From Pyruvatibacter sp. HU-CL02332 (GTDB taxonomy: Bacteria; Pseudomonadota; Alphaproteobacteria; CGMCC-115125), in the NCBI RefSeq assembly GCF_040362765.1, contig NZ_BAABWK010000002.1:1054001-1118000 (forward strand): DNA of 64,000 bases, written 5' to 3'. The first letter of the stretch is position 1. The number at the start of each line of letters is the position of its first letter. Positions 1-64,000 of this stretch are shown here, piece after piece. A program made the position numbers and the translations under genes. The notes beneath the pieces were generated by a model. It saw only the letters and a program-made list of their open reading frames with translations. It did not search any database and had not been told where the DNA came from.

Positions 1-245
1 TGATCATGGAAGAGTTCACGCTGACGGAATTGCAGCGCACCGTTGAAGCCGTGATGGGCGTGAAACTGCACAAGCAGAATTTCCGACGTCTTGTTGAGAA
101 AGCTGGCCTGGTAGAACGCACCGGACACATGACCACTAACACGGGCGGCCGACCGGCTGAACAATTCAGGTTCCGTCGCGAAGTCGTCACCGAGCGCGCG
201 GCGCCGGGCATGCGGGTGGGTGTGCCACGTCGCAGCACATCATGA
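1..245 (+). CDS. NrtR/NadQ-type NAD biosynthesis regulator, C-terminal part
   Basis: The reading frame is open to the left edge, so only the last ~80 residues are present. They resemble the winged-helix DNA-binding domain that follows a Nudix-like domain in NrtR/NadQ-type regulators: FTLTELQRTVEAVMG, then KQNFRRLVEKAGLVERTG and a GGRPAEQFRF strand. The family represses NAD synthesis genes in response to a pyridine-nucleotide signal. nadABC lies 1 kb downstream with two matching inverted repeats in its promoter, which supports the call. The ligand-binding domain is outside the window, so NrtR versus NadQ cannot be decided here. Confidence 0.7.
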   Translation, partial: IMEEFTLTELQRTVEAVMGVKLHKQNFRRLVEKAGLVERTGHMTTNTGGRPAEQFRFRREVVTERAAPGMRVGVPRRSTS

Positions 246-348
246 CGACATGCAGCGGGGGCAGCTGGCCTGTCTGGAGACACACACGTTCTGGCAGACA
301 CGTCTTCCATGCCTGAACCAAGTGGACCTCAGTGGCCCAAGTCGGTGC

Positions 349-966
349 CTATTCGGTTTGAGATGGACTGAGAGATCTTGTCAGAGTTGTTCGCCGCAGC
401 AGTAAGATCGCAACGAACATCACGCATGCAGTGCCTACGGCCGCTGGGAACAGAACCGTTGTCCACGAATAGTTTTCTAGAGCGGCCACCACAAAGCCAT
501 TGCGTAGAGCACCAAGGGCGAAGAAAAGCGCGTTCTCTTCATAAGGCGAGGCGTAGGCTTTTCTGACGGAGGGGCCAAAGCCCAGAAGGTCAACAATTGT
601 CAGAATAAGGACGGCGAGAAACGGGTTTGCCGTTGCAAACCAAAGCGGCAGCGCGCTGAGGGCCAACGCAAGAAAGACCCAGTCGATGGGGATAATGCTC
701 CTGTCGGCGGACTTGGCGAGCGCGAGCACAGCAACAAAGAACGTGATGACACCGGAGATGCCGATGGGCCAGGCACCAATCCCTGCACCATCAGCAAGCT
801 GCGCAAAAAAGACGATGACAGTCCCCGCGGCCCAGATCATCCACGAAAACACATGCGGCTTCGTCTCCTCGCGCAAGATGGAGCGGATGTAGGGATAAAA
901 GGCCACAAAGGTCAGAAGCAGGGCGAGCGCGCTAAGGATGGCTTTTGCTGTGGGAATGTCTTCCAT
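349..966 (-). CDS. Uncharacterised multi-pass membrane protein
   Basis: A protein of about 205 residues that is mostly hydrophobic, with roughly six membrane segments. An early KPHVFSWMIWA stretch follows the first helix, a pattern somewhat like PQ-loop/SWEET-type or related small transporter families, but I do not recognise the family. The start is placed at the ATG at 966. The frame also allows a TTG at 1035, but the added 23 residues are not hydrophobic and look unlike an N-terminus. The gene converges on the regulator fragment and diverges from the nadA promoter region. Function unknown. Confidence 0.6.
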   Translation of the reverse strand: MEDIPTAKAILSALALLLTFVAFYPYIRSILREETKPHVFSWMIWAAGTVIVFFAQLADGAGIGAWPIGISGVITFFVAVLALAKSADRSIIPIDWVFLALALSALPLWFATANPFLAVLILTIVDLLGFGPSVRKAYASPYEENALFFALGALRNGFVVAALENYSWTTVLFPAAVGTACVMFVAILLLRRTTLTRSLSPSQTE

Positions 967-1114
967 GCGGGGAGCAAAGCATAGCTGTTGGACCTGATTG
1001 CATGGCCAAAAACAGATATCGCCATTGCGCCGCAAGATGCGCCCCGGGTTTCACGGGATAAATCGCAACGAAGGTCGCCCTTGACGGCGACCTATTTCAG
1101 GCCATTTACTCTAC

Positions 1115-1143
1115 TTGACAGGAGTAATGCTCATATGTAGCAT
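1115..1143 (+). promoter_or_regulatory. nadABC promoter
   Basis: A -35 hexamer TTGACA (1115-1120) is followed by a 17-nt spacer and the -10 hexamer TAGCAT (1138-1143). The spacer and -10 lie inside the first inverted repeat (1123-1147), so a bound repressor would cover the polymerase contact region. The predicted transcript starts near 1150 and has a leader of about 100 nt before nadA. Confidence 0.6.
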
Positions 1144-1147
1144 TACT
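1123..1147. promoter_or_regulatory. NAD regulator operator 1 (inverted repeat)
   Basis: Perfect 9-bp arms AGTAATGCT and AGCATTACT are separated by 7 nt. The core is ATGCT-N7-AGCAT, the same geometry as the second site at 1195-1217. It overlaps the -10 of the nadA promoter. The adjacent NrtR/NadQ-type gene is the obvious candidate for binding it; that link is inferred. Confidence 0.7.
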
Positions 1148-1162
1148 CAAGAAATTTACAGA

Positions 1163-1189
1163 GCGGAGTTGTGTCCGCCTTTTTTGCGG
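1163..1189 (+). promoter_or_regulatory. Attenuator-like hairpin in the nad leader
   Basis: GCGGA (1163-1167) can pair with TCCGC (1174-1178), followed after one base by six Ts (1180-1185), the layout of a short intrinsic terminator. The same CCGC can instead pair with GCGG at 1186-1189. The two pairings exclude each other. The stem is short, and the hairpin sits very close to the predicted transcription start, so this may be coincidence. Confidence 0.3.
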
Positions 1190-1194
1190 CCCCC

Positions 1195-1217
1195 TTTATG
1201 CTCTAAATGAGCATAAA
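1195..1217. promoter_or_regulatory. NAD regulator operator 2 (inverted repeat)
   Basis: Perfect 9-bp arms TTTATGCTC and GAGCATAAA surround a 5-nt centre. The core is again ATGCT-N7-AGCAT, and its centre lies 71 bp downstream of that of operator 1. It sits in the leader about 30 bp before the nadA start codon, where binding could block elongation or allow looping with the first site. Confidence 0.65.
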
Positions 1218-1247
1218 CCGCATACCAGCCCCAAGGGAGGCCTGGCT

Positions 1248-2351
1248 ATGACGATTGTGTATGAACGCAGCGCGTATGATGTCAGTGCAAATGACGGCAT
1301 AAAGAGCGCCAAGGCCAAAAAGCCTGTGGCGAAGAAGCCTGTTCCGGACTTTGACGTGCCGGAATACACGCCTGGTCTGGCCAAGGAGATGGCGCCGATG
1401 TACGCGCGCCTTTCCAAGGTAATTCCGTCTGTGGAGTGGCCGTTCTTCGCGCCATACATTCACGAGATCAACCGGATCAAGAAGCAGAAGAACGCTGTGA
1501 TCCTGGCGCACAACTACATGACACCGGAAATTTTCCATGGTGTTGCGGATATTGCCGGTGACAGCCTGCAGTTGGCCATTGAGGCCACCAAGGTTGAAGA
1601 ACAGGTGATTGTTCAGTGCGGTGTGCACTTCATGGCGGAAACGTCAAAGCTGCTGAACCCGGAAAAGACCGTCATCATTCCTGATGAGATGGCTGGCTGT
1701 TCGCTGGCGTCTTCCATTACAGGTGCTGATGTCCGCGCCATGCGTGAGGCCTATCCCGGCGTGCCGGTTGTCACCTACGTCAATACGTCCGCCGATGTTA
1801 AGGCGGAGACGGACATCTGCTGCACGTCTTCCAATGCGCTGAAGGTTGTTGAGAGTCTCAACGCCCCGCGCGTGATGTGCATTCCCGACGAGTATCTCGC
1901 ACGCAACGTGCAGAAGGATACCGATGTCGAGATCATCACCTACAAGGGATCCTGCGAAGTGCATGAGCGCTTTACGCCGGAAGAGCTGCGCGAGTACCGG
2001 GAGAACGACCCCGGCATCAAGATCATCGCGCACCCTGAGTGCCCACCCAATGTGCTGGATGAAGCCGACTTCTCAGGCTCTACATCAGCCATGATCAACT
2101 GGGTGAAGGACAATCAGCCATCCAAGGTGATGATGGTGACCGAGTGCTCCATGTCGGACAATGTGGCTGTTGAAAATCCCAATGTGGATTTCATTCGCCC
2201 GTGCAATCTGTGCCCGCACATGAAGCGGATCACACTGCCGAAGATCCTGGCCTCGCTGCACAGCATGCAGGACGAAGTGCTTGTTGACCCGGCGATTGCA
2301 GAGCGCGCGCGGCTTCCGATTGAACGTATGATTGCGCTCAACAACAACTAG
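1248..2351 (+). CDS. nadA: Quinolinate synthase
   Basis: Cytosolic [4Fe-4S] enzyme that condenses iminoaspartate with dihydroxyacetone phosphate to give quinolinate, the second step of de novo NAD synthesis. Of 367 residues, the three expected cluster regions are visible: DEMAGCSLA (Cys151), GSCEVHERF (Cys236) and RPCNLCPHM (Cys319/Cys322). [11 protein letters not shown] near residue 85 is the usual substrate-binding start of the fold. The N-terminus carries a ~35-residue Lys/Pro-rich extension, as in other alphaproteobacterial NadA. The ATG at 1248 has AGGGAGG 6-12 nt upstream. First gene of nadABC, preceded by two operators. Confidence 0.96.
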
Positions 2352-2382
2352 CTCGCGCCAGATCGCAGAAGGCCGAAAGCCA

Positions 2383-3999
2383 ATGGCACAGGCCACGTCC
2401 AATTCCAGAACTGTTGACCAGCAGGCCGGCGACGCCATCGTGGCGGGCGCCGGTCTTGCTGGCCTGTTCACGGCATTGAAACTTGCCGACGCGGGTCGTC
2501 AGGTCACGGTGCTTGCGGGCGTTCCGCGCAAGGGCGGCGCAACATCAACCTGGGCCCAGGGTGGCATCGCGGCGGCCCTTGGGGCGGACGATTCACCCGA
2601 CCTGCATGTGGCCGATACACTTGCCGCCGGTGACGGGCTTGTGGACGAAGCCGCCGCACGGGCATTGGCGGACGACGCAGCAGTACGGATCGCTGACCTT
2701 GAAGCGCTCGGCGTTACCTTCGACAAAAAGCCGGATGGATCATTTTCTCTTGGCCGTGAAGGTGCGCATTCACGCAATCGCATTGCCCATGTGGGTGGGG
2801 ACGGCGCCGGAGCGGCGATCATGGCAGCGCTGGGCAAAGCGGCCCTTGCCCATGACAACATCCATATCGTGCCGGGCTGGCATGCAGCTGATCTCATTGT
2901 TGAGGGGGGCACTGTCACCGGCCTGATCACGCGTGGTGGCGTTGAACCTGACGCGCCTACCCTGGCGTTCCGGGCGGATGCAACAGTCCTTGCGACAGGC
3001 GGTGTTGGCGCTCTTTATGGGGTGACGACAAATCCTGCAGGCTCCCGGGGCCATGGTATTGGTCTTGCCGCACGCGCCGGCGCGCTGGTGAGCGATGTAG
3101 AGTTTGTTCAGTTCCACCCAACCGCTATTGCGTGCGCCGAGGATCCTGCCCCGCTGGCAACGGAAGCGTTGCGGGGTGAAGGGGCGACACTGCTCCGCGC
3201 AGACATGTCACGTTTGATGGAAGGCGTGCACGATGATCTGGAGCTCGCGCCACGCGACATTGTTGCGCGCGAGATTGCCAAAGAGATCGGTCGGGGCGGC
3301 ACAGTTCTTCTGGATTGCCGCGACGCGGTGGGCACGCGGTTTGCCGATCGTTTTCCGTCCGTGTTTGCCGCCTGCCAGCGCAATGGAATCGACCCCCTTA
3401 CTGAGGCCATACCGGTGGCGCCAGCTGCGCATTACCATATGGGTGGTGTCGTGACGGACCTTGCAGGTGCTGCAAGTCTGCCCGGTCTTTATGCCTGCGG
3501 CGAGGTCTCACGCACAGGTGCCCACGGGGCGAACCGGCTAGCGTCAAATTCCCTCTTGGAATCCATCGTATTTGGTGCACGCATTGCGGATAGCATTGCC
3601 CAGACCACCGGCGGTGCATCACGACCCAAGACAGCACCCGCTGGCGGCTCCGCGCCAACCGGCGAAGACCCGCACGCGTCACACATCAAAACACTGCGCC
3701 AAAGCATGGCACGCAATGTGGGTGTCGCCCGCGACGCCACCTCGCTTGAGGAAACGCTCTCGATTATTCGCGACCTTGAAGATCAGGCGCTGCCGGAAGC
3801 AAGCGGCTACCGCAATATGCTGGCCGCAGCACATCTCATCGTTGCCGCAGCTCATCGCCGACATGAAAGCCGGGGCGGCCATAGTCGGCTGGACTTCCCG
3901 CAGACAGAAGAAGCATTGAAGCGGCATTTGCCCCTCACTCTGGACGAGGCGCGTGCAACAGCACTGACGCCACCACCACAAACCGCAAAGACGGCCTGA
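2383..3999 (+). CDS. nadB: L-aspartate oxidase
   Basis: FAD enzyme that oxidises L-aspartate to iminoaspartate, handed to NadA. The N-terminal dinucleotide fold reads AIVAGAGLAGLFTALKLA, followed by STWAQGGIAAAL, the flavin-family EFVQFHPTAI, and HYHMGGV with GLYACGEVSRTGAHGANRL late in the protein. About 538 residues, normal for the family. The frame is open from a TTG at 2332 inside nadA, but the ATG at 2383 directly precedes the conserved N-terminus and is preferred. Followed after 3 nt by nadC. Confidence 0.95.
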   Translation: MAQATSNSRTVDQQAGDAIVAGAGLAGLFTALKLADAGRQVTVLAGVPRKGGATSTWAQGGIAAALGADDSPDLHVADTLAAGDGLVDEAAARALADDAAVRIADLEALGVTFDKKPDGSFSLGREGAHSRNRIAHVGGDGAGAAIMAALGKAALAHDNIHIVPGWHAADLIVEGGTVTGLITRGGVEPDAPTLAFRADATVLATGGVGALYGVTTNPAGSRGHGIGLAARAGALVSDVEFVQFHPTAIACAEDPAPLATEALRGEGATLLRADMSRLMEGVHDDLELAPRDIVAREIAKEIGRGGTVLLDCRDAVGTRFADRFPSVFAACQRNGIDPLTEAIPVAPAAHYHMGGVVTDLAGAASLPGLYACGEVSRTGAHGANRLASNSLLESIVFGARIADSIAQTTGGASRPKTAPAGGSAPTGEDPHASHIKTLRQSMARNVGVARDATSLEETLSIIRDLEDQALPEASGYRNMLAAAHLIVAAAHRRHESRGGHSRLDFPQTEEALKRHLPLTLDEARATALTPPPQTAKTA

Positions 4000-4002
4000 C
4001 CC

Positions 4003-4869
4003 ATGACCGCAAACAATCTCCCTCCCATGCCGCGTCTGATTGTCGAGCCTGCTGTGCGCAATGCACTGGAAGAAGATCTCGGTCGCGCTGGTGACATCAC
4101 GTCTGACTATGTCGTACCGGAAAATACACGAGCACAGGCGCGGATTGCGGCCAGAGCCACAGGCGTTGTGTCGGGCCTTGATGCCGCGCGCGCGGCTTTT
4201 CGGATGGTGGATCCGGATCTTCTGATCGGCATTGAGAAGCGCGACGGAGACCTGATCGAACCCGGTGACGCCATCTGCCACCTTGATGGCAAGGCGCGGT
4301 CCATTCTGACGGGCGAGCGGGTTGCTTTGAACTTTCTGGGACATATGTCGGGCATCGCCAGTGCTGCAAAGAGCATGTCTGACCTGATTTCTCACACCAA
4401 AGCCAAGGTGACCTGCACCCGCAAGACGACACCGGGACTGCGTGCATTTGAGAAGCACGCAGTGCGCAGCGGCGGTGGCGCGAACCATAGATTTGGCCTC
4501 GATGATGGATTGCTTATCAAGGACAACCACATCGCTGTCGCTGGCGGTGTCACTGCGGCCATAACAGCCGCGCGCTCACAAGCAGGCCACATGGTGAAGA
4601 TCGAGTGCGAGGTCGATACCCTGGATCAGCTCCGCGAAGCACTGGAAGCAGGCGCTGAAGCAATTCTGCTCGACAACATGTCACCCGACATTCTTGCCGA
4701 GGCGGTGACCATCAATGCTGGCCGCGCAACGCTTGAAGCATCGGGCGGCATTACCAGCGATACCATCAAGGCTGTGGCCGAAAGCGGCGTGGATCTGATC
4801 TCAGTCGGGTGGCTGACCCACTCAGCGCCGTCGCTTGATTTGGGCCTGGATATCGATTTCGGCGATTGA
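4003..4869 (+). CDS. nadC: Nicotinate-nucleotide pyrophosphorylase (carboxylating)
   Basis: Converts quinolinate and PRPP to nicotinate mononucleotide, CO2 and pyrophosphate, the last step of the dedicated de novo branch. 288 residues with EEDLGRAGDITSDYV at the N-terminus, RKTTPGLRAFEKHAVRSGGG and LLIKDNHI in the active-site barrel, and LLDNMSPD and EASGGI near the C-terminus. The start lies 3 nt after the nadB stop, which implies translational coupling. It closes the nadABC operon under the two ATGCT-N7-AGCAT operators. Confidence 0.96.
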   Translation: MTANNLPPMPRLIVEPAVRNALEEDLGRAGDITSDYVVPENTRAQARIAARATGVVSGLDAARAAFRMVDPDLLIGIEKRDGDLIEPGDAICHLDGKARSILTGERVALNFLGHMSGIASAAKSMSDLISHTKAKVTCTRKTTPGLRAFEKHAVRSGGGANHRFGLDDGLLIKDNHIAVAGGVTAAITAARSQAGHMVKIECEVDTLDQLREALEAGAEAILLDNMSPDILAEAVTINAGRATLEASGGITSDTIKAVAESGVDLISVGWLTHSAPSLDLGLDIDFGD

Positions 4870-4915
4870 CCGCCCTACACTCCTCCCTAGAAAAAGAAAT
4901 TCAGGGAGAGTGACC

Positions 4916-5749
4916 ATGTCCAAATCAGGGGACCGCAAGTCCATATTCATCACCGGTGCCGCCAGCGGCATGGGCAAAGCGACAGCTGACCTGTTTGCTG
5001 AAAAAGGCTGGTTTGTGGGTGCGACAGACGTCAATGAGGCCGGACTGAGGGCCCTTGAAAGCGAGATCGGCACAGACAACTGCTTCATCTCAACACTGGA
5101 TGTGACAGACGGCGATGCGTTTACCACGGTCCTCGAGACATTTGCCAAGGATACAAACGGCACGCTTGACCTGCTTTTCAATAATGCAGGCATTGGCGCG
5201 GGCGGATTTTTTGACGAGATGACATTTGATGAAGTGATGGCGGTCGTGAACGTCAACTTCGTCGGCGTGATGCGCGGCATCCACCTTGCCTACCCGCTGT
5301 TGAAAGCCACGCCCAACTCGCTGTGCTTCACCACATCTTCTTCGTCAGCAACCTATGGCATGCCAGGCATCGCGGTTTATTCGGCGACCAAGCATGCGGT
5401 GAAAGGTTTGACGGAGGCTCTGTCCATTGAATTTGCCCGACATGGGGTTCGTGCAGCAGATGTTCTGCCCGGCCTGATTGACACGCCCATTCTTCCGGAT
5501 GGAACGCAGGACGGCGCACCGACCGAAGGCATGTTCCGGCTGATGCCGGCGTCATCTGTTGCGGACAGCGTCTGGGACGCATATCACACGCCCGAGAAAC
5601 TGCACTGGTATGTGCCTGAGGAAATTGGTGATCTGGACAAAGCTGCCGGCAACACGCCGGAACTGGTGCGCGAGCAGATCAAGAGCACCGGCCCACTGGC
5701 TATGGTTATCAAGGAAATGGAAGAGCAGGCTGCTGCATCACGCAAGTAG
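4916..5749 (+). CDS. Short-chain dehydrogenase/reductase
   Basis: NAD(P)-dependent oxidoreductase of the classical SDR family, about 277 residues. It has the cofactor motif TGAASGMG near residue 15, the NNAGIG structural motif, a serine pair TTSSSS before the catalytic site, and YSATKHAVK giving the Tyr-xxx-Lys pair. The ATG at 4916 is chosen because GGGAGAG stands just upstream and the SDR fold begins directly after; the longer frame starting at 4835 lies inside nadC. It follows nadC by 46 bp and may be read with it. Substrate unknown. Confidence 0.85.
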   Translation: MSKSGDRKSIFITGAASGMGKATADLFAEKGWFVGATDVNEAGLRALESEIGTDNCFISTLDVTDGDAFTTVLETFAKDTNGTLDLLFNNAGIGAGGFFDEMTFDEVMAVVNVNFVGVMRGIHLAYPLLKATPNSLCFTTSSSSATYGMPGIAVYSATKHAVKGLTEALSIEFARHGVRAADVLPGLIDTPILPDGTQDGAPTEGMFRLMPASSVADSVWDAYHTPEKLHWYVPEEIGDLDKAAGNTPELVREQIKSTGPLAMVIKEMEEQAAASRK

Positions 5750-5778
5750 CCGGATCTGCAAAGCATATTGGAGAGTTG

Positions 5779-5816
5779 GGCCTCACCTAGCTTTGGTGGG
5801 GCCTGATTGCCTTTTT
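5779..5816 (+). terminator. Probable terminator between convergent genes
   Basis: Arms GGCCTCACC (5779-5787) and GGTGGGGCC (5795-5803) form a 9-bp stem with one G-T wobble and a 7-nt loop. A run of five Ts follows at 5812-5816. It lies between the SDR gene and the convergent hydrolase gene. Confidence 0.5.
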
Positions 5817-5821
5817 AAGGC

Positions 5822-6628
5822 CTAGCTCTCCTGAGGCGCGTGGCGGTTCACCCAGCGATAGAAGATGTGCTTACCAACCGTCGTCGTCTCGCGCAGGCTT
5901 GGTGCCCAATAGGGTGACACATAGTCAGCATGGTAGTGCGTAGCTTTGCCAGTCACTTCTTCCCACTGAACGTCGAGCATGACGTAGCTTGCCAGGTTCT
6001 GTGATTTCTTCCAGGCGGTCTTTTCCGCGGCGACATCACGGAGCCCATCGCATGTCCAGGAAAACTGGCAACCGGTTGCCCGATGCGAGCCCTGATAAAC
6101 AACACCGCAAATCGTACCGGGGTAGCGCTTGTCGTCGACACGGGTCAGTACGACTTCAGCAACAGCGAGTTTGCCCTTGGCGCCCTCGCTGCGGGCTTCA
6201 AAGTAAATTGCTTCGGCAAGGCAAAGGTGTTCGCGCTGCAACTGGGCAGGTGAGAGCTTTGCAAAACGCTCTGCCAAACGGCCTTTGCCGGCAATCTGTA
6301 CGGCGTTTTCAACAACCGCGTAGAACGTGCGATCGCTCATGGCCTTGGTCACAGCAGGAAGTGTTGAGATGGGCGCGCTGAGACGACCGCCGGCGACCCG
6401 TGACCGGGCCTTGGCGGATACTGCGCGTACCTGTGGTGCTTCACTGATGCTTGATGTTTCGCTGGCGGTTGAAAACGCGCCCTGAACGCCAGGTACTGCA
6501 CCAACGGCTACAGCGCCCAGTGCAATAAACAGCGCAGCGGCGCCAGACGCGGCTGCCAAGCGGCGCGTGCTGTGCTTGGCAGCAAGCTCGCGGATATTCG
6601 TCAAAACGGTGTCGAAGCTCTTAAGCAT
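5822..6628 (-). CDS. Cell wall hydrolase, SleB-type
   Basis: About 268 residues with an N-terminal hydrophobic segment (AAALFIALGAVAVGAVPG, near residue 28) that acts as a signal anchor, a variable linker, and a C-terminal Hydrolase_2 domain: CLAEAIYFEARSEGAKGKLA, VVLTRVDDKRYPGTICGVVY and CQFSWTCDG. The family cleaves peptidoglycan; the glutamate in YFEARSE is the likely catalytic residue. The ATG at 6628 is chosen because TTGGAGACAGGACG stands upstream. The gene is monocistronic and converges on the SDR gene. Confidence 0.85.
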   Translation of the reverse strand: MLKSFDTVLTNIRELAAKHSTRRLAAASGAAALFIALGAVAVGAVPGVQGAFSTASETSSISEAPQVRAVSAKARSRVAGGRLSAPISTLPAVTKAMSDRTFYAVVENAVQIAGKGRLAERFAKLSPAQLQREHLCLAEAIYFEARSEGAKGKLAVAEVVLTRVDDKRYPGTICGVVYQGSHRATGCQFSWTCDGLRDVAAEKTAWKKSQNLASYVMLDVQWEEVTGKATHYHADYVSPYWAPSLRETTTVGKHIFYRWVNRHAPQES

Positions 6629-7196
6629 CGTCCTGTCTCCAACTTTCCAAATCCTGCCAGGCATTGTGCCGGGCAAGTGGCGCGAAGGGTCCGGGCGCGC
6701 ACTATCTGCGCAACCGTCTCAAACCGTCTTCACGCCCCCAAAAACAAACGGATCTACGTATCCGCTATCTCACTTCGGCACGTCATCTTCTGACCTGTGC
6801 CGCTTTGGGTCTGGAAATCGGAGAAAATCGGCGGAAAGCTTCCCTAGCCTCGCCCTATCCATCCAGCCCGCTCTCATGACAGGCAATCTGCGTGCCACCA
6901 CTCTTCTGGGTGACGATTACCTGACCGGAATCTCGTGCCGCGATCTGCCGTTACAAGAATGTCAACAAGATCGCTGTGATGGGGGAGATAGCATTTACAT
7001 TTGGGGGGTTCAAGACGGCATTGGTCACGCCCACGTGAGAAGGCATAACTCTTTGTAATCAAATAGGTTTTTAGATGCATTGCCGCCATGCACGAGACGC
7101 AAATCGGTTAATATATGTTGCACTGCACACGAATATTTCGGCGGTTTTCAGCCATATATTGTGCATTGCAGCATCAATTGCCGGAAAAGTCCCGAA
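6629..7196. other. Non-coding gap with an imperfect tandem motif
   Basis: No convincing gene. The gap holds the upstream region of the hydrolase gene and the 3' side of ppdK. Near ppdK two 17-bp copies of an ATATAT-N6-TGCA-type motif (7111-7127 and 7154-7170, 14 of 17 identical) stand 43 bp apart. Small open frames here lack protein-like composition. Confidence 0.5.
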
Positions 7197-9863
7197 TCAG
7201 GCCTGAAGTGCAGACTGTGCGGCTGCGAGACGGGCTATCGGCACCCGATAGGGTGAGCACGACACATAGTCGAGGCCGACGGATTCGCAGAACCGGACAG
7301 ATTCCGGGTCACCACCATGCTCGCCACAGATACCCAACTTGATGTCCGGACGGGTCGCCCGCCCGCGCTCGGCGCCAATTTTCACAAGCTCGCCTACGCC
7401 ATCGGGGTCAAGCGACACGAACGGGTCCTGCTCGATGAGACCCTGATCCTGATAGTTCTTCAGGAACATGGCCGCGTCGTCACGGGAGATGCCGTAAGTG
7501 GTCTGGGTCAGGTCATTGGTGCCGAAAGAGAAGAACTCGGCCGTTTCGGCGATGTGGTTGGCCTGAAGGGCCGCGCGCGGCAACTCGATCATGGTGCCGA
7601 CCAGATAGTCGAGCTTCTTGCCGGTTTCTTTTTCGACTTCGCCGGCAATGGCCACGATGCGCGCCTTGAGCACATCGAGTTCCTGCTTCATGGCCACGAG
7701 CGGGATCATGATTTCTGGGGTGACCGGCGCGCCGGTCTTTTCAGCTGCAGCGATGGACGCTTCAAAAATCGCACGGGCCTGCATCTCATAGATTTCCGGG
7801 TAGGAAATACCCAGGCGGCAGCCACGATGGCCCAGCATGGGATTGAACTCATGCAGTTCGTGCGCCCGTTGCTTGAGCTTGGCCGCATCAATGCCGGAGG
7901 CAGCAGCCACCTCGTCCATTTCTGCATCGGTCTGCGGCAGGAATTCATGCAGCGGCGGATCAAGCAGACGGATCGTCACCGGCAGGCCGGACATGATCTC
8001 GAACAGGTCGGCAAAGTCCTTGCGCTGCATGGGAAGGATCTTGTCCAGCGCCACCTTGCGGCTGGCCTTGTCGTGTTCGTCCGCCAAAATCATCTCGCGC
8101 ACAGCGACAATGCGTTCTGCTTCAAAGAACATGTGCTCAGTGCGGCACAGGCCGATGCCTTCCGCGCCGAACTTGCGGGCGGTCTCCGCGTCTGCAGGTG
8201 TTTCAGCGTTGGTGCGCACTTTCATGCGGCGGGCTTCATCGGCCCAGACCATCAGCTTGGCGAAGTCACCGGAGAGTTCAGGCTGCAATGTCGGCACTTC
8301 ACCGAGGATCACCTGGCCCTTGGAGCCATCAATGGTGATGACGTCGCCCTCTTTGACGGTCTCACCGCCAACGGTGAATGTCTTGCCCTCATAGTCAACG
8401 CGGACCGTGCCCGCGCCAGACACACAGGGGCGCCCCATGCCCCGCGCCACAACCGCGGCGTGACTGGTCATCCCACCGCGTGTCGTCAGGATGCCTTCAG
8501 CGGCGTGCATGCCGTGAATGTCTTCAGGGCTTGTTTCAATCCGCACAAGGATGACGCGCTTGCCTTCCTGCATGCATTCCACAGCGTGCTCCGCGGTGAA
8601 CACGACCGCGCCGGATGCAGCACCAGGTGATGCGGGCAGGCCTGTTGCTATCACATTGCGGGGCGCATCCGGGTCAAGGGTCGGGTGCAGCAACTGGTCA
8701 AGCGAGCCCGGCTCGACGCGCAGCACCGCTTCATTGGAGGTGATGAGACCTTCATCCACCATGTCACACGCAATCTTCAGCGCGGCCTTGGCCGTGCGCT
8801 TGCCGTTGCGGGTCTGCAGCATCCAAAGCTTGCCCTGCTGGACGGTAAACTCGATGTCCTGCATGTCGCGGTAGTGGCCTTCGAGCTTCTTGTAGATGTC
8901 CACAAGCTGGCCGAACACTTCCGGCATGGCTTCTTCCATGCTGGGATCATTGGAGCCTGCTTCAATGCGCGACTGTTTGGTGAGGTTCTGCGGTGTGCGA
9001 ATGCCCGCCACAACGTCCTCGCCCTGGGCATTGATCAGGAACTCGCCGTAAAACTCTTTTGCGCCGGTGGATGGGTCGCGCGTAAACGCAACGCCGGTGG
9101 CCGACGTGTCGCCCATATTGCCGAACACCATGGCCTGGACGTTGACGGCGGTACCCCAGCTTTCAGGAATGTTGTGCAAGCGGCGATAGGTGTCGGCGCG
9201 GTCATTGCGCCAGGAACCGAACACAGCCGAGATCGCGCCCCAAAGCTGGTCACGCACATCCTGCGGGAAGGGCTGACCCAGTTCGCGCTCAACAGCCGCC
9301 TTGTAGTGGCTGATGATTTCTTTCCAGTTGTCGGCGGTCAGCTCGGTGTCCAGCGTCAGTTCGTTGTCTTCCTTGAAGGTCTCAAGGATTTCTTCGAAGT
9401 GATAGTGGTCCACACCCAGCACCACATCCGAATACATCTGGATGAAGCGGCGGTAGCTATCGAGTGCAAAGCGTTCGTCGCCGGACAGTTTGGCCAGTGC
9501 GCCAATGGTTTCGTCGTTGAGACCAAGGTTCAAGACCGTATCCATCATGCCGGGCATTGAGGCACGGGCACCCGAGCGCACGGAGACGAGAAGCGGATTG
9601 GCTGTGTCGCCGAATGTGGCGCCGACGAGCGAACCCACATGCTCAAGAGCTGCATCCACTTCGCCGGAGAGTTCTGACGGGTACTGACGATCATTGTCGT
9701 AATATGCCGTGCATAGCTCCGTGGTGATGGTAAAGCCCGGTGGCACCGGCAGACCCAGATTGGACATTTCAGCAAGGTTTGCACCCTTGCCGCCCAGAAG
9801 GTTGCGGTCGCTGGCGGACCCTTCCGCCTTGCCGTCGCCGAAGCTGTACACCCACTTGTTCAT
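7197..9863 (-). CDS. ppdK: Pyruvate, phosphate dikinase
   Basis: Interconverts pyruvate, ATP and phosphate with PEP, AMP and pyrophosphate; a gluconeogenic or glycolytic entry point. 888 residues, full length. The N-terminal ATP-grasp domain opens with LLGGKGANLAEM, the swivelling phosphohistidine domain carries TTRGGMTSHAAVVARG (His near 467), and the C-terminal TIM barrel has GLCRTEHMFF, SFGTNDLTQTTYG and ICGEHGGDP. It follows glyS on the same strand with a 227-bp gap, an order common in alphaproteobacteria. Long antisense frames across it (for example 7317-8630) are shadows. Confidence 0.96.
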   Translation of the reverse strand: MNKWVYSFGDGKAEGSASDRNLLGGKGANLAEMSNLGLPVPPGFTITTELCTAYYDNDRQYPSELSGEVDAALEHVGSLVGATFGDTANPLLVSVRSGARASMPGMMDTVLNLGLNDETIGALAKLSGDERFALDSYRRFIQMYSDVVLGVDHYHFEEILETFKEDNELTLDTELTADNWKEIISHYKAAVERELGQPFPQDVRDQLWGAISAVFGSWRNDRADTYRRLHNIPESWGTAVNVQAMVFGNMGDTSATGVAFTRDPSTGAKEFYGEFLINAQGEDVVAGIRTPQNLTKQSRIEAGSNDPSMEEAMPEVFGQLVDIYKKLEGHYRDMQDIEFTVQQGKLWMLQTRNGKRTAKAALKIACDMVDEGLITSNEAVLRVEPGSLDQLLHPTLDPDAPRNVIATGLPASPGAASGAVVFTAEHAVECMQEGKRVILVRIETSPEDIHGMHAAEGILTTRGGMTSHAAVVARGMGRPCVSGAGTVRVDYEGKTFTVGGETVKEGDVITIDGSKGQVILGEVPTLQPELSGDFAKLMVWADEARRMKVRTNAETPADAETARKFGAEGIGLCRTEHMFFEAERIVAVREMILADEHDKASRKVALDKILPMQRKDFADLFEIMSGLPVTIRLLDPPLHEFLPQTDAEMDEVAAASGIDAAKLKQRAHELHEFNPMLGHRGCRLGISYPEIYEMQARAIFEASIAAAEKTGAPVTPEIMIPLVAMKQELDVLKARIVAIAGEVEKETGKKLDYLVGTMIELPRAALQANHIAETAEFFSFGTNDLTQTTYGISRDDAAMFLKNYQDQGLIEQDPFVSLDPDGVGELVKIGAERGRATRPDIKLGICGEHGGDPESVRFCESVGLDYVSCSPYRVPIARLAAAQSALQA

Positions 9864-9965
9864 GGTTACTCGCCTGTCTTGCGGTGTGATTTGAGATTGT
9901 GAATGAAGAGGAGCGGTTTGCGCGGCTGCGCTGCCTTTGCATTTCGTGGCGCTGCCGTTGTCTGG

Positions 9966-9988
9966 ATTGTCCGGTTAAACCGGACAAT
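9966..9988. repeat. Perfect 23-bp palindrome
   Basis: Arms ATTGTCCGGTT and AACCGGACAAT flank a single A. It lies in the glyS-ppdK gap, 103 bp upstream of the ppdK start. There is no T-run beside it. It may be one of this genome's dispersed palindromic elements or a protein-binding site. Confidence 0.6.
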
Positions 9989-10021
9989 GGCGGCAGGTGT
10001 TTGATGGTGGACCCATTTTAT

Positions 10022-10060
10022 CACGCCATCCTCCGGCTTGACCGGTGGATCCACGGGCGA
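10022..10060 (-). repeat. Dispersed palindromic element, copy A
   Basis: CCTCCGG-CTTGA-CCGGTGG (10030-10048) followed by ATCCACGGG closely resembles the pair at 25641-25731. This type of element is familiar from many alphaproteobacterial genomes, where one frame reads as a spurious DPPVKPED peptide, as here on the minus strand. Confidence 0.55.
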
Positions 10061-10090
10061 CGCGCCAAACTCTATGATCTGCGCCATGGT

Positions 10091-12163
10091 CTAGCCCTCT
10101 ACCTTGGAAAAGTCTGCGACCGTGTGCAGCGCATCACGGATTTGCGCGAGCAGCTTCAAACGGTTTTCACGCAGTGCGGCTTCATCTGCATTGACGGTGA
10201 CATCATCAAAGAACAGGTCCACCGGTCCGCGCAGCTTTGCCAGCGCCGCCATGGCGCCTGCAAAGTCTTCCTTTGCCACCGCCTCGCGAGCGATGCCGGT
10301 CGCAGCATCAATGGCTGCATAAAGATCGCTTTCGGCTTTTTCAGCAAACAACTCGATGTTGGCCGCGCCGGAAACCGCGCCGGTTTTCTTTTCTTCGATG
10401 CGCAGAATATTGGCCGCGCGCTTGTAGCCAGCCAACAGGTTGGCGCCATCATCGGTCGCGAGGAAGTCTGATAGCGCATTTACGCGCTGAACGATCAACC
10501 AGAGGTCATCCTGACCTTCCATGGCGAAGACCGCATCCACCAGGTCATGACGCGTACCGCGGTCGCGGAGATAGACCTTCAGGCGATCTGCGAAGAACTC
10601 GAGCAGGCTATTTGCGTTGCCAGTCGCGCCTTCACCGAAACTCTGCCCGGCTGCAGCAAACTCAGTTGCGAGATTGAGCCGAAGAGAATTCTCGAGGATC
10701 ACGCGAATTGTGCCCAGGGCTGCGCGACGCAGCGCAAACGGGTCCTTGGAACCTGTCGGCTTTTCATCAATCGCCCAGAAGCCGGCCAAAATGTCGAGCT
10801 TGTCAGCAAGTGCCACCGCAACGGAGACAGCGGCTGTCGGGGCGTCGTCATCGGGTCCCTGCGGCGCGTAATGATCGCGCACGGCATCAGCGGCTTCTTT
10901 GTCTTCGCCATCTTCAAGGGCGTAGTAGCGGCCCATGATGCCTTGCAGGTCCGGGAACTCATAAACCATGCCGGTGCTGAGATCAGCTTTTGACAGGCGT
11001 GCAGCGCGTGCGGCCTTGTCGCCGTCAGCCCCAACCTTTGTGGCCAGTTCTGTCGCGAGTTTCGCTACACGTTCGGACTTTTCGTGCACCGTGCCGAGCT
11101 TCTTATGAAAGACGATCTTTTTGAGGTCGTCGACGCGGCTCTCAAGTGTGCGCTTCTTGTCTTCGTCCCAGAAGAAGCGGGCGTCGGAGAAGCGAGCGCG
11201 CAGGACGCGGCCATTGCCGTCGGCGATGGCCTTACCGCCGTCTTCAGCTTCCACATTGGCAACGCAGACAAACTTGGCGGCCATCTTGCCGGTGGCAGCA
11301 TCCCGCACAGCGAAATACTTCTGGTTGGTGCGCATGGTGCTGGTGAGCACTTCCGGCGGCACGTCGAGGAAGCTTTCGTCAAACTCGCCAAGCAACGGCA
11401 CGGGCCACTCAACAAGGCCTGCAACTTCCGCCAGCAGGGCTTCGTCTTCGACCAGTTCAAGGCCCTGCGCCTGACACAAGGTTTTGGCATCGGCCAGAAT
11501 GCTCTGCATACGGACTTCTGCGTCCACCATCACCTTGGCGCGTTCGAGGCTGACTTCATAGTCTTCCAGCCGGTGCACGGTGATGGCGTCCGGTGCCATG
11601 AAGCGATGACCGTAAGTGGCGTTGCCTGACTTGAGGACTTTCTTGTCGCCCAAGGCAATTTCAAACGGCACCACTTCGCCATCAAACGTGCAGACGATGG
11701 AATGCAGCGGGCGCACCCAGCGTAATGTGCCACTGCCCCAGCGCATGGATTTGGGCCAGGGGAACTTGCGGATGGTGTCGGGAATGATGTCTGCCAACAG
11801 GTCCGGCACCGGGCGGCCCGGCTTTTCAATCACGGCGACGTAGAACGCGCCTTTCTTGTCTTCCTGCTGTTCGCACTCATCAACGCTCGCAAGCCCGGCA
11901 GACTTCAAAAAGCCTTCCAGCGCCTTTTCTGGCGCACCGACGCGGGGGCCTTTGCGCTCTTCCTTGCGGTCAGGGGCCGCGCCGGGCAAGCCACCAAGCG
12001 CCAGCATCAGGCGGCGGGGCCCGTAGTGGATGCGTGCCCACTCATAGGTGACGCCAGCCTCCACAAGATCACCGGTAATCATGCGCTGCAAATCTTCCGC
12101 TGCACGCTTTTGCATGCGGGCGGGAATTTCTTCGCAGAAGATTTCAATGAGTGCTTCAGGCAT
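10091..12163 (-). CDS. glyS: Glycyl-tRNA synthetase beta subunit
   Basis: Beta chain of the bacterial alpha2beta2 glycine-tRNA ligase; it carries tRNA-binding domains while the alpha chain holds the aminoacylation site. About 690 residues. The N-terminus [15 protein letters not shown] and internal FKWPKSM-like and MRTNQKYF segments are typical, as is a C-terminal anticodon-binding region. The ATG at 12163 overlaps the glyQ stop (ATGCCTGA), giving translational coupling; a TTG at 12175 is the alternative. Confidence 0.95.
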
Positions 12164-13061
12164 CAGAGGCCTCAAGCTGGGTCTTCAGATAGGCTTCGCT
12201 GCAACCCTTAGCCAGATTGCGGACGCGACCGATATAGGCCTGCCGCTCGGTCACCGAAATGACGCCGCGGGCATCCAGCAGGTTGAAGCGGTGCGAGGCT
12301 TTCAAAACCTGATCATAGGCGGGCAGCGGCAGAGCAGGCTCATGGTTGAGCAGGTTCTGGCACTCGCGCTCGGCCTGATCGAACTGGGCAAACAGTGTTT
12401 CGGTGTCGGCTGCGTTGAAGTTGTGGTGTGAGTATTCAACTTCCGCCTGATGGAACACGTCGCCATAGGTGACTTTCTTGTCGCCTTCAGCGCCGTTGAA
12501 ATCCAATTCAAAGCCGTTGTCGACGCCCTGTACATACATGGCGAGACGCTCAAGCCCATAGGTCAGCTCACCGGACACCATGTCGACTTCAATGCCGCCG
12601 ACCTGCTGGAAATACGTGAACTGCGACACTTCCATGCCGTCACACCAGACTTCCCAGCCAAGTCCCCAGGCGCCCACGGTGGGGTTCTCCCAGTCGTCTT
12701 CCACAAAGCGGATGTCGTGCAGCTTGGGGTCGATACCCAGCGCGTACAGGCTTTGCAGATACAGCTCCTGAATGTTGTCAGGGCTGGGCTTCAGGATCAC
12801 TTGAAACTGATAGTAGTGCTGAAAGCGGTTCGGGTTCTCGCCATAGCGGCCGTCCGTCGGGCGGCGCGAGGGCTGAACGTAGGCGGCATTCCATGGCTTG
12901 GGGCCAAGGGCGCGCAGGATGGTCGCCGGGTGCAATGTGCCCGCGCCCATCTCCATGTCATAGGGTTGCAGCAGCACGCAGCCCTGGTCCGCCCAGAAGC
13001 GCTGGAGGGTCAGGATCAAGCCCTGAAAAGATGTATCGGCCTTGGGCCGTGACGCGGTCAT
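12156..13061 (-). CDS. glyQ: Glycyl-tRNA synthetase alpha subunit
   Basis: Class II catalytic chain of tetrameric glycyl-tRNA synthetase, which charges tRNA-Gly. 301 residues. The family hallmarks are [54 protein letters not shown] and [12 protein letters not shown]. The C-terminus is followed directly by glyS with an 8-nt overlap. It is preceded on the same strand by a small membrane protein, an S49 peptidase and a methyltransferase, a conserved alphaproteobacterial neighbourhood. Confidence 0.96.
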
Positions 13062-13230
13062 GGAGGCGGGTGTGCTTTACCGGAATGGGTTCAAAACGCG
13101 GCCAAAACGCGAGCGGGACGACATACACAGAATCGACAATGAAACTGCCATTCATCCCAGGCGCGCCGGAACCTAGCCGCGTGTGTCCGGTGGGGTCAAG
13201 GAGAGCCTCGCGGGAGGCTGTTGCCCGGAT

Positions 13231-13437
13231 TTAACGGGCCGTTTTGTCCTTTGGGCGATAGACGCCGTCCCGGCCCGGTTCAAGGGTCTGAGCATCTGAT
13301 TTTCCGGCCATATGCTCGGTGGCTTTGCGGGCGGCTTCCTCCACGGATGAGCGGCGGCCAAGGCCCTTGTCCCGCAGGGTCTTCCAGGCCGCATAGGCTG
13401 CGACCACCAACAGGGCGGTGAGAATCATATTCCCCAT
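13231..13437 (-). CDS. Small single-pass membrane protein
   Basis: 68 residues: one N-terminal membrane helix (ILTALLVVAAYAAW), then a charged tail RDKGLGRRSSVEEAARKA and the C-terminal GRDGVYRPKDK. It lies between the S49 peptidase and glyQ on the same strand, with short gaps. I do not recognise a named family. The coherent helix-plus-amphipathic layout and operon position support a real gene; role unknown. Confidence 0.6.
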   Translation of the reverse strand: MGNMILTALLVVAAYAAWKTLRDKGLGRRSSVEEAARKATEHMAGKSDAQTLEPGRDGVYRPKDKTAR

Positions 13438-13472
13438 GAGATTGTCCCTCTCATTACGTCTTTATGGCTTGT

Positions 13473-14396
13473 TCAAAGTCCAAACCGAGACCACAAAGCG
13501 CGGGTTTCCAGCGCGCTCAGGCTATTTTCGACCAGATTTGTATCCAGTGAGAGCGGCGAAGATGAGGCATCGTGAGAGACGCCTGCCGCATTCTTGTTGC
13601 GCCGGAACAGGCCACCGGAGGTGTGCACCAGTTTCAGCTTGGTCTTTTCACCGAACTTGTCCTTCAGGATGGCCCGCATGTCGCCCAGGCCATCAATCAG
13701 GCCCAGCGTCTGCGCCTTGGCACCGGTCCAGAACGAGCCGGTGAAGAGATCACTTTCAGGTTGGCTCAGTTTGCCCTCGCGACGATCGCGAACCATCTGC
13801 TTGAAGCTTTCATGCACTTCCGCCTGCAGGCTCTTGAGGTGCTCCACGTCCTTGGGGTCTTCCGCCTGGAACGGGTCAAGCATCGCTTTGCTCTCGCCGG
13901 CCGTGTAAACGCGGCGTTCGACGCCAACGCGGTCAATCAGCTGTTTGAAGCCGAAACCAGCTGACACAACGCCGATGGAGCCAACCACGGAGTTTTCGTC
14001 CGCGTAAATCTCGTCGCCTGCGAGCGCCAGCATATAGCCGCCGGACGCGCCCACATCTTCGATGAAGGCAAAGACGGGAATTTCCTTTTCAGCGGAGAGC
14101 GCCCGGATGCGCTTCATGATAAGCGCCGACTGGACCGGTGAGCCGCCGGGCGAGTTGATGGCAAGCGCCACCGCCTTCACGGATTTGTCCGCAAAGGCTG
14201 CCTCAAGGTCGGCTGCAACAGAAGTCAGCGACAGGCTTGGATTGAACGGGCTCGACTGGCCGCCGATGACGCCATTGAGGCGCACCACATGGACCAGGGG
14301 CTCGGGTTCACTGAAGAGCTTTTTTGCCAGCGGGCCGATAAGGGGCTGGTCGCGCAAGCCGCGCAGATTGTCTTTAATTCCCATGGGGTGAGACAT
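13473..14396 (-). CDS. S49 family peptidase (SppA/SohB-like)
   Basis: Serine protease related to signal peptide peptidase A. Counting from the ATG at 14396 it has 307 residues. AINSPGGSPVQSA is the oxyanion strand, GASGGYMLA carries the nucleophile Ser118, and GESKAMLDPF carries the general base Lys170, so the Ser-Lys dyad is complete. It lacks the first half of long SppA and has no clear N-terminal membrane helix, so it is a short-form member. ATGs at 14402 and 14384 are possible alternative starts. Stop of the upstream methyltransferase is at 14422. Confidence 0.88.
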   Translation of the reverse strand: MSHPMGIKDNLRGLRDQPLIGPLAKKLFSEPEPLVHVVRLNGVIGGQSSPFNPSLSLTSVAADLEAAFADKSVKAVALAINSPGGSPVQSALIMKRIRALSAEKEIPVFAFIEDVGASGGYMLALAGDEIYADENSVVGSIGVVSAGFGFKQLIDRVGVERRVYTAGESKAMLDPFQAEDPKDVEHLKSLQAEVHESFKQMVRDRREGKLSQPESDLFTGSFWTGAKAQTLGLIDGLGDMRAILKDKFGEKTKLKLVHTSGGLFRRNKNAAGVSHDASSSPLSLDTNLVENSLSALETRALWSRFGL

Positions 14397-14421
14397 AGGC
14401 ATTCCGGCGGGGCTGCACAAG

Positions 14422-15213
14422 CTAGCCGGAGATGTTGATTTCCCTGCCTTTTCTGAGGATATCCCACGCTTTATCAGCGATCAGGCCACCGCGCCCATGC
14501 AGTTCTAGGCCCGGGAGGATTTCCAGCGGGGCGCGGCTGCCTTTGGTTGCCTGCACGAGGACGCGGGTGGCCGCCTTGCCTGTGCTGCGCGGCGCGGGCC
14601 ATAGGGGGAAAATCTTGGCGCCCCCTGCCCGGCCTTCAAGGGCTGCCAGCAAGTCCGCCAGCTTGTCCGCCCTATGGACAAAAGTGAGCGTGCCGCCGGG
14701 TTTGACCATGCGGGTGGCGCATTTCACCCAGGCGGCCAGCAGGTCCGCAGGGCCGGAAAATGCCCGCGCCCGGACGTCGCCGGGGGGCGGCGTTGCTTCG
14801 CCTTCGGTGAGAAAGGGCGGGTTGGCGATGGCGTGGTCGCAGCTTTCAGGCTCAAGGCCCAATGCCTCCAGCGCACTGCCTTTGGCTGTGACGTCTGCGC
14901 GGATGAATTTGACGACGTCTGAGAGATCGTTGCGCTCCGCGTTGCGGCGGGCCAGATCGAGGGCCTCATCTTCAATCTCGACGCCCAGCACATGGGCGCC
15001 GGTGCGTGATGTGAGGCAGAGGGCTGCCACGCCGGGACCGCAGCCAAGCTCCAGAACGCGCTCGCCTTCCGTGGCCGGACAGGCGGCGGCGAGCATGACG
15101 GTGTCGACACCGGCTCTAAAGCCATTGCGCGGCTGCAGGCATTTGATCTGGCCGCTGAGGAAGTCATCGTCAGATGTTTCAAGTTCGGCTTTTGTAACGT
15201 CAGCATCCGTCAC
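14422..15213 (-). CDS. TrmN6-like adenine-N6 methyltransferase
   Basis: About 263 residues with a Rossmann SAM fold: VLELGCGPGVAALCLTSR binds SAM, VEIEDEALDLARRNA is the acidic strand, and NPPFLTEGEATPP is the NPPY-type catalytic motif of amino-methyltransferases. Family members modify A37 of tRNA1(Val). The start is best placed at the GTG at 15213, which overlaps the stop of the upstream DUF2007 gene as GTGA. Same-strand neighbours are the S49 peptidase and glyQS. Confidence 0.82.
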   Translation of the reverse strand: MTDADVTKAELETSDDDFLSGQIKCLQPRNGFRAGVDTVMLAAACPATEGERVLELGCGPGVAALCLTSRTGAHVLGVEIEDEALDLARRNAERNDLSDVVKFIRADVTAKGSALEALGLEPESCDHAIANPPFLTEGEATPPPGDVRARAFSGPADLLAAWVKCATRMVKPGGTLTFVHRADKLADLLAALEGRAGGAKIFPLWPAPRSTGKAATRVLVQATKGSRAPLEILPGLELHGRGGLIADKAWDILRKGREINISG

Positions 15214-15443
15214 CAACGGCTCTCCCCAACCGGCGGCACGTCGATGCCGGCATCCACAAGAAGGCTGCGCGCGGCCGCCACATCGTCCTCATGGACGGCC
15301 AGGCGGCGCGGCAAAATGCCCAGTGAGCCTTCAATAATGCTCATATGAACGTCAAGAACGCTGAACCGAAGGCCCGCGTCCCGCATCAAAGCCTCAGCAA
15401 AAGAGACAAGAACCGGGTCATTTGTGCGCAAAAGCTCAATCAT
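15210..15443 (-). CDS. DUF2007 domain protein
   Basis: A small protein of 77 residues: MIELLRTNDPVLVSFAEALM, then LDVHMSIIEGSLGILPRRL and VHEDDVAAARSLLVDAG. The pattern matches DUF2007, a putative signal-transducing domain with a ferredoxin-like fold related to PII-type folds. The ATG at 15443 is used; the frame extends upstream but the extra residues are not family-like. It heads a minus-strand operon and diverges from the polyprenyl synthase gene, an arrangement typical of alphaproteobacteria. Confidence 0.75.
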   Translation of the reverse strand: MIELLRTNDPVLVSFAEALMRDAGLRFSVLDVHMSIIEGSLGILPRRLAVHEDDVAAARSLLVDAGIDVPPVGESRW

Positions 15444-15509
15444 GACGTGTGAATCAATGTCCCAATTGCAGATGTGGAATGCGCGGCAGCGGGCCGCACG
15501 GGAGTTGAC

Positions 15510-15537
15510 TTGACCGTTTGTGCACCGCACTTAGACT
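15510..15537 (+). promoter_or_regulatory. Candidate promoter of the polyprenyl synthase gene
   Basis: TTGACC (15510-15515), a 16-nt spacer and TAGACT (15532-15537). It lies in the divergent gap between the DUF2007 gene and the polyprenyl synthase start at 15620. Confidence 0.35.
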
Positions 15538-15619
15538 TCGGATTGACGGGCTGGGTCATGACTTTACCTTGCCTACCTTATCACGCGAAGGAGCGTCCTT
15601 CAGTAAGGGCGTTGAAGGC

Positions 15620-16639
15620 ATGGGCGTAGTTGTTCCTCTTGAAAGTGACCGTGGCGAAGGCAGCGATGCTGTTGAACGCCTGACAGAGCTTGTCGGCGCT
15701 GACATGGATCGGGTGACAGACCTCATCCTGTCGCGGCTCGCGTCTCAGGTCGAGATGGTTCCAGAGCTTGCCGGTCACATTGTGGAGAGCGGCGGCAAGC
15801 GCCTGCGCCCGATGATGACACTCGCTGCCGCCAGCATTGTTGGCTATCAGGGTACGGACCATGTGAAGCTGGCCGCTGCGGTTGAGCTGATGCACACGGC
15901 AACGCTCCTGCATGACGACGTTGTGGATGAAAGCGATCTGCGGCGCGGCAAGGAAGCGGCCCGCAAGATTTGGGGCAATCAGGCCAGCGTTCTTGTTGGC
16001 GACTTCCTGCTTGGACGCGCGTTCAAGATGATGGTGGAAGTCGGCTCTCTCAAGGCGCTGGATATTCTCTCCACGTCTGCTTGCGTCATTGCAGAAGGCG
16101 AAGTGCTGCAGCTGGCCACGACGAAAGACACCCGCACCACGGAAGACGCCTATCTGCAGGTGGTGAATGCCAAAACAGCGGCGCTGTTTGCAGCAGCGAC
16201 CGAAGTGGGCGCGGTGATTGCTGACCGTCCGGATTCCGAACAGGCAGCACTTTCTTCATACGGCCGCAATCTCGGCATTGCCTTCCAGCTTGTGGATGAT
16301 GCGCTGGATTATTCTGGCCGTCAGGCAACGCTGGGCAAGACGGTTGGTGATGATTTCCGCGAAGGCAAGCTGACGCTGCCGGTTGTTCTGGCCTATCGCC
16401 GGGGCACTGCGGATGAACGCCAGTTCTGGGAACGCACACTGCGCGACGGGGACCAGAACGACGGCGACATGGAACAGGCCATTGCCATCATGGAAGCCCA
16501 TGGCTGCCTGGATGACACCATTGGCCGGGCGCGCCACTACGGTGCCATTGCCTGCGACGCGCTGGCGATCTTCCCTGAGAGCGATATGCGCGATGTGCTG
16601 ATCAGCCTTGTGCATTTCTGCGTCAACCGTAGTTATTAA
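15620..16639 (+). CDS. Trans-polyprenyl diphosphate synthase (octa/decaprenyl)
   Basis: Makes the long isoprenoid tail for ubiquinone by repeated condensation of IPP onto an allylic primer. 339 residues from the ATG at 15620, which follows a weak AAGG. The first Asp-rich motif is LLHDDVVDES (Asp99/100/103), the second QLVDDALDYSG near residue 225; GGKRLRPMM binds the pyrophosphate. It matches IspB/DdsA-type synthases. A longer frame begins at 15518 but lies over the likely promoter. Together with ispE and ispH in this window it belongs to the MEP isoprenoid route. Confidence 0.93.
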   Translation: MGVVVPLESDRGEGSDAVERLTELVGADMDRVTDLILSRLASQVEMVPELAGHIVESGGKRLRPMMTLAAASIVGYQGTDHVKLAAAVELMHTATLLHDDVVDESDLRRGKEAARKIWGNQASVLVGDFLLGRAFKMMVEVGSLKALDILSTSACVIAEGEVLQLATTKDTRTTEDAYLQVVNAKTAALFAAATEVGAVIADRPDSEQAALSSYGRNLGIAFQLVDDALDYSGRQATLGKTVGDDFREGKLTLPVVLAYRRGTADERQFWERTLRDGDQNDGDMEQAIAIMEAHGCLDDTIGRARHYGAIACDALAIFPESDMRDVLISLVHFCVNRSY

Positions 16640-16719
16640 GGCGCAGCTACTAGCCACAACAGCCAGAGCCAGAGCCGAGCTTCACAGCACATCGCGCATG
16701 TCAGGTGCGGATGCGTGCG

Positions 16720-17106
16720 CTACCAAAGTGGCGTCACGGCCATGTCAGGCGCGAGGGCTGCCACGGCCAGAGCGACCGCTACTGCTGTGATGAAACAGGC
16801 AATCAGCTTGCTGCGACGCCATGCGCCCGTAGCAAACAGCACGGCTGCGCCACCGCCGTTTGAGAGCAGCCCCATGGCTATGATGCCCCAGGGGAAGGTG
16901 CCCTGACCCAGCAGCCAGTAGCCATACCCATAGCCAATCAGCAGCGCAAAAATCGCAACACCGTAAAGCCTGAAGAGCGGCGCCGCGGCTTCGCCATAGC
17001 CCGTGGACGCGCTTACGCGGCTTGCAGGCAGAAACAGGAACGGCACACCCACCAGCAGGCCGGTTACGAGAATTTTGAAGATGAAAACAAGTGCGAGAAA
17101 GCTCAT
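16720..17106 (-). CDS. Four-helix membrane protein of unknown function
   Basis: 128 residues with about four hydrophobic segments: LVFIFKILVTGLLVGVPFLF, LYGVAIFALLIGYGYGYWLL, WGIIAMGLLSNGGGAAVLFA and ACFITAVAVALAVAALA. No catalytic motif is visible and I do not recognise the family. It is divergent from an HxlR-type regulator with only 50 bp between start codons, which suggests that regulator controls it. Confidence 0.65.
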   Translation of the reverse strand: MSFLALVFIFKILVTGLLVGVPFLFLPASRVSASTGYGEAAAPLFRLYGVAIFALLIGYGYGYWLLGQGTFPWGIIAMGLLSNGGGAAVLFATGAWRRSKLIACFITAVAVALAVAALAPDMAVTPLW

Positions 17107-17122
17107 ATCTGAATTCCTTTTT

Positions 17123-17155
17123 TGAACTCAGCTCGAGATAGGGTATCTAAGTTCA
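17123..17155. promoter_or_regulatory. Candidate operator in the HxlR divergent gap
   Basis: Outer arms TGAACT (17123-17128) and AGTTCA (17150-17155) form a 6-bp dyad across 21 nt. Inside it AGATA-GGG-TATCT (17136-17148) is a second, off-centre dyad. The gap between the two start codons is 50 bp. HxlR regulators often bind their own divergent promoter. Confidence 0.3.
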
Positions 17156-17156
17156 T

Positions 17157-17669
17157 ATGTCAAACTCAGACACCACACCCGATTCTCCACCCGACGCGCC
17201 ACCTCGCCCCCGTGTCGTCCAGACACCGGTCGCCATGGATGATTGCGGCATGGCGCGTGCCACCGACCTGTTTGGGGATCGGTGGACACTGCTCATTCTG
17301 CGTGAGGCCTTGTATGGGGTGACCCGGTTTGAGGATCTGCGGGCAGACCTTGGCATTCCTCGCGCTGCCCTGAGCCAGCGTCTGGACCGGATGGTGGCTG
17401 CGGGGCTTCTATCGCGGCACCCTTACCGCGAGGGCGCGAGCCGGACGCGCCATGAGTACCGGATGACGGATCAGGGCATGGAAGCCGTCATTGTGCTGGT
17501 GGCTCTGATGGACTGGGGGGACCGATTTCTGCGTGACGACACGCCGCCGATTGACGTCGTAGAATCCGCAACGGGCGAAAAGCTGTCCATTGCTCTTACG
17601 ACGCAAGATGGCCGCGTGGTACCGCTGAAGGACGCCAAAATGAACATCTTGCGTCGCCGCAAGACATAA
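17157..17669 (+). CDS. HxlR family transcriptional regulator
   Basis: Winged-helix regulator of 170 residues. The HxlR core begins with CGMARATDLFGDRWTLLILR, continues with ALYGVTRFEDLRADLGIPRA and the recognition region LSQRLDRMVAAGLLSRHPY, and ends with EYRMTDQGMEAVIVLVALMDWG. One cysteine (DDCGMA) precedes the core, the place where redox- or electrophile-sensing members keep their sensor. A ~25-residue Pro-rich N-terminus and a ~45-residue C-terminal tail flank the domain. Probably controls the divergent membrane protein; ligand unknown. Confidence 0.88.
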   Translation: MSNSDTTPDSPPDAPPRPRVVQTPVAMDDCGMARATDLFGDRWTLLILREALYGVTRFEDLRADLGIPRAALSQRLDRMVAAGLLSRHPYREGASRTRHEYRMTDQGMEAVIVLVALMDWGDRFLRDDTPPIDVVESATGEKLSIALTTQDGRVVPLKDAKMNILRRRKT

Positions 17670-17675
17670 TCCACG

Positions 17676-18542
17676 TCAGCTCAAAATATGAGCCGCCTCA
17701 ACCCACCATTCGTTGCGCGCGAGCGCTGCAGCGGCATGTGTTGCCGCCTCTTCATCCGCATACAAACCAAAACAGGTTGCGCCTGAGCCTGACATGCGTG
17801 CCATGAGACAACCCTTTGTTGCCGCAATCGCACGGACGGTTTCGCCAACCTCTGACACCAGATTGCGGGCGGGTGGCTCCAGATCGTTGCGGCAGGTCGT
17901 CATGAAGCGCGCAGCGGCCTTGGCGTCAGAAAACCCACCTGGCCAGAACGTGTCATTTTCAGCTGTGGTCGACTGTGCATTCAAGGCTTTGAAAACAGGG
18001 CCTGTTGCCACCGGCACACCGGGATTGACGAGCACACACCACAAATCCGGCATGGAGGGTGCGCGGGCAATCTTTTCGCCAATGCCGGACATCACACACG
18101 GGCTTGGTGCCTGAACACATACGGGCACGTCGGCGCCTAGCTCCAACCCGAGTGCGCCAAGCGTGGCCGCATCATGACCAAGGCCCCACAGGGTATTGAG
18201 CGCCCGCATCGCAGCGGCGCAATCCGCTGATCCACCGCCAATACCGGCAGCGACAGGCAGGCGCTTTTCGAGCGTTATCCGCGCGCCGCGACCACCGCCT
18301 GCATTCAGCAAGCGGGCAGCCTTCAACACCAGATTGTCCGCATCCGGCGTGTCTGCAAGGGCGGCTGCGTTAGGTCCTGTGACGTGAAACGAGAGATCTT
18401 CTGCAGGGTCAACAGTCAGGGTGTCCCCGGCACTTGCGAAGACGACCAGGCTTTCAAGCAGGTGATACCCGTCCGGGCGTTTGCCCAGCACATGAAGTGT
18501 GAGATTGATCTTTGCGGGTGCGAATTCGGTGATGGTGGTCAC
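17676..18542 (-). CDS. ispE: 4-diphosphocytidyl-2-C-methyl-D-erythritol kinase
   Basis: GHMP-family kinase of the MEP isoprenoid pathway; phosphorylates CDP-ME. 288 residues. APAKINLTLHVLGKRPDGYH is the N-terminal signature, LPVAAGIGGGSADCAAAMR the ATP-binding glycine-rich loop, and MARMSGSGATCFGLY the C-terminal GHMP motif. It starts with GTG overlapping the stop of the YjbR gene (GTGA), so the two are translationally coupled. Confidence 0.94.
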   Translation of the reverse strand: MTTITEFAPAKINLTLHVLGKRPDGYHLLESLVVFASAGDTLTVDPAEDLSFHVTGPNAAALADTPDADNLVLKAARLLNAGGGRGARITLEKRLPVAAGIGGGSADCAAAMRALNTLWGLGHDAATLGALGLELGADVPVCVQAPSPCVMSGIGEKIARAPSMPDLWCVLVNPGVPVATGPVFKALNAQSTTAENDTFWPGGFSDAKAAARFMTTCRNDLEPPARNLVSEVGETVRAIAATKGCLMARMSGSGATCFGLYADEEAATHAAAALARNEWWVEAAHILS

Positions 18543-18898
18543 GGAAGCAGGCCCAGCTCTTTTTGTTTCTTCTTGGAAAGGGCAGCCGCAATCATATCGT
18601 AGGATTGCTTGATGTAGCCCTTGAGCTCATCGTCGCTCAGCCCCGGACTTTCATAGTGCTGCACCCATTTGAGGCCACGGGACGCCATGTAGGGGGCGGG
18701 CCTGATGCCGGGCTGCTGCGGCAGAACTTCAAAGCCAATGTCTGTCACCTTGAAGGTGAAGGCGGGTTCCTTGTCTTGCCATCCACCGATGGCAAACACT
18801 TTGCCGCCCACCTTCCACACATGAGCATTGCCCCATTGCACAACGTGAGTGGTGGCTTTCAGGCTCTTGCAATAGGCGTTGAATTCGTTGCCGGTCAT
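18539..18898 (-). CDS. MmcQ/YjbR family protein
   Basis: 119 residues with the YjbR layout: MTGNEFNAYCKSLKATTHVV, WGNAHVWKVGGKVFAIGGW, then VLPQQPGIRPAPYMASRGLKW and a C-terminal helix LSDDELKGYIKQSYDMIAAAL. The fold resembles a CyaY-like or DNA-binding double-wing domain; its role is not settled. It lies between a TPR lipoprotein gene and ispE on the same strand and overlaps ispE by 4 nt. Confidence 0.82.
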   Translation of the reverse strand: MTGNEFNAYCKSLKATTHVVQWGNAHVWKVGGKVFAIGGWQDKEPAFTFKVTDIGFEVLPQQPGIRPAPYMASRGLKWVQHYESPGLSDDELKGYIKQSYDMIAAALSKKKQKELGLLP

Positions 18899-18916
18899 CG
18901 CAATGCCGATGCCGCG

Positions 18917-20683
18917 TCAGGAGCCCGCAGCAGGTGTTGCAGCCTCTGCTGCTTCAACCGCTTCGAGACCTTTTTCGAGCTTGCGTGCAATGCGCAGGGC
19001 GACATCCTCTTCAGGATCGTTTTCCAGCGCGTGCTGCCATTGAAAGCGTGCTTCAGTGCGCCGTCCCACCTTCCAGAAGGCGTCGCCCAGATGGTCGTTG
19101 ATGGTCGCGTCATTGGGATCAAGTTCGACGGCGCGCTCGAGCTGCTCAACAGCTTCCTCGTAGCGGCCCATCTGGTAGAAGGCCCAGCCAAGGCTATCCA
19201 CGATGAAGCCATCATTGGGCCGCTGGTCGACGGCCTTTTGAATCATCTCCAGCGCTTCTTCGAGATTGATGTCCTGCTCAAGCCATGAATAGGCAAGATA
19301 ATTGAGGACGTAGGGCTGGTCCGGTTCAAGCTCCAGCGCCTTCATGAAGTCAGCTTCGGCGCCATCCCACTTCCCCTGACGCTCGCGAGCAACGCCGCGC
19401 GCGTAGTACAGCGTCCAAAGTCGGCTGGATTGAGACTGCAACAGGTTCAGCGCGCGGGTGTAGCCAGCCTCCGCCCTGTCGAATCGTTCCGTTGACCGGT
19501 AAAGGTCGGCCAAAGCAATGGCGACGTCCGCATTTGCAGCGTCTGTTGACCTGTCACCAAGGGACGACAGCGCATCAATGGCATCATCTGTGCGGCCGAT
19601 CCGGTCGAGCAGCAATGCACGTTCAATACGGGCCGTGGTGGCGAGCGAAGAACTTGACGAGACATCGTCATACGTCTCGGCGGCGGCCGAGAGATCACCT
19701 GAGTTGGACAGCAGCTCGGCCAGCAACACCTGAGCCACGTCCAGATTATCGTACATGTACAAGGCAAGCTGCAGGTAGAGGATGGAAACATCCACGCCCT
19801 GATCACGCGACAGAGCACTGCCAATGCCATAGAGCGCTTCAGCTGTGCCTGCGCGGGTTGATGTCACCAGCAGGCCTGGCTCATCTCCGCTGCGTGCCCG
19901 CGCCAGAGCGTCGCTGATGATCGGGTGAGACGGCGACAGAGCCAGATAGCCTGAATAGATCACGACGGCATCGTCAGCCTGGCCGTTGCGCTCAAGAAAA
20001 CGCCCATAGGCGTCAACGATGCGTACGGACCCGCCTCCGGACGACGACATCGCCGTCTCATAGGCTTCGCGGGCACGAACCTTGTCGCCGGCGAGATCAG
20101 CAATGAGGGCCGTGTGATAGGCGCTGAATAGCGTGTGGCCGGGGCCGTCGTCTTCCAGAGACAGGCTTTCAAATGCTTTGGGATAGTTGCCTTCTCCCAC
20201 ATAGGTCCACGCGGTTAGCAGTCCCGAGACCAAGCGGGTGAAAGGGCCTGCGGCGGCGCTGTCAAAATTTCCCCGCGCACCGGCAAACCGGCCGGCTTTG
20301 ATGTCCTGAACGCCGAGCACCAGTCGCGCCGTGCGGTCGCCGGGGTCCTGAGCGATGACTTTTTCAGCGAGTGTGCCCGCGCGGGAAATGTTGCCCGCAG
20401 TCAGCTGCAGCAAAAAGGCACGGTCCAGAATTACATCGTTGGATGGATCTTCGGAGAGCACCTGATCGTAGAAAACGGCTGCTGCATCACGATCCCGCAG
20501 ATTGGTCGCGTGGCGTGCCGCGAGATAGTTGCCCAGCTTGGTTTCGACATTGCGGCCCGCGCCATCAACCCGAAGATTTTTGCCGACTGTGCTGCTGTCA
20601 AAATCACGGGCGTCGAGGCCGCCAAATCCGGCACAGCCAGCGAGCAGGCTTGCGGCAAGACCAATGGCGGCAATACGCACCAT
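18917..20683 (-). CDS. TPR-repeat lipoprotein
   Basis: About 588 residues. From the ATG at 20683 the N-terminus is a lipoprotein signal, MVRIAAIGLAASLLAGCAG, with the lipobox cysteine at 17. The rest is an array of tetratricopeptide repeats; clear units include ALELEPDQPYVLNYLAYSWL, AVDQRPNDGFIVDSLGWAFY and AVELDPNDATINDHLGDAFW. A GTG at 20752 would add 23 residues and spoil the signal. Probably a periplasmic scaffold at a membrane. It stands between ETF-QO and YjbR-ispE, a frequent alphaproteobacterial order. Confidence 0.8.
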   Translation of the reverse strand: MVRIAAIGLAASLLAGCAGFGGLDARDFDSSTVGKNLRVDGAGRNVETKLGNYLAARHATNLRDRDAAAVFYDQVLSEDPSNDVILDRAFLLQLTAGNISRAGTLAEKVIAQDPGDRTARLVLGVQDIKAGRFAGARGNFDSAAAGPFTRLVSGLLTAWTYVGEGNYPKAFESLSLEDDGPGHTLFSAYHTALIADLAGDKVRAREAYETAMSSSGGGSVRIVDAYGRFLERNGQADDAVVIYSGYLALSPSHPIISDALARARSGDEPGLLVTSTRAGTAEALYGIGSALSRDQGVDVSILYLQLALYMYDNLDVAQVLLAELLSNSGDLSAAAETYDDVSSSSSLATTARIERALLLDRIGRTDDAIDALSSLGDRSTDAANADVAIALADLYRSTERFDRAEAGYTRALNLLQSQSSRLWTLYYARGVARERQGKWDGAEADFMKALELEPDQPYVLNYLAYSWLEQDINLEEALEMIQKAVDQRPNDGFIVDSLGWAFYQMGRYEEAVEQLERAVELDPNDATINDHLGDAFWKVGRRTEARFQWQHALENDPEEDVALRIARKLEKGLEAVEAAEAATPAAGS

Positions 20684-20828
20684 GCCTGGCCGCACTACTC
20701 CGGGACGATTCAGAACCAACTGCACGATAAAACGCTCCACCTGCCTAGCCACATGCGAATACGCACCATAGCTGAGCGGGCGTAAATACGCCCATCAAAT
20801 CCACATGAGGGGTTTGAAGCCCATTTAT

Positions 20829-22550
20829 CTACATGTTGACGTAGATCGGCCCCCCGCCACCTTCCGGCACCACCCAGTTGATGTTCTGGCTGGGGTCTTT
20901 GATGTCGCAGGTTTTGCAGTGAACGCAGTTCTGGGCGTTGATCTGGAATTTCGGATCGCTGCCATCGTCATTGCTCACCACTTCATACACACCGGCCGGA
21001 CAGAAACGCTGGGCGGGCTCCGCCCATGTGGGCAGATTGGTCTGGATGGGGATGTTGGGATCGCCAAGGGTCAGGTGAGCCGGCTGATCTTCCTCGTGGT
21101 TGGTGGAAGACAGGAACACTGAAGAGAGCTTGTCGAAGGAGATTTCGCCGTCCGGCTTTGGATAATCGATTGGCTTGAACTTTGCCGCAGGCTTCAAAGA
21201 CGCAGCGTCTGTCTTGCCATGCTTGAGGGTGAACGGCAGGCCGATCCCCAGATTGTTCATCCACATATCAATGCCGCCAAGACCGATGCCGATCAGCGTG
21301 CCGAACTTGGACCACAGCGGCTTCACGTTGCGCACGCGCTTAAGATCCTTGGCCACGTGGCTTGTTTCGTAAGCGGCCTGATAGGTGGTGAGTTCATCGG
21401 CTGCGCGGCCATCACGGATCGCTTCAAAGGCGCTGTCTGCGGCCATCATGCCGGTGGCCATGGCGTTGTGGCTGCCTTTGATGCGCGGCACGTTGACGAA
21501 ACCAGCTGAACAACCCACCAGCACGCCACCGGGGAAGGACAGCTTGGGTACAGACTGGAAACCACCTTCGGTGATGGCACGCGCGCCATAGCTCAGGCGC
21601 TTGCCGCCTTCAAAGGTCGGACGGACCGTCGGGTGCGTCTTGAACCGCTGGAACTCGTCGAACGGTGAGAGGTATGGGTTGGAGTAGTTCAGGTGAACCA
21701 CAAAGCCGACCGCCACCAGGTTTTCGTCGAAGTGATAAAGGAAGGACCCACCGCCGGTCTTGATGCCGAGAGGCCAGCCAAAGGAGTGCTGCACAAGACC
21801 CTTCTTGTGCTTGGCAGGATCAATTTCCCACACTTCCTTGATGCCGATGCCGAATTTCTGCGGCTCGCTGTCTGCGTCCAGATCAAAGTTGCGGATCACA
21901 TGCTTGGACAAGGAGCCGCGCACGCCTTCTGCAAAGAAGGTGTATTTGCCGAGCAGTTCCATGCCGGGCATGTAACCGTCTTTCGGTTCACCGTTCTTGC
22001 CAACGCCCATATCGCCGGTGGCCACGCCTTTGACGGAGCCGTCTTCGTTGTAGAGGACTTCAGCCGCGGCGAAGCCCGGATAGATTTCGACGCCCAGCGC
22101 TTCCGCCTTTTCAGCCAGCCACTTACATGTGTTGCCGAGGCTCGCAATGTAGTTGCCGTGATTGTTCATCAGTGGCGGCATCATGAAGTTTGGCAGGCGG
22201 ATGGAGCCGGACGGCCCGAGCACCATGAAATGGTCTGCTTTTACTTCCGTTTTCACCGGGCAAGTCTCGTCGTCGCGCCAGTCTGGAATGAGGTCATCAA
22301 GGCCGACGGGATCAATCACCGCGCCGGAGAGGATGTGCGCGCCAACTTCTGCGCCCTTTTCCAGCACGCAGACGGAGATTTCAAAATCGTGTTCAGCTGC
22401 CTGCTGCTTGAGGCGGATCGCGGCGGACAGACCGGCGGGGCCTGCTCCGACAATCACCACGTCATATTCCATCGCTTCGCGCTGCTCGGGGTGCAAAATG
22501 AACCCCTGCGTCGCGTTGACTTCGCTGGCCTTCTTGAGGGCGTCTGACAC
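20829..22550 (-). CDS. Electron transfer flavoprotein-ubiquinone oxidoreductase
   Basis: Membrane-associated FAD/[4Fe-4S] enzyme that passes electrons from ETF, and so from fatty-acid and amino-acid dehydrogenases, to ubiquinone. 573 residues. The FAD fold reads YDVVIVGAGPAGLSAAIRL near residue 30. The C-terminal ferredoxin-like segment contains CPAGVYEVV, then NAQNCVHCKTCDIKDPSQNINW, giving four cluster cysteines, and it ends with GGGGPIYVNM as usual. Begins a minus-strand run with the TPR lipoprotein and ispE. Confidence 0.96.
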   Translation of the reverse strand: MSDALKKASEVNATQGFILHPEQREAMEYDVVIVGAGPAGLSAAIRLKQQAAEHDFEISVCVLEKGAEVGAHILSGAVIDPVGLDDLIPDWRDDETCPVKTEVKADHFMVLGPSGSIRLPNFMMPPLMNNHGNYIASLGNTCKWLAEKAEALGVEIYPGFAAAEVLYNEDGSVKGVATGDMGVGKNGEPKDGYMPGMELLGKYTFFAEGVRGSLSKHVIRNFDLDADSEPQKFGIGIKEVWEIDPAKHKKGLVQHSFGWPLGIKTGGGSFLYHFDENLVAVGFVVHLNYSNPYLSPFDEFQRFKTHPTVRPTFEGGKRLSYGARAITEGGFQSVPKLSFPGGVLVGCSAGFVNVPRIKGSHNAMATGMMAADSAFEAIRDGRAADELTTYQAAYETSHVAKDLKRVRNVKPLWSKFGTLIGIGLGGIDMWMNNLGIGLPFTLKHGKTDAASLKPAAKFKPIDYPKPDGEISFDKLSSVFLSSTNHEEDQPAHLTLGDPNIPIQTNLPTWAEPAQRFCPAGVYEVVSNDDGSDPKFQINAQNCVHCKTCDIKDPSQNINWVVPEGGGGPIYVNM

Positions 22551-22683
22551 AAGAACCTCCTAGGTCGAATTTCGTGTCCGGTCTTGGCCCGATCTTCACA
22601 TGGCCGCAACGGAAACCAGATGCCGGGTGGCTGGCATAAATTGTTCTATTCAATCGCAGAATTCCGCCATACCCGGCATGACG

Positions 22684-22718
22684 GACCGCGTTTATGGGGC
22701 CAAGCCCCTTTTGCGGTC
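22684..22718. repeat. Nested hairpin in the ETF-QO/UDG gap
   Basis: Outer arms GACCGC (22684-22689) and GCGGTC (22713-22718) enclose inner arms GGGGC (22696-22700) and GCCCC (22704-22708) with a 3-nt loop. A run of four Ts follows the inner stem. It stands in the 296-bp divergent gap, which otherwise shows nothing clear. Confidence 0.35.
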
Positions 22719-22846
22719 AAGCGGCGCAAATCCGGCCGCAGAAAACGACCCTGTTGCGCACCAGCACACAAATGATGCGCCCCATTAAGACGAAATAGCG
22801 AATGCAGGTGTGACTCGCGCCGCCTGCCCCCTTAAAACTAGCGCCC

Positions 22847-23698
22847 ATGCATGATCTTTCCACATCCGCTGATGAGCACACCCAGCTGGCCGACCTGCTG
22901 CGCTGGTTTGTGGAAGCCGGTGCGGATGAGGCCATTGGGGACGAGCCCATCGACCGGCTGGCAGCTGTGCCAGAGCCGGAGCCCAGGGCTTCGACCGGCG
23001 CAAAACCGCCGCTTCCCGGGGCCAGACAACCTCTCAGGCCACAGGCACCTCAAGCGGAACTCGCCGATGACAAGGCCGCCATTGATGACGCGCGGGCCCT
23101 TGCCGCCGCTGCGTCAAATCTGGACGAACTGCGTGCGGCCATGGCGGGCTTTACCGGCTGCCCGCTGAAAGCCACCGCCAAGAATCTGGTTTTTGCGGAC
23201 GGCAATCCGCAGGCAAAGATCATGCTGGTGGGCGAAGCGCCGGGGCGCGACGAGGACATTCAGGGACTGCCCTTCGTGGGTCGCTCGGGACAGCTTTTGG
23301 ACCGGATGCTCGCGTCAATCGGTCTCAGCCGCGAAACCGTCTACATCTCCAACGTGCTGCCGTGGCGGCCGCCGGGGAATCGCACACCCACCCCCGCAGA
23401 GACGGCCATGTGTCTGCCGTTCATCCTGCGGCATATCGAGCTGGTGGGACCAAAAGTGCTGGTGTGTATAGGTGGTGTGTCCGCAAAAGAGCTTTTCGGC
23501 ACCAAAACGGGAATTACCCGCCTGCGTGGCCAGTGGAAGGATTTTGATCCCGAAGCCATTGGGGGACCGGCCGGACAAACCATGCCCGCCATTGCCATGC
23601 TACATCCTGCCTATCTGCTGCGCCAACCTGCACAAAAGCGCCTCGCGTGGCGGGATCTGCTCAGTCTCAAGGACAAGATGGCCGAGCTTGGCCTCTAG
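22847..23698 (+). CDS. Uracil-DNA glycosylase, family 4-like
   Basis: Excises uracil from DNA at the start of base excision repair. 283 residues. The catalytic domain starts near residue 115 with [20 protein letters not shown], the family 4 motif 1, followed by [33 protein letters not shown] and the C-terminal [16 protein letters not shown]. The first ~90 residues form an Ala/Pro-rich N-terminal region. Family 4 enzymes carry a [4Fe-4S] cluster; I see Cys in FTGCPLK and MCLPF but did not confirm all four ligands. Confidence 0.88.
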
Positions 23699-23830
23699 CG
23701 TCGCATTAACTGTCACGATGGCACGGGACTCGCATCCTTTGGGGCTGACCGCTAGATTAATCCTGAACTGATACAGGGCGCCTGCGTTCAAGGGCGTCAC
23801 TGAAGATCGGGCAACGTGCCGGGGGGCCGC

Positions 23831-25636
23831 ATGCCAAGCCGAAAATCTCAGACTGCTGTGGCCATCCAGGCTGACCGCGAGGCGGATGCCCGCGCGCGTT
23901 TCTGGATGCTGTCCGGTGTCTTGCTGCTTGCCGTTACGCTTTTCGTGACGACAATGGCCAGCCGTGTTCATGCAGGTGAACCGGTTGCGGTTCTCTCCGA
24001 AGAAGATCGCGTCCGCTATATCCAGATTTTTCAGGTTCAGGAGCGTGGCGACCTCAAGCAGGCTGACGTCCTGATTGGCCAGCTCACCGACAAAGTCCTG
24101 ATGGGCCACGTGCTGCATCAACGCTACATGCACCCGACGGCCTATCGCTCCAAATATTCCGAGCTGCGGTCCTGGCTCGCCAAATATGCAGATCATCCCG
24201 GCGCCAGCAAAATCCACAAACTCGCCATGAAGCGGCGCGGTGGTGCCAGTGTGCCGGTCAAGCCGGTGCGGCGGGCCTTCCGGCCAACGGCGTATCACTC
24301 GGTCTATGCAGTGTCCGGCTCCAGCGCTGAAGGCCGCACTGGATATGGACGCACGATCTCAAGAAAAGTGCGCTCGCTGATTTCCCGCGAACGGCCAACG
24401 CAGGCACTGCAGCTTCTCGACTCGTCAAAAGTCCGCAACCGTCTGGGTGCGGATGAACGCGCAGCCATCAAGGCACGCATCGCCTGGTCCTATTATGTTG
24501 AAGGCAAGATCGCCAAAGCCTTCGATCTTTCATCAGCCATTGCCGCCTCGCACCGCGAAGACGCGCCGCTCGCGGACTGGTATGCGGGGCTTGCCGCTTG
24601 GCGCATGGACAAGCCGGATATTGCAGCAGGGCATTTTGAAGCGCTGGCAAGCAATATCAGCGTCTCGGACTGGACGCGGTCTGCCGCCGCCTTTTGGGCT
24701 GCGCGCTCCTACTTTGCCATTCGCGAGCCGGCCAAGGCAGTAACACAGCTTGAGATTGCCGCGAGCACGGGCATGACGTTTTACGGGCTGCTTGCCCAGC
24801 GGCAGCTTGGCCGCGAACCACGGGTGACGTGGTCTGACCCGGTGTCTGATGCAACGAGCCGCACGGCATTGTTGGCAATTGAACAGGTGCGTCGCGGTGC
24901 GGCCCTCGTGCAGGTCGGCAAACTGGACATGGCGGAAGCAGAATTGCGCCGCGCCCATGGGCGCCTCGACCCGTCGCTTGATATCGCGCTGGCATCCCTT
25001 GCCCGCGACCTCAACCTTCCCGCCACGCAACTTGCGGTTGCTCTTGCAAGCCCGCAGCCCATTGGTGCGGCACTGTTCCCTGTCCCTGACATCACGCCTG
25101 AGGGCGGCTATGAAGTGGATCGCGCCCTGCTGCTCGCTGTTGCGCGGCAGGAGAGCCGTTTCATTACCGGCGCCAGCAGCCATGCGGGCGCTGCGGGTCT
25201 GATGCAGATCATGCCGGGCACGGCATATCACATCACCAAGGACTCGACCTACAAACGCGGCAACCGCGATCGCCTGAATGATCCCGAACACAATCTGGCG
25301 CTGGGCCAGACTTATCTGCAGGAGCTGATGGGCTACAGCGAGCCCTACGGAAACCTGTTCCAGATGGCGGTCGCGTACAATGCCGGGCCGGGCAATCTGA
25401 TCCGTTGGACCAAACAGATCGGCGAAGACGCGCAGGACCCGCTGACCTTCATTGAAAGCATCCCAGCCGCTGAAACCCGCGGCTACGTGGAACGCATCAT
25501 GACCAATCTCTGGCTCTACCGCCTACGGTTGGGCCAGCCCTCCCCGTCCCTCGATCAGGCCGCCGCTGGCGGATGGCCGGTCTACGCGCCGATCGAGCGT
25601 GCGGGCGCCACGGTGCGGAATGCGTCGAGGCTCTAA
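23831..25636 (+). CDS. Soluble lytic murein transglycosylase
   Basis: Cleaves peptidoglycan glycan strands to 1,6-anhydro ends. About 601 residues from the ATG at 23831, which has a G-rich SD. A signal anchor (FWMLSGVLLLAVTLFVTTMA, near residue 27) is followed by a long alpha-helical superhelix and the C-terminal SLT domain: LLLAVARQESRF with the catalytic Glu, AGAAGLMQIMPGTAYH, YLQELMGYSEPYGN and VAYNAGPGNLIRW. Follows the UDG gene on the same strand by 130 bp. Confidence 0.92.
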   Translation: MPSRKSQTAVAIQADREADARARFWMLSGVLLLAVTLFVTTMASRVHAGEPVAVLSEEDRVRYIQIFQVQERGDLKQADVLIGQLTDKVLMGHVLHQRYMHPTAYRSKYSELRSWLAKYADHPGASKIHKLAMKRRGGASVPVKPVRRAFRPTAYHSVYAVSGSSAEGRTGYGRTISRKVRSLISRERPTQALQLLDSSKVRNRLGADERAAIKARIAWSYYVEGKIAKAFDLSSAIAASHREDAPLADWYAGLAAWRMDKPDIAAGHFEALASNISVSDWTRSAAAFWAARSYFAIREPAKAVTQLEIAASTGMTFYGLLAQRQLGREPRVTWSDPVSDATSRTALLAIEQVRRGAALVQVGKLDMAEAELRRAHGRLDPSLDIALASLARDLNLPATQLAVALASPQPIGAALFPVPDITPEGGYEVDRALLLAVARQESRFITGASSHAGAAGLMQIMPGTAYHITKDSTYKRGNRDRLNDPEHNLALGQTYLQELMGYSEPYGNLFQMAVAYNAGPGNLIRWTKQIGEDAQDPLTFIESIPAAETRGYVERIMTNLWLYRLRLGQPSPSLDQAAAGGWPVYAPIERAGATVRNASRL

Positions 25637-25640
25637 CCCA

Positions 25641-25731
25641 TGGACCCTCCGGTCAAGCCGGAGGGAAAGCGGGGGGAAGAGGAAACCAGCACGCACCACA
25701 ATTCGCTGTCCCTCCGGCTCGACCGGAGGGC
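25641..25731. repeat. Inverted pair of dispersed palindromic elements
   Basis: Copy B is CCCTCCGG-TCAAG-CCGGAGGG (25645-25665) and copy C is CCCTCCGG-CTCGA-CCGGAGGG (25710-25730). The two copies are in opposite orientation, 44 bp apart, in a gap between convergent genes. Copy A is at 10022-10060. The layout recalls REP pairs in enterobacteria. Confidence 0.65.
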
Positions 25732-26343
25732 CTATCTGAAGCCGGGGACGCCCTCGGCCTTTCGCCATCCTGCGTGGTCCGCACCGCTGTCTACATCCGA
25801 CAATTCACTGAGCATACCAACACGGACTGATCCAAAATTAGCGAGCGTCTGGTCGCGTTCGCGACCGCTTGACCATTCCACCCCCTCAAATGGCATGAGC
25901 ACTTTCGGCATGCGTTTTTGGCCAATGAGCCAATATCCTCCGTCTACGGATGGGCCCATGACGGCATCGTTGGTGCCCAGCGCCTTGAACGCCTGGGCGA
26001 TGTGACGGGCGGAGATGTCGGGGATATCGCTGCCGATGATCACCACAGGCCCTTTGGGAGCCGTATCAAAGACGCGCTGCATACGGGCTCCAAGATCCCC
26101 TTCGCCTTGAGGCACGACTGCATCTGCGTCTTGCAGCCAGCGTTGATCTGGAAGCGCCTGCACATCAGGGCTTGCTGCCACGACCGTTTGCCAGCGCGGG
26201 TCGGCTGCAAGCCTACGGATCAGACGGGCCAGCGCCACACGGTAGAAGCGCGTGGCTTCAACCAGGCCAACATCTTTCGCCAGCCGTGTTTTTACGCGGC
26301 CCATGGCTGGGGCTTTGGCCATGATAGCGAGGGTATTTTGCAT
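25732..26343 (-). CDS. TIGR04282 family (DUF2064) glycosyltransferase-like protein
   Basis: 203 residues from the ATG at 26343. A nucleotide-diphosphosugar transferase-like fold: TLAIMAKAPAMGRVKTRLA at the N-terminus, GDLGARMQRVFDTA, VVIIGSDIPDISARHI and VMGPSVDGGYWLIGQKR. The family is named after arsenosugar gene clusters but is much wider spread. It is usually adjacent to a TIGR04283 glycosyltransferase; here that partner lies at 26825-27526, with an unrelated gene between them. No arsM or arsS is visible in the window. Confidence 0.82.
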   Translation of the reverse strand: MQNTLAIMAKAPAMGRVKTRLAKDVGLVEATRFYRVALARLIRRLAADPRWQTVVAASPDVQALPDQRWLQDADAVVPQGEGDLGARMQRVFDTAPKGPVVIIGSDIPDISARHIAQAFKALGTNDAVMGPSVDGGYWLIGQKRMPKVLMPFEGVEWSSGRERDQTLANFGSVRVGMLSELSDVDSGADHAGWRKAEGVPGFR

Positions 26344-26448
26344 GAATAGACCAACCAGACCTGCTTTTTTGATGCTTCTTGCAATACCGTACCAATACAC
26401 AGTCAACACGCATCCATGCTTGGGATCACAAACCGGAAAATTAGCGAG

Positions 26449-26817
26449 ATGAACAATCCGGACCGCGCAAAATCATATCGAGTCTTGGACGGAGACGGGG
26501 ACATGTCTTTTCTGCGCGATGGTGTCGTGCTGAGGCCAATTGAGACAGATTGGTTTCCGGGCTACGTGGCGCAGATATTTCCCGATAGAGTCGAGCAAAA
26601 ACCCGCAATGCTGCTCCAGATCGAAGGTGGGCCGCGGTCCGGGCACTTCGTAGCTCTGACTTCCCGAATCAACATAAGCCTTGCGACGCAATTCGCGGAG
26701 AATGGGCTCGCGAGTTCGATCGTGCATTTTGTGCGCAACACAACTGAATCCTACACCGGAAATGATCAAGACTTGCTGCCGATTGCAATGGCGGTTGTAG
26801 AAGTCAACAACACGTGA
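26449..26817 (+). CDS. Unrecognised protein between two glycosyltransferase genes
   Basis: 122 residues from the ATG at 26449, preceded by a weak GCGAG. It starts MNNPDRAKSYRVLDGDGDMS and contains a mixed hydrophobic/polar core such as LLQIEGGPRSGHFVALTSR and IVHFVRNTTESYTGNDQD. No signal peptide, membrane segment or metal motif is visible, and I do not recognise a family. It is on the plus strand inside a minus-strand pair that is normally adjacent, and its DNA looks less GC-rich than its neighbours, which suggests a later insertion. Could be a non-functional frame. Confidence 0.5.
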   Translation: MNNPDRAKSYRVLDGDGDMSFLRDGVVLRPIETDWFPGYVAQIFPDRVEQKPAMLLQIEGGPRSGHFVALTSRINISLATQFAENGLASSIVHFVRNTTESYTGNDQDLLPIAMAVVEVNNT

Positions 26818-26824
26818 GAGATGA

Positions 26825-27526
26825 CTACCGCTTCATATAAACGCGGGCGATGCGGTCCGGGTTTACACCAAGATAATAGAGCATCAGGCACAGGGCGTTT
26901 CTGGATGAGCGGGCGATGTAGCCGTCATTCAAATAGCGTTCCGGGCTGGTGACGGCAGGGGCCCGCAAAAAGACGAGCCGTCGGCGACCGATGCGTCGAA
27001 CGAAATCCACGTCTTCCATGATCTGCAACGGGCGATAGCCGCCGAGCTTGTCATACAGGCGGCGCGAGACCAGCAGGCCCTGATCGCCATAGGGCAGACC
27101 AAAGAGCCAGCAGCGCCATGACACGATGCCCTCCAGCATGCGCGCCCAGAACGAAAAGTCATCCAGCGCGAATTTGAAAACGGCTGCGAAATCGAGGCCT
27201 TTTTCGCCACGCTTCTCCAGCCGCTCAAGCAGTGTTTCCACTTCCTCTTCCCAGCCGGGTTGCAGCACCGTGTCGGCGTGCAGGAACAACAGCCACTCAC
27301 CACGCGCGGCCTGCGCGCCGGCAGCCAGCTGTGTGCCCCGGCCTTTAGGTGCGCTCACAAATTTTGCGCCGGATGTTTCCGCAATGCGTTCCGTGCCGTC
27401 GGTTGAGCCGCCGTCAACGATGACGACGTCCTTGATCAGCCCGCGGACGGTCGGGCGGATCAGCGCCGCCAACACCCGGGTGAGGGACTTTTCAGCGTTC
27501 AAAGTTGGAATCACGACGCTCAGCAT
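26825..27526 (-). CDS. TIGR04283 family glycosyltransferase (GT2)
   Basis: 233 residues from the ATG at 27526. GT-A fold: MLSVVIPTLNAEKSLTRVL, VVIVDGGSTDGTERIA with the DGGSTDGT nucleotide motif, GRGTQLAAGAQAARGEWLLF and LHADTVLQPGW with the metal-binding acidic residue. The middle contains FGLPYGDQGLLVSR and FVRRIGRRRLVF, typical of the family. Partner of the TIGR04282 protein at 25732-26343. Acceptor unknown. The frame extends to 27571, but the added residues are outside the family. Confidence 0.85.
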   Translation of the reverse strand: MLSVVIPTLNAEKSLTRVLAALIRPTVRGLIKDVVIVDGGSTDGTERIAETSGAKFVSAPKGRGTQLAAGAQAARGEWLLFLHADTVLQPGWEEEVETLLERLEKRGEKGLDFAAVFKFALDDFSFWARMLEGIVSWRCWLFGLPYGDQGLLVSRRLYDKLGGYRPLQIMEDVDFVRRIGRRRLVFLRAPAVTSPERYLNDGYIARSSRNALCLMLYYLGVNPDRIARVYMKR

Positions 27527-27586
27527 GCGGCGGACTTTAGCGCGTAATTGCTGCAACTGCGAAGGGAGCATGGCGTTAACCTAAAT

Positions 27587-27601
27587 GTTCTTGTCTTGTT
27601 C
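27587..27601 (+). promoter_or_regulatory. LexA (SOS) box GTTC-N7-GTTC
   Basis: GTTC (27587-27590), seven bases TTGTCTT, GTTC (27598-27601). This is an exact match to the direct-repeat LexA site established for alphaproteobacteria. It covers the -35 region of the promoter that would read the radical SAM gene at 27627. Confidence 0.75.
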
Positions 27602-27620
27602 TTTTTAATGTGATTATATT
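27591..27620 (+). promoter_or_regulatory. Candidate promoter of the radical SAM gene
   Basis: TTGTCT (27591-27596), 18-nt spacer, TATATT (27615-27620). The -35 lies inside the LexA box. The -10 ends only 6 nt before the ATG at 27627, so the mRNA would begin at or next to that codon. Confidence 0.45.
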
Positions 27621-27626
27621 CCTCTC

Positions 27627-28967
27627 ATGAACAGAACAGCGCACAGAAAGATTGTTGAGATTGGCTCGGGACTTGGCTCGGGACAGGGGGCCAGGGCGGC
27701 AGACCCGGCTCCAAATCCAGCCAACGAGACAGCGCGCGCTGCGACCATGCCCGTGTTTCCCCTGACCGCCCCCCAATCCGGTCAGCCACAGACACGCGCT
27801 TTGATGCCCGGTGATGCGGACGGGGAGATACGCCCTGCCCCAGGCCCCGTCTCGCGCCCCGATTTCGGGCCGGGCAGCAGTCTTCCTTCCCCCAAAACGG
27901 GACGGCTGCATGAAGCACGCAAAGGTCGCGGCGCGCGTTCCAATCGCTCTGGACGCTATGAGCACCGGGCCGCGGAGGCATTTGACGATGGATGGGACAT
28001 CGCAGAGGACGAAAAGCCTTTGCGGACTCACGTCAGCGACGAAGCGGCCCGGACCATCATCACGCGCAACCAGTCGCCGGACATTTCCTTCGACCGCTCG
28101 ATCAACCCCTATCGGGGGTGTGAGCATGGCTGTGTCTACTGCTTTGCCCGGCCGACCCACGCCTATATGGGGCTGTCGGCGGGCCTCGACTTTGAAAGCA
28201 AGCTGTTTGCCAAGCCAAATGCCGCCAAGCTGCTGCGGCGTGAATTGTCCAAACCCGGCTACGAGCCGCGGACGATTGCCATCGGCACCAATACGGATCC
28301 CTATCAGCCGATTGAGCGCGAGCGCCGGATCACGCGGCAGGTTCTTGAAGTGTTGGCCGAGCACAAGCATCCGGTGGGCATCGTCACCAAGTCCGCCATG
28401 GTCACGCGCGATATCGATATATTGAGTGAGATGGCACGGGACGGGCTTGTGAAGGTCGCGCTCTCGGTCACGACGCTGGACGGCAAGCTGGCGCGGGCGA
28501 TGGAGCCGCGTGCTTCTACGCCGGGGCGGCGGCTTGATGCCATTCGTCAACTATCCGAAGCGGGAATTCCAACGGGCGTCATGGTTGCGCCGGTCATTCC
28601 GGCCCTCAACGACCACGAGATTGAGGCCATTCTCAAGGCTGTCGCCCGCATGGGCGCGCGGGAGGCGGGCTATGTGATGTTGCGGCTGCCGCTGGAGATC
28701 AAGGATCTGTTTGCCGAGTGGCTGGATGATGTCACCCCCGATCGTGCCAAGCGGGTGATGAAGATCGTCCGTGATATGCGCGGCGGCAAGGACTATGACG
28801 CGGAGTGGGGCAAGCGCATGACCGGTGGTGGTCCGTACGCCTGGACCATTTCACGCCGCTTTGCGCTCGCAATGGAACGCCACGGCCTATCACGGCAGCG
28901 TCTGCCGCTGCGCACGGATCTGTTTGAGGCCCCCAATGCAGGGCCCAAGCAGCTGGCGCTTCTCTAG
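27627..28967 (+). CDS. PA0069-family radical SAM protein (SplB-like)
   Basis: 446 residues. The radical SAM cluster motif is NPYRGCEHGCVYCFARPTH (CxxxCxxC), preceded by ITRNQSPDISFDRSI and followed by FESKLFAKPNA, TIAIGTNTDPYQPIE and VKVALSVTTLDGKLARAME. The family is related to spore photoproduct lyase; its substrate is not established. The conserved region starts at GRGARSNRSGRYE near residue 93; the ~90 residues before it are Pro/Ala-rich, so ATGs at 27747 or 27804 could be the true start. A LexA box upstream points to induction by DNA damage. Confidence 0.88.
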   Translation: MNRTAHRKIVEIGSGLGSGQGARAADPAPNPANETARAATMPVFPLTAPQSGQPQTRALMPGDADGEIRPAPGPVSRPDFGPGSSLPSPKTGRLHEARKGRGARSNRSGRYEHRAAEAFDDGWDIAEDEKPLRTHVSDEAARTIITRNQSPDISFDRSINPYRGCEHGCVYCFARPTHAYMGLSAGLDFESKLFAKPNAAKLLRRELSKPGYEPRTIAIGTNTDPYQPIERERRITRQVLEVLAEHKHPVGIVTKSAMVTRDIDILSEMARDGLVKVALSVTTLDGKLARAMEPRASTPGRRLDAIRQLSEAGIPTGVMVAPVIPALNDHEIEAILKAVARMGAREAGYVMLRLPLEIKDLFAEWLDDVTPDRAKRVMKIVRDMRGGKDYDAEWGKRMTGGGPYAWTISRRFALAMERHGLSRQRLPLRTDLFEAPNAGPKQLALL

Positions 28968-29022
28968 GTTACATCTCCTCGTGGTTTGACACAGGGCGGC
29001 TTCCGCAGGCTTTGTGGTGCAC

Positions 29023-29895
29023 ATGATTTGCCGACTGACATTTTCCGCATTGATTTTGCTCTTGTCCGGCTGGAGCGCATTCGCCTCCGGCATGGGTGAT
29101 GACTGGCCTACGACACGAATTGTGCCTGCGGGCTCTGTGGTTATGGGCGCGGACAATCAGGATGTCGCGGCAAGCAGTGATGAATTCCCCTCGCGCCAGG
29201 TTGATATCAACTCCGACCTCGCCTTTGGCACAACGCCGGTTACGCGTGGACAGTTTGCCGCCTTCCTCCGCGCGACAGATCACGAAAGTTCTGGTGGCTG
29301 CTGGACCCTGACGCCTGATGGCTGGGCCATGGACAACACAGCCAACTGGCAAGCGCCGGGATTTCCGCAAACCGACCAACATCCGGTGACATGCGTGTCA
29401 CGGGACGACGCCATTGCCTATCTGGCGTGGCTGACGGCGACTACGGGCCAAGTTTATCGGTTGCCAACGGAGGCAGAGTGGGTTCGTGCGGCAGGGCCGT
29501 CCGCTCTCAACCGGCCATCTGAAGCTCTGTGCGCGCATGGCAACGTCAACGACCTGACTGCCAAGAACAAGGTCGCGAAAGTCGCGGAGCATTGTGACGA
29601 CGGTTTTTTGCACACGTCGCCGGTGGCAAGCTTTGCCGCGAACGAGTTCGGCCTTTTCGACATGGTCGGCAATGTATGGGAGTGGGTGGCTGACTGTCAC
29701 AATGGTGGCTACGCGGATTTGCCGATGGACGGCGCAGCACAGACAGACGAGACCTGCGAGGCCCACGCCCTGCGCGGCCATTCATGGACTGACCCACCGG
29801 GTCCCGTCCGTCTTGGGACCCGCTACGCTCTGCCGCCGGACGCGCGACAATCCATAGTGGGATTCAGGGTGGTGCGGGAAGTGCCTCATGACTAA
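29023..29895 (+). CDS. Exported SUMF1/formylglycine-enzyme-fold protein
   Basis: About 290 residues. MICRLTFSALILLLSGWSAF is a signal peptide, chosen with the ATG at 29023 (GTGs at 29014 and 29017 are alternatives). The SUMF1 fold follows: PAGSVVMGADNQD, FGTTPVTRGQFAAFLRAT, DQHPVTCVSRDDAIAYLAWL, YRLPTEAEWVRAAG, FDMVGNVWEWVADCH and the C-terminal VGFRVVRE. The late Cys pair of true formylglycine-generating enzymes is missing (GHSWTD here), so it probably has a binding or other role. Its end overlaps rnhB by 8 nt. Confidence 0.82.
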   Translation: MICRLTFSALILLLSGWSAFASGMGDDWPTTRIVPAGSVVMGADNQDVAASSDEFPSRQVDINSDLAFGTTPVTRGQFAAFLRATDHESSGGCWTLTPDGWAMDNTANWQAPGFPQTDQHPVTCVSRDDAIAYLAWLTATTGQVYRLPTEAEWVRAAGPSALNRPSEALCAHGNVNDLTAKNKVAKVAEHCDDGFLHTSPVASFAANEFGLFDMVGNVWEWVADCHNGGYADLPMDGAAQTDETCEAHALRGHSWTDPPGPVRLGTRYALPPDARQSIVGFRVVREVPHD

Positions 29896-30505
29896 GAGCG
29901 TCACCGGACCTGATTTCTCTCTTGAAGATGCGTGCGGCATATCTCCCGTGTGCGGCATTGATGAAGCAGGACGCGGCCCATGGGCGGGGCCGGTGGTTGC
30001 ATCTGCCGTCATCCTTCCCACATCTGGTGTTCCGGAGGGATTGAATGACTCAAAGAAACTCACTGCTCAAAGACGCAATGACCTTGCTGGCCACATACGC
30101 GCTTCATCCCTCGTGGGAGTGGGCGTTGCGGATCCGCAGGAAATTGATGAGCTGAACATTCGCCAGGCCACATTTCTGGCAATGGCACGGGCGGTTGCAG
30201 ACCTCCCATCCCCACCCTCATTTGCGCTGATTGACGGGCGCGATGCGCCCGACATTGGATGCCCGGCTCAGGCTGTCATCAAGGGAGACGCGCGATCACT
30301 GTCCATTGCGGCCGCCTCCATCATCGCAAAGACGTTTCGGGACGCCATTATGGTGGCAGCTGAGGCGGAATTTCCCGGCTACGGCTTTGCCCGCCACAAG
30401 GGATATGGCACCGCGGCCCACCAGACGGCGCTTAACAAGCTGGGGATAACCCCACTTCACAGAAAAAGTTTTGCCCCGGTTCGCGCCCGCATGGCGCTAG
30501 ATGTT

Positions 30506-30517
<12 letters not shown>
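29888..30517 (+). CDS. rnhB: Ribonuclease HII
   Basis: Removes ribonucleotides from RNA-DNA hybrids and single misincorporated ribonucleotides. 209 residues. The active site starts CGIDEAGRGPWAGPVV (Asp25, Glu26), then LNDSKKLTAQRR, FALIDGRDAPD and SIAAASIIAKTFRD with the later acidic residues, and RHKGYGTAAHQTAL. The start overlaps the SUMF1-like gene by 8 nt. It lies directly upstream of ccrM, an order conserved in alphaproteobacteria. Confidence 0.94.
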
Positions 30518-32919
<2,402 letters not shown>

Positions 32920-32987
32920 TACGTGCCACTGGGATGCCTGAATTGCGCGCCAAGCTGGCGCACAGCGTCGGAATGACCCACGCATTT

Positions 32988-33030
32988 GTGATCGCCAGCT
33001 TCACGTTGGACACTTAGCATGGGCGATCAC
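32988..33030. promoter_or_regulatory. Inverted repeat in the mutY/dciA divergent gap
   Basis: Perfect 9-bp arms GTGATCGCC (32988-32996) and GGCGATCAC (33022-33030), separated by 25 nt. A shorter hairpin GCGCCA-AGC-TGGCGC lies at 32947-32961. Both are in the 154-bp gap between the divergent starts. The long repeat could be a two-site operator. Confidence 0.35.
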
Positions 33031-33073
33031 GGCGTCTAGCCTGTGCTCTCATATTGTTGAATATCTGTGTGTC

Positions 33074-33601
33074 ATGTCCCCATCGACTTACAAGTCCCGG
33101 CCAATCCCCCGGTCCATTCCGCGCCAAAGGCTCACTTTTGAGCGGCTGGGCACGCGGCTGGACGGGCTGACGCGCAAGGCTTTCACCAAATTCGGCTTTG
33201 CGGATGACCATGTGCTGACGCGCTGGCAGGAGATTGTCGGCCCGCAGATGGCGCGACTGACTTCGCCTGAGCGCCTGTCGCCGCCGCAAAAAGGCGCATC
33301 CGGCGGCAGCACCCTGACCGTGCGCGTTGCAGGAGCCGCTGCCCTTGAGATGCAGCATCTAGCCCCGCAGATCATCGACAAGATCAACGGATTTTATGGT
33401 CGCCCCATGGTGGCCCGGCTGAAGCTGGTGCAAGGGCCGTTGCCTAAGCCTGCCAGCAAACCCAAACCGCAAGCAGCCACGGGTGGCCTGTTTGGGTCAT
33501 CCACCCCTGCATCCAAGCCGGACATCGCGCCGCATTACGACATTGAAGACCCGGACCTTGCTCAGGCACTGGCCCGCCTTGAACAGGCAGTTGCTGAGTA
33601 G
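33074..33601 (+). CDS. DciA-like protein (DUF721)
   Basis: 175 residues. A DUF721 domain occupies residues ~20-115: LTRKAFTKFGFADDHVLTRW, EIVGPQMARLTSPERLS, LTVRVAGAAALEMQHLAP and IIDKINGFYGRPMVARLKL. DciA proteins help load the replicative helicase DnaB in bacteria without DnaC. The C-terminal ~55 residues are a Pro/Lys linker and a short acidic end. It is followed by DsbA-like and smc genes, a typical alphaproteobacterial order, and is divergent from mutY. Confidence 0.8.
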   Translation: MSPSTYKSRPIPRSIPRQRLTFERLGTRLDGLTRKAFTKFGFADDHVLTRWQEIVGPQMARLTSPERLSPPQKGASGGSTLTVRVAGAAALEMQHLAPQIIDKINGFYGRPMVARLKLVQGPLPKPASKPKPQAATGGLFGSSTPASKPDIAPHYDIEDPDLAQALARLEQAVAE

Positions 33602-33648
33602 CCGGACCGCACACACCCATTAGACGTCCCATGATTGGAGAGACCCGC

Positions 33649-34350
33649 ATGTCCCTGCCCACTTCCACATCTTTCAAGATGCCCGCCCTTACCCGGCGTG
33701 GCTTTGGTGCCAAGATTGCTAAGGCAACGGTGCTGGCAGCAGCCCTTGGCCTTGCAGCGTGCGGCGACGCGGGCGATGGATCAGCAGCGGGTGGCAGCAG
33801 TGTCGTTAATCCGGCGCTGGCCTATGAGCATCCACTGGGCGAAATCACTCTGGGCGACCCGGATGCACCCCTGACGCTGGTTGAGTATGCGTCCTACACC
33901 TGCGGCCACTGTGCAGCCTTCCACGCTGTAAACCTGCCCCCCCTCAAAGAGCAGTACATCGAGACCGGCAAGGTCTTTTACATTTTCCGCGAATACCCGC
34001 TGGATCCGGTGGCCACGGCGGCCTCCATGCTGACGCGCTGCGTGGCAACGGACAAGGCGCTGCAGTTTGCAGAGGTCCTGTTTGCCCGGCAGCAGCAGTG
34101 GGCCTTTGTGCAGGACCCCCGCTCTGCCCTTGCGGCGATTGCGCGCCAGGGCGGTATTTCGGCGTCTCAGTTTGAAGCCTGCATGACCGATCAGGAGGTT
34201 CTTGATGGCCTGCGTGAGGTCCAGAAGCATGCGCAGGAGACCCTGCAAGTGCAGGCCACACCTACGATTTTCGTCGGTGACGAGAAGATCAACGGCAATC
34301 TGCCCTGGGCCCAGCTGGAAGAGATCATCACAAACCAGTTGCCGGGGTAA
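33649..34350 (+). CDS. DsbA-family thiol oxidoreductase, lipoprotein
   Basis: Thioredoxin-fold disulfide enzyme of about 233 residues from the ATG at 33649 (GGAGAG upstream). The catalytic pair is YTCGHCAAF (Cys85, Cys88). The C-terminal cis-Pro loop is QATPTIFVGDEKING. The N-terminus LTRRGFGAKIAKATVLAAAL has a twin-arginine and ends in GLAACGD, so Cys38 looks like a lipobox cysteine: a possible Tat-exported lipoprotein. It stands between the dciA-like gene and smc. Substrates unknown. Confidence 0.87.
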   Translation: MSLPTSTSFKMPALTRRGFGAKIAKATVLAAALGLAACGDAGDGSAAGGSSVVNPALAYEHPLGEITLGDPDAPLTLVEYASYTCGHCAAFHAVNLPPLKEQYIETGKVFYIFREYPLDPVATAASMLTRCVATDKALQFAEVLFARQQQWAFVQDPRSALAAIARQGGISASQFEACMTDQEVLDGLREVQKHAQETLQVQATPTIFVGDEKINGNLPWAQLEEIITNQLPG

Positions 34351-34462
34351 GCCGAATCGGCGGATCAAAAGGGTTAGCAAACCTTTAATAGGCAGGTGTG
34401 TTCGCTATCAGCGACATTCCTGCCGGTCCGGGGACGCCCCTTTGCTGGGGTGAGACAGTCAA

Positions 34463-37400
34463 TTGAAGCTTAGCCGCCTCCGCCTAACCGGCTTTAAATC
34501 TTTTGTTGAACCCACCGAGCTCGTGATCGAGCAAGGGCTGACCGGCGTTGTCGGTCCCAATGGGTGCGGCAAGTCCAATCTGCTGGAAGCTCTGCGCTGG
34601 GTGATGGGTGAAAGCTCATACAAATCCATGCGCGCAACCGGCATGGACGACGTGATCTTCTCCGGCACGTCAGGCCGACCGGCCCGCAACATGGCGGAAG
34701 TAGTTCTGTCCATCGACAATGCGGAGCGCACGGCCCCCGCCGCCTACAACGAAGCCGACGAGATCGAAATCTCGCGCCGCATTGAGCGTGAGATGGGGTC
34801 CGCCTATCGCATCAACGGGTCTGACTCGCGCGCTCGCGATGTGCAGACCTTCTTTGCTGATGCGTCAACCGGCGCGCACTCCCCAGCCCTCGTGCAACAG
34901 GGCCAGATCGGCAAGCTGATCGGCGCCAAGCCAACAGCGCGGCGTCAGATCCTTGAAGAAGCGGCCGGCATTTCGGGTCTTCATTCGCGCCGCCATGAGG
35001 CTGAGCTGCGTCTGCGTCAGGCTGAGACCAATCTTGAGCGGCTTGATGATGTCACCGCACAGATTGAAACCCAGCTGCAGAGCCTGAAGCGTCAGGCCCG
35101 GCAGGCAACCCGCTTCCGCAATGTCTCCAAGGACATTCGCCGGGCGGAAGCCATGTCACTGCATCTGCGCCATCACGCGGCATCCGAAATCGAAAAGACC
35201 CATGAGCTGGGCCTGCAGGAAGCTGATCGCGCCGTTGCGGCTGCGACCGAAGAAACCGCCCGCACCTCACGTCTTCAGTTTGAAGCCGGTGAAAAGCTGC
35301 CAGACCTTCGCGACACCGAAGCCCGCGCGGCAGCGGCCTATCATCGGCTGACGGTCGAGCGCGATCAGCTTGCGAATGAAGCACGTCAGGCGGAGCAGGC
35401 CATTGAACGGCTGGACGCCCAGCTGCGCCAGATCGAGGCTGACCTTGTACGTGAGCGCGATGGCATCACCGACACCAATGAAAGCCTGACGACCCTCAAT
35501 GCTGAAGAAGCCGAGCTGAAACAAGCGGACGAAGGGTCCGATGAAGCCCGCGAGACTGCGCAGGCAAAAGTCACGCAGCTCTCTGAAGCTTTGTCTGAAA
35601 AAGAAACCGGCGTTGAAACCCTGTCGCGTGAACTGGCTGATCTTGCGGCCCGCCGCCAGGGTCTGACGCGGCGCATCAATGAAACCCGTGCACGACTTGA
35701 AAAACTCAATGCGACACGCAGCACGCTGGCCGCCGAACGCGAAGAGATTGCACGGTCCTCGGACGTGCAGGCCGCCATGGCGGGACGCCGTGCAGGCGTT
35801 GACCATTCACGCGAAGCAGTCGCGACCGCTGAAGCTGCGGCGCAGGAAGCTGAGCGCGCTCGCGCTGAAGCAACCGCGGCTGAAGAACAGGCGCGCGCGC
35901 CACTTTCTGGTGCGCAGCAGCGCCTTGGCAAACTGGAAGCAGAAGCATCAGCACTGGCAGACCTGCTTCGGGTCGCCGATGGCGATCTGTGGCCACCTCT
36001 GATCGACAGTGTCTCTGTCCGTCCCGGGTTTGAGGCAGCCCTTGGGTCAGCACTGGGCGAAGACATTGAACAGCCTGCGGACGAAGCAGCGCCTGTGCAC
36101 TGGCACACCCTGCCCGCCATCGACCAACCGCATTCGCTGCCGGATGGCGCCGAACCGCTCTCTACCTATGTGGACGGACCGGCTGCGCTGCAGCGGCGTC
36201 TGTCCCACGTAGGTCTGGTGGATCAGGCGCTTGGCCGTCGTCTGCAGGGTCAGCTGTCACCGGGTCAGCGTCTTGTGTCCAAGGAAGGCGATCTGTGGCG
36301 CTGGGACGGGTACACGGCAGCAGCCGATGCCCCGACGGCAGCAGCGCAGCGACTGGCACAGCGCAATCGTCTCGCGGACCTGGATGCCGAGCTTGAAGCA
36401 GCGCGGGCAGAAACCAAGCGGCTTTCCGAGGCGCATGACGCAACCAAGCAGGCGGTCAGCAACGCAGCCACGCGTGAGAGCGCTGTACGCACTGAATGGA
36501 AAGCGGCACAGGGAGCCTTGACGGCAGCGCAGGACGCGCTGGCGGCTGCAGAGAAAGCTGCTTCCGCTCAGATTACCCGTCTTGCGGCAGTTGATGATGG
36601 TCTTGCGCGCACAGCTGCAGACATTGAAGAAACACGCACGGCCCTTGAAGCTGTGAATGCGGAAGCAGCTGAACTTCCCGCCGAAGATGAAAAGCGTGCG
36701 GCATTTGAAGCATTGCGTGCTGAAGTTCAAACGCTGCGTCAGGAAACAAGTCTGGCGCGGGCTGCCTTTGACGGTCTTGCCCGAGAAGCCCAGGCGCGCA
36801 CGCAGCGGCTTGGTGCCATTGGGCACGAGCGCAACCGCTGGCAGAGCCGCCTTGAAACGGCAAACGCCCAGATCAAGACCCTGGAAGAACGCCAGACATC
36901 CACAAAAGCTGAACGCGCTGACCTGGAGCAGGTGCCTGCTCAGGTTGAAGAAAAAGCCAAGGCGCTGATGGATCGCCTGTCAGAGTCAGAAAAGACCCGT
37001 CAGGAAGCAGCCGACGCGCTTGCTGTTGCTGAGAAGGAACTGTCAGACGCTGACAAGGCCAATAAAGAAGCAACTGACACCCTGAGCGAAGCGCGCGAAA
37101 CCCGTGCCCGTATTGACGCGATGCTGGAAGGTGCGCGCAATCAGGTGGCGGAAGCTGCCCGGCTTATCCACGATGCATTTGAGTGCGCACCCGCGCAGGT
37201 ACTGGCAGCCGGCGAGATCAAGGACGACGAAGCGCTGCCGCCGCTTGAAGACGTTGAGCGCAAGCTCGAACGCTACAAGCGCGAGCGGGAAAACATGGGC
37301 GCCGTCAATCTGCGCGCCGAAGAAGAATCCCGTGAAGCACAGGAGCAACTCGACTCCATGCTGACCGAACGCGGTGATCTGGAGCAGGCGATTGCGAAGC

Positions 37401-37921
37401 TGCGTCAGGGCATCGGCAGCCTCAACAAGGAAGGCCGCCAGCGGCTTCTGGATGCATTCGGCACGGTGAATGAGAACTTCACCCGCCTGTTCACCCGCCT
37501 GTTTGGTGGCGGCACAGCGCATCTGGAACTCGTTGAGTCCGATGACCCGCTTGAGGCTGGTCTTGAAATCTTTGCCCGTCCACCCGGCAAGCGCCTGACC
37601 ACGCTGTCGCTTCTCTCAGGTGGTGAGCAGGCGCTGACGGCGATGTCGCTTATCTTTGCGGTGTTCTTGACGAACCCCTCACCGATCTGCGTGCTCGACG
37701 AAGTGGACGCGCCGCTTGACGATGCAAATGTCGAGCGGTTCTGCAAATTGCTGAACGACATGCGCGGCGAGACAGACACGCGTTTCCTTGTCATCACCCA
37801 CCACCCCTTCACCATGTCGCATATGGACCGCCTGTTCGGCGTCACCATGGCGGAGCCGGGTGTGAGCCAGCTGGTGTCTGTTGACCTTGCAGGTGCGGAA
37901 GCCATACGCGACGCGGTCTGA
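34463..37921 (+). CDS. smc: Chromosome segregation protein SMC
   Basis: ATPase of the SMC-ScpAB condensin that organises and segregates the chromosome. 1152 residues. The N-terminal Walker A is VVGPNGCGKSNLLEAL near residue 30, then two long coiled coils around a hinge at ~490-640, then the C-terminal signature LSGGEQALTAMSL near 1050 and the Walker B ICVLDEVDAPLDDANV near 1075. It begins with TTG at 34463: the first residues (KLSRLRLTGFKSFV) are the conserved SMC N-terminus, and GGGGTGAG lies upstream. The middle coiled coils are Ala/Glu/Arg-rich. Confidence 0.96.
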   Translation: MKLSRLRLTGFKSFVEPTELVIEQGLTGVVGPNGCGKSNLLEALRWVMGESSYKSMRATGMDDVIFSGTSGRPARNMAEVVLSIDNAERTAPAAYNEADEIEISRRIEREMGSAYRINGSDSRARDVQTFFADASTGAHSPALVQQGQIGKLIGAKPTARRQILEEAAGISGLHSRRHEAELRLRQAETNLERLDDVTAQIETQLQSLKRQARQATRFRNVSKDIRRAEAMSLHLRHHAASEIEKTHELGLQEADRAVAAATEETARTSRLQFEAGEKLPDLRDTEARAAAAYHRLTVERDQLANEARQAEQAIERLDAQLRQIEADLVRERDGITDTNESLTTLNAEEAELKQADEGSDEARETAQAKVTQLSEALSEKETGVETLSRELADLAARRQGLTRRINETRARLEKLNATRSTLAAEREEIARSSDVQAAMAGRRAGVDHSREAVATAEAAAQEAERARAEATAAEEQARAPLSGAQQRLGKLEAEASALADLLRVADGDLWPPLIDSVSVRPGFEAALGSALGEDIEQPADEAAPVHWHTLPAIDQPHSLPDGAEPLSTYVDGPAALQRRLSHVGLVDQALGRRLQGQLSPGQRLVSKEGDLWRWDGYTAAADAPTAAAQRLAQRNRLADLDAELEAARAETKRLSEAHDATKQAVSNAATRESAVRTEWKAAQGALTAAQDALAAAEKAASAQITRLAAVDDGLARTAADIEETRTALEAVNAEAAELPAEDEKRAAFEALRAEVQTLRQETSLARAAFDGLAREAQARTQRLGAIGHERNRWQSRLETANAQIKTLEERQTSTKAERADLEQVPAQVEEKAKALMDRLSESEKTRQEAADALAVAEKELSDADKANKEATDTLSEARETRARIDAMLEGARNQVAEAARLIHDAFECAPAQVLAAGEIKDDEALPPLEDVERKLERYKRERENMGAVNLRAEEESREAQEQLDSMLTERGDLEQAIAKLRQGIGSLNKEGRQRLLDAFGTVNENFTRLFTRLFGGGTAHLELVESDDPLEAGLEIFARPPGKRLTTLSLLSGGEQALTAMSLIFAVFLTNPSPICVLDEVDAPLDDANVERFCKLLNDMRGETDTRFLVITHHPFTMSHMDRLFGVTMAEPGVSQLVSVDLAGAEAIRDAV

Positions 37922-38017
37922 TTTGACGCGGGCCTGATAGGCGCCTGCCCCAGACAAAATCACACTGGACGAGGCCTTTGAAAGCCTGCCACGCTCGTGA
38001 AAACGAGGGAGAGCGAC

Positions 38018-38470
38018 ATGCCATCCATTGAAATGACCAAGGCCATCAAGAGCCCAGCGCAGCGCGTGTTTGAGACGGTGGCGCATCTGGGTGAATTTGC
38101 AGAAGCCATTCCCACCATTACGGCTGCTGAGTGTCTGACAGACAATGAGACCGGTCCTGGAAGTCAGTGGCGTATCTTCCGCGATATTGGCGGCAAGGAA
38201 CGCTCCACTGTCTTTGAAGTGCTGGAATATGAACCCGCAGAATGGGTACGGATTGTGTCCGAGGCCGGGGGTGCCACGTGGGATGCAGGCTTTGAGATTG
38301 CGGCCAAGGGAAAAGGCAAAAGCGGCGGGTCGGAGTTGATCTGGACCCTCGATGCCACCCCAAATTCCATTAAGGCACGCCTCGGTTTGCCGCTGCTTAT
38401 GGGGGCGATCGAAAAAGCGCTGGCGCCAGATCTGGACGCGGTGAAACGGTACTGCGAATCCGTGTCCTGA
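38018..38470 (+). CDS. SRPBCC (START-like) family protein
   Basis: 150 residues from the ATG at 38018, with GAGGGAGAG upstream. The helix-grip fold shows MTKAIKSPAQRVFETVAHLG at the start, GSQWRIFRDIGGKERSTVFE and WTLDATPNSIKARLGLPLL, and a final long helix. Such proteins bind lipids or other hydrophobic ligands; the ligand here is unknown. Follows smc by 96 bp and is closed by a terminator at 38534-38564. Confidence 0.75.
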   Translation: MPSIEMTKAIKSPAQRVFETVAHLGEFAEAIPTITAAECLTDNETGPGSQWRIFRDIGGKERSTVFEVLEYEPAEWVRIVSEAGGATWDAGFEIAAKGKGKSGGSELIWTLDATPNSIKARLGLPLLMGAIEKALAPDLDAVKRYCESVS

Positions 38471-38533
38471 GAGACTCAATCGGGGCCAAATCGGCCCTCG
38501 TTGCTGCATCGCGAAAGAAATGCCCGAGATACC

Positions 38534-38564
38534 GGCCTGCGACTCTTTGGCGAGGCCTTTTTTT
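38534..38564 (+). terminator. Intrinsic terminator after smc-SRPBCC
   Basis: GGCCT-G-CG (38534-38541) pairs with CGAGGCC (38551-38557) as a 7-bp stem with one bulged G, and seven Ts follow (38558-38564). Confidence 0.75.
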
Positions 38565-38603
38565 CTATTTAAAAACAACAACTTAAACCCCTCCCAGCCT
38601 TGC

Positions 38604-38632
38604 TTGACAGAGGTTAAGGGCGAAACTATGGT
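38604..38632 (+). promoter_or_regulatory. Promoter of the F0 ATP synthase operon
   Basis: A perfect TTGACA (38604-38609), a 17-nt spacer and TATGGT (38627-38632). It lies just past the preceding terminator. The predicted leader to atpI is about 250 nt and shows no clear structure. Confidence 0.65.
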
Positions 38633-38888
38633 GCGCCCGACTTCAAGCCCGATTGCGGTGTGTTTTACCGTTAGCGGCGGGAAATCCCTTTTGCTCATTC
38701 GAGTGGTTTCGGGGCGCCTTTGGCTCCTCACAACGGTCAAGGCAGGTCATCAAGGCATTTTTCTCAAGGAATTGAGCGGCTTAGGCACTTTGCCAGGGCA
38801 GCTACATACCTTGCGGGGAATTGGCACGGCAGCGTGAAGCGACCATTTTGGTCGTAAGACGCGCGGCCCTTGCAGGACAGGCAGACCG

Positions 38889-39185
38889 ATGACTGACCCA
38901 GATGAGAGCCGAGAGGATTTCGATCGCCGCCTTTTACAAGCGCGCAAGCGTCGGGAAAAGACTGAGCCGCAGAACCGGCAGTCTGCCTTTGGTCAGGCCT
39001 TTCGCCTCTCCTCGGAGATGGTTGTAGGGGTTGTGGTCGGTGGCTTTATCGGTTGGTGGTTGGACTATTGGCTGGGGACTGAGCCCTGGTTTTTGTTGTT
39101 GTTTTTCTTTCTGGGCGTTGCTGCGGGCATTTTGAACGCGGTCAGGGCGGCCACCGAGATGAACAAACAGGCGAATGAAGATTAA
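38889..39185 (+). CDS. atpI: F0F1 ATP synthase subunit I (AtpI/AtpZ type)
   Basis: 98 residues: a charged N-terminus (SREDFDRRLLQARKRREKTE), then two membrane helices, SEMVVGVVVGGFIGWWLDYW and PWFLLLFFFLGVAAGILNAV. This is the small AtpI/AtpZ-type protein that helps assemble the c-ring or supports ion handling, and it regularly opens F0 operons. Followed by atpB after 41 bp. Confidence 0.85.
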   Translation: MTDPDESREDFDRRLLQARKRREKTEPQNRQSAFGQAFRLSSEMVVGVVVGGFIGWWLDYWLGTEPWFLLLFFFLGVAAGILNAVRAATEMNKQANED

Positions 39186-39226
39186 GCCGCGATACGTCGT
39201 GGGCAATGTGGGTTTAAGAGGCAAAA

Positions 39227-39985
39227 ATGGCTGCTCCAGCTGAACCGGGTGCGTTTCCAGTAGATCCCATGCACCAGTATGAGATCGTCCGGCTGCTGCC
39301 GATCGAATTCTTCGGATTTGATGCGTCTTTCACCAACTCGGCCATGTGGATGGTGCTGTCTGTTGCGGCCATCTCAATTTTCATGATCATGTCCGTCTCC
39401 TCCCGCGCGCTGGTTCCCGGCCGCTGGCAGTCGATGGCGGAACTCTCCTACGAATTCGTGGCGAACATGCTGCGGCAGAACACCGGAAACGAAGGCCAGC
39501 CCTTCTTCCCGTTCATTTTCTCGCTCTTCATGTTCATCCTGTTTGCCAACATGTTTGGCCTGCTGCCCTACTCCTTCACGGTGACGAGCCACATCGCAGT
39601 GACCTTTGCCATGGCGCTTGTGGTTATCGGTGGCATTACGCTGCTGGGCCTGTTCAAGCACGGTCTTGGCTGGTTCAAGCTTTTTGTGCCCTCCGGTGTG
39701 CCGATTGTGCTGCTGCCGCTGATCACCGTCATTGAAATGATTTCCTATCTCACCCGGCCCCTGAGCCTTTCGGTGCGTCTGTTCGCCAACATGCTGGCGG
39801 GTCACACCATGCTCAAAGTGTTTGCCGGGTTTGCCATCATGCTCGGCGCCTGGGGCGGCTGGGCACCCTTCGCCTTTATGGTGGCGTTCACTGGTCTGGA
39901 AGTGCTGGTTGCTTTCCTGCAGGCCTATGTGTTCGCCATCCTTACCTGCATCTATCTCAACGATGCCCTCCACGTTCATCACTGA
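39227..39985 (+). CDS. atpB: ATP synthase F0 subunit a
   Basis: Membrane stator subunit with the two proton half-channels. 252 residues and five to six helices. The essential arginine is in LTRPLSLSVRLFANMLAGH (Arg184). PFIFSLFMFILFANMFGLLP and GLEVLVAFLQAYVFAILTCI are other conserved helices. Second gene of the atpI-B-E-F'-F operon. Confidence 0.96.
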   Translation: MAAPAEPGAFPVDPMHQYEIVRLLPIEFFGFDASFTNSAMWMVLSVAAISIFMIMSVSSRALVPGRWQSMAELSYEFVANMLRQNTGNEGQPFFPFIFSLFMFILFANMFGLLPYSFTVTSHIAVTFAMALVVIGGITLLGLFKHGLGWFKLFVPSGVPIVLLPLITVIEMISYLTRPLSLSVRLFANMLAGHTMLKVFAGFAIMLGAWGGWAPFAFMVAFTGLEVLVAFLQAYVFAILTCIYLNDALHVHH

Positions 39986-40066
39986 TCGGTGGGCATCACT
40001 CATTCTGGTTTGACTTTACCGATAGCCACTCAAGGCAATCGGCAACACTTCTAAGGAGACTTCGAC

Positions 40067-40294
40067 ATGGAAGCTGAAGCAGCGAAATACATTGGTGCCG
40101 GCATTGCCTGCATCGCCCTTGCTGGTGCCGGCCTTGGTATCGGTAACATCTTCGGTAACTACCTTGCCGGCGCTCTGCGCAACCCGGCTGCAGCTCAGGG
40201 CCAGTTCCCTAACCTGCTGCTCGGCTTTGCTCTTGCAGAAGCAACGGGCCTCTTCGGCCTCGTCGTCGCCATGATGCTGCTCTTCGTTGTTTAA
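40067..40294 (+). CDS. atpE: ATP synthase F0 subunit c
   Basis: 75-residue proteolipid with two helices joined by the polar loop ALRNPAAAQGQ. The ion-binding carboxylate is Glu58 in GFALAEATGLFGL. The glycine-rich first helix GAGLGIGNIFGNYLAG fits tight c-ring packing. SD AAGGAGA lies just upstream of the ATG. Confidence 0.96.
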   Translation: MEAEAAKYIGAGIACIALAGAGLGIGNIFGNYLAGALRNPAAAQGQFPNLLLGFALAEATGLFGLVVAMMLLFVV

Positions 40295-40347
40295 GTCTGT
40301 CTAACCACAGACTTTCAGAAGATCAGTAGACGGAAAGGTCAAAGAGC

Positions 40348-40977
40348 ATGGCGGATACGTCCATGACCGATAGCTATCACACGCCCATCATTGTCGCGCA
40401 GGCCGCGACGGATGACACGAGTGTGCTTGTGATCGGCGAACAGGCAGAAGCTGAACTGGGCATTGCGCAGGATGACGCGCAATCCGGCGGCATGCCGCAG
40501 CTCGACTTTTCGACCTACGCGCCGCAGCTCATCTGGCTGGCGATCACGTTTGGTGTTCTCTATCTCCTGATGTCCCGCGTGGCCCTGCCACGTGTGGCGC
40601 AGGCGCTGGAGGCGCGGCGTGACCGCATCGCCAATGATCTGGACCAGGCGGCTCAGCTCAAATCGGAAACAGACGCAGCCATTGAGGGCTATGAGACGGC
40701 GCTGGCGGATGCCCGCGCCAAGGCTCATCAGATTGCGTCTGAAACCCGTGATGATCTGGGTAAAGAGACCGACGCCCTGCGTGACAAGCTGGAAGCGGAA
40801 CTGGACCAAAAGCTGGCAGCAGCCGAGGAACGGATCACCGCAACCAAGACGGAAGCCATGGGGAACGTTCGCGGCATTGCTGCTGATGTTGCTCAGGCGG
40901 TTGTTGCGCAGCTGGGTGTCTCCGGTGTTGATGCTGCAAAGGTCGCGCAAGCGGTTGATGCAGAACTGAACCGATAG
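40348..40977 (+). CDS. ATP synthase F0 subunit b'
   Basis: Second b-type stator subunit, found in photosynthetic bacteria and most alphaproteobacteria. 209 residues: an extended ~50-residue N-terminus, one membrane helix (LIWLAITFGVLYLLMSRVAL near 62), then a long charged coiled coil that reaches F1. The first 45 residues are longer than in many b' chains. Lies directly before subunit b. Confidence 0.9.
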   Translation: MADTSMTDSYHTPIIVAQAATDDTSVLVIGEQAEAELGIAQDDAQSGGMPQLDFSTYAPQLIWLAITFGVLYLLMSRVALPRVAQALEARRDRIANDLDQAAQLKSETDAAIEGYETALADARAKAHQIASETRDDLGKETDALRDKLEAELDQKLAAAEERITATKTEAMGNVRGIAADVAQAVVAQLGVSGVDAAKVAQAVDAELNR

Positions 40978-40989
40978 GGAGCGAGCAAT

Positions 40990-41484
40990 ATGTTTTCACT
41001 TTTGACTGACAGCACATTCCTCACAGCGCTCTCTTTTGTGTGCTTTGTCGGCATGCTGCTGTATTTCGGCGTATGGGGTCAGATCACCAAGGCCCTTGAT
41101 GCCCGCGCGGACGGCATCAAGACCGAGCTGGAAGAAGCCCGCAAGCTGCGCGAAGAAGCACAGGCCCTGCTGGCCCAGTACCAGCGCAAGCAGCGTGATG
41201 CGGAAGAAGAGGCTCAGGAAATCGTTTCCCAGGCCCGTCATGAAGCGGAGCGTCTGGCCGCTGAAACCAAGCAAAAGCTGGATGAGCAGGTTGAGCGTCG
41301 CACAGCCCTTGCCGAGCAGAAGATTGCCATGGCCGAAGCTCAGGCGTCCAAGGAAGTGCGTGACGCGGCAACGGAAGTTGCGGTTGCTGCTGCTGCCAAG
41401 GTGCTGGCAGACACAAGCGACGATGCCCGTCAGGATGCTTTGATCAATCAGAGCCTTGATCAGGTGCGCCAGCGCCTCGTCTAA
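40990..41484 (+). CDS. atpF: ATP synthase F0 subunit b
   Basis: 164 residues: a membrane helix at the N-terminus (SFVCFVGMLLYFGVWG), then a continuous charged coiled coil (LEEARKLREEAQALLAQYQR and following). Pairs with b' as the peripheral stalk between F0 and F1. It is 12 bp downstream of the b' gene and ends the operon before a strong terminator. F1 genes are not in this window. Confidence 0.93.
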   Translation: MFSLLTDSTFLTALSFVCFVGMLLYFGVWGQITKALDARADGIKTELEEARKLREEAQALLAQYQRKQRDAEEEAQEIVSQARHEAERLAAETKQKLDEQVERRTALAEQKIAMAEAQASKEVRDAATEVAVAAAAKVLADTSDDARQDALINQSLDQVRQRLV

Positions 41485-41503
41485 GCGTCTGGTAGATCAT
41501 TCG

Positions 41504-41536
41504 AAAAAGCCCTGCCCTCACCGGCGGGGCTTTTTT
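41504..41536 (+). terminator. Intrinsic terminator of the atp operon
   Basis: AAAAGCCC-T-GCC and GGC-G-GGGCTTTT form a GC-rich stem around CTCACC, followed by a T-run (41531-41536). Its symmetry and A/T flanks allow it to serve the convergent gene at 41544 as well. Confidence 0.85.
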
Positions 41537-41543
41537 GTGCCTG

Positions 41544-42116
41544 TTAGACCAGCACAGCCGGGTCAACGGTAAGTTCCGGCCAGTTTTCCAGCCACCGGGC
41601 CGTCTTGGTGGCGTAGTGCTCTGCTGAAAAATTGGCGCAGGGGTTCGGCCGCAAGTGCAGATTGTAGATGTCTTCAAGGCCATCAGGCGCGTAGATACGC
41701 TCCTGCTCATCCAGCGACACACCTACTTTGCAGGCGATGGCCAGGAAGCGGTCTATGCCCTCGCAGGATGTCATCAGCGGTGGATAGTCGATGTCGCCGA
41801 AATGGTTGCCATACCAAAGGTGGACACGGGCCTGATTTCGTAGCTCGACATCTACCCCAAGATCAGCAAACACCTTGCCGACACGCTTTATCTGTGCGTC
41901 TTCCGCCTTATAGGAGGTGTCAGGGTCGAAATAGAAGACGTCGTAGTCCTTTACCCCGTGATCCAGCGAACGGCCTGTAAGGCTGTTCCACACCGCCTGA
42001 AAGAGACTGCCGGAGACAAGCCATGCGTCGGGCAACCCAAGCGCCGGCGCGCGGTCCAGAATTGCGGCGTTGGTGGCGTTTTGTCGGATGAGAGACAGAA
42101 AATCGGCGTGGGTCAT
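41544..42116 (-). CDS. Nucleotidyltransferase-like protein (DUF925 type)
   Basis: 190 residues that fit the DUF925/COG3575 nucleotidyltransferase-like family: LVSGSLFQAVWNSLTGR, then HGVKDYDVFYFDPDTSYKAE with the DYD pair as candidate metal ligands, ARVHLWYGNHFGDIDYPPL and IYAPDGLEDIYNLHLRPNP. Substrate unknown. It converges on the atp operon and is upstream of no obvious partner. Confidence 0.8.
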   Translation of the reverse strand: MTHADFLSLIRQNATNAAILDRAPALGLPDAWLVSGSLFQAVWNSLTGRSLDHGVKDYDVFYFDPDTSYKAEDAQIKRVGKVFADLGVDVELRNQARVHLWYGNHFGDIDYPPLMTSCEGIDRFLAIACKVGVSLDEQERIYAPDGLEDIYNLHLRPNPCANFSAEHYATKTARWLENWPELTVDPAVLV

Positions 42117-42181
42117 TTTCAGACCCTACGCCGATTCTCATATCGTGTGCCTCGCCAGGCTGCGCCGTCTGGCTGCTTTAC

Positions 42182-43699
42182 TTATTCAGCAGCCTGAGCC
42201 GGAGCCGGAGGTGTCCAGCGGAGGACAGGCTTGCGAGCAGCCGTCGTTTCGTCCAGACGACGACGAGGCGTGAGTTCCGGCGCGTTTTCAAAGCGCGCCT
42301 TGTCTCCCGCCTTCGCTGACCTGGCCAGATCCGCCATGCAGCCGATGAACTCGTCCAGTGTTTCCTTGGACTCGGTTTCCGTTGGCTCGATGAGCATCGC
42401 GCCATGAACCACGAGCGGGAAGTAGACCGTCATGGGGTGGTAGCCCTCGTCGATCATTGCCTTGGCAAAGTCGAGTGTCTCGACACCGGTCCCCTTGAGG
42501 AAGCGATCATCGAACAGGGCTTCGTGCATGCACGGGCCTTCGAAACTCGCGGTCATGACGTCCTTGAGGGACGCCAGCACGTAGTTGGCGTTGAGAACGG
42601 CATCTTCCGCTACCTGCCGCAAACCATCCGAGCCGTGGCTCATCATGTAGGACAGGGCACGCACGAACATGCCCATCTGGCCATGGAAGGCGACCATGCG
42701 GCCGAAGGGATCCGCATCCGACGACTGTTCGTCTTCCACCAGCTTCAGCTCGCCACCGGTGCTGGTGACGTACGGAAGCGGTGCAAAGGGGGCCAGGGCA
42801 TCTGAGAGCACAACGGGGCCCGCACCGGGACCGCCACCGCCGTGGGGCGTTGAGAACGTCTTGTGCAGGTTGATGTGCATGGCATCGACGCCAAGGTCAC
42901 CAGGTTTCACCCGGCCAACGATGGCGTTGAAGTTGGCGCCGTCACAATAGAAGTAGCCACCGTGCTCATGCACAGCATCAGCAATCTTGCGGATGTCGCG
43001 CTCGAACAGGCCACAGGTATTGGGATTGGTGAGCATGATGCCCGCCACGTCATCACCGAGCTTGGCTTCAAACGCTGCAAGGTCAACGCGACCATCTTGC
43101 GTTGCGGGAATGGCATCCACAGTGAAGCCACAGGCGGCAGCCGTGGCCGGGTTGGTGCCATGAGCACTTTCAGGCACCAGCACACGGGTACGGGTCCCCG
43201 CTTCGCCGCGCGCCTCAAGGGCTGCACGGATGGCCATGAGGCCGCACAGTTCGCCATGGGCACCTGCTTTTGGCGACATGGCAACCGCAGGCATGCCGGT
43301 CAGTTCCATAAGCCATCGAGCCAGTTCGCTCATCAGCTCTAGGGCACCGGGCACCGTGGAGGTGGGCTGCAGCGGATGCACATCCGAGAAGCCCGGCAGT
43401 CGTGCCATTTTTTCGTTGAGTCGCGGATTGTGCTTCATGGTGCACGAACCCAGCGGATAGAAGCCCGCATCAATGGCGTAGTTCTTCTGGGACAGACGCA
43501 CGAAGTGGCGCACGACTTCGGGCTCGGAGAGACCGGGCAGTCCCACGCCTCCCTTGCGCTCCATGCCGCCAAGGCGCGTTGCCACGCCCTCAGGTGCCGG
43601 CAGATCAACGCCACAGGCTGCATCACGGCCGCGTTCAAAAATCAGCTGTTCTTCGTGGTCGAGACCGCGATGACCGGTGAAAGTTGTTTTCTCGCTCAT
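42182..43699 (-). CDS. gcvPB: Glycine dehydrogenase (decarboxylating) subunit 2
   Basis: PLP-binding half of the split P-protein of the glycine cleavage system. 505 residues. The Schiff-base lysine is Lys280 in [28 protein letters not shown] and [12 protein letters not shown] are further active-site segments. Overlaps gcvPA by 4 nt. With gcvPA, gcvH and gcvT it forms the operon under the glycine riboswitch. Confidence 0.96.
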
Positions 43700-45042
43700 G
43701 ACAGCACCTCCGTCAGCGCTGCCGCGTAGGCGGCACGATCCTGATCTGTGTTCACTTCTGTTGCAGCCACAATGATGAGATCGCTGACAGCGTCATTGCC
43801 CGGCATAAGGCGCGAAGCAGGCACGCCACCAAGGATGCCCTTGTCTGCCAGCGCTTCGATAACGTCAGCGGCAGGCTTTGAGGTGCGGATGGTGAACTCA
43901 TTGAAGAAAGCAGGCGTCAAAAGCTCGACGCCGGACACTTTTTCCAAAGCACCTGCCAGCTTGCAGGCGCTCTCATGGTTGAGGGCTGCAAGGCGTGTGA
44001 AGCCTTTTTCGCCCAGCAGGGCCAGGTGAATGGTGAACGCAAGGCAGCACAGGCCTGAGTTTGTGCAGATGTTGCTGGTGGCTTTTTCGCGGCGGATATG
44101 CTGCTCGCGGGTGGAAAGCGTCAGCACATAGCCACGCTTGCCATCGACATCTTCCGTCTCACCACACAGGCGGCCAGGCATCTGGCGCACATATTTCTGA
44201 CGGGTGGCAAAGAGGCCCACATAGGGTCCGCCATAGTTGAGGGCATTGCCAATGGACTGGCCTTCGGCCACCACAATGTCAGCGCCCATCTCGCCGGGCG
44301 TACGCAGCGCGCCCATGGAAACGATTTCGGGAATTGCGACAATCAGCAAGGCGCCTTCCGCGTGCGCTGCCGCAGCAATGTCAGCCAGATCACCAACATG
44401 ACCGAAGAAATCCGGATACTGAATGACGACGCAGGAGGTATCGCCGTCTATCTGCGAGGCGATGTCTTCTCGGCCAGACACATCAGCCTCAAGCGCCACA
44501 ACAGCGTCGCCCGCAAACTTGGATGTGGTTTCAATCACCGCCCGGTAGTGCGGGTGCAGATTTCCCGACAGCACCGCCTTGTTGCGACGGGTGACGCGGT
44601 GCGCCATCTGCACGGCTTCGCTGCACGCGGTCGAGCCGTCATACATGGAGGCATTGGCCACATCCATGCCTGTGAGAAGCGCAACCTGCGTCTGAAACTC
44701 GAACAGATATTGGAGCGTGCCCTGAGAGATTTCCGGCTGGTACGGCGTGTACGATGTCAGGAACTCGGAACGCTGGATCAGATGATCCACGGATGACGGG
44801 ACGTGGTGCTTGTAGGCCCCTGCCCCGACAAAGAACGGGACGCTGCCAGCGGCAGTGTTTTTCTCCGCCATGGCCGATAGCGCACGGTCGACTTCCAACT
44901 CACCTTGATGGGGCGGCAGATCGAATGCGTGTTCGATACGCGCTGCTTCGGGCACGTCCACAAACAGGTCATCCATGGACTTGGCACCAATGACACCAAG
45001 CATCTGCTGGCGATCATCGGGCGTTAGGGGCAAATAGCGCAT
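43696..45042 (-). CDS. gcvPA: Glycine dehydrogenase (decarboxylating) subunit 1
   Basis: Other half of the split P-protein; together they decarboxylate glycine and pass the aminomethyl group to lipoyl-GcvH. 448 residues. [53 protein letters not shown] and the late [20 protein letters not shown] are characteristic. Start overlaps the gcvH stop by 1 nt; its end overlaps gcvPB by 4 nt. Confidence 0.96.
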
Positions 45043-45419
45043 CAGTCGAGCTCCGCCAGGTAGGTTTTGTATTCGTCTTCAGACATCAGCTTTTCAAGCT
45101 CAGAGGTGTCTGAAAGTTTGAGCTTCACGAACCAGCCGGCGCCCGCTGCGTCTTCGTTGACGCCGTTGGGAGCATCCGCAAGGGCTTCGTTCACCTCAAC
45201 GACCTCGCCGGAAATCGGGGCGTATACTTCGGAAGCTGCTTTCACCGATTCAACGACGGCGGCTTCATCGCCAACGCCAACGCTCTTGCCGACGTCGGGC
45301 AGTTCCACATAAACCACGTCGCCCAGCTGTTCCTGCGCATAGTCGGTGATGCCAACGGTTGCGGTGTCGCCTTCTACGCGCACCCATTCGTGGTCTTTGG
45401 TGTATTTCGTGTCAGCCAT
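45042..45419 (-). CDS. gcvH: Glycine cleavage system H protein
   Basis: Lipoyl carrier that shuttles the aminomethyl group between P-, T- and L-proteins. 125 residues from the ATG at 45419 ([13 protein letters not shown]). The lipoylated lysine is Lys60 in [17 protein letters not shown]. The frame extends seven residues upstream, but the family starts at this ATG. Sits 31 bp after gcvT. Confidence 0.96.
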
Positions 45420-45449
45420 TGAAGAAGTCCTCGCGATCAATCCGTGTGA

Positions 45450-46583
45450 TTATTTTGCGTAGCGATGGGGGGCGAAAGGCAGCTTGGCTACCTTTGCAGC
45501 GCGCGGTTTCCCGCGCACGATGAGGTCGAGTTCAGTGCCAGCCTTGGCGTGCTCGCGGGCCACATAGCCCATGGCCACGGGTCCATCAGCCGTTGGGCCA
45601 AAGCCGCCGGAGGTGATTTCGCCGGTGGTCGTCCCATTTACCTGAATTTCCGTGTGACCACGGGCAGGCGCCTTGCCATCAGGCAAAATGCCGACCCGCT
45701 TGCGGGCCGTGCCATCGGCGAGCTCCTTGAGGATGCGCGCTGCACCGGGAAAGTCCCCCGCCTCGCGGCGGTGTTTGGGAATGGTCCAGGCGATGCTGGC
45801 TTCAATGGGAGACGTTGTTTCGTCGATGTCGTTGCCATAAAGGCAAAGGCCGGCCTCCAGACGCAGGCTATCGCGTGCCCCAAGACCAATAGGCTCGACC
45901 TCGTCATGGGCCAGGAGGGCGCGTGCGAACTTTTCCGCGTCCTCTGGTGCAACCGACGCTTCAACACCGTCTTCGCCTGTGTAGCCGGAGCGACTGACAT
46001 GGACATCCATGCCGTCAAACGTGGCATGGGTCGCCGTCATGAACACCAGATCAGCGGCCGCAGGGCAGTGCTTGGCGAACACTTCGACGGCTCCGGGCCC
46101 CTGAAGCGCCACGAGGGCGCGGGTGTCGAGGGTTTCCAGCTTCACATTTTCGGGCAGTGCGGCGCGGATGTGCGGAAAATCAATCGCCTTGCGTGAGGCG
46201 TTCACAACGATGAACAGATGTCCTGCGCGCGCCGGGTCCAGTGGGCGCGTGACCATCAGGTCATCAATGATGCCGCCATCGGCATTGAGCAAAATGGTGT
46301 AGCGCTGCTGACCGGGGGCCAGCCCCACGATGTCGCCGGGAACAAGTGTCTCAAACGCTTTGGCCGTGGTCTCATGGTCCGGGCCGATGAGATAGGCCTG
46401 CCCCATGTGGGATACATCAAACAGCCCGGCCTTGGTGCGGGTATGCAAGTGCTCGCCGAGCACGCCAAGCGGGTATTGCACCGGCATGTCGTAACCAGCG
46501 AAGGGCACCATTTTGGCCCCAAGTTCCACATGCAACGCATGCAGGGCGGTTGTTTCGAGTGTTTCGTGTGAGCTGTCAGCCAC
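45450..46583 (-). CDS. gcvT: Aminomethyltransferase (glycine cleavage T protein)
   Basis: Transfers the methylene group from H-protein to tetrahydrofolate and releases ammonia. About 377 residues. TTALHALHVELGAKMVPFAG, GLFDVSHMGQ, VNASRKAIDF and GYTGEDGVEA are typical, as is the C-terminal barrel (GEITSGGFGPTADGPVAMG). The start is placed at the GTG at 46583. The frame stays open to 46763, but that stretch encodes the riboswitch and is not protein-like. Confidence 0.93.
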   Translation of the reverse strand: MADSSHETLETTALHALHVELGAKMVPFAGYDMPVQYPLGVLGEHLHTRTKAGLFDVSHMGQAYLIGPDHETTAKAFETLVPGDIVGLAPGQQRYTILLNADGGIIDDLMVTRPLDPARAGHLFIVVNASRKAIDFPHIRAALPENVKLETLDTRALVALQGPGAVEVFAKHCPAAADLVFMTATHATFDGMDVHVSRSGYTGEDGVEASVAPEDAEKFARALLAHDEVEPIGLGARDSLRLEAGLCLYGNDIDETTSPIEASIAWTIPKHRREAGDFPGAARILKELADGTARKRVGILPDGKAPARGHTEIQVNGTTTGEITSGGFGPTADGPVAMGYVAREHAKAGTELDLIVRGKPRAAKVAKLPFAPHRYAK

Positions 46584-46606
46584 GTGGGTTTTGCTTTCGC
46601 CAGAGT

Positions 46607-46620
46607 CGGAGGTCCGCCTC
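46607..46620 (-). promoter_or_regulatory. Hairpin between riboswitch and gcvT
   Basis: Read on the minus strand, GGAGG-CGGA-CCTCC forms a 5-bp stem with a 4-nt loop about 25 nt before the gcvT GTG. It may be part of the riboswitch expression platform. Confidence 0.35.
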
Positions 46621-46654
46621 CCGCCTGCGCTGATTCCCAGCCCGTGCGGCAAGC

Positions 46655-46900
46655 GCCCCCTCTGTCGAAAACCTGAGAGATTCACCCTGCCCGAAGCAAT
46701 GTCCCCGATGGTCTGGGGGGCCTCAGTGGCGGGCTTACTCCTTCGGTGAGCAGATGGGATCAATCCCGCCTGCTGCTTTCCAGAGTGTCATCCCCACGCG
46801 GTCCCTGGTGCCTGAGAGTTTCCGGGGCGGTTGCTCCTTCGGCGCCGATGGCCTGCCAGTCCCTCAAGGGCCCGCATGCCGTCAGACTCTCCCGCGCAGG
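46655..46900 (-). promoter_or_regulatory. Tandem glycine riboswitch
   Basis: Two glycine aptamers in series, read on the minus strand. Aptamer I (about 46900-46798) has GCGGGAGAG, GCCGAAGGAGCAACCGCC and GGAAACTCTCAGGCACC. Aptamer II (about 46787-46655) has CTCTGGAAAGC, ACCGAAGGAGTAAGCCCGCC and GAATCTCTCAGG followed by CGACAGAGG. These are the conserved glycine-aptamer segments. The arrangement normally turns on glycine cleavage when glycine is in excess; here it precedes gcvT. Confidence 0.93.
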
Positions 46901-46917
46901 TTCGGCTGACAGGCGCG

Positions 46918-46945
46918 ATGATAGGTGGGGCGGGTCAAGAGTCAA
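46918..46945 (-). promoter_or_regulatory. Promoter of the gcv operon
   Basis: On the minus strand TTGACT (46945-46940), a 16-nt spacer and TATCAT (46923-46918). The predicted transcript starts near 46910, directly at the riboswitch. A GACTC (GANTC) site overlaps the -35. Confidence 0.65.
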
Positions 46946-47041
46946 TCGACGCGGGTCCGCAGGGGCCATTCCCCTGCAGATCAGCCTGATTGTGTGACTT
47001 TAACGTCTCTGAATGGAGACAGATGCCGCCGGGAATCGTGG

Positions 47042-47614
47042 CTAATATCGGGCCCGTGCGCGATTTTCATCAACCTGAGCCGGCGTGAGCTGGAATCCGA
47101 GCACAATGTCGTACAGCGCACCATTGTCTTCGCCGACTTCAAATTCGAGGCCCTTGAAGGTTCGCGTGTAAACGGCTGTCCGCTGACCGGGCTCGAACTC
47201 TACTTCCGCATCAAAGGTGGTTTTCTGCAGCACCGATTCGCCCGCGCGCGTCACCGCGACAAAAATCGGCGCAGATACAACGCTTCTGGTTGCTGCGGGG
47301 CCAACGCTGACACTCATGCTCAGGGCATAATCCACATCAATTGTGGTGCCGCTATAGCTGCAATCGGCAACAGCATCGAGCAACTCCCAGGTGTAGGCGA
47401 CATCGGTAATATCGCGGCCGGAGCCTTCGCGATATTCCGTCAACCGCTCGGCATCGGTCAGAATGCCCGCATTGGGGCAGCCCCGGAGCCGTTCTTCCTT
47501 GCGTGCTTCGCCGCTCCACCAGCCGCAGCCAGCCACGATCAAAGCCAATGCAGTGACCAATCCAGCGCGCGCATTGCTGCGTATAAAGGGCGAACGAATA
47601 GAAGATAAGCCCAT
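47042..47614 (-). CDS. Putative lipoprotein of unknown function
   Basis: 190 residues from the ATG at 47614. The N-terminus is a lipoprotein signal (ARAGLVTALALIVAGCGWW), lipobox cysteine near residue 29. The mature part has several Cys residues (RLRGCPNAG, VADCSYSG) and a beta-rich segment with no motif I recognise. An ATG at 47644 (30 nt upstream) is also possible. It diverges from ispH and ends just before the gcv promoter. Confidence 0.65.
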   Translation of the reverse strand: MGLSSIRSPFIRSNARAGLVTALALIVAGCGWWSGEARKEERLRGCPNAGILTDAERLTEYREGSGRDITDVAYTWELLDAVADCSYSGTTIDVDYALSMSVSVGPAATRSVVSAPIFVAVTRAGESVLQKTTFDAEVEFEPGQRTAVYTRTFKGLEFEVGEDNGALYDIVLGFQLTPAQVDENRARARY

Positions 47615-47790
47615 GTTCTTCTTGGGGTTTCGTGTGTCGGCCATGCGTCGATTCGATACCTTGACTTGGGGACCCGGGTGCCTCACTTACGCCTCAGGAC
47701 ACGCGGATGGTTTCCATCAACATGTCCCACACGGCGGCGGGAGGCGAACAGTAGCCAAGCGCCCGTTAACCGGCAATAGAAAGACGTTGC

Positions 47791-48774
47791 GTGACAGACC
47801 CAGCACCTCAGGCTCCCCTGCTGTCGATCCGCCTTGCGGCCCCTCGTGGCTTTTGTGCAGGCGTTGATCGCGCCATCCTCATGGTTGAGCGCGCGATCGA
47901 AAAATACGGCGCGCCGGTCTATGTGCGCCACGAGATCGTCCACAACCGTCACGTGGTTGAGGGACTGGAAGCAAAAGGCGCTGTGTTTGTCGAAGAATTG
48001 AGCGAGATCGAAGATTCGACCCGTCCGGTGATTTTCTCCGCCCACGGTGTGCCCAAGGCAGTGCCTGCGGATGCAGAGTCCCGCGGCATGTTCTATCTCG
48101 ACGCCACCTGCCCGCTCGTGTCCAAAGTCCATGTGGAGGCCAACCGCCACCACGACGAAGGCCGCCACATTCTGATGATCGGCCATGAAGGCCATCCGGA
48201 AGTGGAAGGCACGCTTGGACAGTTGCCCGATGGCGCCATCACCCTGGTGGAAACCGTGGAAGACGCCGACAAGGTGGACGCGCCGGACCCAGCCAAGCTT
48301 GCCTATGTGACGCAGACGACGCTGTCGCTGGATGACACGGTTGAGATCGTCAACGCACTGACGCGCCGATTCCCAGCTATTCGCGGGCCGCACAAGAATG
48401 ACATCTGCTACGCCACCACAAACCGGCAGGCGGCAGTCAAAGCTATCGCGGAAGGGTGCGACATGATGTTTGTTGTGGGCGCGCCCAACTCCTCAAACTC
48501 CGTACGCCTCGTGGAAGTTGCTGAAAAGGCCGGGTGCCCTAAGGCGCAACTGGTGCAGAAGTCCGGCGAAGTGGACTGGCCTGCGCTTGAGGCCGCTGTG
48601 GCCAACAAGGGCGATGACTTCTGCATCGGACTGACTGCTGGCGCGTCTGCGCCGGAATCACTTGTTCAGGGTGTCATTGATGAAGCCGCCAAGCGCTTCA
48701 CGGTGCAGGTTGAAGAAGTCACGGTGTCGTCCGAGGACGTGATCTTCAAATTGCCTCGGGCACTGATCGCCTAA
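47791..48774 (+). CDS. ispH: 4-hydroxy-3-methylbut-2-enyl diphosphate reductase
   Basis: Last enzyme of the MEP pathway; a [4Fe-4S] protein that makes IPP and DMAPP. 327 residues from a GTG start. Cluster cysteines are in [13 protein letters not shown] (Cys22), [13 protein letters not shown] and the later [27 protein letters not shown] and [17 protein letters not shown] are conserved. Followed by thrB and rnhA on the same strand. Confidence 0.95.
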
Positions 48775-48824
48775 CCTGCACAACACCTGTTGCTTCCGGG
48801 CCGGTCGGGCTGATACCAAGGCCC

Positions 48825-49790
48825 ATGGCGGTTTACACAGAGATTTCTGACGAAGAGTTGACTGATTTCGTGGCGCGCTACGACATCGGCACGCTGCAGT
48901 CTGCCAAGGGCATCGCGGAAGGTGTGGAGAACTCCAACTTCCTGCTGCACACGACCCAGTCACCATTCATTCTGACGCTGTATGAAAAGCGCACGTCGGA
49001 AAGCGACCTCCCCTTCTTTCTTGGGTTGATGGAGCATCTGGCAGCCCATGGCCTGTCCTGCCCTGTCCCTGTCCACGCCCGTGACGGCTCCGTCCTGCAC
49101 CGGCTGGCGGACCGGCCGGCCGCCATGGTGACATTCCTTGAAGGCATGGATGTAAAACGGCCGCAGGCTTCCCATTGCGGACAGGTGGGCGTGGCGTTAG
49201 CGCAGATGCATGAGGCCGGCGCGGACTTCGCCATGACGCGGCCCAATGCGCTTTCAGTAGACGGATGGCCTGCACTCGCAGAGCAAGCTGGTGGGCGTGC
49301 GGACACGGTCAGCGAAGGACTGGGCAATCTCATCGCGGATGAGCTCGACCTCATGGCGTCACGCTGGCCCCAGGATCTACCGCGCGGTGTCATCCATGCG
49401 GATCTGTTTCCGGACAATGTGTTCTTCATGGGCGGGGAGTTGTCCGGCCTTATCGACTTCTATTTCGCGTGTACGGATGCCTACGCCTACGACATTGCGA
49501 TCTGTCTCAATGCCTGGTGCTTTGAGGCCGACGACAGCTTCAACGTCACCAAGGGGCGGGCGCTCTTATCCGGATACAACAAGGTGCGCAGCCTTGAGGA
49601 AGAGGAAGCTCAGGCGCTGCCACTGCTGGCGCGCGGGGCGTCCCTGCGGTTCCTGCTAACGCGTCTGGTGGACTGGCTCGACGGGCCGCAGGACGCGCTG
49701 GTGAAACCAAAGGACCCGCGTGAATACTTGAAGCGCCTGCGCTTTCATCAACACGCGGTGAGTGCCGCAGATTATGGATATGGTGGCTGA
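48825..49790 (+). CDS. thrB: Homoserine kinase, choline-kinase-like type
   Basis: Phosphorylates homoserine for threonine synthesis. 321 residues. The protein-kinase-like fold shows [45 protein letters not shown] with the catalytic Asp, and [20 protein letters not shown] with the metal-binding Asp. This is the alphaproteobacterial ThrB type, not the GHMP type. Overlaps rnhA by 1 nt. The next pathway enzyme, thrC, is at 57929. Confidence 0.92.
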
Positions 49791-50224
49791 TGACGCGCGT
49801 TGATGTGTACACGGATGGTGCGTGCTCGGGGAATCCGGGGCCCGGCGGCTGGGGTGCCATTTTGACCTCCGGCGACAATGAGCGGGAAATCTCAGGTGGC
49901 GAGGCCGATACGACCAATAACCGCATGGAGCTGATGGCGGCGATCATGGCGCTTGAGACCATGAAACGGCCGGTCGAAGTGCATCTGCACACAGACTCCA
50001 CCTATGTGCGCGACGGCATCACCAAGTGGATTCACGGCTGGAAGAAGAACGGCTGGCGCACGGCAGCCAAGAAACCCGTCAAGAATGCGGACCTGTGGCA
50101 GCGGCTGGAAGAAGCGGCGTCACGCCACACGGTTGAGTGGCATTGGGTCAAGGGCCATGCAGGACACCCGCAAAACGAACGTGCCGATGAACTGGCCCGC
50201 GGCGGGCTTGAGGCCTATCGGTAA
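49790..50224 (+). CDS. rnhA: Ribonuclease HI
   Basis: Degrades RNA in RNA-DNA hybrids such as R-loops and primers. 144 residues. The active-site acidic residues lie in [19 protein letters not shown] (Asp9), [14 protein letters not shown] (Glu), [15 protein letters not shown] (Asp) and [11 protein letters not shown] (Asp). [13 protein letters not shown] supplies the conserved His. Starts within the thrB stop, giving coupling. RNase HII is also present (29888). Confidence 0.95.
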
Positions 50225-50234
50225 ACAAGCAAGT

Positions 50235-50258
50235 GGCGGAGCGCCGAAGCGCCCCGCC
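50235..50258. terminator. GC-rich hairpin between rnhA and peroxiredoxin genes
   Basis: GGCGG-A-GCGC and GCGC-C-CCGCC form a 9-bp stem with one mismatch around CGAA (TTCG on the minus strand, a very stable tetraloop). No T-run is present. It lies between convergent genes and may slow transcription from either side. Confidence 0.4.
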
Positions 50259-50284
50259 GAAATTTGTACAGTCAAAAACCCAGA

Positions 50285-50770
50285 CTAGAGCTGACCCATC
50301 ATGGTTTCAGCGCCGGATGCCTTGGCCTCACCTGGATTTGCTTCCTGATTGAGCGTCTTCACGACGCCGTCTTCCACGAGCATGGAATAGCGCAGGGAGC
50401 GGGTGCCCATGCCAAAGCCGGAGCCGTCGAAATCAAGGCCCATGGCTTTTGTCAGATCGCCATTGCCGTCGCCGACCATGGTGATCTTGCCGTCAGCGGA
50501 TTGCTGTTTACCCCAGGCGTCCATGACGAACGCGTCGTTGACGGACAGGCAGATGATGTCATCGACGCCCTTTGCCTTGATGTCGTCCGCATGCTGAACG
50601 AAGCCAGGCAGATGCTGGTTGGAGCATGTCGGTGTGAATGCACCTGGAAGAGCAAAAACCACAACCTTCTTGCCGCCGAAGATGTCACTGGTTGTCAGCG
50701 GCGTTGGGCCGTTTTCTGACATGACGGTGAGAGTTGCGTCTGGAATACGATCGCCAACACTGATGGCCAT
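50285..50770 (-). CDS. Peroxiredoxin (Prx5/AhpE-like)
   Basis: 161 residues. Reduces peroxides with the peroxidatic Cys49 in LPGAFTPTCSNQHLPGF. DIICLSVNDAFVMDAWG and the C-terminal LRYSMLVEDGVVKTLNQE match the Prx5 (PMP20-like) subfamily, where the reductant is usually glutaredoxin or glutathione. A DsbD-like and a YqgE gene lie next to it, an order seen in other alphaproteobacteria. Confidence 0.93.
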   Translation of the reverse strand: MAISVGDRIPDATLTVMSENGPTPLTTSDIFGGKKVVVFALPGAFTPTCSNQHLPGFVQHADDIKAKGVDDIICLSVNDAFVMDAWGKQQSADGKITMVGDGNGDLTKAMGLDFDGSGFGMGTRSLRYSMLVEDGVVKTLNQEANPGEAKASGAETMMGQL

Positions 50771-50870
50771 TTGAGGGCTCCCTTGAACTGCGCACCCACG
50801 GCGCGCCTGCTGGAAAATGAGATCTGATATCGAGCGGCATTAAAGCCCACAGGCGACCAGAAAGGCCAGC

Positions 50871-51857
50871 CTAATATGCGGAAGTATCGGTATCTGCATC
50901 CGCGTCATGGGATTTGGCAGGCGGCAGGGAATACTCAAACTGCTGTGCCCATTGAGTGCCATTTGCGGTTTCATCACCAAGGGTGATGGTGAACGCCACA
51001 CCGGCTTCAAGCCCTGCATGTTTACGCCGGGTTTTGACCGGGAAAACAAAGCTGGCTTGCCCTTCATTGAGAGCGCGCGTCGGGCTGCCCAGATAGACAC
51101 GGCCCTCACCGCCGTTGGGTTCTGCGATCAGGACAGGGTCCGTGAAGTCTGACGGCGCCGTCACCATGATTTCCAGAAAACTTGCCTGGTCTTTCAACGT
51201 CGCGGACACAGACGTGAGCTCAGCGTCATGTTCAGCCGGGACGCGGCTGCGCCAGTCTGCAAGCAAGCCGGCAAACGGGCTGGCGGCTCCTGTACCTTCA
51301 CCCAATATTGCTGGAAGTAAGAGCGTCGCCTGCGCCTCTACCGGAATGCATAGCTCCTCGCACGCGCCATACATGACGTCGGCCACCAGCTCGACGGGCT
51401 GAGAGGGATCCACCGGGGTTACGGTCAGGGGAAAGACGACCTGCGTTTCGTACCCAAAGCTGATGTCGCCGGGGTAATCAAACCGCTCCGGCATGGGATA
51501 GGCCACATCGACAGACGCAACATTGACCGAGCGATCAAAGCTGAACATGGGCGCGATGCCGGTGTCGCCGGGGCTGCTCCAATAGGTTTTCCAATTGGGG
51601 TCCAGGGTTATTTCAACCCCGGCCACCAGGGCTTCCTCGTCCGGCAACATTGTTGCACTGGTTCGGGCGGCGATCAGTCTCAGACGGGATGTGAGCGCCT
51701 TGTCCCACGCACTTGCGCCGGGTTCCGCCCGGCTGGAGGCAAACCTCTCGCCGAACAGGCTGGATTGAGCGGACGCAGCACTATCCGGCGCGGCAATGGC
51801 AAGGATGCCAAGGGCCGCGGCGGCTGGAAGCGCAATACTGAAAACACCGATCTGCAT
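50871..51857 (-). CDS. DsbD N-terminal-domain protein, exported
   Basis: 328 residues with a signal peptide (FSIALPAAAALGILAIAAP and cut near ASAQ). The rest matches the DsbD alpha-type domain: GVEITLDPNWKTYWSSPGD, DISFGYETQVVFPLTVTPV and VMYGACEELCIPVEA, the last with a CxxxxC pair (Cys-Glu-Glu-Leu-Cys) in place of the usual DsbD cysteines. No transmembrane or thioredoxin part of full DsbD is present. Probably a periplasmic thiol relay or binding protein. Confidence 0.82.
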   Translation of the reverse strand: MQIGVFSIALPAAAALGILAIAAPDSAASAQSSLFGERFASSRAEPGASAWDKALTSRLRLIAARTSATMLPDEEALVAGVEITLDPNWKTYWSSPGDTGIAPMFSFDRSVNVASVDVAYPMPERFDYPGDISFGYETQVVFPLTVTPVDPSQPVELVADVMYGACEELCIPVEAQATLLLPAILGEGTGAASPFAGLLADWRSRVPAEHDAELTSVSATLKDQASFLEIMVTAPSDFTDPVLIAEPNGGEGRVYLGSPTRALNEGQASFVFPVKTRRKHAGLEAGVAFTITLGDETANGTQWAQQFEYSLPPAKSHDADADTDTSAY

Positions 51858-52021
51858 AATGACGCCATATTAGCGCGGAAACCTGAACACCAACCCAATT
51901 GGCCGTGATGCCGCGGTCACCCTTGCGTGAACACCAAAGCACGCCAACATCCGTCATGCTGTGTTAACGCCAAAATGACAGATGTTTTTGCAGCTTGAGC
52001 CCCAGCAGGTAGTGTAATGGC

Positions 52022-52633
52022 ATGAGTTTCAGCGACGATCCATTCGTTCCCCAGCCGGACGAGGCTGGCCTGACAGGCTCCCTGCAGGGCCGGTTTCTCA
52101 TCGCCATGCCCTCCATGGAGGATAGCCGCTTTGCCCGCACGGTGATTTACATGTGCTCGCACAGTGCAGAAGGCGCCATGGGGCTGGTCATCAACAAGCC
52201 ATCTGACCAGATCACGTTTGTTGATTTGATGGAGCAGCTCTCCATAGAGACCGAAGCGCGGACCATTCCATCGGTCCCTATTCTGGCCGGCGGGCCGGTG
52301 GATGGCGGGCGCGGGTTTGTGCTGCATTCACCTGAATATGACGGTGCAAATTCCACCATTCAGGTGGGCAACGGCGTGCGACTGACGGCCACGACCGATG
52401 TGATCCGGGCCATTGCGGATGGCGACGGACCGCACGACAAGCTGGTGGCGCTTGGCTACGCCGGCTGGGAAGCCGGACAACTTGAAGCCGAAATAAAGGC
52501 CAATGGCTGGCTGGTGAGCGACGCAGAGCCGGACATCATTTTTGCACCGGACATCGAATCCAAATGGACGCAGGCGCTGGCGACCCTGGGCGTCGACCCG
52601 TCCCTGCTGTCAGGTGAAACGGGACATGCCTGA
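52022..52633 (+). CDS. YqgE/AlgH family protein (UPF0301)
   Basis: 203 residues: GRFLIAMPSMEDSRFARTVI, SAEGAMGLVINKPSDQIT, ILAGGPVDGGRGFVLH and VALGYAGWEAGQLEAEIKAN. These are the hallmarks of the YqgE/AlgH family, whose role is not well defined. Divergent from the DsbD-N gene and convergent with the GGDEF-EAL gene. Confidence 0.9.
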   Translation: MSFSDDPFVPQPDEAGLTGSLQGRFLIAMPSMEDSRFARTVIYMCSHSAEGAMGLVINKPSDQITFVDLMEQLSIETEARTIPSVPILAGGPVDGGRGFVLHSPEYDGANSTIQVGNGVRLTATTDVIRAIADGDGPHDKLVALGYAGWEAGQLEAEIKANGWLVSDAEPDIIFAPDIESKWTQALATLGVDPSLLSGETGHA

Positions 52634-52663
52634 CCTATATGGGCTGACTAGCTGGCTGGCTGA

Positions 52664-55600
52664 CTAGTCCGTATGCCGCGCAATGAAATCGTGGGCGTCA
52701 CCGGCTTCCATAGGCTGGCCGAAATAGAACCCCTGGCCATACGTGCAGCCCAGAGCCTGAAGGCTTGCGCGGGCGGCATCGTCCTCGACGCCTTCGGCCA
52801 CCACATCCAGTTTCAGGTCTTCGGCAAGCGTCAGGACGGAGCGGACGATGGCGTCCTGATCTGCGTCCGTGCCCATGGCCTGAACAAAGCTCTTATCGAT
52901 CTTGACGACATCAAACGGGAAGCGCTGCAGATAACTCAGCGATGAATAGCCGGTGCCGAAATCATCAAGCGCCAGCTTCACGCCGGTCTGCTTGAGCGCA
53001 GCAAGGATCTCTGCGGCCTGATCCGGGTCATCCATCACCAGAGACTCAGTCACTTCAAGGCGCAGGGACGATGGCGGGAGCGCCGTTTGACCAAGCAGCT
53101 TCGAGACAGCACCGGGCAGATCGTCAAGCAACTGGCGGCTCGACACATTGACACTTGAGAAGATCGGCGGGTCCTGGGGGAAGTCCTTTTGCCAGACGGC
53201 CAGATCGTTTGCGGCGCGATCAAGGACGAAAGCGCCCAGATCAATGATAAGACCTGTGCGCTCTGCAAGCGGCACAAATTCATCCGGCGAGATCAGACCC
53301 CGCTCTGGATGCTGCCAGCGGATCAGTGCTTCAAAGCCTGCAAGACGTCCGGATGCCAGATCGACAATGGGTTGGTAGACGAGATGTATCTCGCCACGCT
53401 CCAGCGCCCGACGCAGGCCACTCTCGGTGGCCAGTTCGTCATCTGCCGGACGCATATTGGGGTGGAACGGCTGCACGGCATTGCCCTGCCGCTTGGCCAG
53501 GCGCAAAGCGAGGTCTGCTTCGCCGAGAAGCACTTCGCCGCTGTCGTGATGTGGTTCGCGGATTGTGAAGCCGACACTGGCTGTTGGGAAAATTTCCCGC
53601 CCGGACACTTCAAGTGGCTGCGAAACAGTTTCGCGCACAAGCTGGGCAATTTCGGTGGGTCCGGTTTCGTCAGACCATCCGGCCACCAGCATGGCAAACG
53701 TATCCCCGTCGATGCGCGCCAATGTGTCTTCAGGTGCAATCAATGCCTTGAGGCGCTGCGCCAGTGCCGAGAGCACGGTGTCTGCCGCGGCGTGGCCGAG
53801 ACTTTCATTGATGGATTTGAACCGATCCAGATCCGCCAGAATAAGCGCGATACGCTCGTGACTTCCCTGGGCGCGCAGGCAGGCGCGGTGCAGCCGGTCT
53901 GTGAAGAGCGGACGATTGGCGAGGCCGGTCAACGGGTCGTGCAGGGTTTCGCGCACCAAACCCGCCTGCTCTTCGCGGCGCTGGGTGACGTCCTTTACGG
54001 TGCCGATGCATCGACGCGCGGCGCCATTGTCGCCTGCAAAGCAGGTGGCACAGAGTTCCAGCCATCGGCTGCCCTGGGTCGGGTCCGCATGGGTGAGGCG
54101 CATCTCCAGGGTGAACGTCGCATTGCCACGCTCGACATTTTCATCGAGCACCTGAGAGACATTGCGGCGGTCATCGCGGTCAACGCGGGCCATCCAGGTT
54201 TCAAGGCGACCGCACAGGGACCCGGGCACGAGGCCCAGATGTGCCTCAAGGGACGGGTCCACATAGAGCGTGCCGGTGGTGACATCAAGGTCCCACACAG
54301 CTTCGCTCGACCCTGCCAACGCCAGCGCGTTGCGCTGCTCGGCACGGATCGCATTGATGTCAGGCAGCTGAGGGTCCGTGTCCCGGCCAATGGCCAGACT
54401 GTCCGCGCGCCGATCTGCATTGCTTGCTGTCTGGCCAAGTGCCATGGACCGACGGGCTGCTGTTCGCGCAGCGCCCATGGTGGCAGGTCCTGCCAGCGTG
54501 TACGCCACAATCATGATGCCGAGCACGGCGAGTGCGTGGATGATCATTTCCACTGCCGGGCTGCGCGGCAGGAAGCCTTGCGTTGCCAGTGCCGCGAGCA
54601 CCGCGGCCAGCGCCATGAGGGCCCAGCCCGCGCGTAACTCACCTGCCGCCGGTGTGATACGTGGCGCCCCACTCTCTCCATTGCTTGTCCCTGCGGTCAG
54701 GGCTGCGACACCGCCCAGCGCTACGGCAAAGGCCATAAGCCGCACGAAGGGCAGCCCAACAGAAGGCGCTACCAACGCAAGAAGCGCTGCGCCAAGGGCC
54801 ACCCACCCGGCCAACCGTGCCAGTCGTTCGCGGTCAGCCGACAGGGCGCGAATGCGTTCAGCCGCCAGGACGTGCGCCGCAGCACCTGTTGCCAGCGCCA
54901 GAGTGACACCGGCCATGCGGGCGTCCCAACCGGCAGACCAGCCAAAGGCTGCGGCGAGGAACCCCTGCGCGGACAGTTCATACAAAAGCGCACCACCGGT
55001 CAGAAGGGTTGCGAGTTTGATCGCGCCATACGCAGGTGTCGCAGCGCCGGTTCTGGCGCCTTTGAACTCATTGGATAGTTGCTGACCCCATTGGGCTGCA
55101 AAGAAAGCAAAGGCGATGGCCAGGACACCGAGGATCAACCCCGAAAACGCAGCTTGCGCTGCATCTGCTGCTGCCAGTTCCTGGGGCTGCCAGATATGCA
55201 GAGGCGTCGCCGCCGAGGCCCCTACGGGAAGTGCAAAGCTTGTGGTGGAAGCTGGGGGAAGCGACACGAGATACCGTGCCTGCGCCGGGCCTGCCTGACT
55301 GCCTGAAATGATCTGCGTTGGCGTGACTGACTCAAGCGGCATGATGCGCCATGCGCCAAGTTCAGTAAGACCGCTGCGCACCGGCGCAATGCCGGATGAC
55401 CACAGGGCGGATCTGTCGATGGCAATGATGCGTTGCTGCGGCTCGTCCAGTGGGTTTTGCAGGGCGAAAACGGACCATACGCGCGCGAAATCTACCTCTT
55501 CGTCGCTCAGCACCAGGGGAATGGGCCCCGGGAATGCCGCCTCACGGTCCGCGGGCAAGTGCAGGACCACCGGCGTGATGTCTACATGGGGCTGTGCCGG

Positions 55601-55840
55601 ATCAATCACCACGACCGGAAGACTGCGTGGTGCGCCATCAGGCAACTCATCGGCGAGGGTCTGGCTTGTGCCTTGTGTTGGCGCTGCTGCCGCGTCAGTC
55701 GCAGAGGGGTCCTGCGAAGTTGGAATGGTCGGGATAGGCACCGCAGGCGGGGTATCCGGACTTTGGGCCAGAGTGGACGACGTCCATCCCGCAATGCCGA
55801 CAGACAACACAAGTGCTGCAACCGCTGCATGCCGCCGCAC
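52664..55840 (-). CDS. Membrane PAS-GGDEF-EAL protein, probable c-di-GMP phosphodiesterase
   Basis: 1058 residues from a GTG start. Signal peptide (AVAALVLSVGIAGW), a periplasmic sensory region to ~230, a block of about seven membrane helices (~235-460), a PAS/PAC region (~500-620), GGDEF (~625-785) and EAL (~800-1050). The GGDEF site reads RIDGDTFAM near 708, so it is degenerate and unlikely to make c-di-GMP. The EAL site is intact: GFEALIRW (~835), SVNVSSRQL, LEVTES, LDDFGTGYSS (~960), VKIDKSF and EGVE. The net activity is likely c-di-GMP degradation. Target pathway unknown. Confidence 0.9.
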   Translation of the reverse strand: MRRHAAVAALVLSVGIAGWTSSTLAQSPDTPPAVPIPTIPTSQDPSATDAAAAPTQGTSQTLADELPDGAPRSLPVVVIDPAQPHVDITPVVLHLPADREAAFPGPIPLVLSDEEVDFARVWSVFALQNPLDEPQQRIIAIDRSALWSSGIAPVRSGLTELGAWRIMPLESVTPTQIISGSQAGPAQARYLVSLPPASTTSFALPVGASAATPLHIWQPQELAAADAAQAAFSGLILGVLAIAFAFFAAQWGQQLSNEFKGARTGAATPAYGAIKLATLLTGGALLYELSAQGFLAAAFGWSAGWDARMAGVTLALATGAAAHVLAAERIRALSADRERLARLAGWVALGAALLALVAPSVGLPFVRLMAFAVALGGVAALTAGTSNGESGAPRITPAAGELRAGWALMALAAVLAALATQGFLPRSPAVEMIIHALAVLGIMIVAYTLAGPATMGAARTAARRSMALGQTASNADRRADSLAIGRDTDPQLPDINAIRAEQRNALALAGSSEAVWDLDVTTGTLYVDPSLEAHLGLVPGSLCGRLETWMARVDRDDRRNVSQVLDENVERGNATFTLEMRLTHADPTQGSRWLELCATCFAGDNGAARRCIGTVKDVTQRREEQAGLVRETLHDPLTGLANRPLFTDRLHRACLRAQGSHERIALILADLDRFKSINESLGHAAADTVLSALAQRLKALIAPEDTLARIDGDTFAMLVAGWSDETGPTEIAQLVRETVSQPLEVSGREIFPTASVGFTIREPHHDSGEVLLGEADLALRLAKRQGNAVQPFHPNMRPADDELATESGLRRALERGEIHLVYQPIVDLASGRLAGFEALIRWQHPERGLISPDEFVPLAERTGLIIDLGAFVLDRAANDLAVWQKDFPQDPPIFSSVNVSSRQLLDDLPGAVSKLLGQTALPPSSLRLEVTESLVMDDPDQAAEILAALKQTGVKLALDDFGTGYSSLSYLQRFPFDVVKIDKSFVQAMGTDADQDAIVRSVLTLAEDLKLDVVAEGVEDDAARASLQALGCTYGQGFYFGQPMEAGDAHDFIARHTD

Positions 55841-56042
55841 ATGGCGCCATGAAGCGCCTGTGCGCTCGCATGTGTGCCTGCCTGTCTGGTCGCGGTTGAA
55901 GATGGATCAGGCCTCGCGGTTGGCGGTGTGTCTCGTCCCGGGCGCTGGCAGGCGAATCACTCTTGCAACGCCCATCTCCCGATCCACCTTGGTAGCCCCC
56001 TGCCCGGCCTTCTGACAAGAACTCACCCGCGTGCTGAGGGTC

Positions 56043-56630
56043 TTAAGTCCGTGGATCGGTTGAGAGAATCGCAAACAGCAGATGATCGCGCCAGGCGCCG
56101 TCTATGCGCAGGTAGTTGCGGGCAAAACCCTCCTGGGTGAAGCCGCAGGATTTGAGCAACGCGCTTGATGGTTCGTTGGTCGGCAGGCAGGCCGCTTCCA
56201 GCCGATGCAGCTTGAGCTGGTCAAAGACAAAGGGAATGAGCGCCTTGACGGCAGCGCTCGTGTAGCCCTGCTGCTTATGAGGTTCGCCAATCCAGTAGCC
56301 AAGGGAACAGGTTTGCGCCACGCCCCTGCGGACGTTCGACAGGGTGCAGCCGCCGACAAGTTTTCCCGTGCGCGACGAGAAAATGAAGAATGGATAGGCC
56401 TCATCATCGCGCACATCGCGCTGGTATCGCTTGAGGCGTCTGCGAAATGCCGTGCGGGTCAGATCATCTGCCGGCCAGGTTGGTTCCCATGGCGTCAGGA
56501 ACGCCCGACTGCGGGCGCGCAGTTCCGCCCATTCCACATAGTCTGCATTGCGTGGCAGGCGCAGCACCACGCCGTCACCCTCTACGACATAGGCATCGTC
56601 ACTTGCAGAATTGTTGCGGAGAAGAGCCAT
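56043..56630 (-). CDS. GNAT N-acetyltransferase (RimJ-like)
   Basis: 195 residues. Acetyl-CoA site pattern: CSLGYWIGEPHKQQGYTSAA and VKALIPFVFDQLKLHRLEA, then ACLPTNEPSSALLKSCGFTQ and EGFARNYLRIDGAWRDHLLF, typical of RimJ/RimL-type protein N-acetyltransferases. Ends the minus-strand run downstream of the M16 peptidase. Substrate not determined from sequence. Confidence 0.88.
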   Translation of the reverse strand: MALLRNNSASDDAYVVEGDGVVLRLPRNADYVEWAELRARSRAFLTPWEPTWPADDLTRTAFRRRLKRYQRDVRDDEAYPFFIFSSRTGKLVGGCTLSNVRRGVAQTCSLGYWIGEPHKQQGYTSAAVKALIPFVFDQLKLHRLEAACLPTNEPSSALLKSCGFTQEGFARNYLRIDGAWRDHLLFAILSTDPRT

Positions 56631-56666
56631 CGGAACTATCGAGCGGTCTTGTTCGTTTGGTGGAAA

Positions 56667-57932
56667 TTACGATTGAAAGTGTGCCGCGAACCCATTGGCA
56701 CTGGCAAGAGATGCGTTTGGCCCCACGATCGAGACTGTGGGGGAGACCGTGGGTGCTGCAAGCCGTCCCATGAACTGGCGCACATCATCGGTTGTCACGG
56801 CATCGAGCCGCGCCACCAGATCGTCCGCAGACAGAACCTTGCCGAAAACCACCAGATGCCGCGCAACCTGTTCAGCGCGGGAGGCGCAGTTCTCAAGGCT
56901 CATCAATAGACCGGCCTTTGACTGAGCCCGTGCAGCGGCGATCTCATCCTCATTGGCACTTGCCGCCATGTCAGCAACTTCGCCATGAATGACGCGGGCC
57001 AGCTCCTCCACATCAGTGGGAGCAGCGCCTGCATAAACGCCAAACAGGCCGGTATCAGCAAAACCCCAGCTATAGGCATAGATGGAGTAGCACAGGCCGC
57101 GTTTTTCACGGGCTTCCTGAAACAATCGCGAGGACATGCCGCCACCAAGGACGGTTGACGCAATGTCTGCGGTAAAGAAGTCATCGCTGCCGGTTGCCGC
57201 GCCTTCAAAGCCAAGCACCAGATGGGTTTGGTCGAGATCACGGGCCCGGGCCGTTGTGCCGCCTGCATAGGCCGCTTTGCCGAATTCGCTTGCCGGGGCT
57301 GCACCCTTTGCCTGAAAAGCGTCTTCGGCGAGTGCCACAATGGTTCTGTGATCTACAGCGCCCGCTGCACTCAGGATCATGGCGCCCGGACGGTAGTGGG
57401 AGGCTAGATATCCACGAATGCTGTCCGCCGTCATGGCGCGCACGCTGTCACGGGTGCCAAGGATCGGTCGGCCCAGAGGCTGATCCGGGAAGGCTGCTTC
57501 GGACATCATTTCAAAGACGAGATCGTCCGGTGTGTCTTCTGCTTCGCCAATTTCAGACAGGACAACGCCCTGTTCGCGGGCCAGTTCATCTGCCTCTAGG
57601 CGGGAGTTTTCCAGAATGTCCGCAATGAGCGTGATCGCCAGCGGTACGTCTTCGGCCAAAATGCGCGCAGCATAGACCGTGTTTTCATGGGACGTGGCTG
57701 CATTGAGCGACCCGCCGACACGTTCTATCGCGCCAACAATTTCAGCAGCCGAGCGCGTGGCCGTTCCCTTGAACGCCATGTGCTCCAGCATGTGCGCGAT
57801 GCCGTGTTGCTCGGGTGTTTCGTGGCGTGCACCGGCATTCACTGTCAGGGCAACGGCTGCCGTCTTGATGTGCGGCATCTCATCGGTGACGATGGTCAGC
57901 CCGTTGTCGAGATGCGAGACGGTCACCGTCAT
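56667..57932 (-). CDS. M16 family zinc peptidase (PqqL/MPP-like)
   Basis: 421 residues. The inverted zinc motif HMLEH is at 47-51 (GIAHMLEHMAFKGTATRSAA), with the distant Glu in ENTVYAARILAEDVPLAI. The C-terminal half contains SSRLFQEAREKRGLCYSIYA, the conserved substrate-binding segment of the family. Alphaproteobacterial members are close to the mitochondrial processing peptidase. Coupled to thrC by a 4-nt overlap (ATGA), a common alphaproteobacterial pair. Confidence 0.93.
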   Translation of the reverse strand: MTVTVSHLDNGLTIVTDEMPHIKTAAVALTVNAGARHETPEQHGIAHMLEHMAFKGTATRSAAEIVGAIERVGGSLNAATSHENTVYAARILAEDVPLAITLIADILENSRLEADELAREQGVVLSEIGEAEDTPDDLVFEMMSEAAFPDQPLGRPILGTRDSVRAMTADSIRGYLASHYRPGAMILSAAGAVDHRTIVALAEDAFQAKGAAPASEFGKAAYAGGTTARARDLDQTHLVLGFEGAATGSDDFFTADIASTVLGGGMSSRLFQEAREKRGLCYSIYAYSWGFADTGLFGVYAGAAPTDVEELARVIHGEVADMAASANEDEIAAARAQSKAGLLMSLENCASRAEQVARHLVVFGKVLSADDLVARLDAVTTDDVRQFMGRLAAPTVSPTVSIVGPNASLASANGFAAHFQS

Positions 57933-59323
57933 GAGGCGGCGATCTTTTCTTCAACAAATCGCTGCATATCGCCCAGATCGTTCGGCATAGCGGTCATGTG
58001 TTCCTCGCGGTCGAACAGATCGTTCAAGTGTGGCGGCAGGCTTGGGTGTTGGCCGGTGGCCTTCTCAACCGCTGCCGGGAACTTGGCCGGGTGTGCTGTG
58101 GCCAGTGTGACCATGGGCGCGCCCGTCGGGTCCAGAGTGTCCCGTGCGGCAGCAAGGCCGACTGCCGTATGCGGATCAATCTGCATGCCCAAGGTCGCAA
58201 AGACCTGCTGCATGGTCGCGTGCATGGCATCATTGCTCACCCGCGCGGACCCGAAGTCGCTGCGGATCGCTGAGATCGCCGGGTCATCAATGGTGAAGCT
58301 GCCGGATTGGGTGAGCGCACCCATCGCCGCACGCACCTTGGACGCGTCGCGGCCATAGGCTTCAAACAGGAGCCGCTCGAAATTGCTAGAGACCTGAATG
58401 TCCATGGACGGCGCGTCCGTTGGTGTGACGCCTTCGACGGTGTAACTGCCCGTCTTGAGGGTGCGGTCCAGAATGTCGTTGATGTTGGTCGCAACGATCA
58501 GTTTGTCGATCGGCAGCCCCATGCGCTTGGCGACGTAGCCTGCAAAGATATCACCAAAATTTCCGGTCGGCACCGAGAACGATACTTTGCGGTGAGGCGC
58601 GCCCAGCGTTGTGGCAGCGGTCACGTAGTATACGACCTGCGCCAGAATGCGCGACCAGTTGATGGAGTTCACGGCCGCAAGCTTCACCCGGTCGCGGAAA
58701 TCCAGATCATTGAACATGGCTTTGACGATGGCCTGACAATCATCAAAGTTCCCGTCCAGCGCGACGTTGTGCACGTTGGATGCCTTGACCGTCGTCATCT
58801 GACGGCGCTGGACATCAGAGACACGGCCCTTGGGATGCAGGACAACGATGTTGACCGCTTCAAGACCTGCAAAGGCTTCAATGGCGGCTCCGCCCGTATC
58901 ACCGGATGTCGCAGCAACAATGGTCACCTTCTCACCGCGCTTGGTCAGCACATGGGAGAAGAGCTGACCGAGCAGCTGCATCGCCAGATCCTTGAAGGCC
59001 AGCGTTGGCCCGTGGAACAGTTCCAGCAGAAATTCGTTGGCATCCAGCTGGGCCAGTGGCGCAACGGCAGGGTGCGAGAATGTGCTGTAAGCGGCATCCA
59101 CCATGGACGCGATATCGTCCTGCGCAATGGAAGGTGCGAACGGCGTCACGATGCGGGTGGCGACGTCTGTGTACGGACGGCCAGCCATGTCGGCAAAGTC
59201 CGCGGCACTGAAGGTGGGCCATGATTCAGGCACATACAGACCGCCATCACGGGCAAGGCCCGAGAGGAGCACATCCTCAAAATCAAGGATGGGCGCGTCG
59301 CCTCTGGTGGATACGTAACGCAT
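57929..59323 (-). CDS. thrC: Threonine synthase
   Basis: PLP enzyme that converts O-phosphohomoserine to threonine. 464 residues. MRYVSTRGDAPILDFEDVLL is the typical start; the PLP lysine is Lys111 in HGPTLAFKDLAMQLLGQLF; VAATSGDTGGAAIEAFAGL binds the cofactor phosphate, and VPTGNFGDIFAGYVAKRMG is a further signature. It forms the last step after thrB. Overlaps the M16 peptidase by 4 nt. Confidence 0.96.
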   Translation of the reverse strand: MRYVSTRGDAPILDFEDVLLSGLARDGGLYVPESWPTFSAADFADMAGRPYTDVATRIVTPFAPSIAQDDIASMVDAAYSTFSHPAVAPLAQLDANEFLLELFHGPTLAFKDLAMQLLGQLFSHVLTKRGEKVTIVAATSGDTGGAAIEAFAGLEAVNIVVLHPKGRVSDVQRRQMTTVKASNVHNVALDGNFDDCQAIVKAMFNDLDFRDRVKLAAVNSINWSRILAQVVYYVTAATTLGAPHRKVSFSVPTGNFGDIFAGYVAKRMGLPIDKLIVATNINDILDRTLKTGSYTVEGVTPTDAPSMDIQVSSNFERLLFEAYGRDASKVRAAMGALTQSGSFTIDDPAISAIRSDFGSARVSNDAMHATMQQVFATLGMQIDPHTAVGLAAARDTLDPTGAPMVTLATAHPAKFPAAVEKATGQHPSLPPHLNDLFDREEHMTAMPNDLGDMQRFVEEKIAAS

Positions 59324-59422
59324 GTGTTTGTCGTGTTCCGCGGTTTGTCGTGTGCCTGAGTGGAAAGCGGCGCACCATAGGCCGCAGGGGTTTATCGGGG
59401 CAAGGGCCGGGTCAGCAAGCTG

Positions 59423-60148
59423 CTATGCATCTGCCCCCGCCCGGCCGCGTGCAAAAAAGAAGGCCAGCCACACCCCGATCAGGGTCACAGCGAGGCCATA
59501 CCAGGTGAGGGCATAGCCCAGATGCGGGTTTTTGAGCTCAAGGCGAGTCTGACCACCCACCGGCAGGCCGCCTGGATTGGGCACAGGGCCCGCATCCATC
59601 AGCATTGGAAAGACCAGAGAGATGCCCGCCTTGTCGGCAAGAAGGTCAATGGGGCGGTGATACCAGACATTTTTGACGAGATCGGGATCCGGGGTGAAGG
59701 CATTGGCTTCATCGGGGACCACCAGCACGCCCTGCACGGTCACTTCGCCACTCACCTGGCCGGCGGGCCGTGAATCTGCCGCCTTTTTTGAAATAGGCAC
59801 GAAACCGCGGTCCACCAGGAGCCATCCGCCCTGCGATAGCTGCAAAGGCGTAATGACGTGATATCCCGGCTCGCCGCTCAGGGACGAAATGTAAGCATGC
59901 GCTTCATTGGCATGATCGAAAACGCCTGTGGCAGAGGCCGACGTATAGCGCTGGATGGACGAGTCAATTGATGCCCATGTGTCGCTGGCCGGCAGGGGCA
60001 CCGGGTCCGCTGACATGCCCTGCGCTATCTGGGTAAGAAGATCTTCCTTCCACGCAAGGCGCTCCATCTGCCAGTTGCCAAGCAGGATCAGGACAATGAG
60101 GGCGGGAACAGCAAACACTGTGGGCCACAGCATGGGACGTAAACTCAT
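59423..60148 (-). CDS. SURF1 family cytochrome c oxidase assembly protein
   Basis: 241 residues with a membrane helix at each end (LWPTVFAVPALIVLILLGNW and LTWYGLAVTLIGVWLAFFFA) and a periplasmic middle, the SURF1 layout. LGNWQMERLAWKEDLL, GYHVITPLQLSQGGWLLVDR and GLPVGGQTRLELKNPHLGYA are characteristic. Helps insert haem a into the oxidase. Overlaps the DUF983 gene by 4 nt. Confidence 0.93.
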   Translation of the reverse strand: MSLRPMLWPTVFAVPALIVLILLGNWQMERLAWKEDLLTQIAQGMSADPVPLPASDTWASIDSSIQRYTSASATGVFDHANEAHAYISSLSGEPGYHVITPLQLSQGGWLLVDRGFVPISKKAADSRPAGQVSGEVTVQGVLVVPDEANAFTPDPDLVKNVWYHRPIDLLADKAGISLVFPMLMDAGPVPNPGGLPVGGQTRLELKNPHLGYALTWYGLAVTLIGVWLAFFFARGRAGADA

Positions 60149-60558
60149 GACGGGTCGTCTCCCATATCCTGTCGCCCTTCGCGGGCTCGATTATGAAACT
60201 GCAGGGCAATAAGGGTGGCCTTGAAAGGACGCAACAACCCAAGCGGCACACCCAGAGCCAATGGCAGAAAGATGATGGCATGCACCCAATAGGACGGCTG
60301 GTATGAGACTTCCACAATCAGCGCCAGGCCGACAATGAAGAAGCCAGCCACGAGAATAATGAAAACTGCCGGGCCGTCGCCAGTATCAACCTTGGCATAG
60401 TCGAGGTCGCAATCCGGACAGCGATCAGCGACGTTCAGGAAACCCTTGAAGAGGTTTCCCCTGCCACAACGAGGACAGCGCCCCAGCAGTCCCGCCACCC
60501 AAGGTGATACTGGGGGGGAGACGGCTGGAGCGCTGTTGTCGCGTTCGAAATTATTCAA
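60145..60558 (-). CDS. DUF983 membrane protein with zinc-ribbon motif
   Basis: 137 residues from the TTG at 60558. Two CxxC pairs (GRCPRCGRGN and DRCPDCDLDY) precede two membrane helices (AVFIILVAGFFIVGLALIVE and WVHAIIFLPLALGVPLGLLR). Regularly found between ctaE and surf1 and presumed to help oxidase assembly. The frame extends into ctaE to 60750, but that part is a shadow; no ATG or GTG lies in the right place, so TTG is the best start. Confidence 0.82.
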   Translation of the reverse strand: MNNFERDNSAPAVSPPVSPWVAGLLGRCPRCGRGNLFKGFLNVADRCPDCDLDYAKVDTGDGPAVFIILVAGFFIVGLALIVEVSYQPSYWVHAIIFLPLALGVPLGLLRPFKATLIALQFHNRAREGRQDMGDDPS

Positions 60559-60574
60559 GCCTTGTCGAGGCCCG

Positions 60575-61429
60575 CTAGTGAGCGGCAGGTGTCCCCGCGC
60601 CCCACACATAGATGGCAGCGAAGAGGAACAGCCAAACCACATCCACGAAGTGCCAGTACCAAGCCGCGGCTTCAAAGCCGAAGTGGTGCTGGGGTGTGAA
60701 GTGGCCCGCATAGGCACGGAACAGGCACACAGCCAGGAAGATGGTGCCAATGATCACATGGAAACCGTGGAAGCCGGTGGCCATGTAGAATGTTGCGCCG
60801 TAGATGCTGCCGGAGAAGCCGAAGGCAGCGTGGCTGTATTCATACGCCTGAAGGGCTGAGAAGAGCACACCAAGAACAACGGTGCAGATCAGGCCCCATT
60901 TCAGGCCTTCACGGTCGCCGTTCTGCAGGGCGTGGTGGGCCCAGGTTACTGTCGTGCCCGATGTGAGCAGGATCAGCGTGTTCATCAGCGGCAGATGGAA
61001 GGGATCAAATGTTTCAATGCCAACAGGCGGCCAGACACCGCCGGTCGCTTCAACGCGGGCATACTGTGCCACTTCGCCCGTAAACAGGCTGGCGTCAAAA
61101 TAAGCCCAGAACCAGGCCACGAAGAACATCACTTCTGATGCAATGAACAACACCATGCCGTAGCGGTGATGGAGCTGCACAACAGGTGTGTGGTGACCCT
61201 GATGCTCAGCTTCCTTTGTGACGTCACGCCACCAACCAACCATGGTGTAGAGCACCATGGCGAGGCCAATGTAGAAGACCCATGGGCCGGACATGCCCAG
61301 AACCGGGTCTGGCTTCATGTAGACGACACCGCCCACCATCATGATGAAGGCGCCGATTGAGCCGACAAACGGCCACGGGCTGGGATCTACCAGATGATAA
61401 TCATGCTCTTTGGCGTGTGAGTCGGCCAT
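60575..61429 (-). CDS. ctaE: Cytochrome c oxidase subunit III
   Basis: 284 residues, seven membrane helices. [40 protein letters not shown] and [18 protein letters not shown] are conserved, with [20 protein letters not shown] near the end. Supports the stability of the aa3 oxidase. It follows ctaG after 76 bp. Confidence 0.96.
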
Positions 61430-61505
61430 ATCGTTCCCCGGATGCTCTTAAAGTCGTGTCCACCCGCAGCCTACATGACTGCGGGTAGGTGTTCCAATTA
61501 CCCCG

Positions 61506-62087
61506 CTAGTTAGCGGAGGCCGTGATTTGTGTCGTCGGATTCGCTTTTTCGTAGAAAGTGTATGACAGCGTGATGGTCGATACGTCGTCCATATTCGGAT
61601 CATCGGCGATGGCCGGATCAACGAAGAATGTAACGGGCATGTCGATGCTTTCGCCCGGCATCAGCAGCTGTTCAGTGAAGCAGAAGCACTCCACCTTGGC
61701 GAAATACACGCCGGCCTTTTGTGGCGTAACATTGTATGTCGCGGTGCCAACGATCGGGCGGTTGGAGCGGTTTTCAGCGGTGTAGAATGCCAAACCGTCT
61801 GCGCCCACATTGATGTCGGTCGCGGTTTGCTGTGGCTTGAAGCCCCAGTCGAGGTCGCGGTTGGTGTTGGCATCAAAGCGCACAGTCACCACGCGATCAA
61901 GAATCACATCAGAAAATTCAGAGGTTGCCTGAGTGGTGCCGCCATATCCGGTCACACGGCAGAACAGGTCATACAAAGGCACGGCCGCGTAGGCCATACC
62001 GACCATACCGCCAACCACAATGGCGCAGGCCATGACAATCTGCTTTTCGCGCTTGGCGAGCCGGTTGTTTGCAACTGTTGCCGTCAT
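61506..62087 (-). CDS. ctaG: Cytochrome c oxidase assembly protein CtaG (Cox11)
   Basis: Copper chaperone that inserts CuB into subunit I. 193 residues from the ATG at 62087, preceded by AGAGGTGAC. One membrane helix (MACAIVVGGMVGMAYAAVPL) ends in YDLFCRVTGYGGTTQ, and the copper motif KVECFCFTEQLL (Cys134, Cys136) is in the periplasmic domain. A GTG three codons upstream is the other possible start. Confidence 0.95.
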   Translation of the reverse strand: MTATVANNRLAKREKQIVMACAIVVGGMVGMAYAAVPLYDLFCRVTGYGGTTQATSEFSDVILDRVVTVRFDANTNRDLDWGFKPQQTATDINVGADGLAFYTAENRSNRPIVGTATYNVTPQKAGVYFAKVECFCFTEQLLMPGESIDMPVTFFVDPAIADDPNMDDVSTITLSYTFYEKANPTTQITASAN

Positions 62088-62103
62088 CTTTGTCACCTCT
62101 TCA

Positions 62104-62283
62104 CTAATAGGTGCGGTCTGCGACGTTACCGCCGAGCCGGACCAAAGTCATTGCGAAGAATAGTCCCACCATGGCCACCAGACCCAAGGCGACAGCGATG
62201 TTGCGGCGGCGCAGGCGAGCCTGCTGCTCCGGGGTGAGCGTCACCGTCGCTGTCTCTGTCGTTTTGTCCTCGTGTTCAGTCAT
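62104..62283 (-). CDS. Small CoxF-like oxidase assembly protein
   Basis: 59 residues: a Glu/Thr-rich N-terminus (MTEHEDKTTETATVTLTPEQ), a basic patch ARLRRRN, one membrane helix (IAVALGLVAMVGLFFAMTLV) and a short tail ending ADRTY. This matches the short single-pass protein that regularly sits between ctaB and ctaG in alphaproteobacteria (often CoxF). It is 12 bp from ctaB and 16 bp from ctaG, and is too short for many gene finders. Confidence 0.8.
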   Translation of the reverse strand: MTEHEDKTTETATVTLTPEQQARLRRRNIAVALGLVAMVGLFFAMTLVRLGGNVADRTY

Positions 62284-62295
62284 TCTTCGCGTGCC

Positions 62296-63270
62296 CTATA
62301 TCCATGGCGCAAAGGCGGCAAGACCCGCCATGCGCTCGATCAAAAGGGACGCGAAAAGCGCGAAAAGATAGAAGATTGAAAAGCCAAATAGCCGCATCGC
62401 TGACTTGTTCGCGATGTCGCCTGCGCGATGCCGCCATACATTGACGGCCAGCACCAGGAAGCCGGCCCCAAGACCAAGGGACGCAACGGCATACACGAGG
62501 CCGCCAAAGCCCAGCGCCAGAGGGGCAGCGCCGAGCGGCACCAGCACCAGCGAGTACAGCAAAATCTGTGTGCGTGTCGCATCGGGGCCCGCCACTACCG
62601 GCAGCATGGGCACGCCTGCGCGCGTGTAGTCGTCATTGCGCACGAGGGCCAGTGCCCAGAAGTGCGGCGGCGTCCACATGAAGATGATGGCCACAAGAAC
62701 CAATGGCTCGACAGCAAGACTGCCGGTCACGGACGCCCAGCCAATGGCAGGCGGAAGCGCTCCGGCCAGACCACCGATAACGATGTTCTGCGATGTCGCG
62801 CGCTTGAGCCACATCGTGTAGACGACGACATAAAAGATGATGGTGAAGGCGAGCAGTGCCGCGGGCAGATAGCCCACAAGAGCCGCCATCACGAAGACCG
62901 ATGCCGCTGAGAGGGTCGCGCCAAAGGCTGCTGCAGATTGCGCGGACACAACGCCCTTTGGAATCGGGCGATTGACGGTGCGTTCCATGACCGCATCAAT
63001 ATCTGCGTCCCACCACATATTGAGTGCGCCGGATGCGCCCGCGCCAACGGCAATGCACAGCAGGGCTGTGAATGCTGTGAGCGGGTGAATGCTTCCAGGC
63101 GCAATCATCATGCCGACGAGGCCTGTGAAGATGACAAGCGACATCACGCGCGGCTTCAGCAGCGCGAAATAGTCCGCAATGTCAGCTTCCATATAGCCGG
63201 GCGTTGCCGGGGAAGCAGAAACGGAGGCCCCGTTGGAGCCTCCGCTTTGCGTATAGGTGATGTCGCTCAT
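62296..63270 (-). CDS. ctaB: Protoheme IX farnesyltransferase (haem O synthase)
   Basis: UbiA-family prenyltransferase that adds farnesyl to haem B on the way to haem A. 324 residues, about nine membrane helices. The prenyl diphosphate site is [19 protein letters not shown], with the second Asp-rich loop near [34 protein letters not shown] is the usual first helix. Lies between ctaD and coxF. Confidence 0.95.
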
Positions 63271-63298
63271 ACTAGCGCTTCATCCTTGATTGCGTGCC

Positions 63299-64000
<702 letters not shown>

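Follow-up and report, generated by a model that had tools for sequence, protein, structure and literature searches.

The gene for a PA0069-family radical SAM protein in Pyruvatibacter sp. HU-CL02332 contains in its promoter region an exact LexA-type site, which probably is a functional LexA operator holding under repression a radical-SAM enzyme for the repair of some DNA lesion that is not the spore photoproduct. The gene is located in a window of 64,000 nucleotides, the whole stretch of DNA that was analysed. The predicted operator, GTTCTTGTCTTGTTC, matches GTTC-N7-GTTC exactly and occupies positions 27587-27601 of the plus strand, just where the sequence-only reading had reported such a site at the promoter of a radical SAM gene. 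It ends 25 nt before the ATG at 27627 of a 446-residue open reading frame (27627-28967, plus strand). The motif was found once in the window, against 1.63 occurrences expected from shuffles of the window, and 63 times in all of the organism's own DNA, where the control pattern, read backwards, occurs 88 times; 34 of the 63 sites are intragenic, as judged from genes called by a simple predictor. Motif counts, being at or below chance in both window and genome, were discarded as evidence for an operator. The site is taken to be more than a chance match because the box is conserved at the PA0069-family radical SAM gene.

Within the window's class, the Alphaproteobacteria, an exact GTTC-N7-GTTC box was found upstream of the gene in 125 of 145 loci (within 450 nt of the homology start, on either strand), and on the gene's own strand in 122, whereas control spacers of 3-6 and 8-12 nt gave 1-5 loci each and the reversed pattern CTTGN7CTTG three. 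The 145 loci comprise all 144 above-cut-off matches in 143 of the 289 sampled class genomes and one extra member of the genus; they include the gene of the window itself and three from other members of its genus. Two loci that lie at a contig end, L151 and L206, have no usable upstream sequence and are counted among the 20 box-less ones. The exact box is absent in 18 of the 143 loci with usable upstream sequence, and 11 of these 18 carry on the gene's strand an AT-rich form with one mismatch (0-2 of 18 for six other spacers). Loci that have no operator count against the preferred reading. Where a genome carries the gene twice (L163 and L181), each copy has a box. The same box was observed at homologues from Sinorhizobium (including S. 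meliloti, L249), Agrobacterium, Pelagibacterium and Methylopila, in all eight named alphaproteobacterial loci of a scan confined to the best 80 of at least 593 matches, and in all eight additional loci of the class obtained from a search of phylum genomes. Alignment of 130 class sites gave the consensus tGTTCTTG(A/T)TTTGTTCt.

Homologues outside the class carry other operators. Matches above the cut-off in 249 sampled genomes of the same phylum gave 32 loci from other proteobacterial classes, which appear to be mostly Gammaproteobacteria (betas included, following GTDB usage). CTGTN8ACAG was found upstream in 23 of the 32 (0-1 for other spacers) and is absent in nine. It is present at the PA0069-family gene of the gammaproteobacterium Aeromonas caviae and in all three named Burkholderia-group loci of the scan of the best 80 of at least 593 matches. 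In Pseudomonas aeruginosa, PA0069 is presumably a LexA target. The same scan, made with one Nonomuraea sequence and not an even sample, contained 67 actinobacterial loci among its best 80 of at least 593 matches; 41 of these 67, that of Nonomuraea (L247) included, carry GAACN4GTTC (0-1 for other spacers), and the exact form is absent in 26. With one mismatch allowed, the number rises to 62 of the 67, again among the best 80 of at least 593 matches, versus 2-10 for other spacers. The operator scan found no operator upstream of the Arthrobacter homologue (L250), and neither proteobacterial operator was found at L323 and L328, two further loci among the best 80 of at least 593 matches. One locus of another proteobacterial class that has no CTGTN8ACAG (L210) contains TTAGTAATAATACTA upstream, which presumably resembles a Xanthomonas-type LexA site and is perhaps a fourth operator type at a PA0069-family gene, to judge from its sequence. 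A single superfamily would stand under three LexA operators, namely GTTC-N7-GTTC, CTGT-N8-ACAG and GAAC-N4-GTTC. The SOS control predicted by the sequence-only reading is strongly supported by the conservation of the box, by the recurrence of such control under these three operator types and by a compatible promoter.

Which gene does the box serve? It lies only 15 nt from the start of a divergent gene for a TIGR04283-type glycosyltransferase (26825-27571, minus strand; 207.6 bits, cut-off 182), and is therefore upstream of that gene as well. A second glycosyltransferase-like gene, of the TIGR04282 type, is present at 25732-26409 on the minus strand; both models are of the 'arsenosugar biosynthesis' type. 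Of 65 loci checked, 26 have a homologue of the divergent gene nearby. The box is kept in 20 of 21 loci with a glycosyltransferase in the fetched stretch and in 28 of 31 in which none was found there; since it is kept either way, the radical SAM gene is most likely the one it serves. That the box controls the divergent gene, or is a chance match of which about 1.6 are expected per window, is hardly credible in view of these 28 loci, of the favoured distance between box and start on the radical SAM side, and of a conservation far above that of the control spacers.

A promoter compatible with LexA control was predicted by a consensus scan, with a -35 element TTGTCT (27591-27596, plus strand) within the spacer of the LexA box and a -10 element TATATT (27615-27620, plus strand). 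Together (TTGTCT-18-TATATT, 27591-27620) they match 9 of 12 consensus positions. The scan carries little weight by itself, because three promoter-like sites were found in 4 kb versus 1.5 in shuffles. Across the 130 class sites, T, T and G occur at the -35 box positions with frequencies of 0.82, 0.83 and 0.74, and three further positions counted from the box start, 27 (T), 28 (A) and 32 (T), are conserved in a -10-like manner. The conservation of this -10 region is weak, which counts against the preferred reading; overall, the aligned sequences are compatible with a promoter in register with the LexA box. No Rfam model matched between 27000 and 29500.

The position of the start codon relative to the box was examined as well. 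Among loci with any of the three box types, the distance from the box to the chosen start peaks at 23-27 nt, and in 72 of the 130 class loci with a box the start lies 22-28 nt past it. The remaining distances are partly mis-called, because the rule takes the first start codon past the box, at times a TTG in or beside it. In all four genus members the chosen start lies 25 nt past the box. In the three genus members read in the plus orientation, homology begins 334, 310 and 301 nt from the box; the differences are all divisible by three, in support of translation from 27627. Four-mers resembling a Shine-Dalgarno sequence were found in the stretch from box to start of 11 of 85 loci (at a distance of 16-29 nt), which is no excess over shuffled versions of these stretches (mean 9.75, range 2-19). 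Transcription may start about 7 nt past the -10 element, at or beside the ATG, and yield a leaderless transcript; such a start is plausible because Shine-Dalgarno-like four-mers do not exceed the shuffles and because of the observed box-to-start distances.

The genome of Pyruvatibacter sp. HU-CL02332 encodes LexA (178.7 bits, cut-off 110.95) and has boxes of this type at known SOS genes. When its 63 sites were scored with a weight matrix derived from 126 sites, none of them from the organism's own genus, the window site ranked third, after those of uvrA/ssb (first) and a DnaE-type polymerase (second); lexA (7th), a PcrA/UvrD-like helicase (8th), YifB/ComM (12th) and recA (13th) followed. With a conserved operator in its promoter and a genome of this kind around it, the radical SAM gene has the marks of a member of the alphaproteobacterial LexA regulon. 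Two candidate assignments made for other genes were dropped: the gene at L051 is not dnaE2, being a DnaE-type polymerase III alpha subunit above the NF004226 cut-off, and that of the gene adjoining the site at L003 to imuA was not supported by NCBIfam or Pfam searches. The fifth-best LexA-type site of the genome (G000:C1:464917-464931; positions 1501-1515 of L006) lies upstream of a gene (1541-2716) for a C5-cytosine DNA methyltransferase (PF00145, 205.1 bits), which is possibly under SOS control. A protein with a DNA_photolyase domain is also encoded (G000:C2:242177-242665, L340; PF00875, 190.3 bits).

The protein encoded at 27627-28967 had been assigned to the PA0069 family from sequence, and this is borne out by 564.6 bits to NF033668 (rSAM_PA0069, cut-off 360), with the whole model (1-348 of 348) aligned to residues 99-446; the score to PF04055 is 68.6 bits. 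Residues 1-98, outside the NF033668 model, are Pro/Gly/Ala-rich by eye. The cluster motif CxxxCxxC (residues 165-172) is formed by Cys165, Cys169 and Cys172, each a cysteine in 186 of 189 aligned sequences. The protein scores 235.3 bits to the Rv2578c family (NF038135), below the cut-off of 430, and 20.2 bits (E 2.3e-4) to the spore photoproduct lyase (SPL) model TIGR04070, for which the cut-off is 400. Relatives of this protein were also seen in other settings. IMG/VR contains six loci, one of which (L331, on a 20 kb contig that is classed as viral and could be host DNA) encodes a protein 61% identical to that of the window. Seven actinobacterial loci among the best 80 of at least 593 matches (L304, L307 and L309-L313) have open frames of 631-877 residues by the start rule, as would be expected for the Rv2578c type that contains an intein (NF038136). 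Distant relatives annotated as 'radical SAM mobile pair protein B' (for example H29-H31 and H33-H49) are often carried by plasmids, in Bacteroides and Parabacteroides as well as some Bacillota.

The AlphaFold2 model of the protein has a confident core, with 183 residues at a pLDDT of at least 90, and the first 131 residues are mostly below 50. A structure search with this predicted model listed six SPL entries on top (Z 17.4-18.1 over 256-269 residues), by which the model has an SPL-type fold; the next match was lipoyl synthase (Z 15.2 over 217 residues). The likeness of the modelled fold to SPL does not reveal the substrate, since Z values of 13-15 are reached by lipoyl synthase, NifB and PflA as well. 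A single-protein sequence search of the PDB gave nothing up to E 1. Profile searches found SPL at E 1.1 (A1) and 0.025 (A3) and NifB, with better values, at 0.0066 and 0.0078; because NifB outscores SPL in the profiles, the relation to SPL rests on structure more than on sequence. A weak segment, EPGT...R...AG...AP, is common to SPL and the window protein. Alignment to an SPL fragment with hhalign covered 60-66 columns with a probability of 49-62, and Cys140 of SPL lay outside it. Two Bacillota records, searched for a true SPL, contained nothing above the cut-off.

SPL, whose source organism is a spore former, returns hydrogen via Cys140 as the hydrogen donor, and its PDB entries include C140S and C140A mutants (FEAACTSD in the wild type, FEAASTSD and FEAAATSD in the mutants). 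The window protein contains three cysteines in total, all of them in the cluster motif, and a fourth is absent. By the TSD/NTD motif, Cys140 would correspond to Thr221; this mapping is by motif only, because hhalign missed Cys140. By plain spacing (43 residues from Cys97 to Cys140 in SPL), the cysteine would be expected at residue 214-215. The window protein has no hydrogen-donor cysteine on either placing: residue 214 is Pro. Beyond the cluster, the columns richest in cysteine among the 189 sequences are residue 214 (76 sequences, out of 186 at that column) and residue 416 (64), and no cysteine occurs at residues 215-224, residue 221 included (0 of 186). With some doubt, the SPL cysteine thus appears not to be conserved in the family, a subset of which could have one in the residue 214 column. 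The argument from the missing cysteine is accordingly weaker for the family than for the window protein, and the cysteine at residue 214 counts against the preferred reading. The suggested relationship to spore photoproduct lyase therefore survives in the fold and the weak common segment, and fails for the family model TIGR04070 and the catalytic cysteine.

These data also bear on whether the protein is a true SPL-type photolyase, acting on spore-photoproduct-type or other thymine photoproducts by the SPL mechanism. SPL is the closest solved fold to the predicted model, the EPGT...R...AG...AP segment is common to both, and a cysteine is found in 76 of 186 sequences at about the plain-spacing position; an SOS gene is moreover named splB or photolyase in the parts of PMC3323433 covered here. 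Such an enzyme is nonetheless quite improbable, given the TIGR04070 score of 20.2 bits against a cut-off of 400, the confinement of the window protein's cysteines to the cluster, the counts in the other columns (at most 76 of 189, and none at residue 221, whose mapping is our own), and the photolyase-domain protein that the genome already has. The spore photoproduct, besides, arises in dry spore DNA, which counts against this alternative.

Under the preferred reading, of an operator-controlled enzyme for a different lesion, LexA would bind GTTC-N7-GTTC over the -35 region and block RNA polymerase. On damaged DNA, RecA filaments would bring about LexA cleavage, which would open the promoter, and the radical SAM protein would be made from a transcript with probably almost no leader. 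With a [4Fe-4S] cluster and S-adenosylmethionine, the enzyme would generate a 5'-deoxyadenosyl radical, which would attack a damaged base or nucleotide of the DNA by hydrogen abstraction and so reverse the lesion directly, as SPL does for its own, different lesion. Because the SPL cysteine is missing, the hydrogen would have to be returned by a route other than that of SPL. Binding by LexA and induction in Pyruvatibacter sp. HU-CL02332, like the DNA substrate and the lesion reversal, are what we infer, and the DNA-repair role to which the sequence-only reading had pointed is supported at that level.

The protein might instead be SOS-induced and serve the damage response as a modifier of RNA, of another protein or of a metabolite. 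Not every SOS gene acts on DNA, which counts against the preferred reading; enzymes with a radical SAM fold use many different substrates, and RlmN, TYW1, RimO, MiaB, viperin and NifB are all among the structures listed for the model. We regard this as unlikely, since SPL stands about 2 Z units above all other listed families and a LexA operator is common to the homologues in three groups.

The genes downstream of the radical SAM gene are on the same strand. The first encodes an FGE-sulfatase-like (formylglycine-generating-enzyme-like) protein (29014-29895, plus strand; PF03781, 177.8 bits) and is possibly co-transcribed with it. No terminator-like site was reported on the plus strand between 28967 and 29014, but one is located within the FGE-like gene (29581-29598). 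Of 65 loci, three have an FGE-like gene nearby; these are the window's own locus and others of its genus. It is overlapped by 8 nt by rnhB, the gene for ribonuclease HII (29888-30517, plus strand; NF000595, 240.6 bits, cut-off 167), which is possibly part of the SOS transcript and co-induced. A gene for a CcrM-like adenine DNA methyltransferase follows (30638-31810, plus strand; NF050803, 638.2 bits, below the cut-off of 830); it is preceded by a promoter-like site at 30580-30608 and likely has its own promoter. The order radical SAM gene, rnhB, ccrM (27627-31810 in the window) recurs in many class loci, and ccrM homology was detected in 23 of 65, mostly with 1.5 kb of downstream sequence.

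The position of rnhB was examined in two sets of class loci. The first consisted of L062-L113 (52 loci, mostly the best-scoring), eight named alphaproteobacterial loci and one Sinorhizobium locus, 60 of these 61 offering over 1 kb of downstream sequence (for the most part up to 1.5 kb); the second consisted of 20 lower-scoring loci with about 3 kb each, picked by hand. In the first set 36 of the 60 loci have rnhB downstream on the same strand, in the second 8 of the 20, together 44 of 80; on the opposite strand it was found in none. The estimated gap is at most 100 nt in 15 of the 60, and no LexA box was found between the two genes in the 36 rnhB-bearing loci. Outside the class, rnhB was not found in the four loci L320, L322, L323 and L328. 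These arrangements invite a more specific form of the preferred reading, in which the radical SAM protein works with RNase HII, in one SOS operon, on ribonucleotides or other errors of SOS polymerases. The constant strand, the short gaps and the lack of an intervening box are in its favour. It is very improbable all the same: no downstream rnhB was detected in the remaining 36 of the 80 class loci, gaps of about 500-1100 nt occur, that of the window included, where the terminator-like site at 29581-29598 intervenes, and the gene order may simply be ancestral because ccrM follows too. Among the papers that a full-text search listed for rnhB, LexA and SOS, none concerns a radical SAM-rnhB arrangement by its title.

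A broader proposal is offered tentatively, as a real possibility: the PA0069/Rv2578c group may form a separate, SOS-dedicated class of radical-SAM DNA-repair enzymes, under at least three LexA operator types, for a lesion that is not the spore photoproduct, with no conserved cysteine as hydrogen donor and with RNase HII co-induced in many alphaproteobacteria. A widespread repair-like enzyme is tied to the DNA-damage response across groups with three different LexA operators, which makes the question of its lesion directly testable in model bacteria. The analysis argues against copying the label 'spore photolyase' onto the PA0069 family.

The regulatory link itself is already known: radical SAM genes of the 'splB' type have been described in print as SOS-controlled. 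In the passages of PMC3323433 (2012) covered here, 'splB' is predicted to be SOS-regulated in alpha- and betaproteobacteria, with emphasis on two different operators; the trait is described as not seen in gammaproteobacteria and is termed photoreactivation, or photolyase. This 'splB' is very probably the window's gene family. According to the corresponding passages of PMC9380542 (2022), the Streptomyces venezuelae radical SAM gene vnz_31145 is a LexA ChIP target, is upregulated 19.97-fold with mitomycin C (RNA-seq), and is likened to enzymes repairing thymine cross-links. Excerpts from three further papers describe SplB (COG1533) as SOS-regulated in several species, adding Bacteroidetes (PMC8565304), a radical SAM protein in the core SOS regulon of Gram-positives and Balneolaeota, with Mycobacterium tuberculosis among the species (PMC7739468), and SplB-like proteins tied to SOS gene neighbourhoods (PMC3765255). 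The passages covered from these five papers contain neither the missing SPL cysteine nor gammaproteobacterial operators nor the link to rnhB. The statement that a mycobacterial relative has been listed as damage-inducible was not confirmed, as a full-text search found no literature pairing Rv2578c with LexA. For Caulobacter, the terms radical SAM, splB and photolyase are absent from the main texts of PMC12700426 and PMC13384398, and PMC1839093 mentions neither radical SAM nor spore. LexA binding or induction of an alphaproteobacterial orthologue was not found in the literature passages covered.

How does the window's system compare with those already known? Structurally, it is closest to SPL (PDB 4fhc and the mutants), with which it shares the radical SAM fold (Z 17.4-18.1), the CxxxCxxC motif and the EPGT...R...AP segment; it differs in that Cys140 has no conserved counterpart in the window's family and that TIGR04070 stays far below its cut-off. 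To the Rv2578c family (NF038135) it is linked by the 235.3 bits and by the GAACN4GTTC of actinobacterial homologues among the best 80 of at least 593 matches, although the window protein scores below the cut-off of 430 and shares about 31-38% identity with its homologues from Nonomuraea and Arthrobacter. The SplB (COG1533) of PMC8565304 and the unnamed radical SAM protein of PMC7739468 are likewise under LexA in the passages covered, with other operators, and are likened to the window gene by description. By description, too, vnz_31145 is similar, but its operator is of the actinobacterial type, listed in the part of PMC9380542 covered as TCGACCGTTCGCTC. A further regulatory parallel is the 'splB' of PMC3323433, for which the available passages give LexA boxes before an SPL-like gene and an alphaproteobacterial operator, GTTC-N7-GTTC, as in the window; unlike in that account, the gammaproteobacterium Aeromonas caviae was found here to carry CTGTN8ACAG at its homologue, and the window protein to be without the SPL cysteine.
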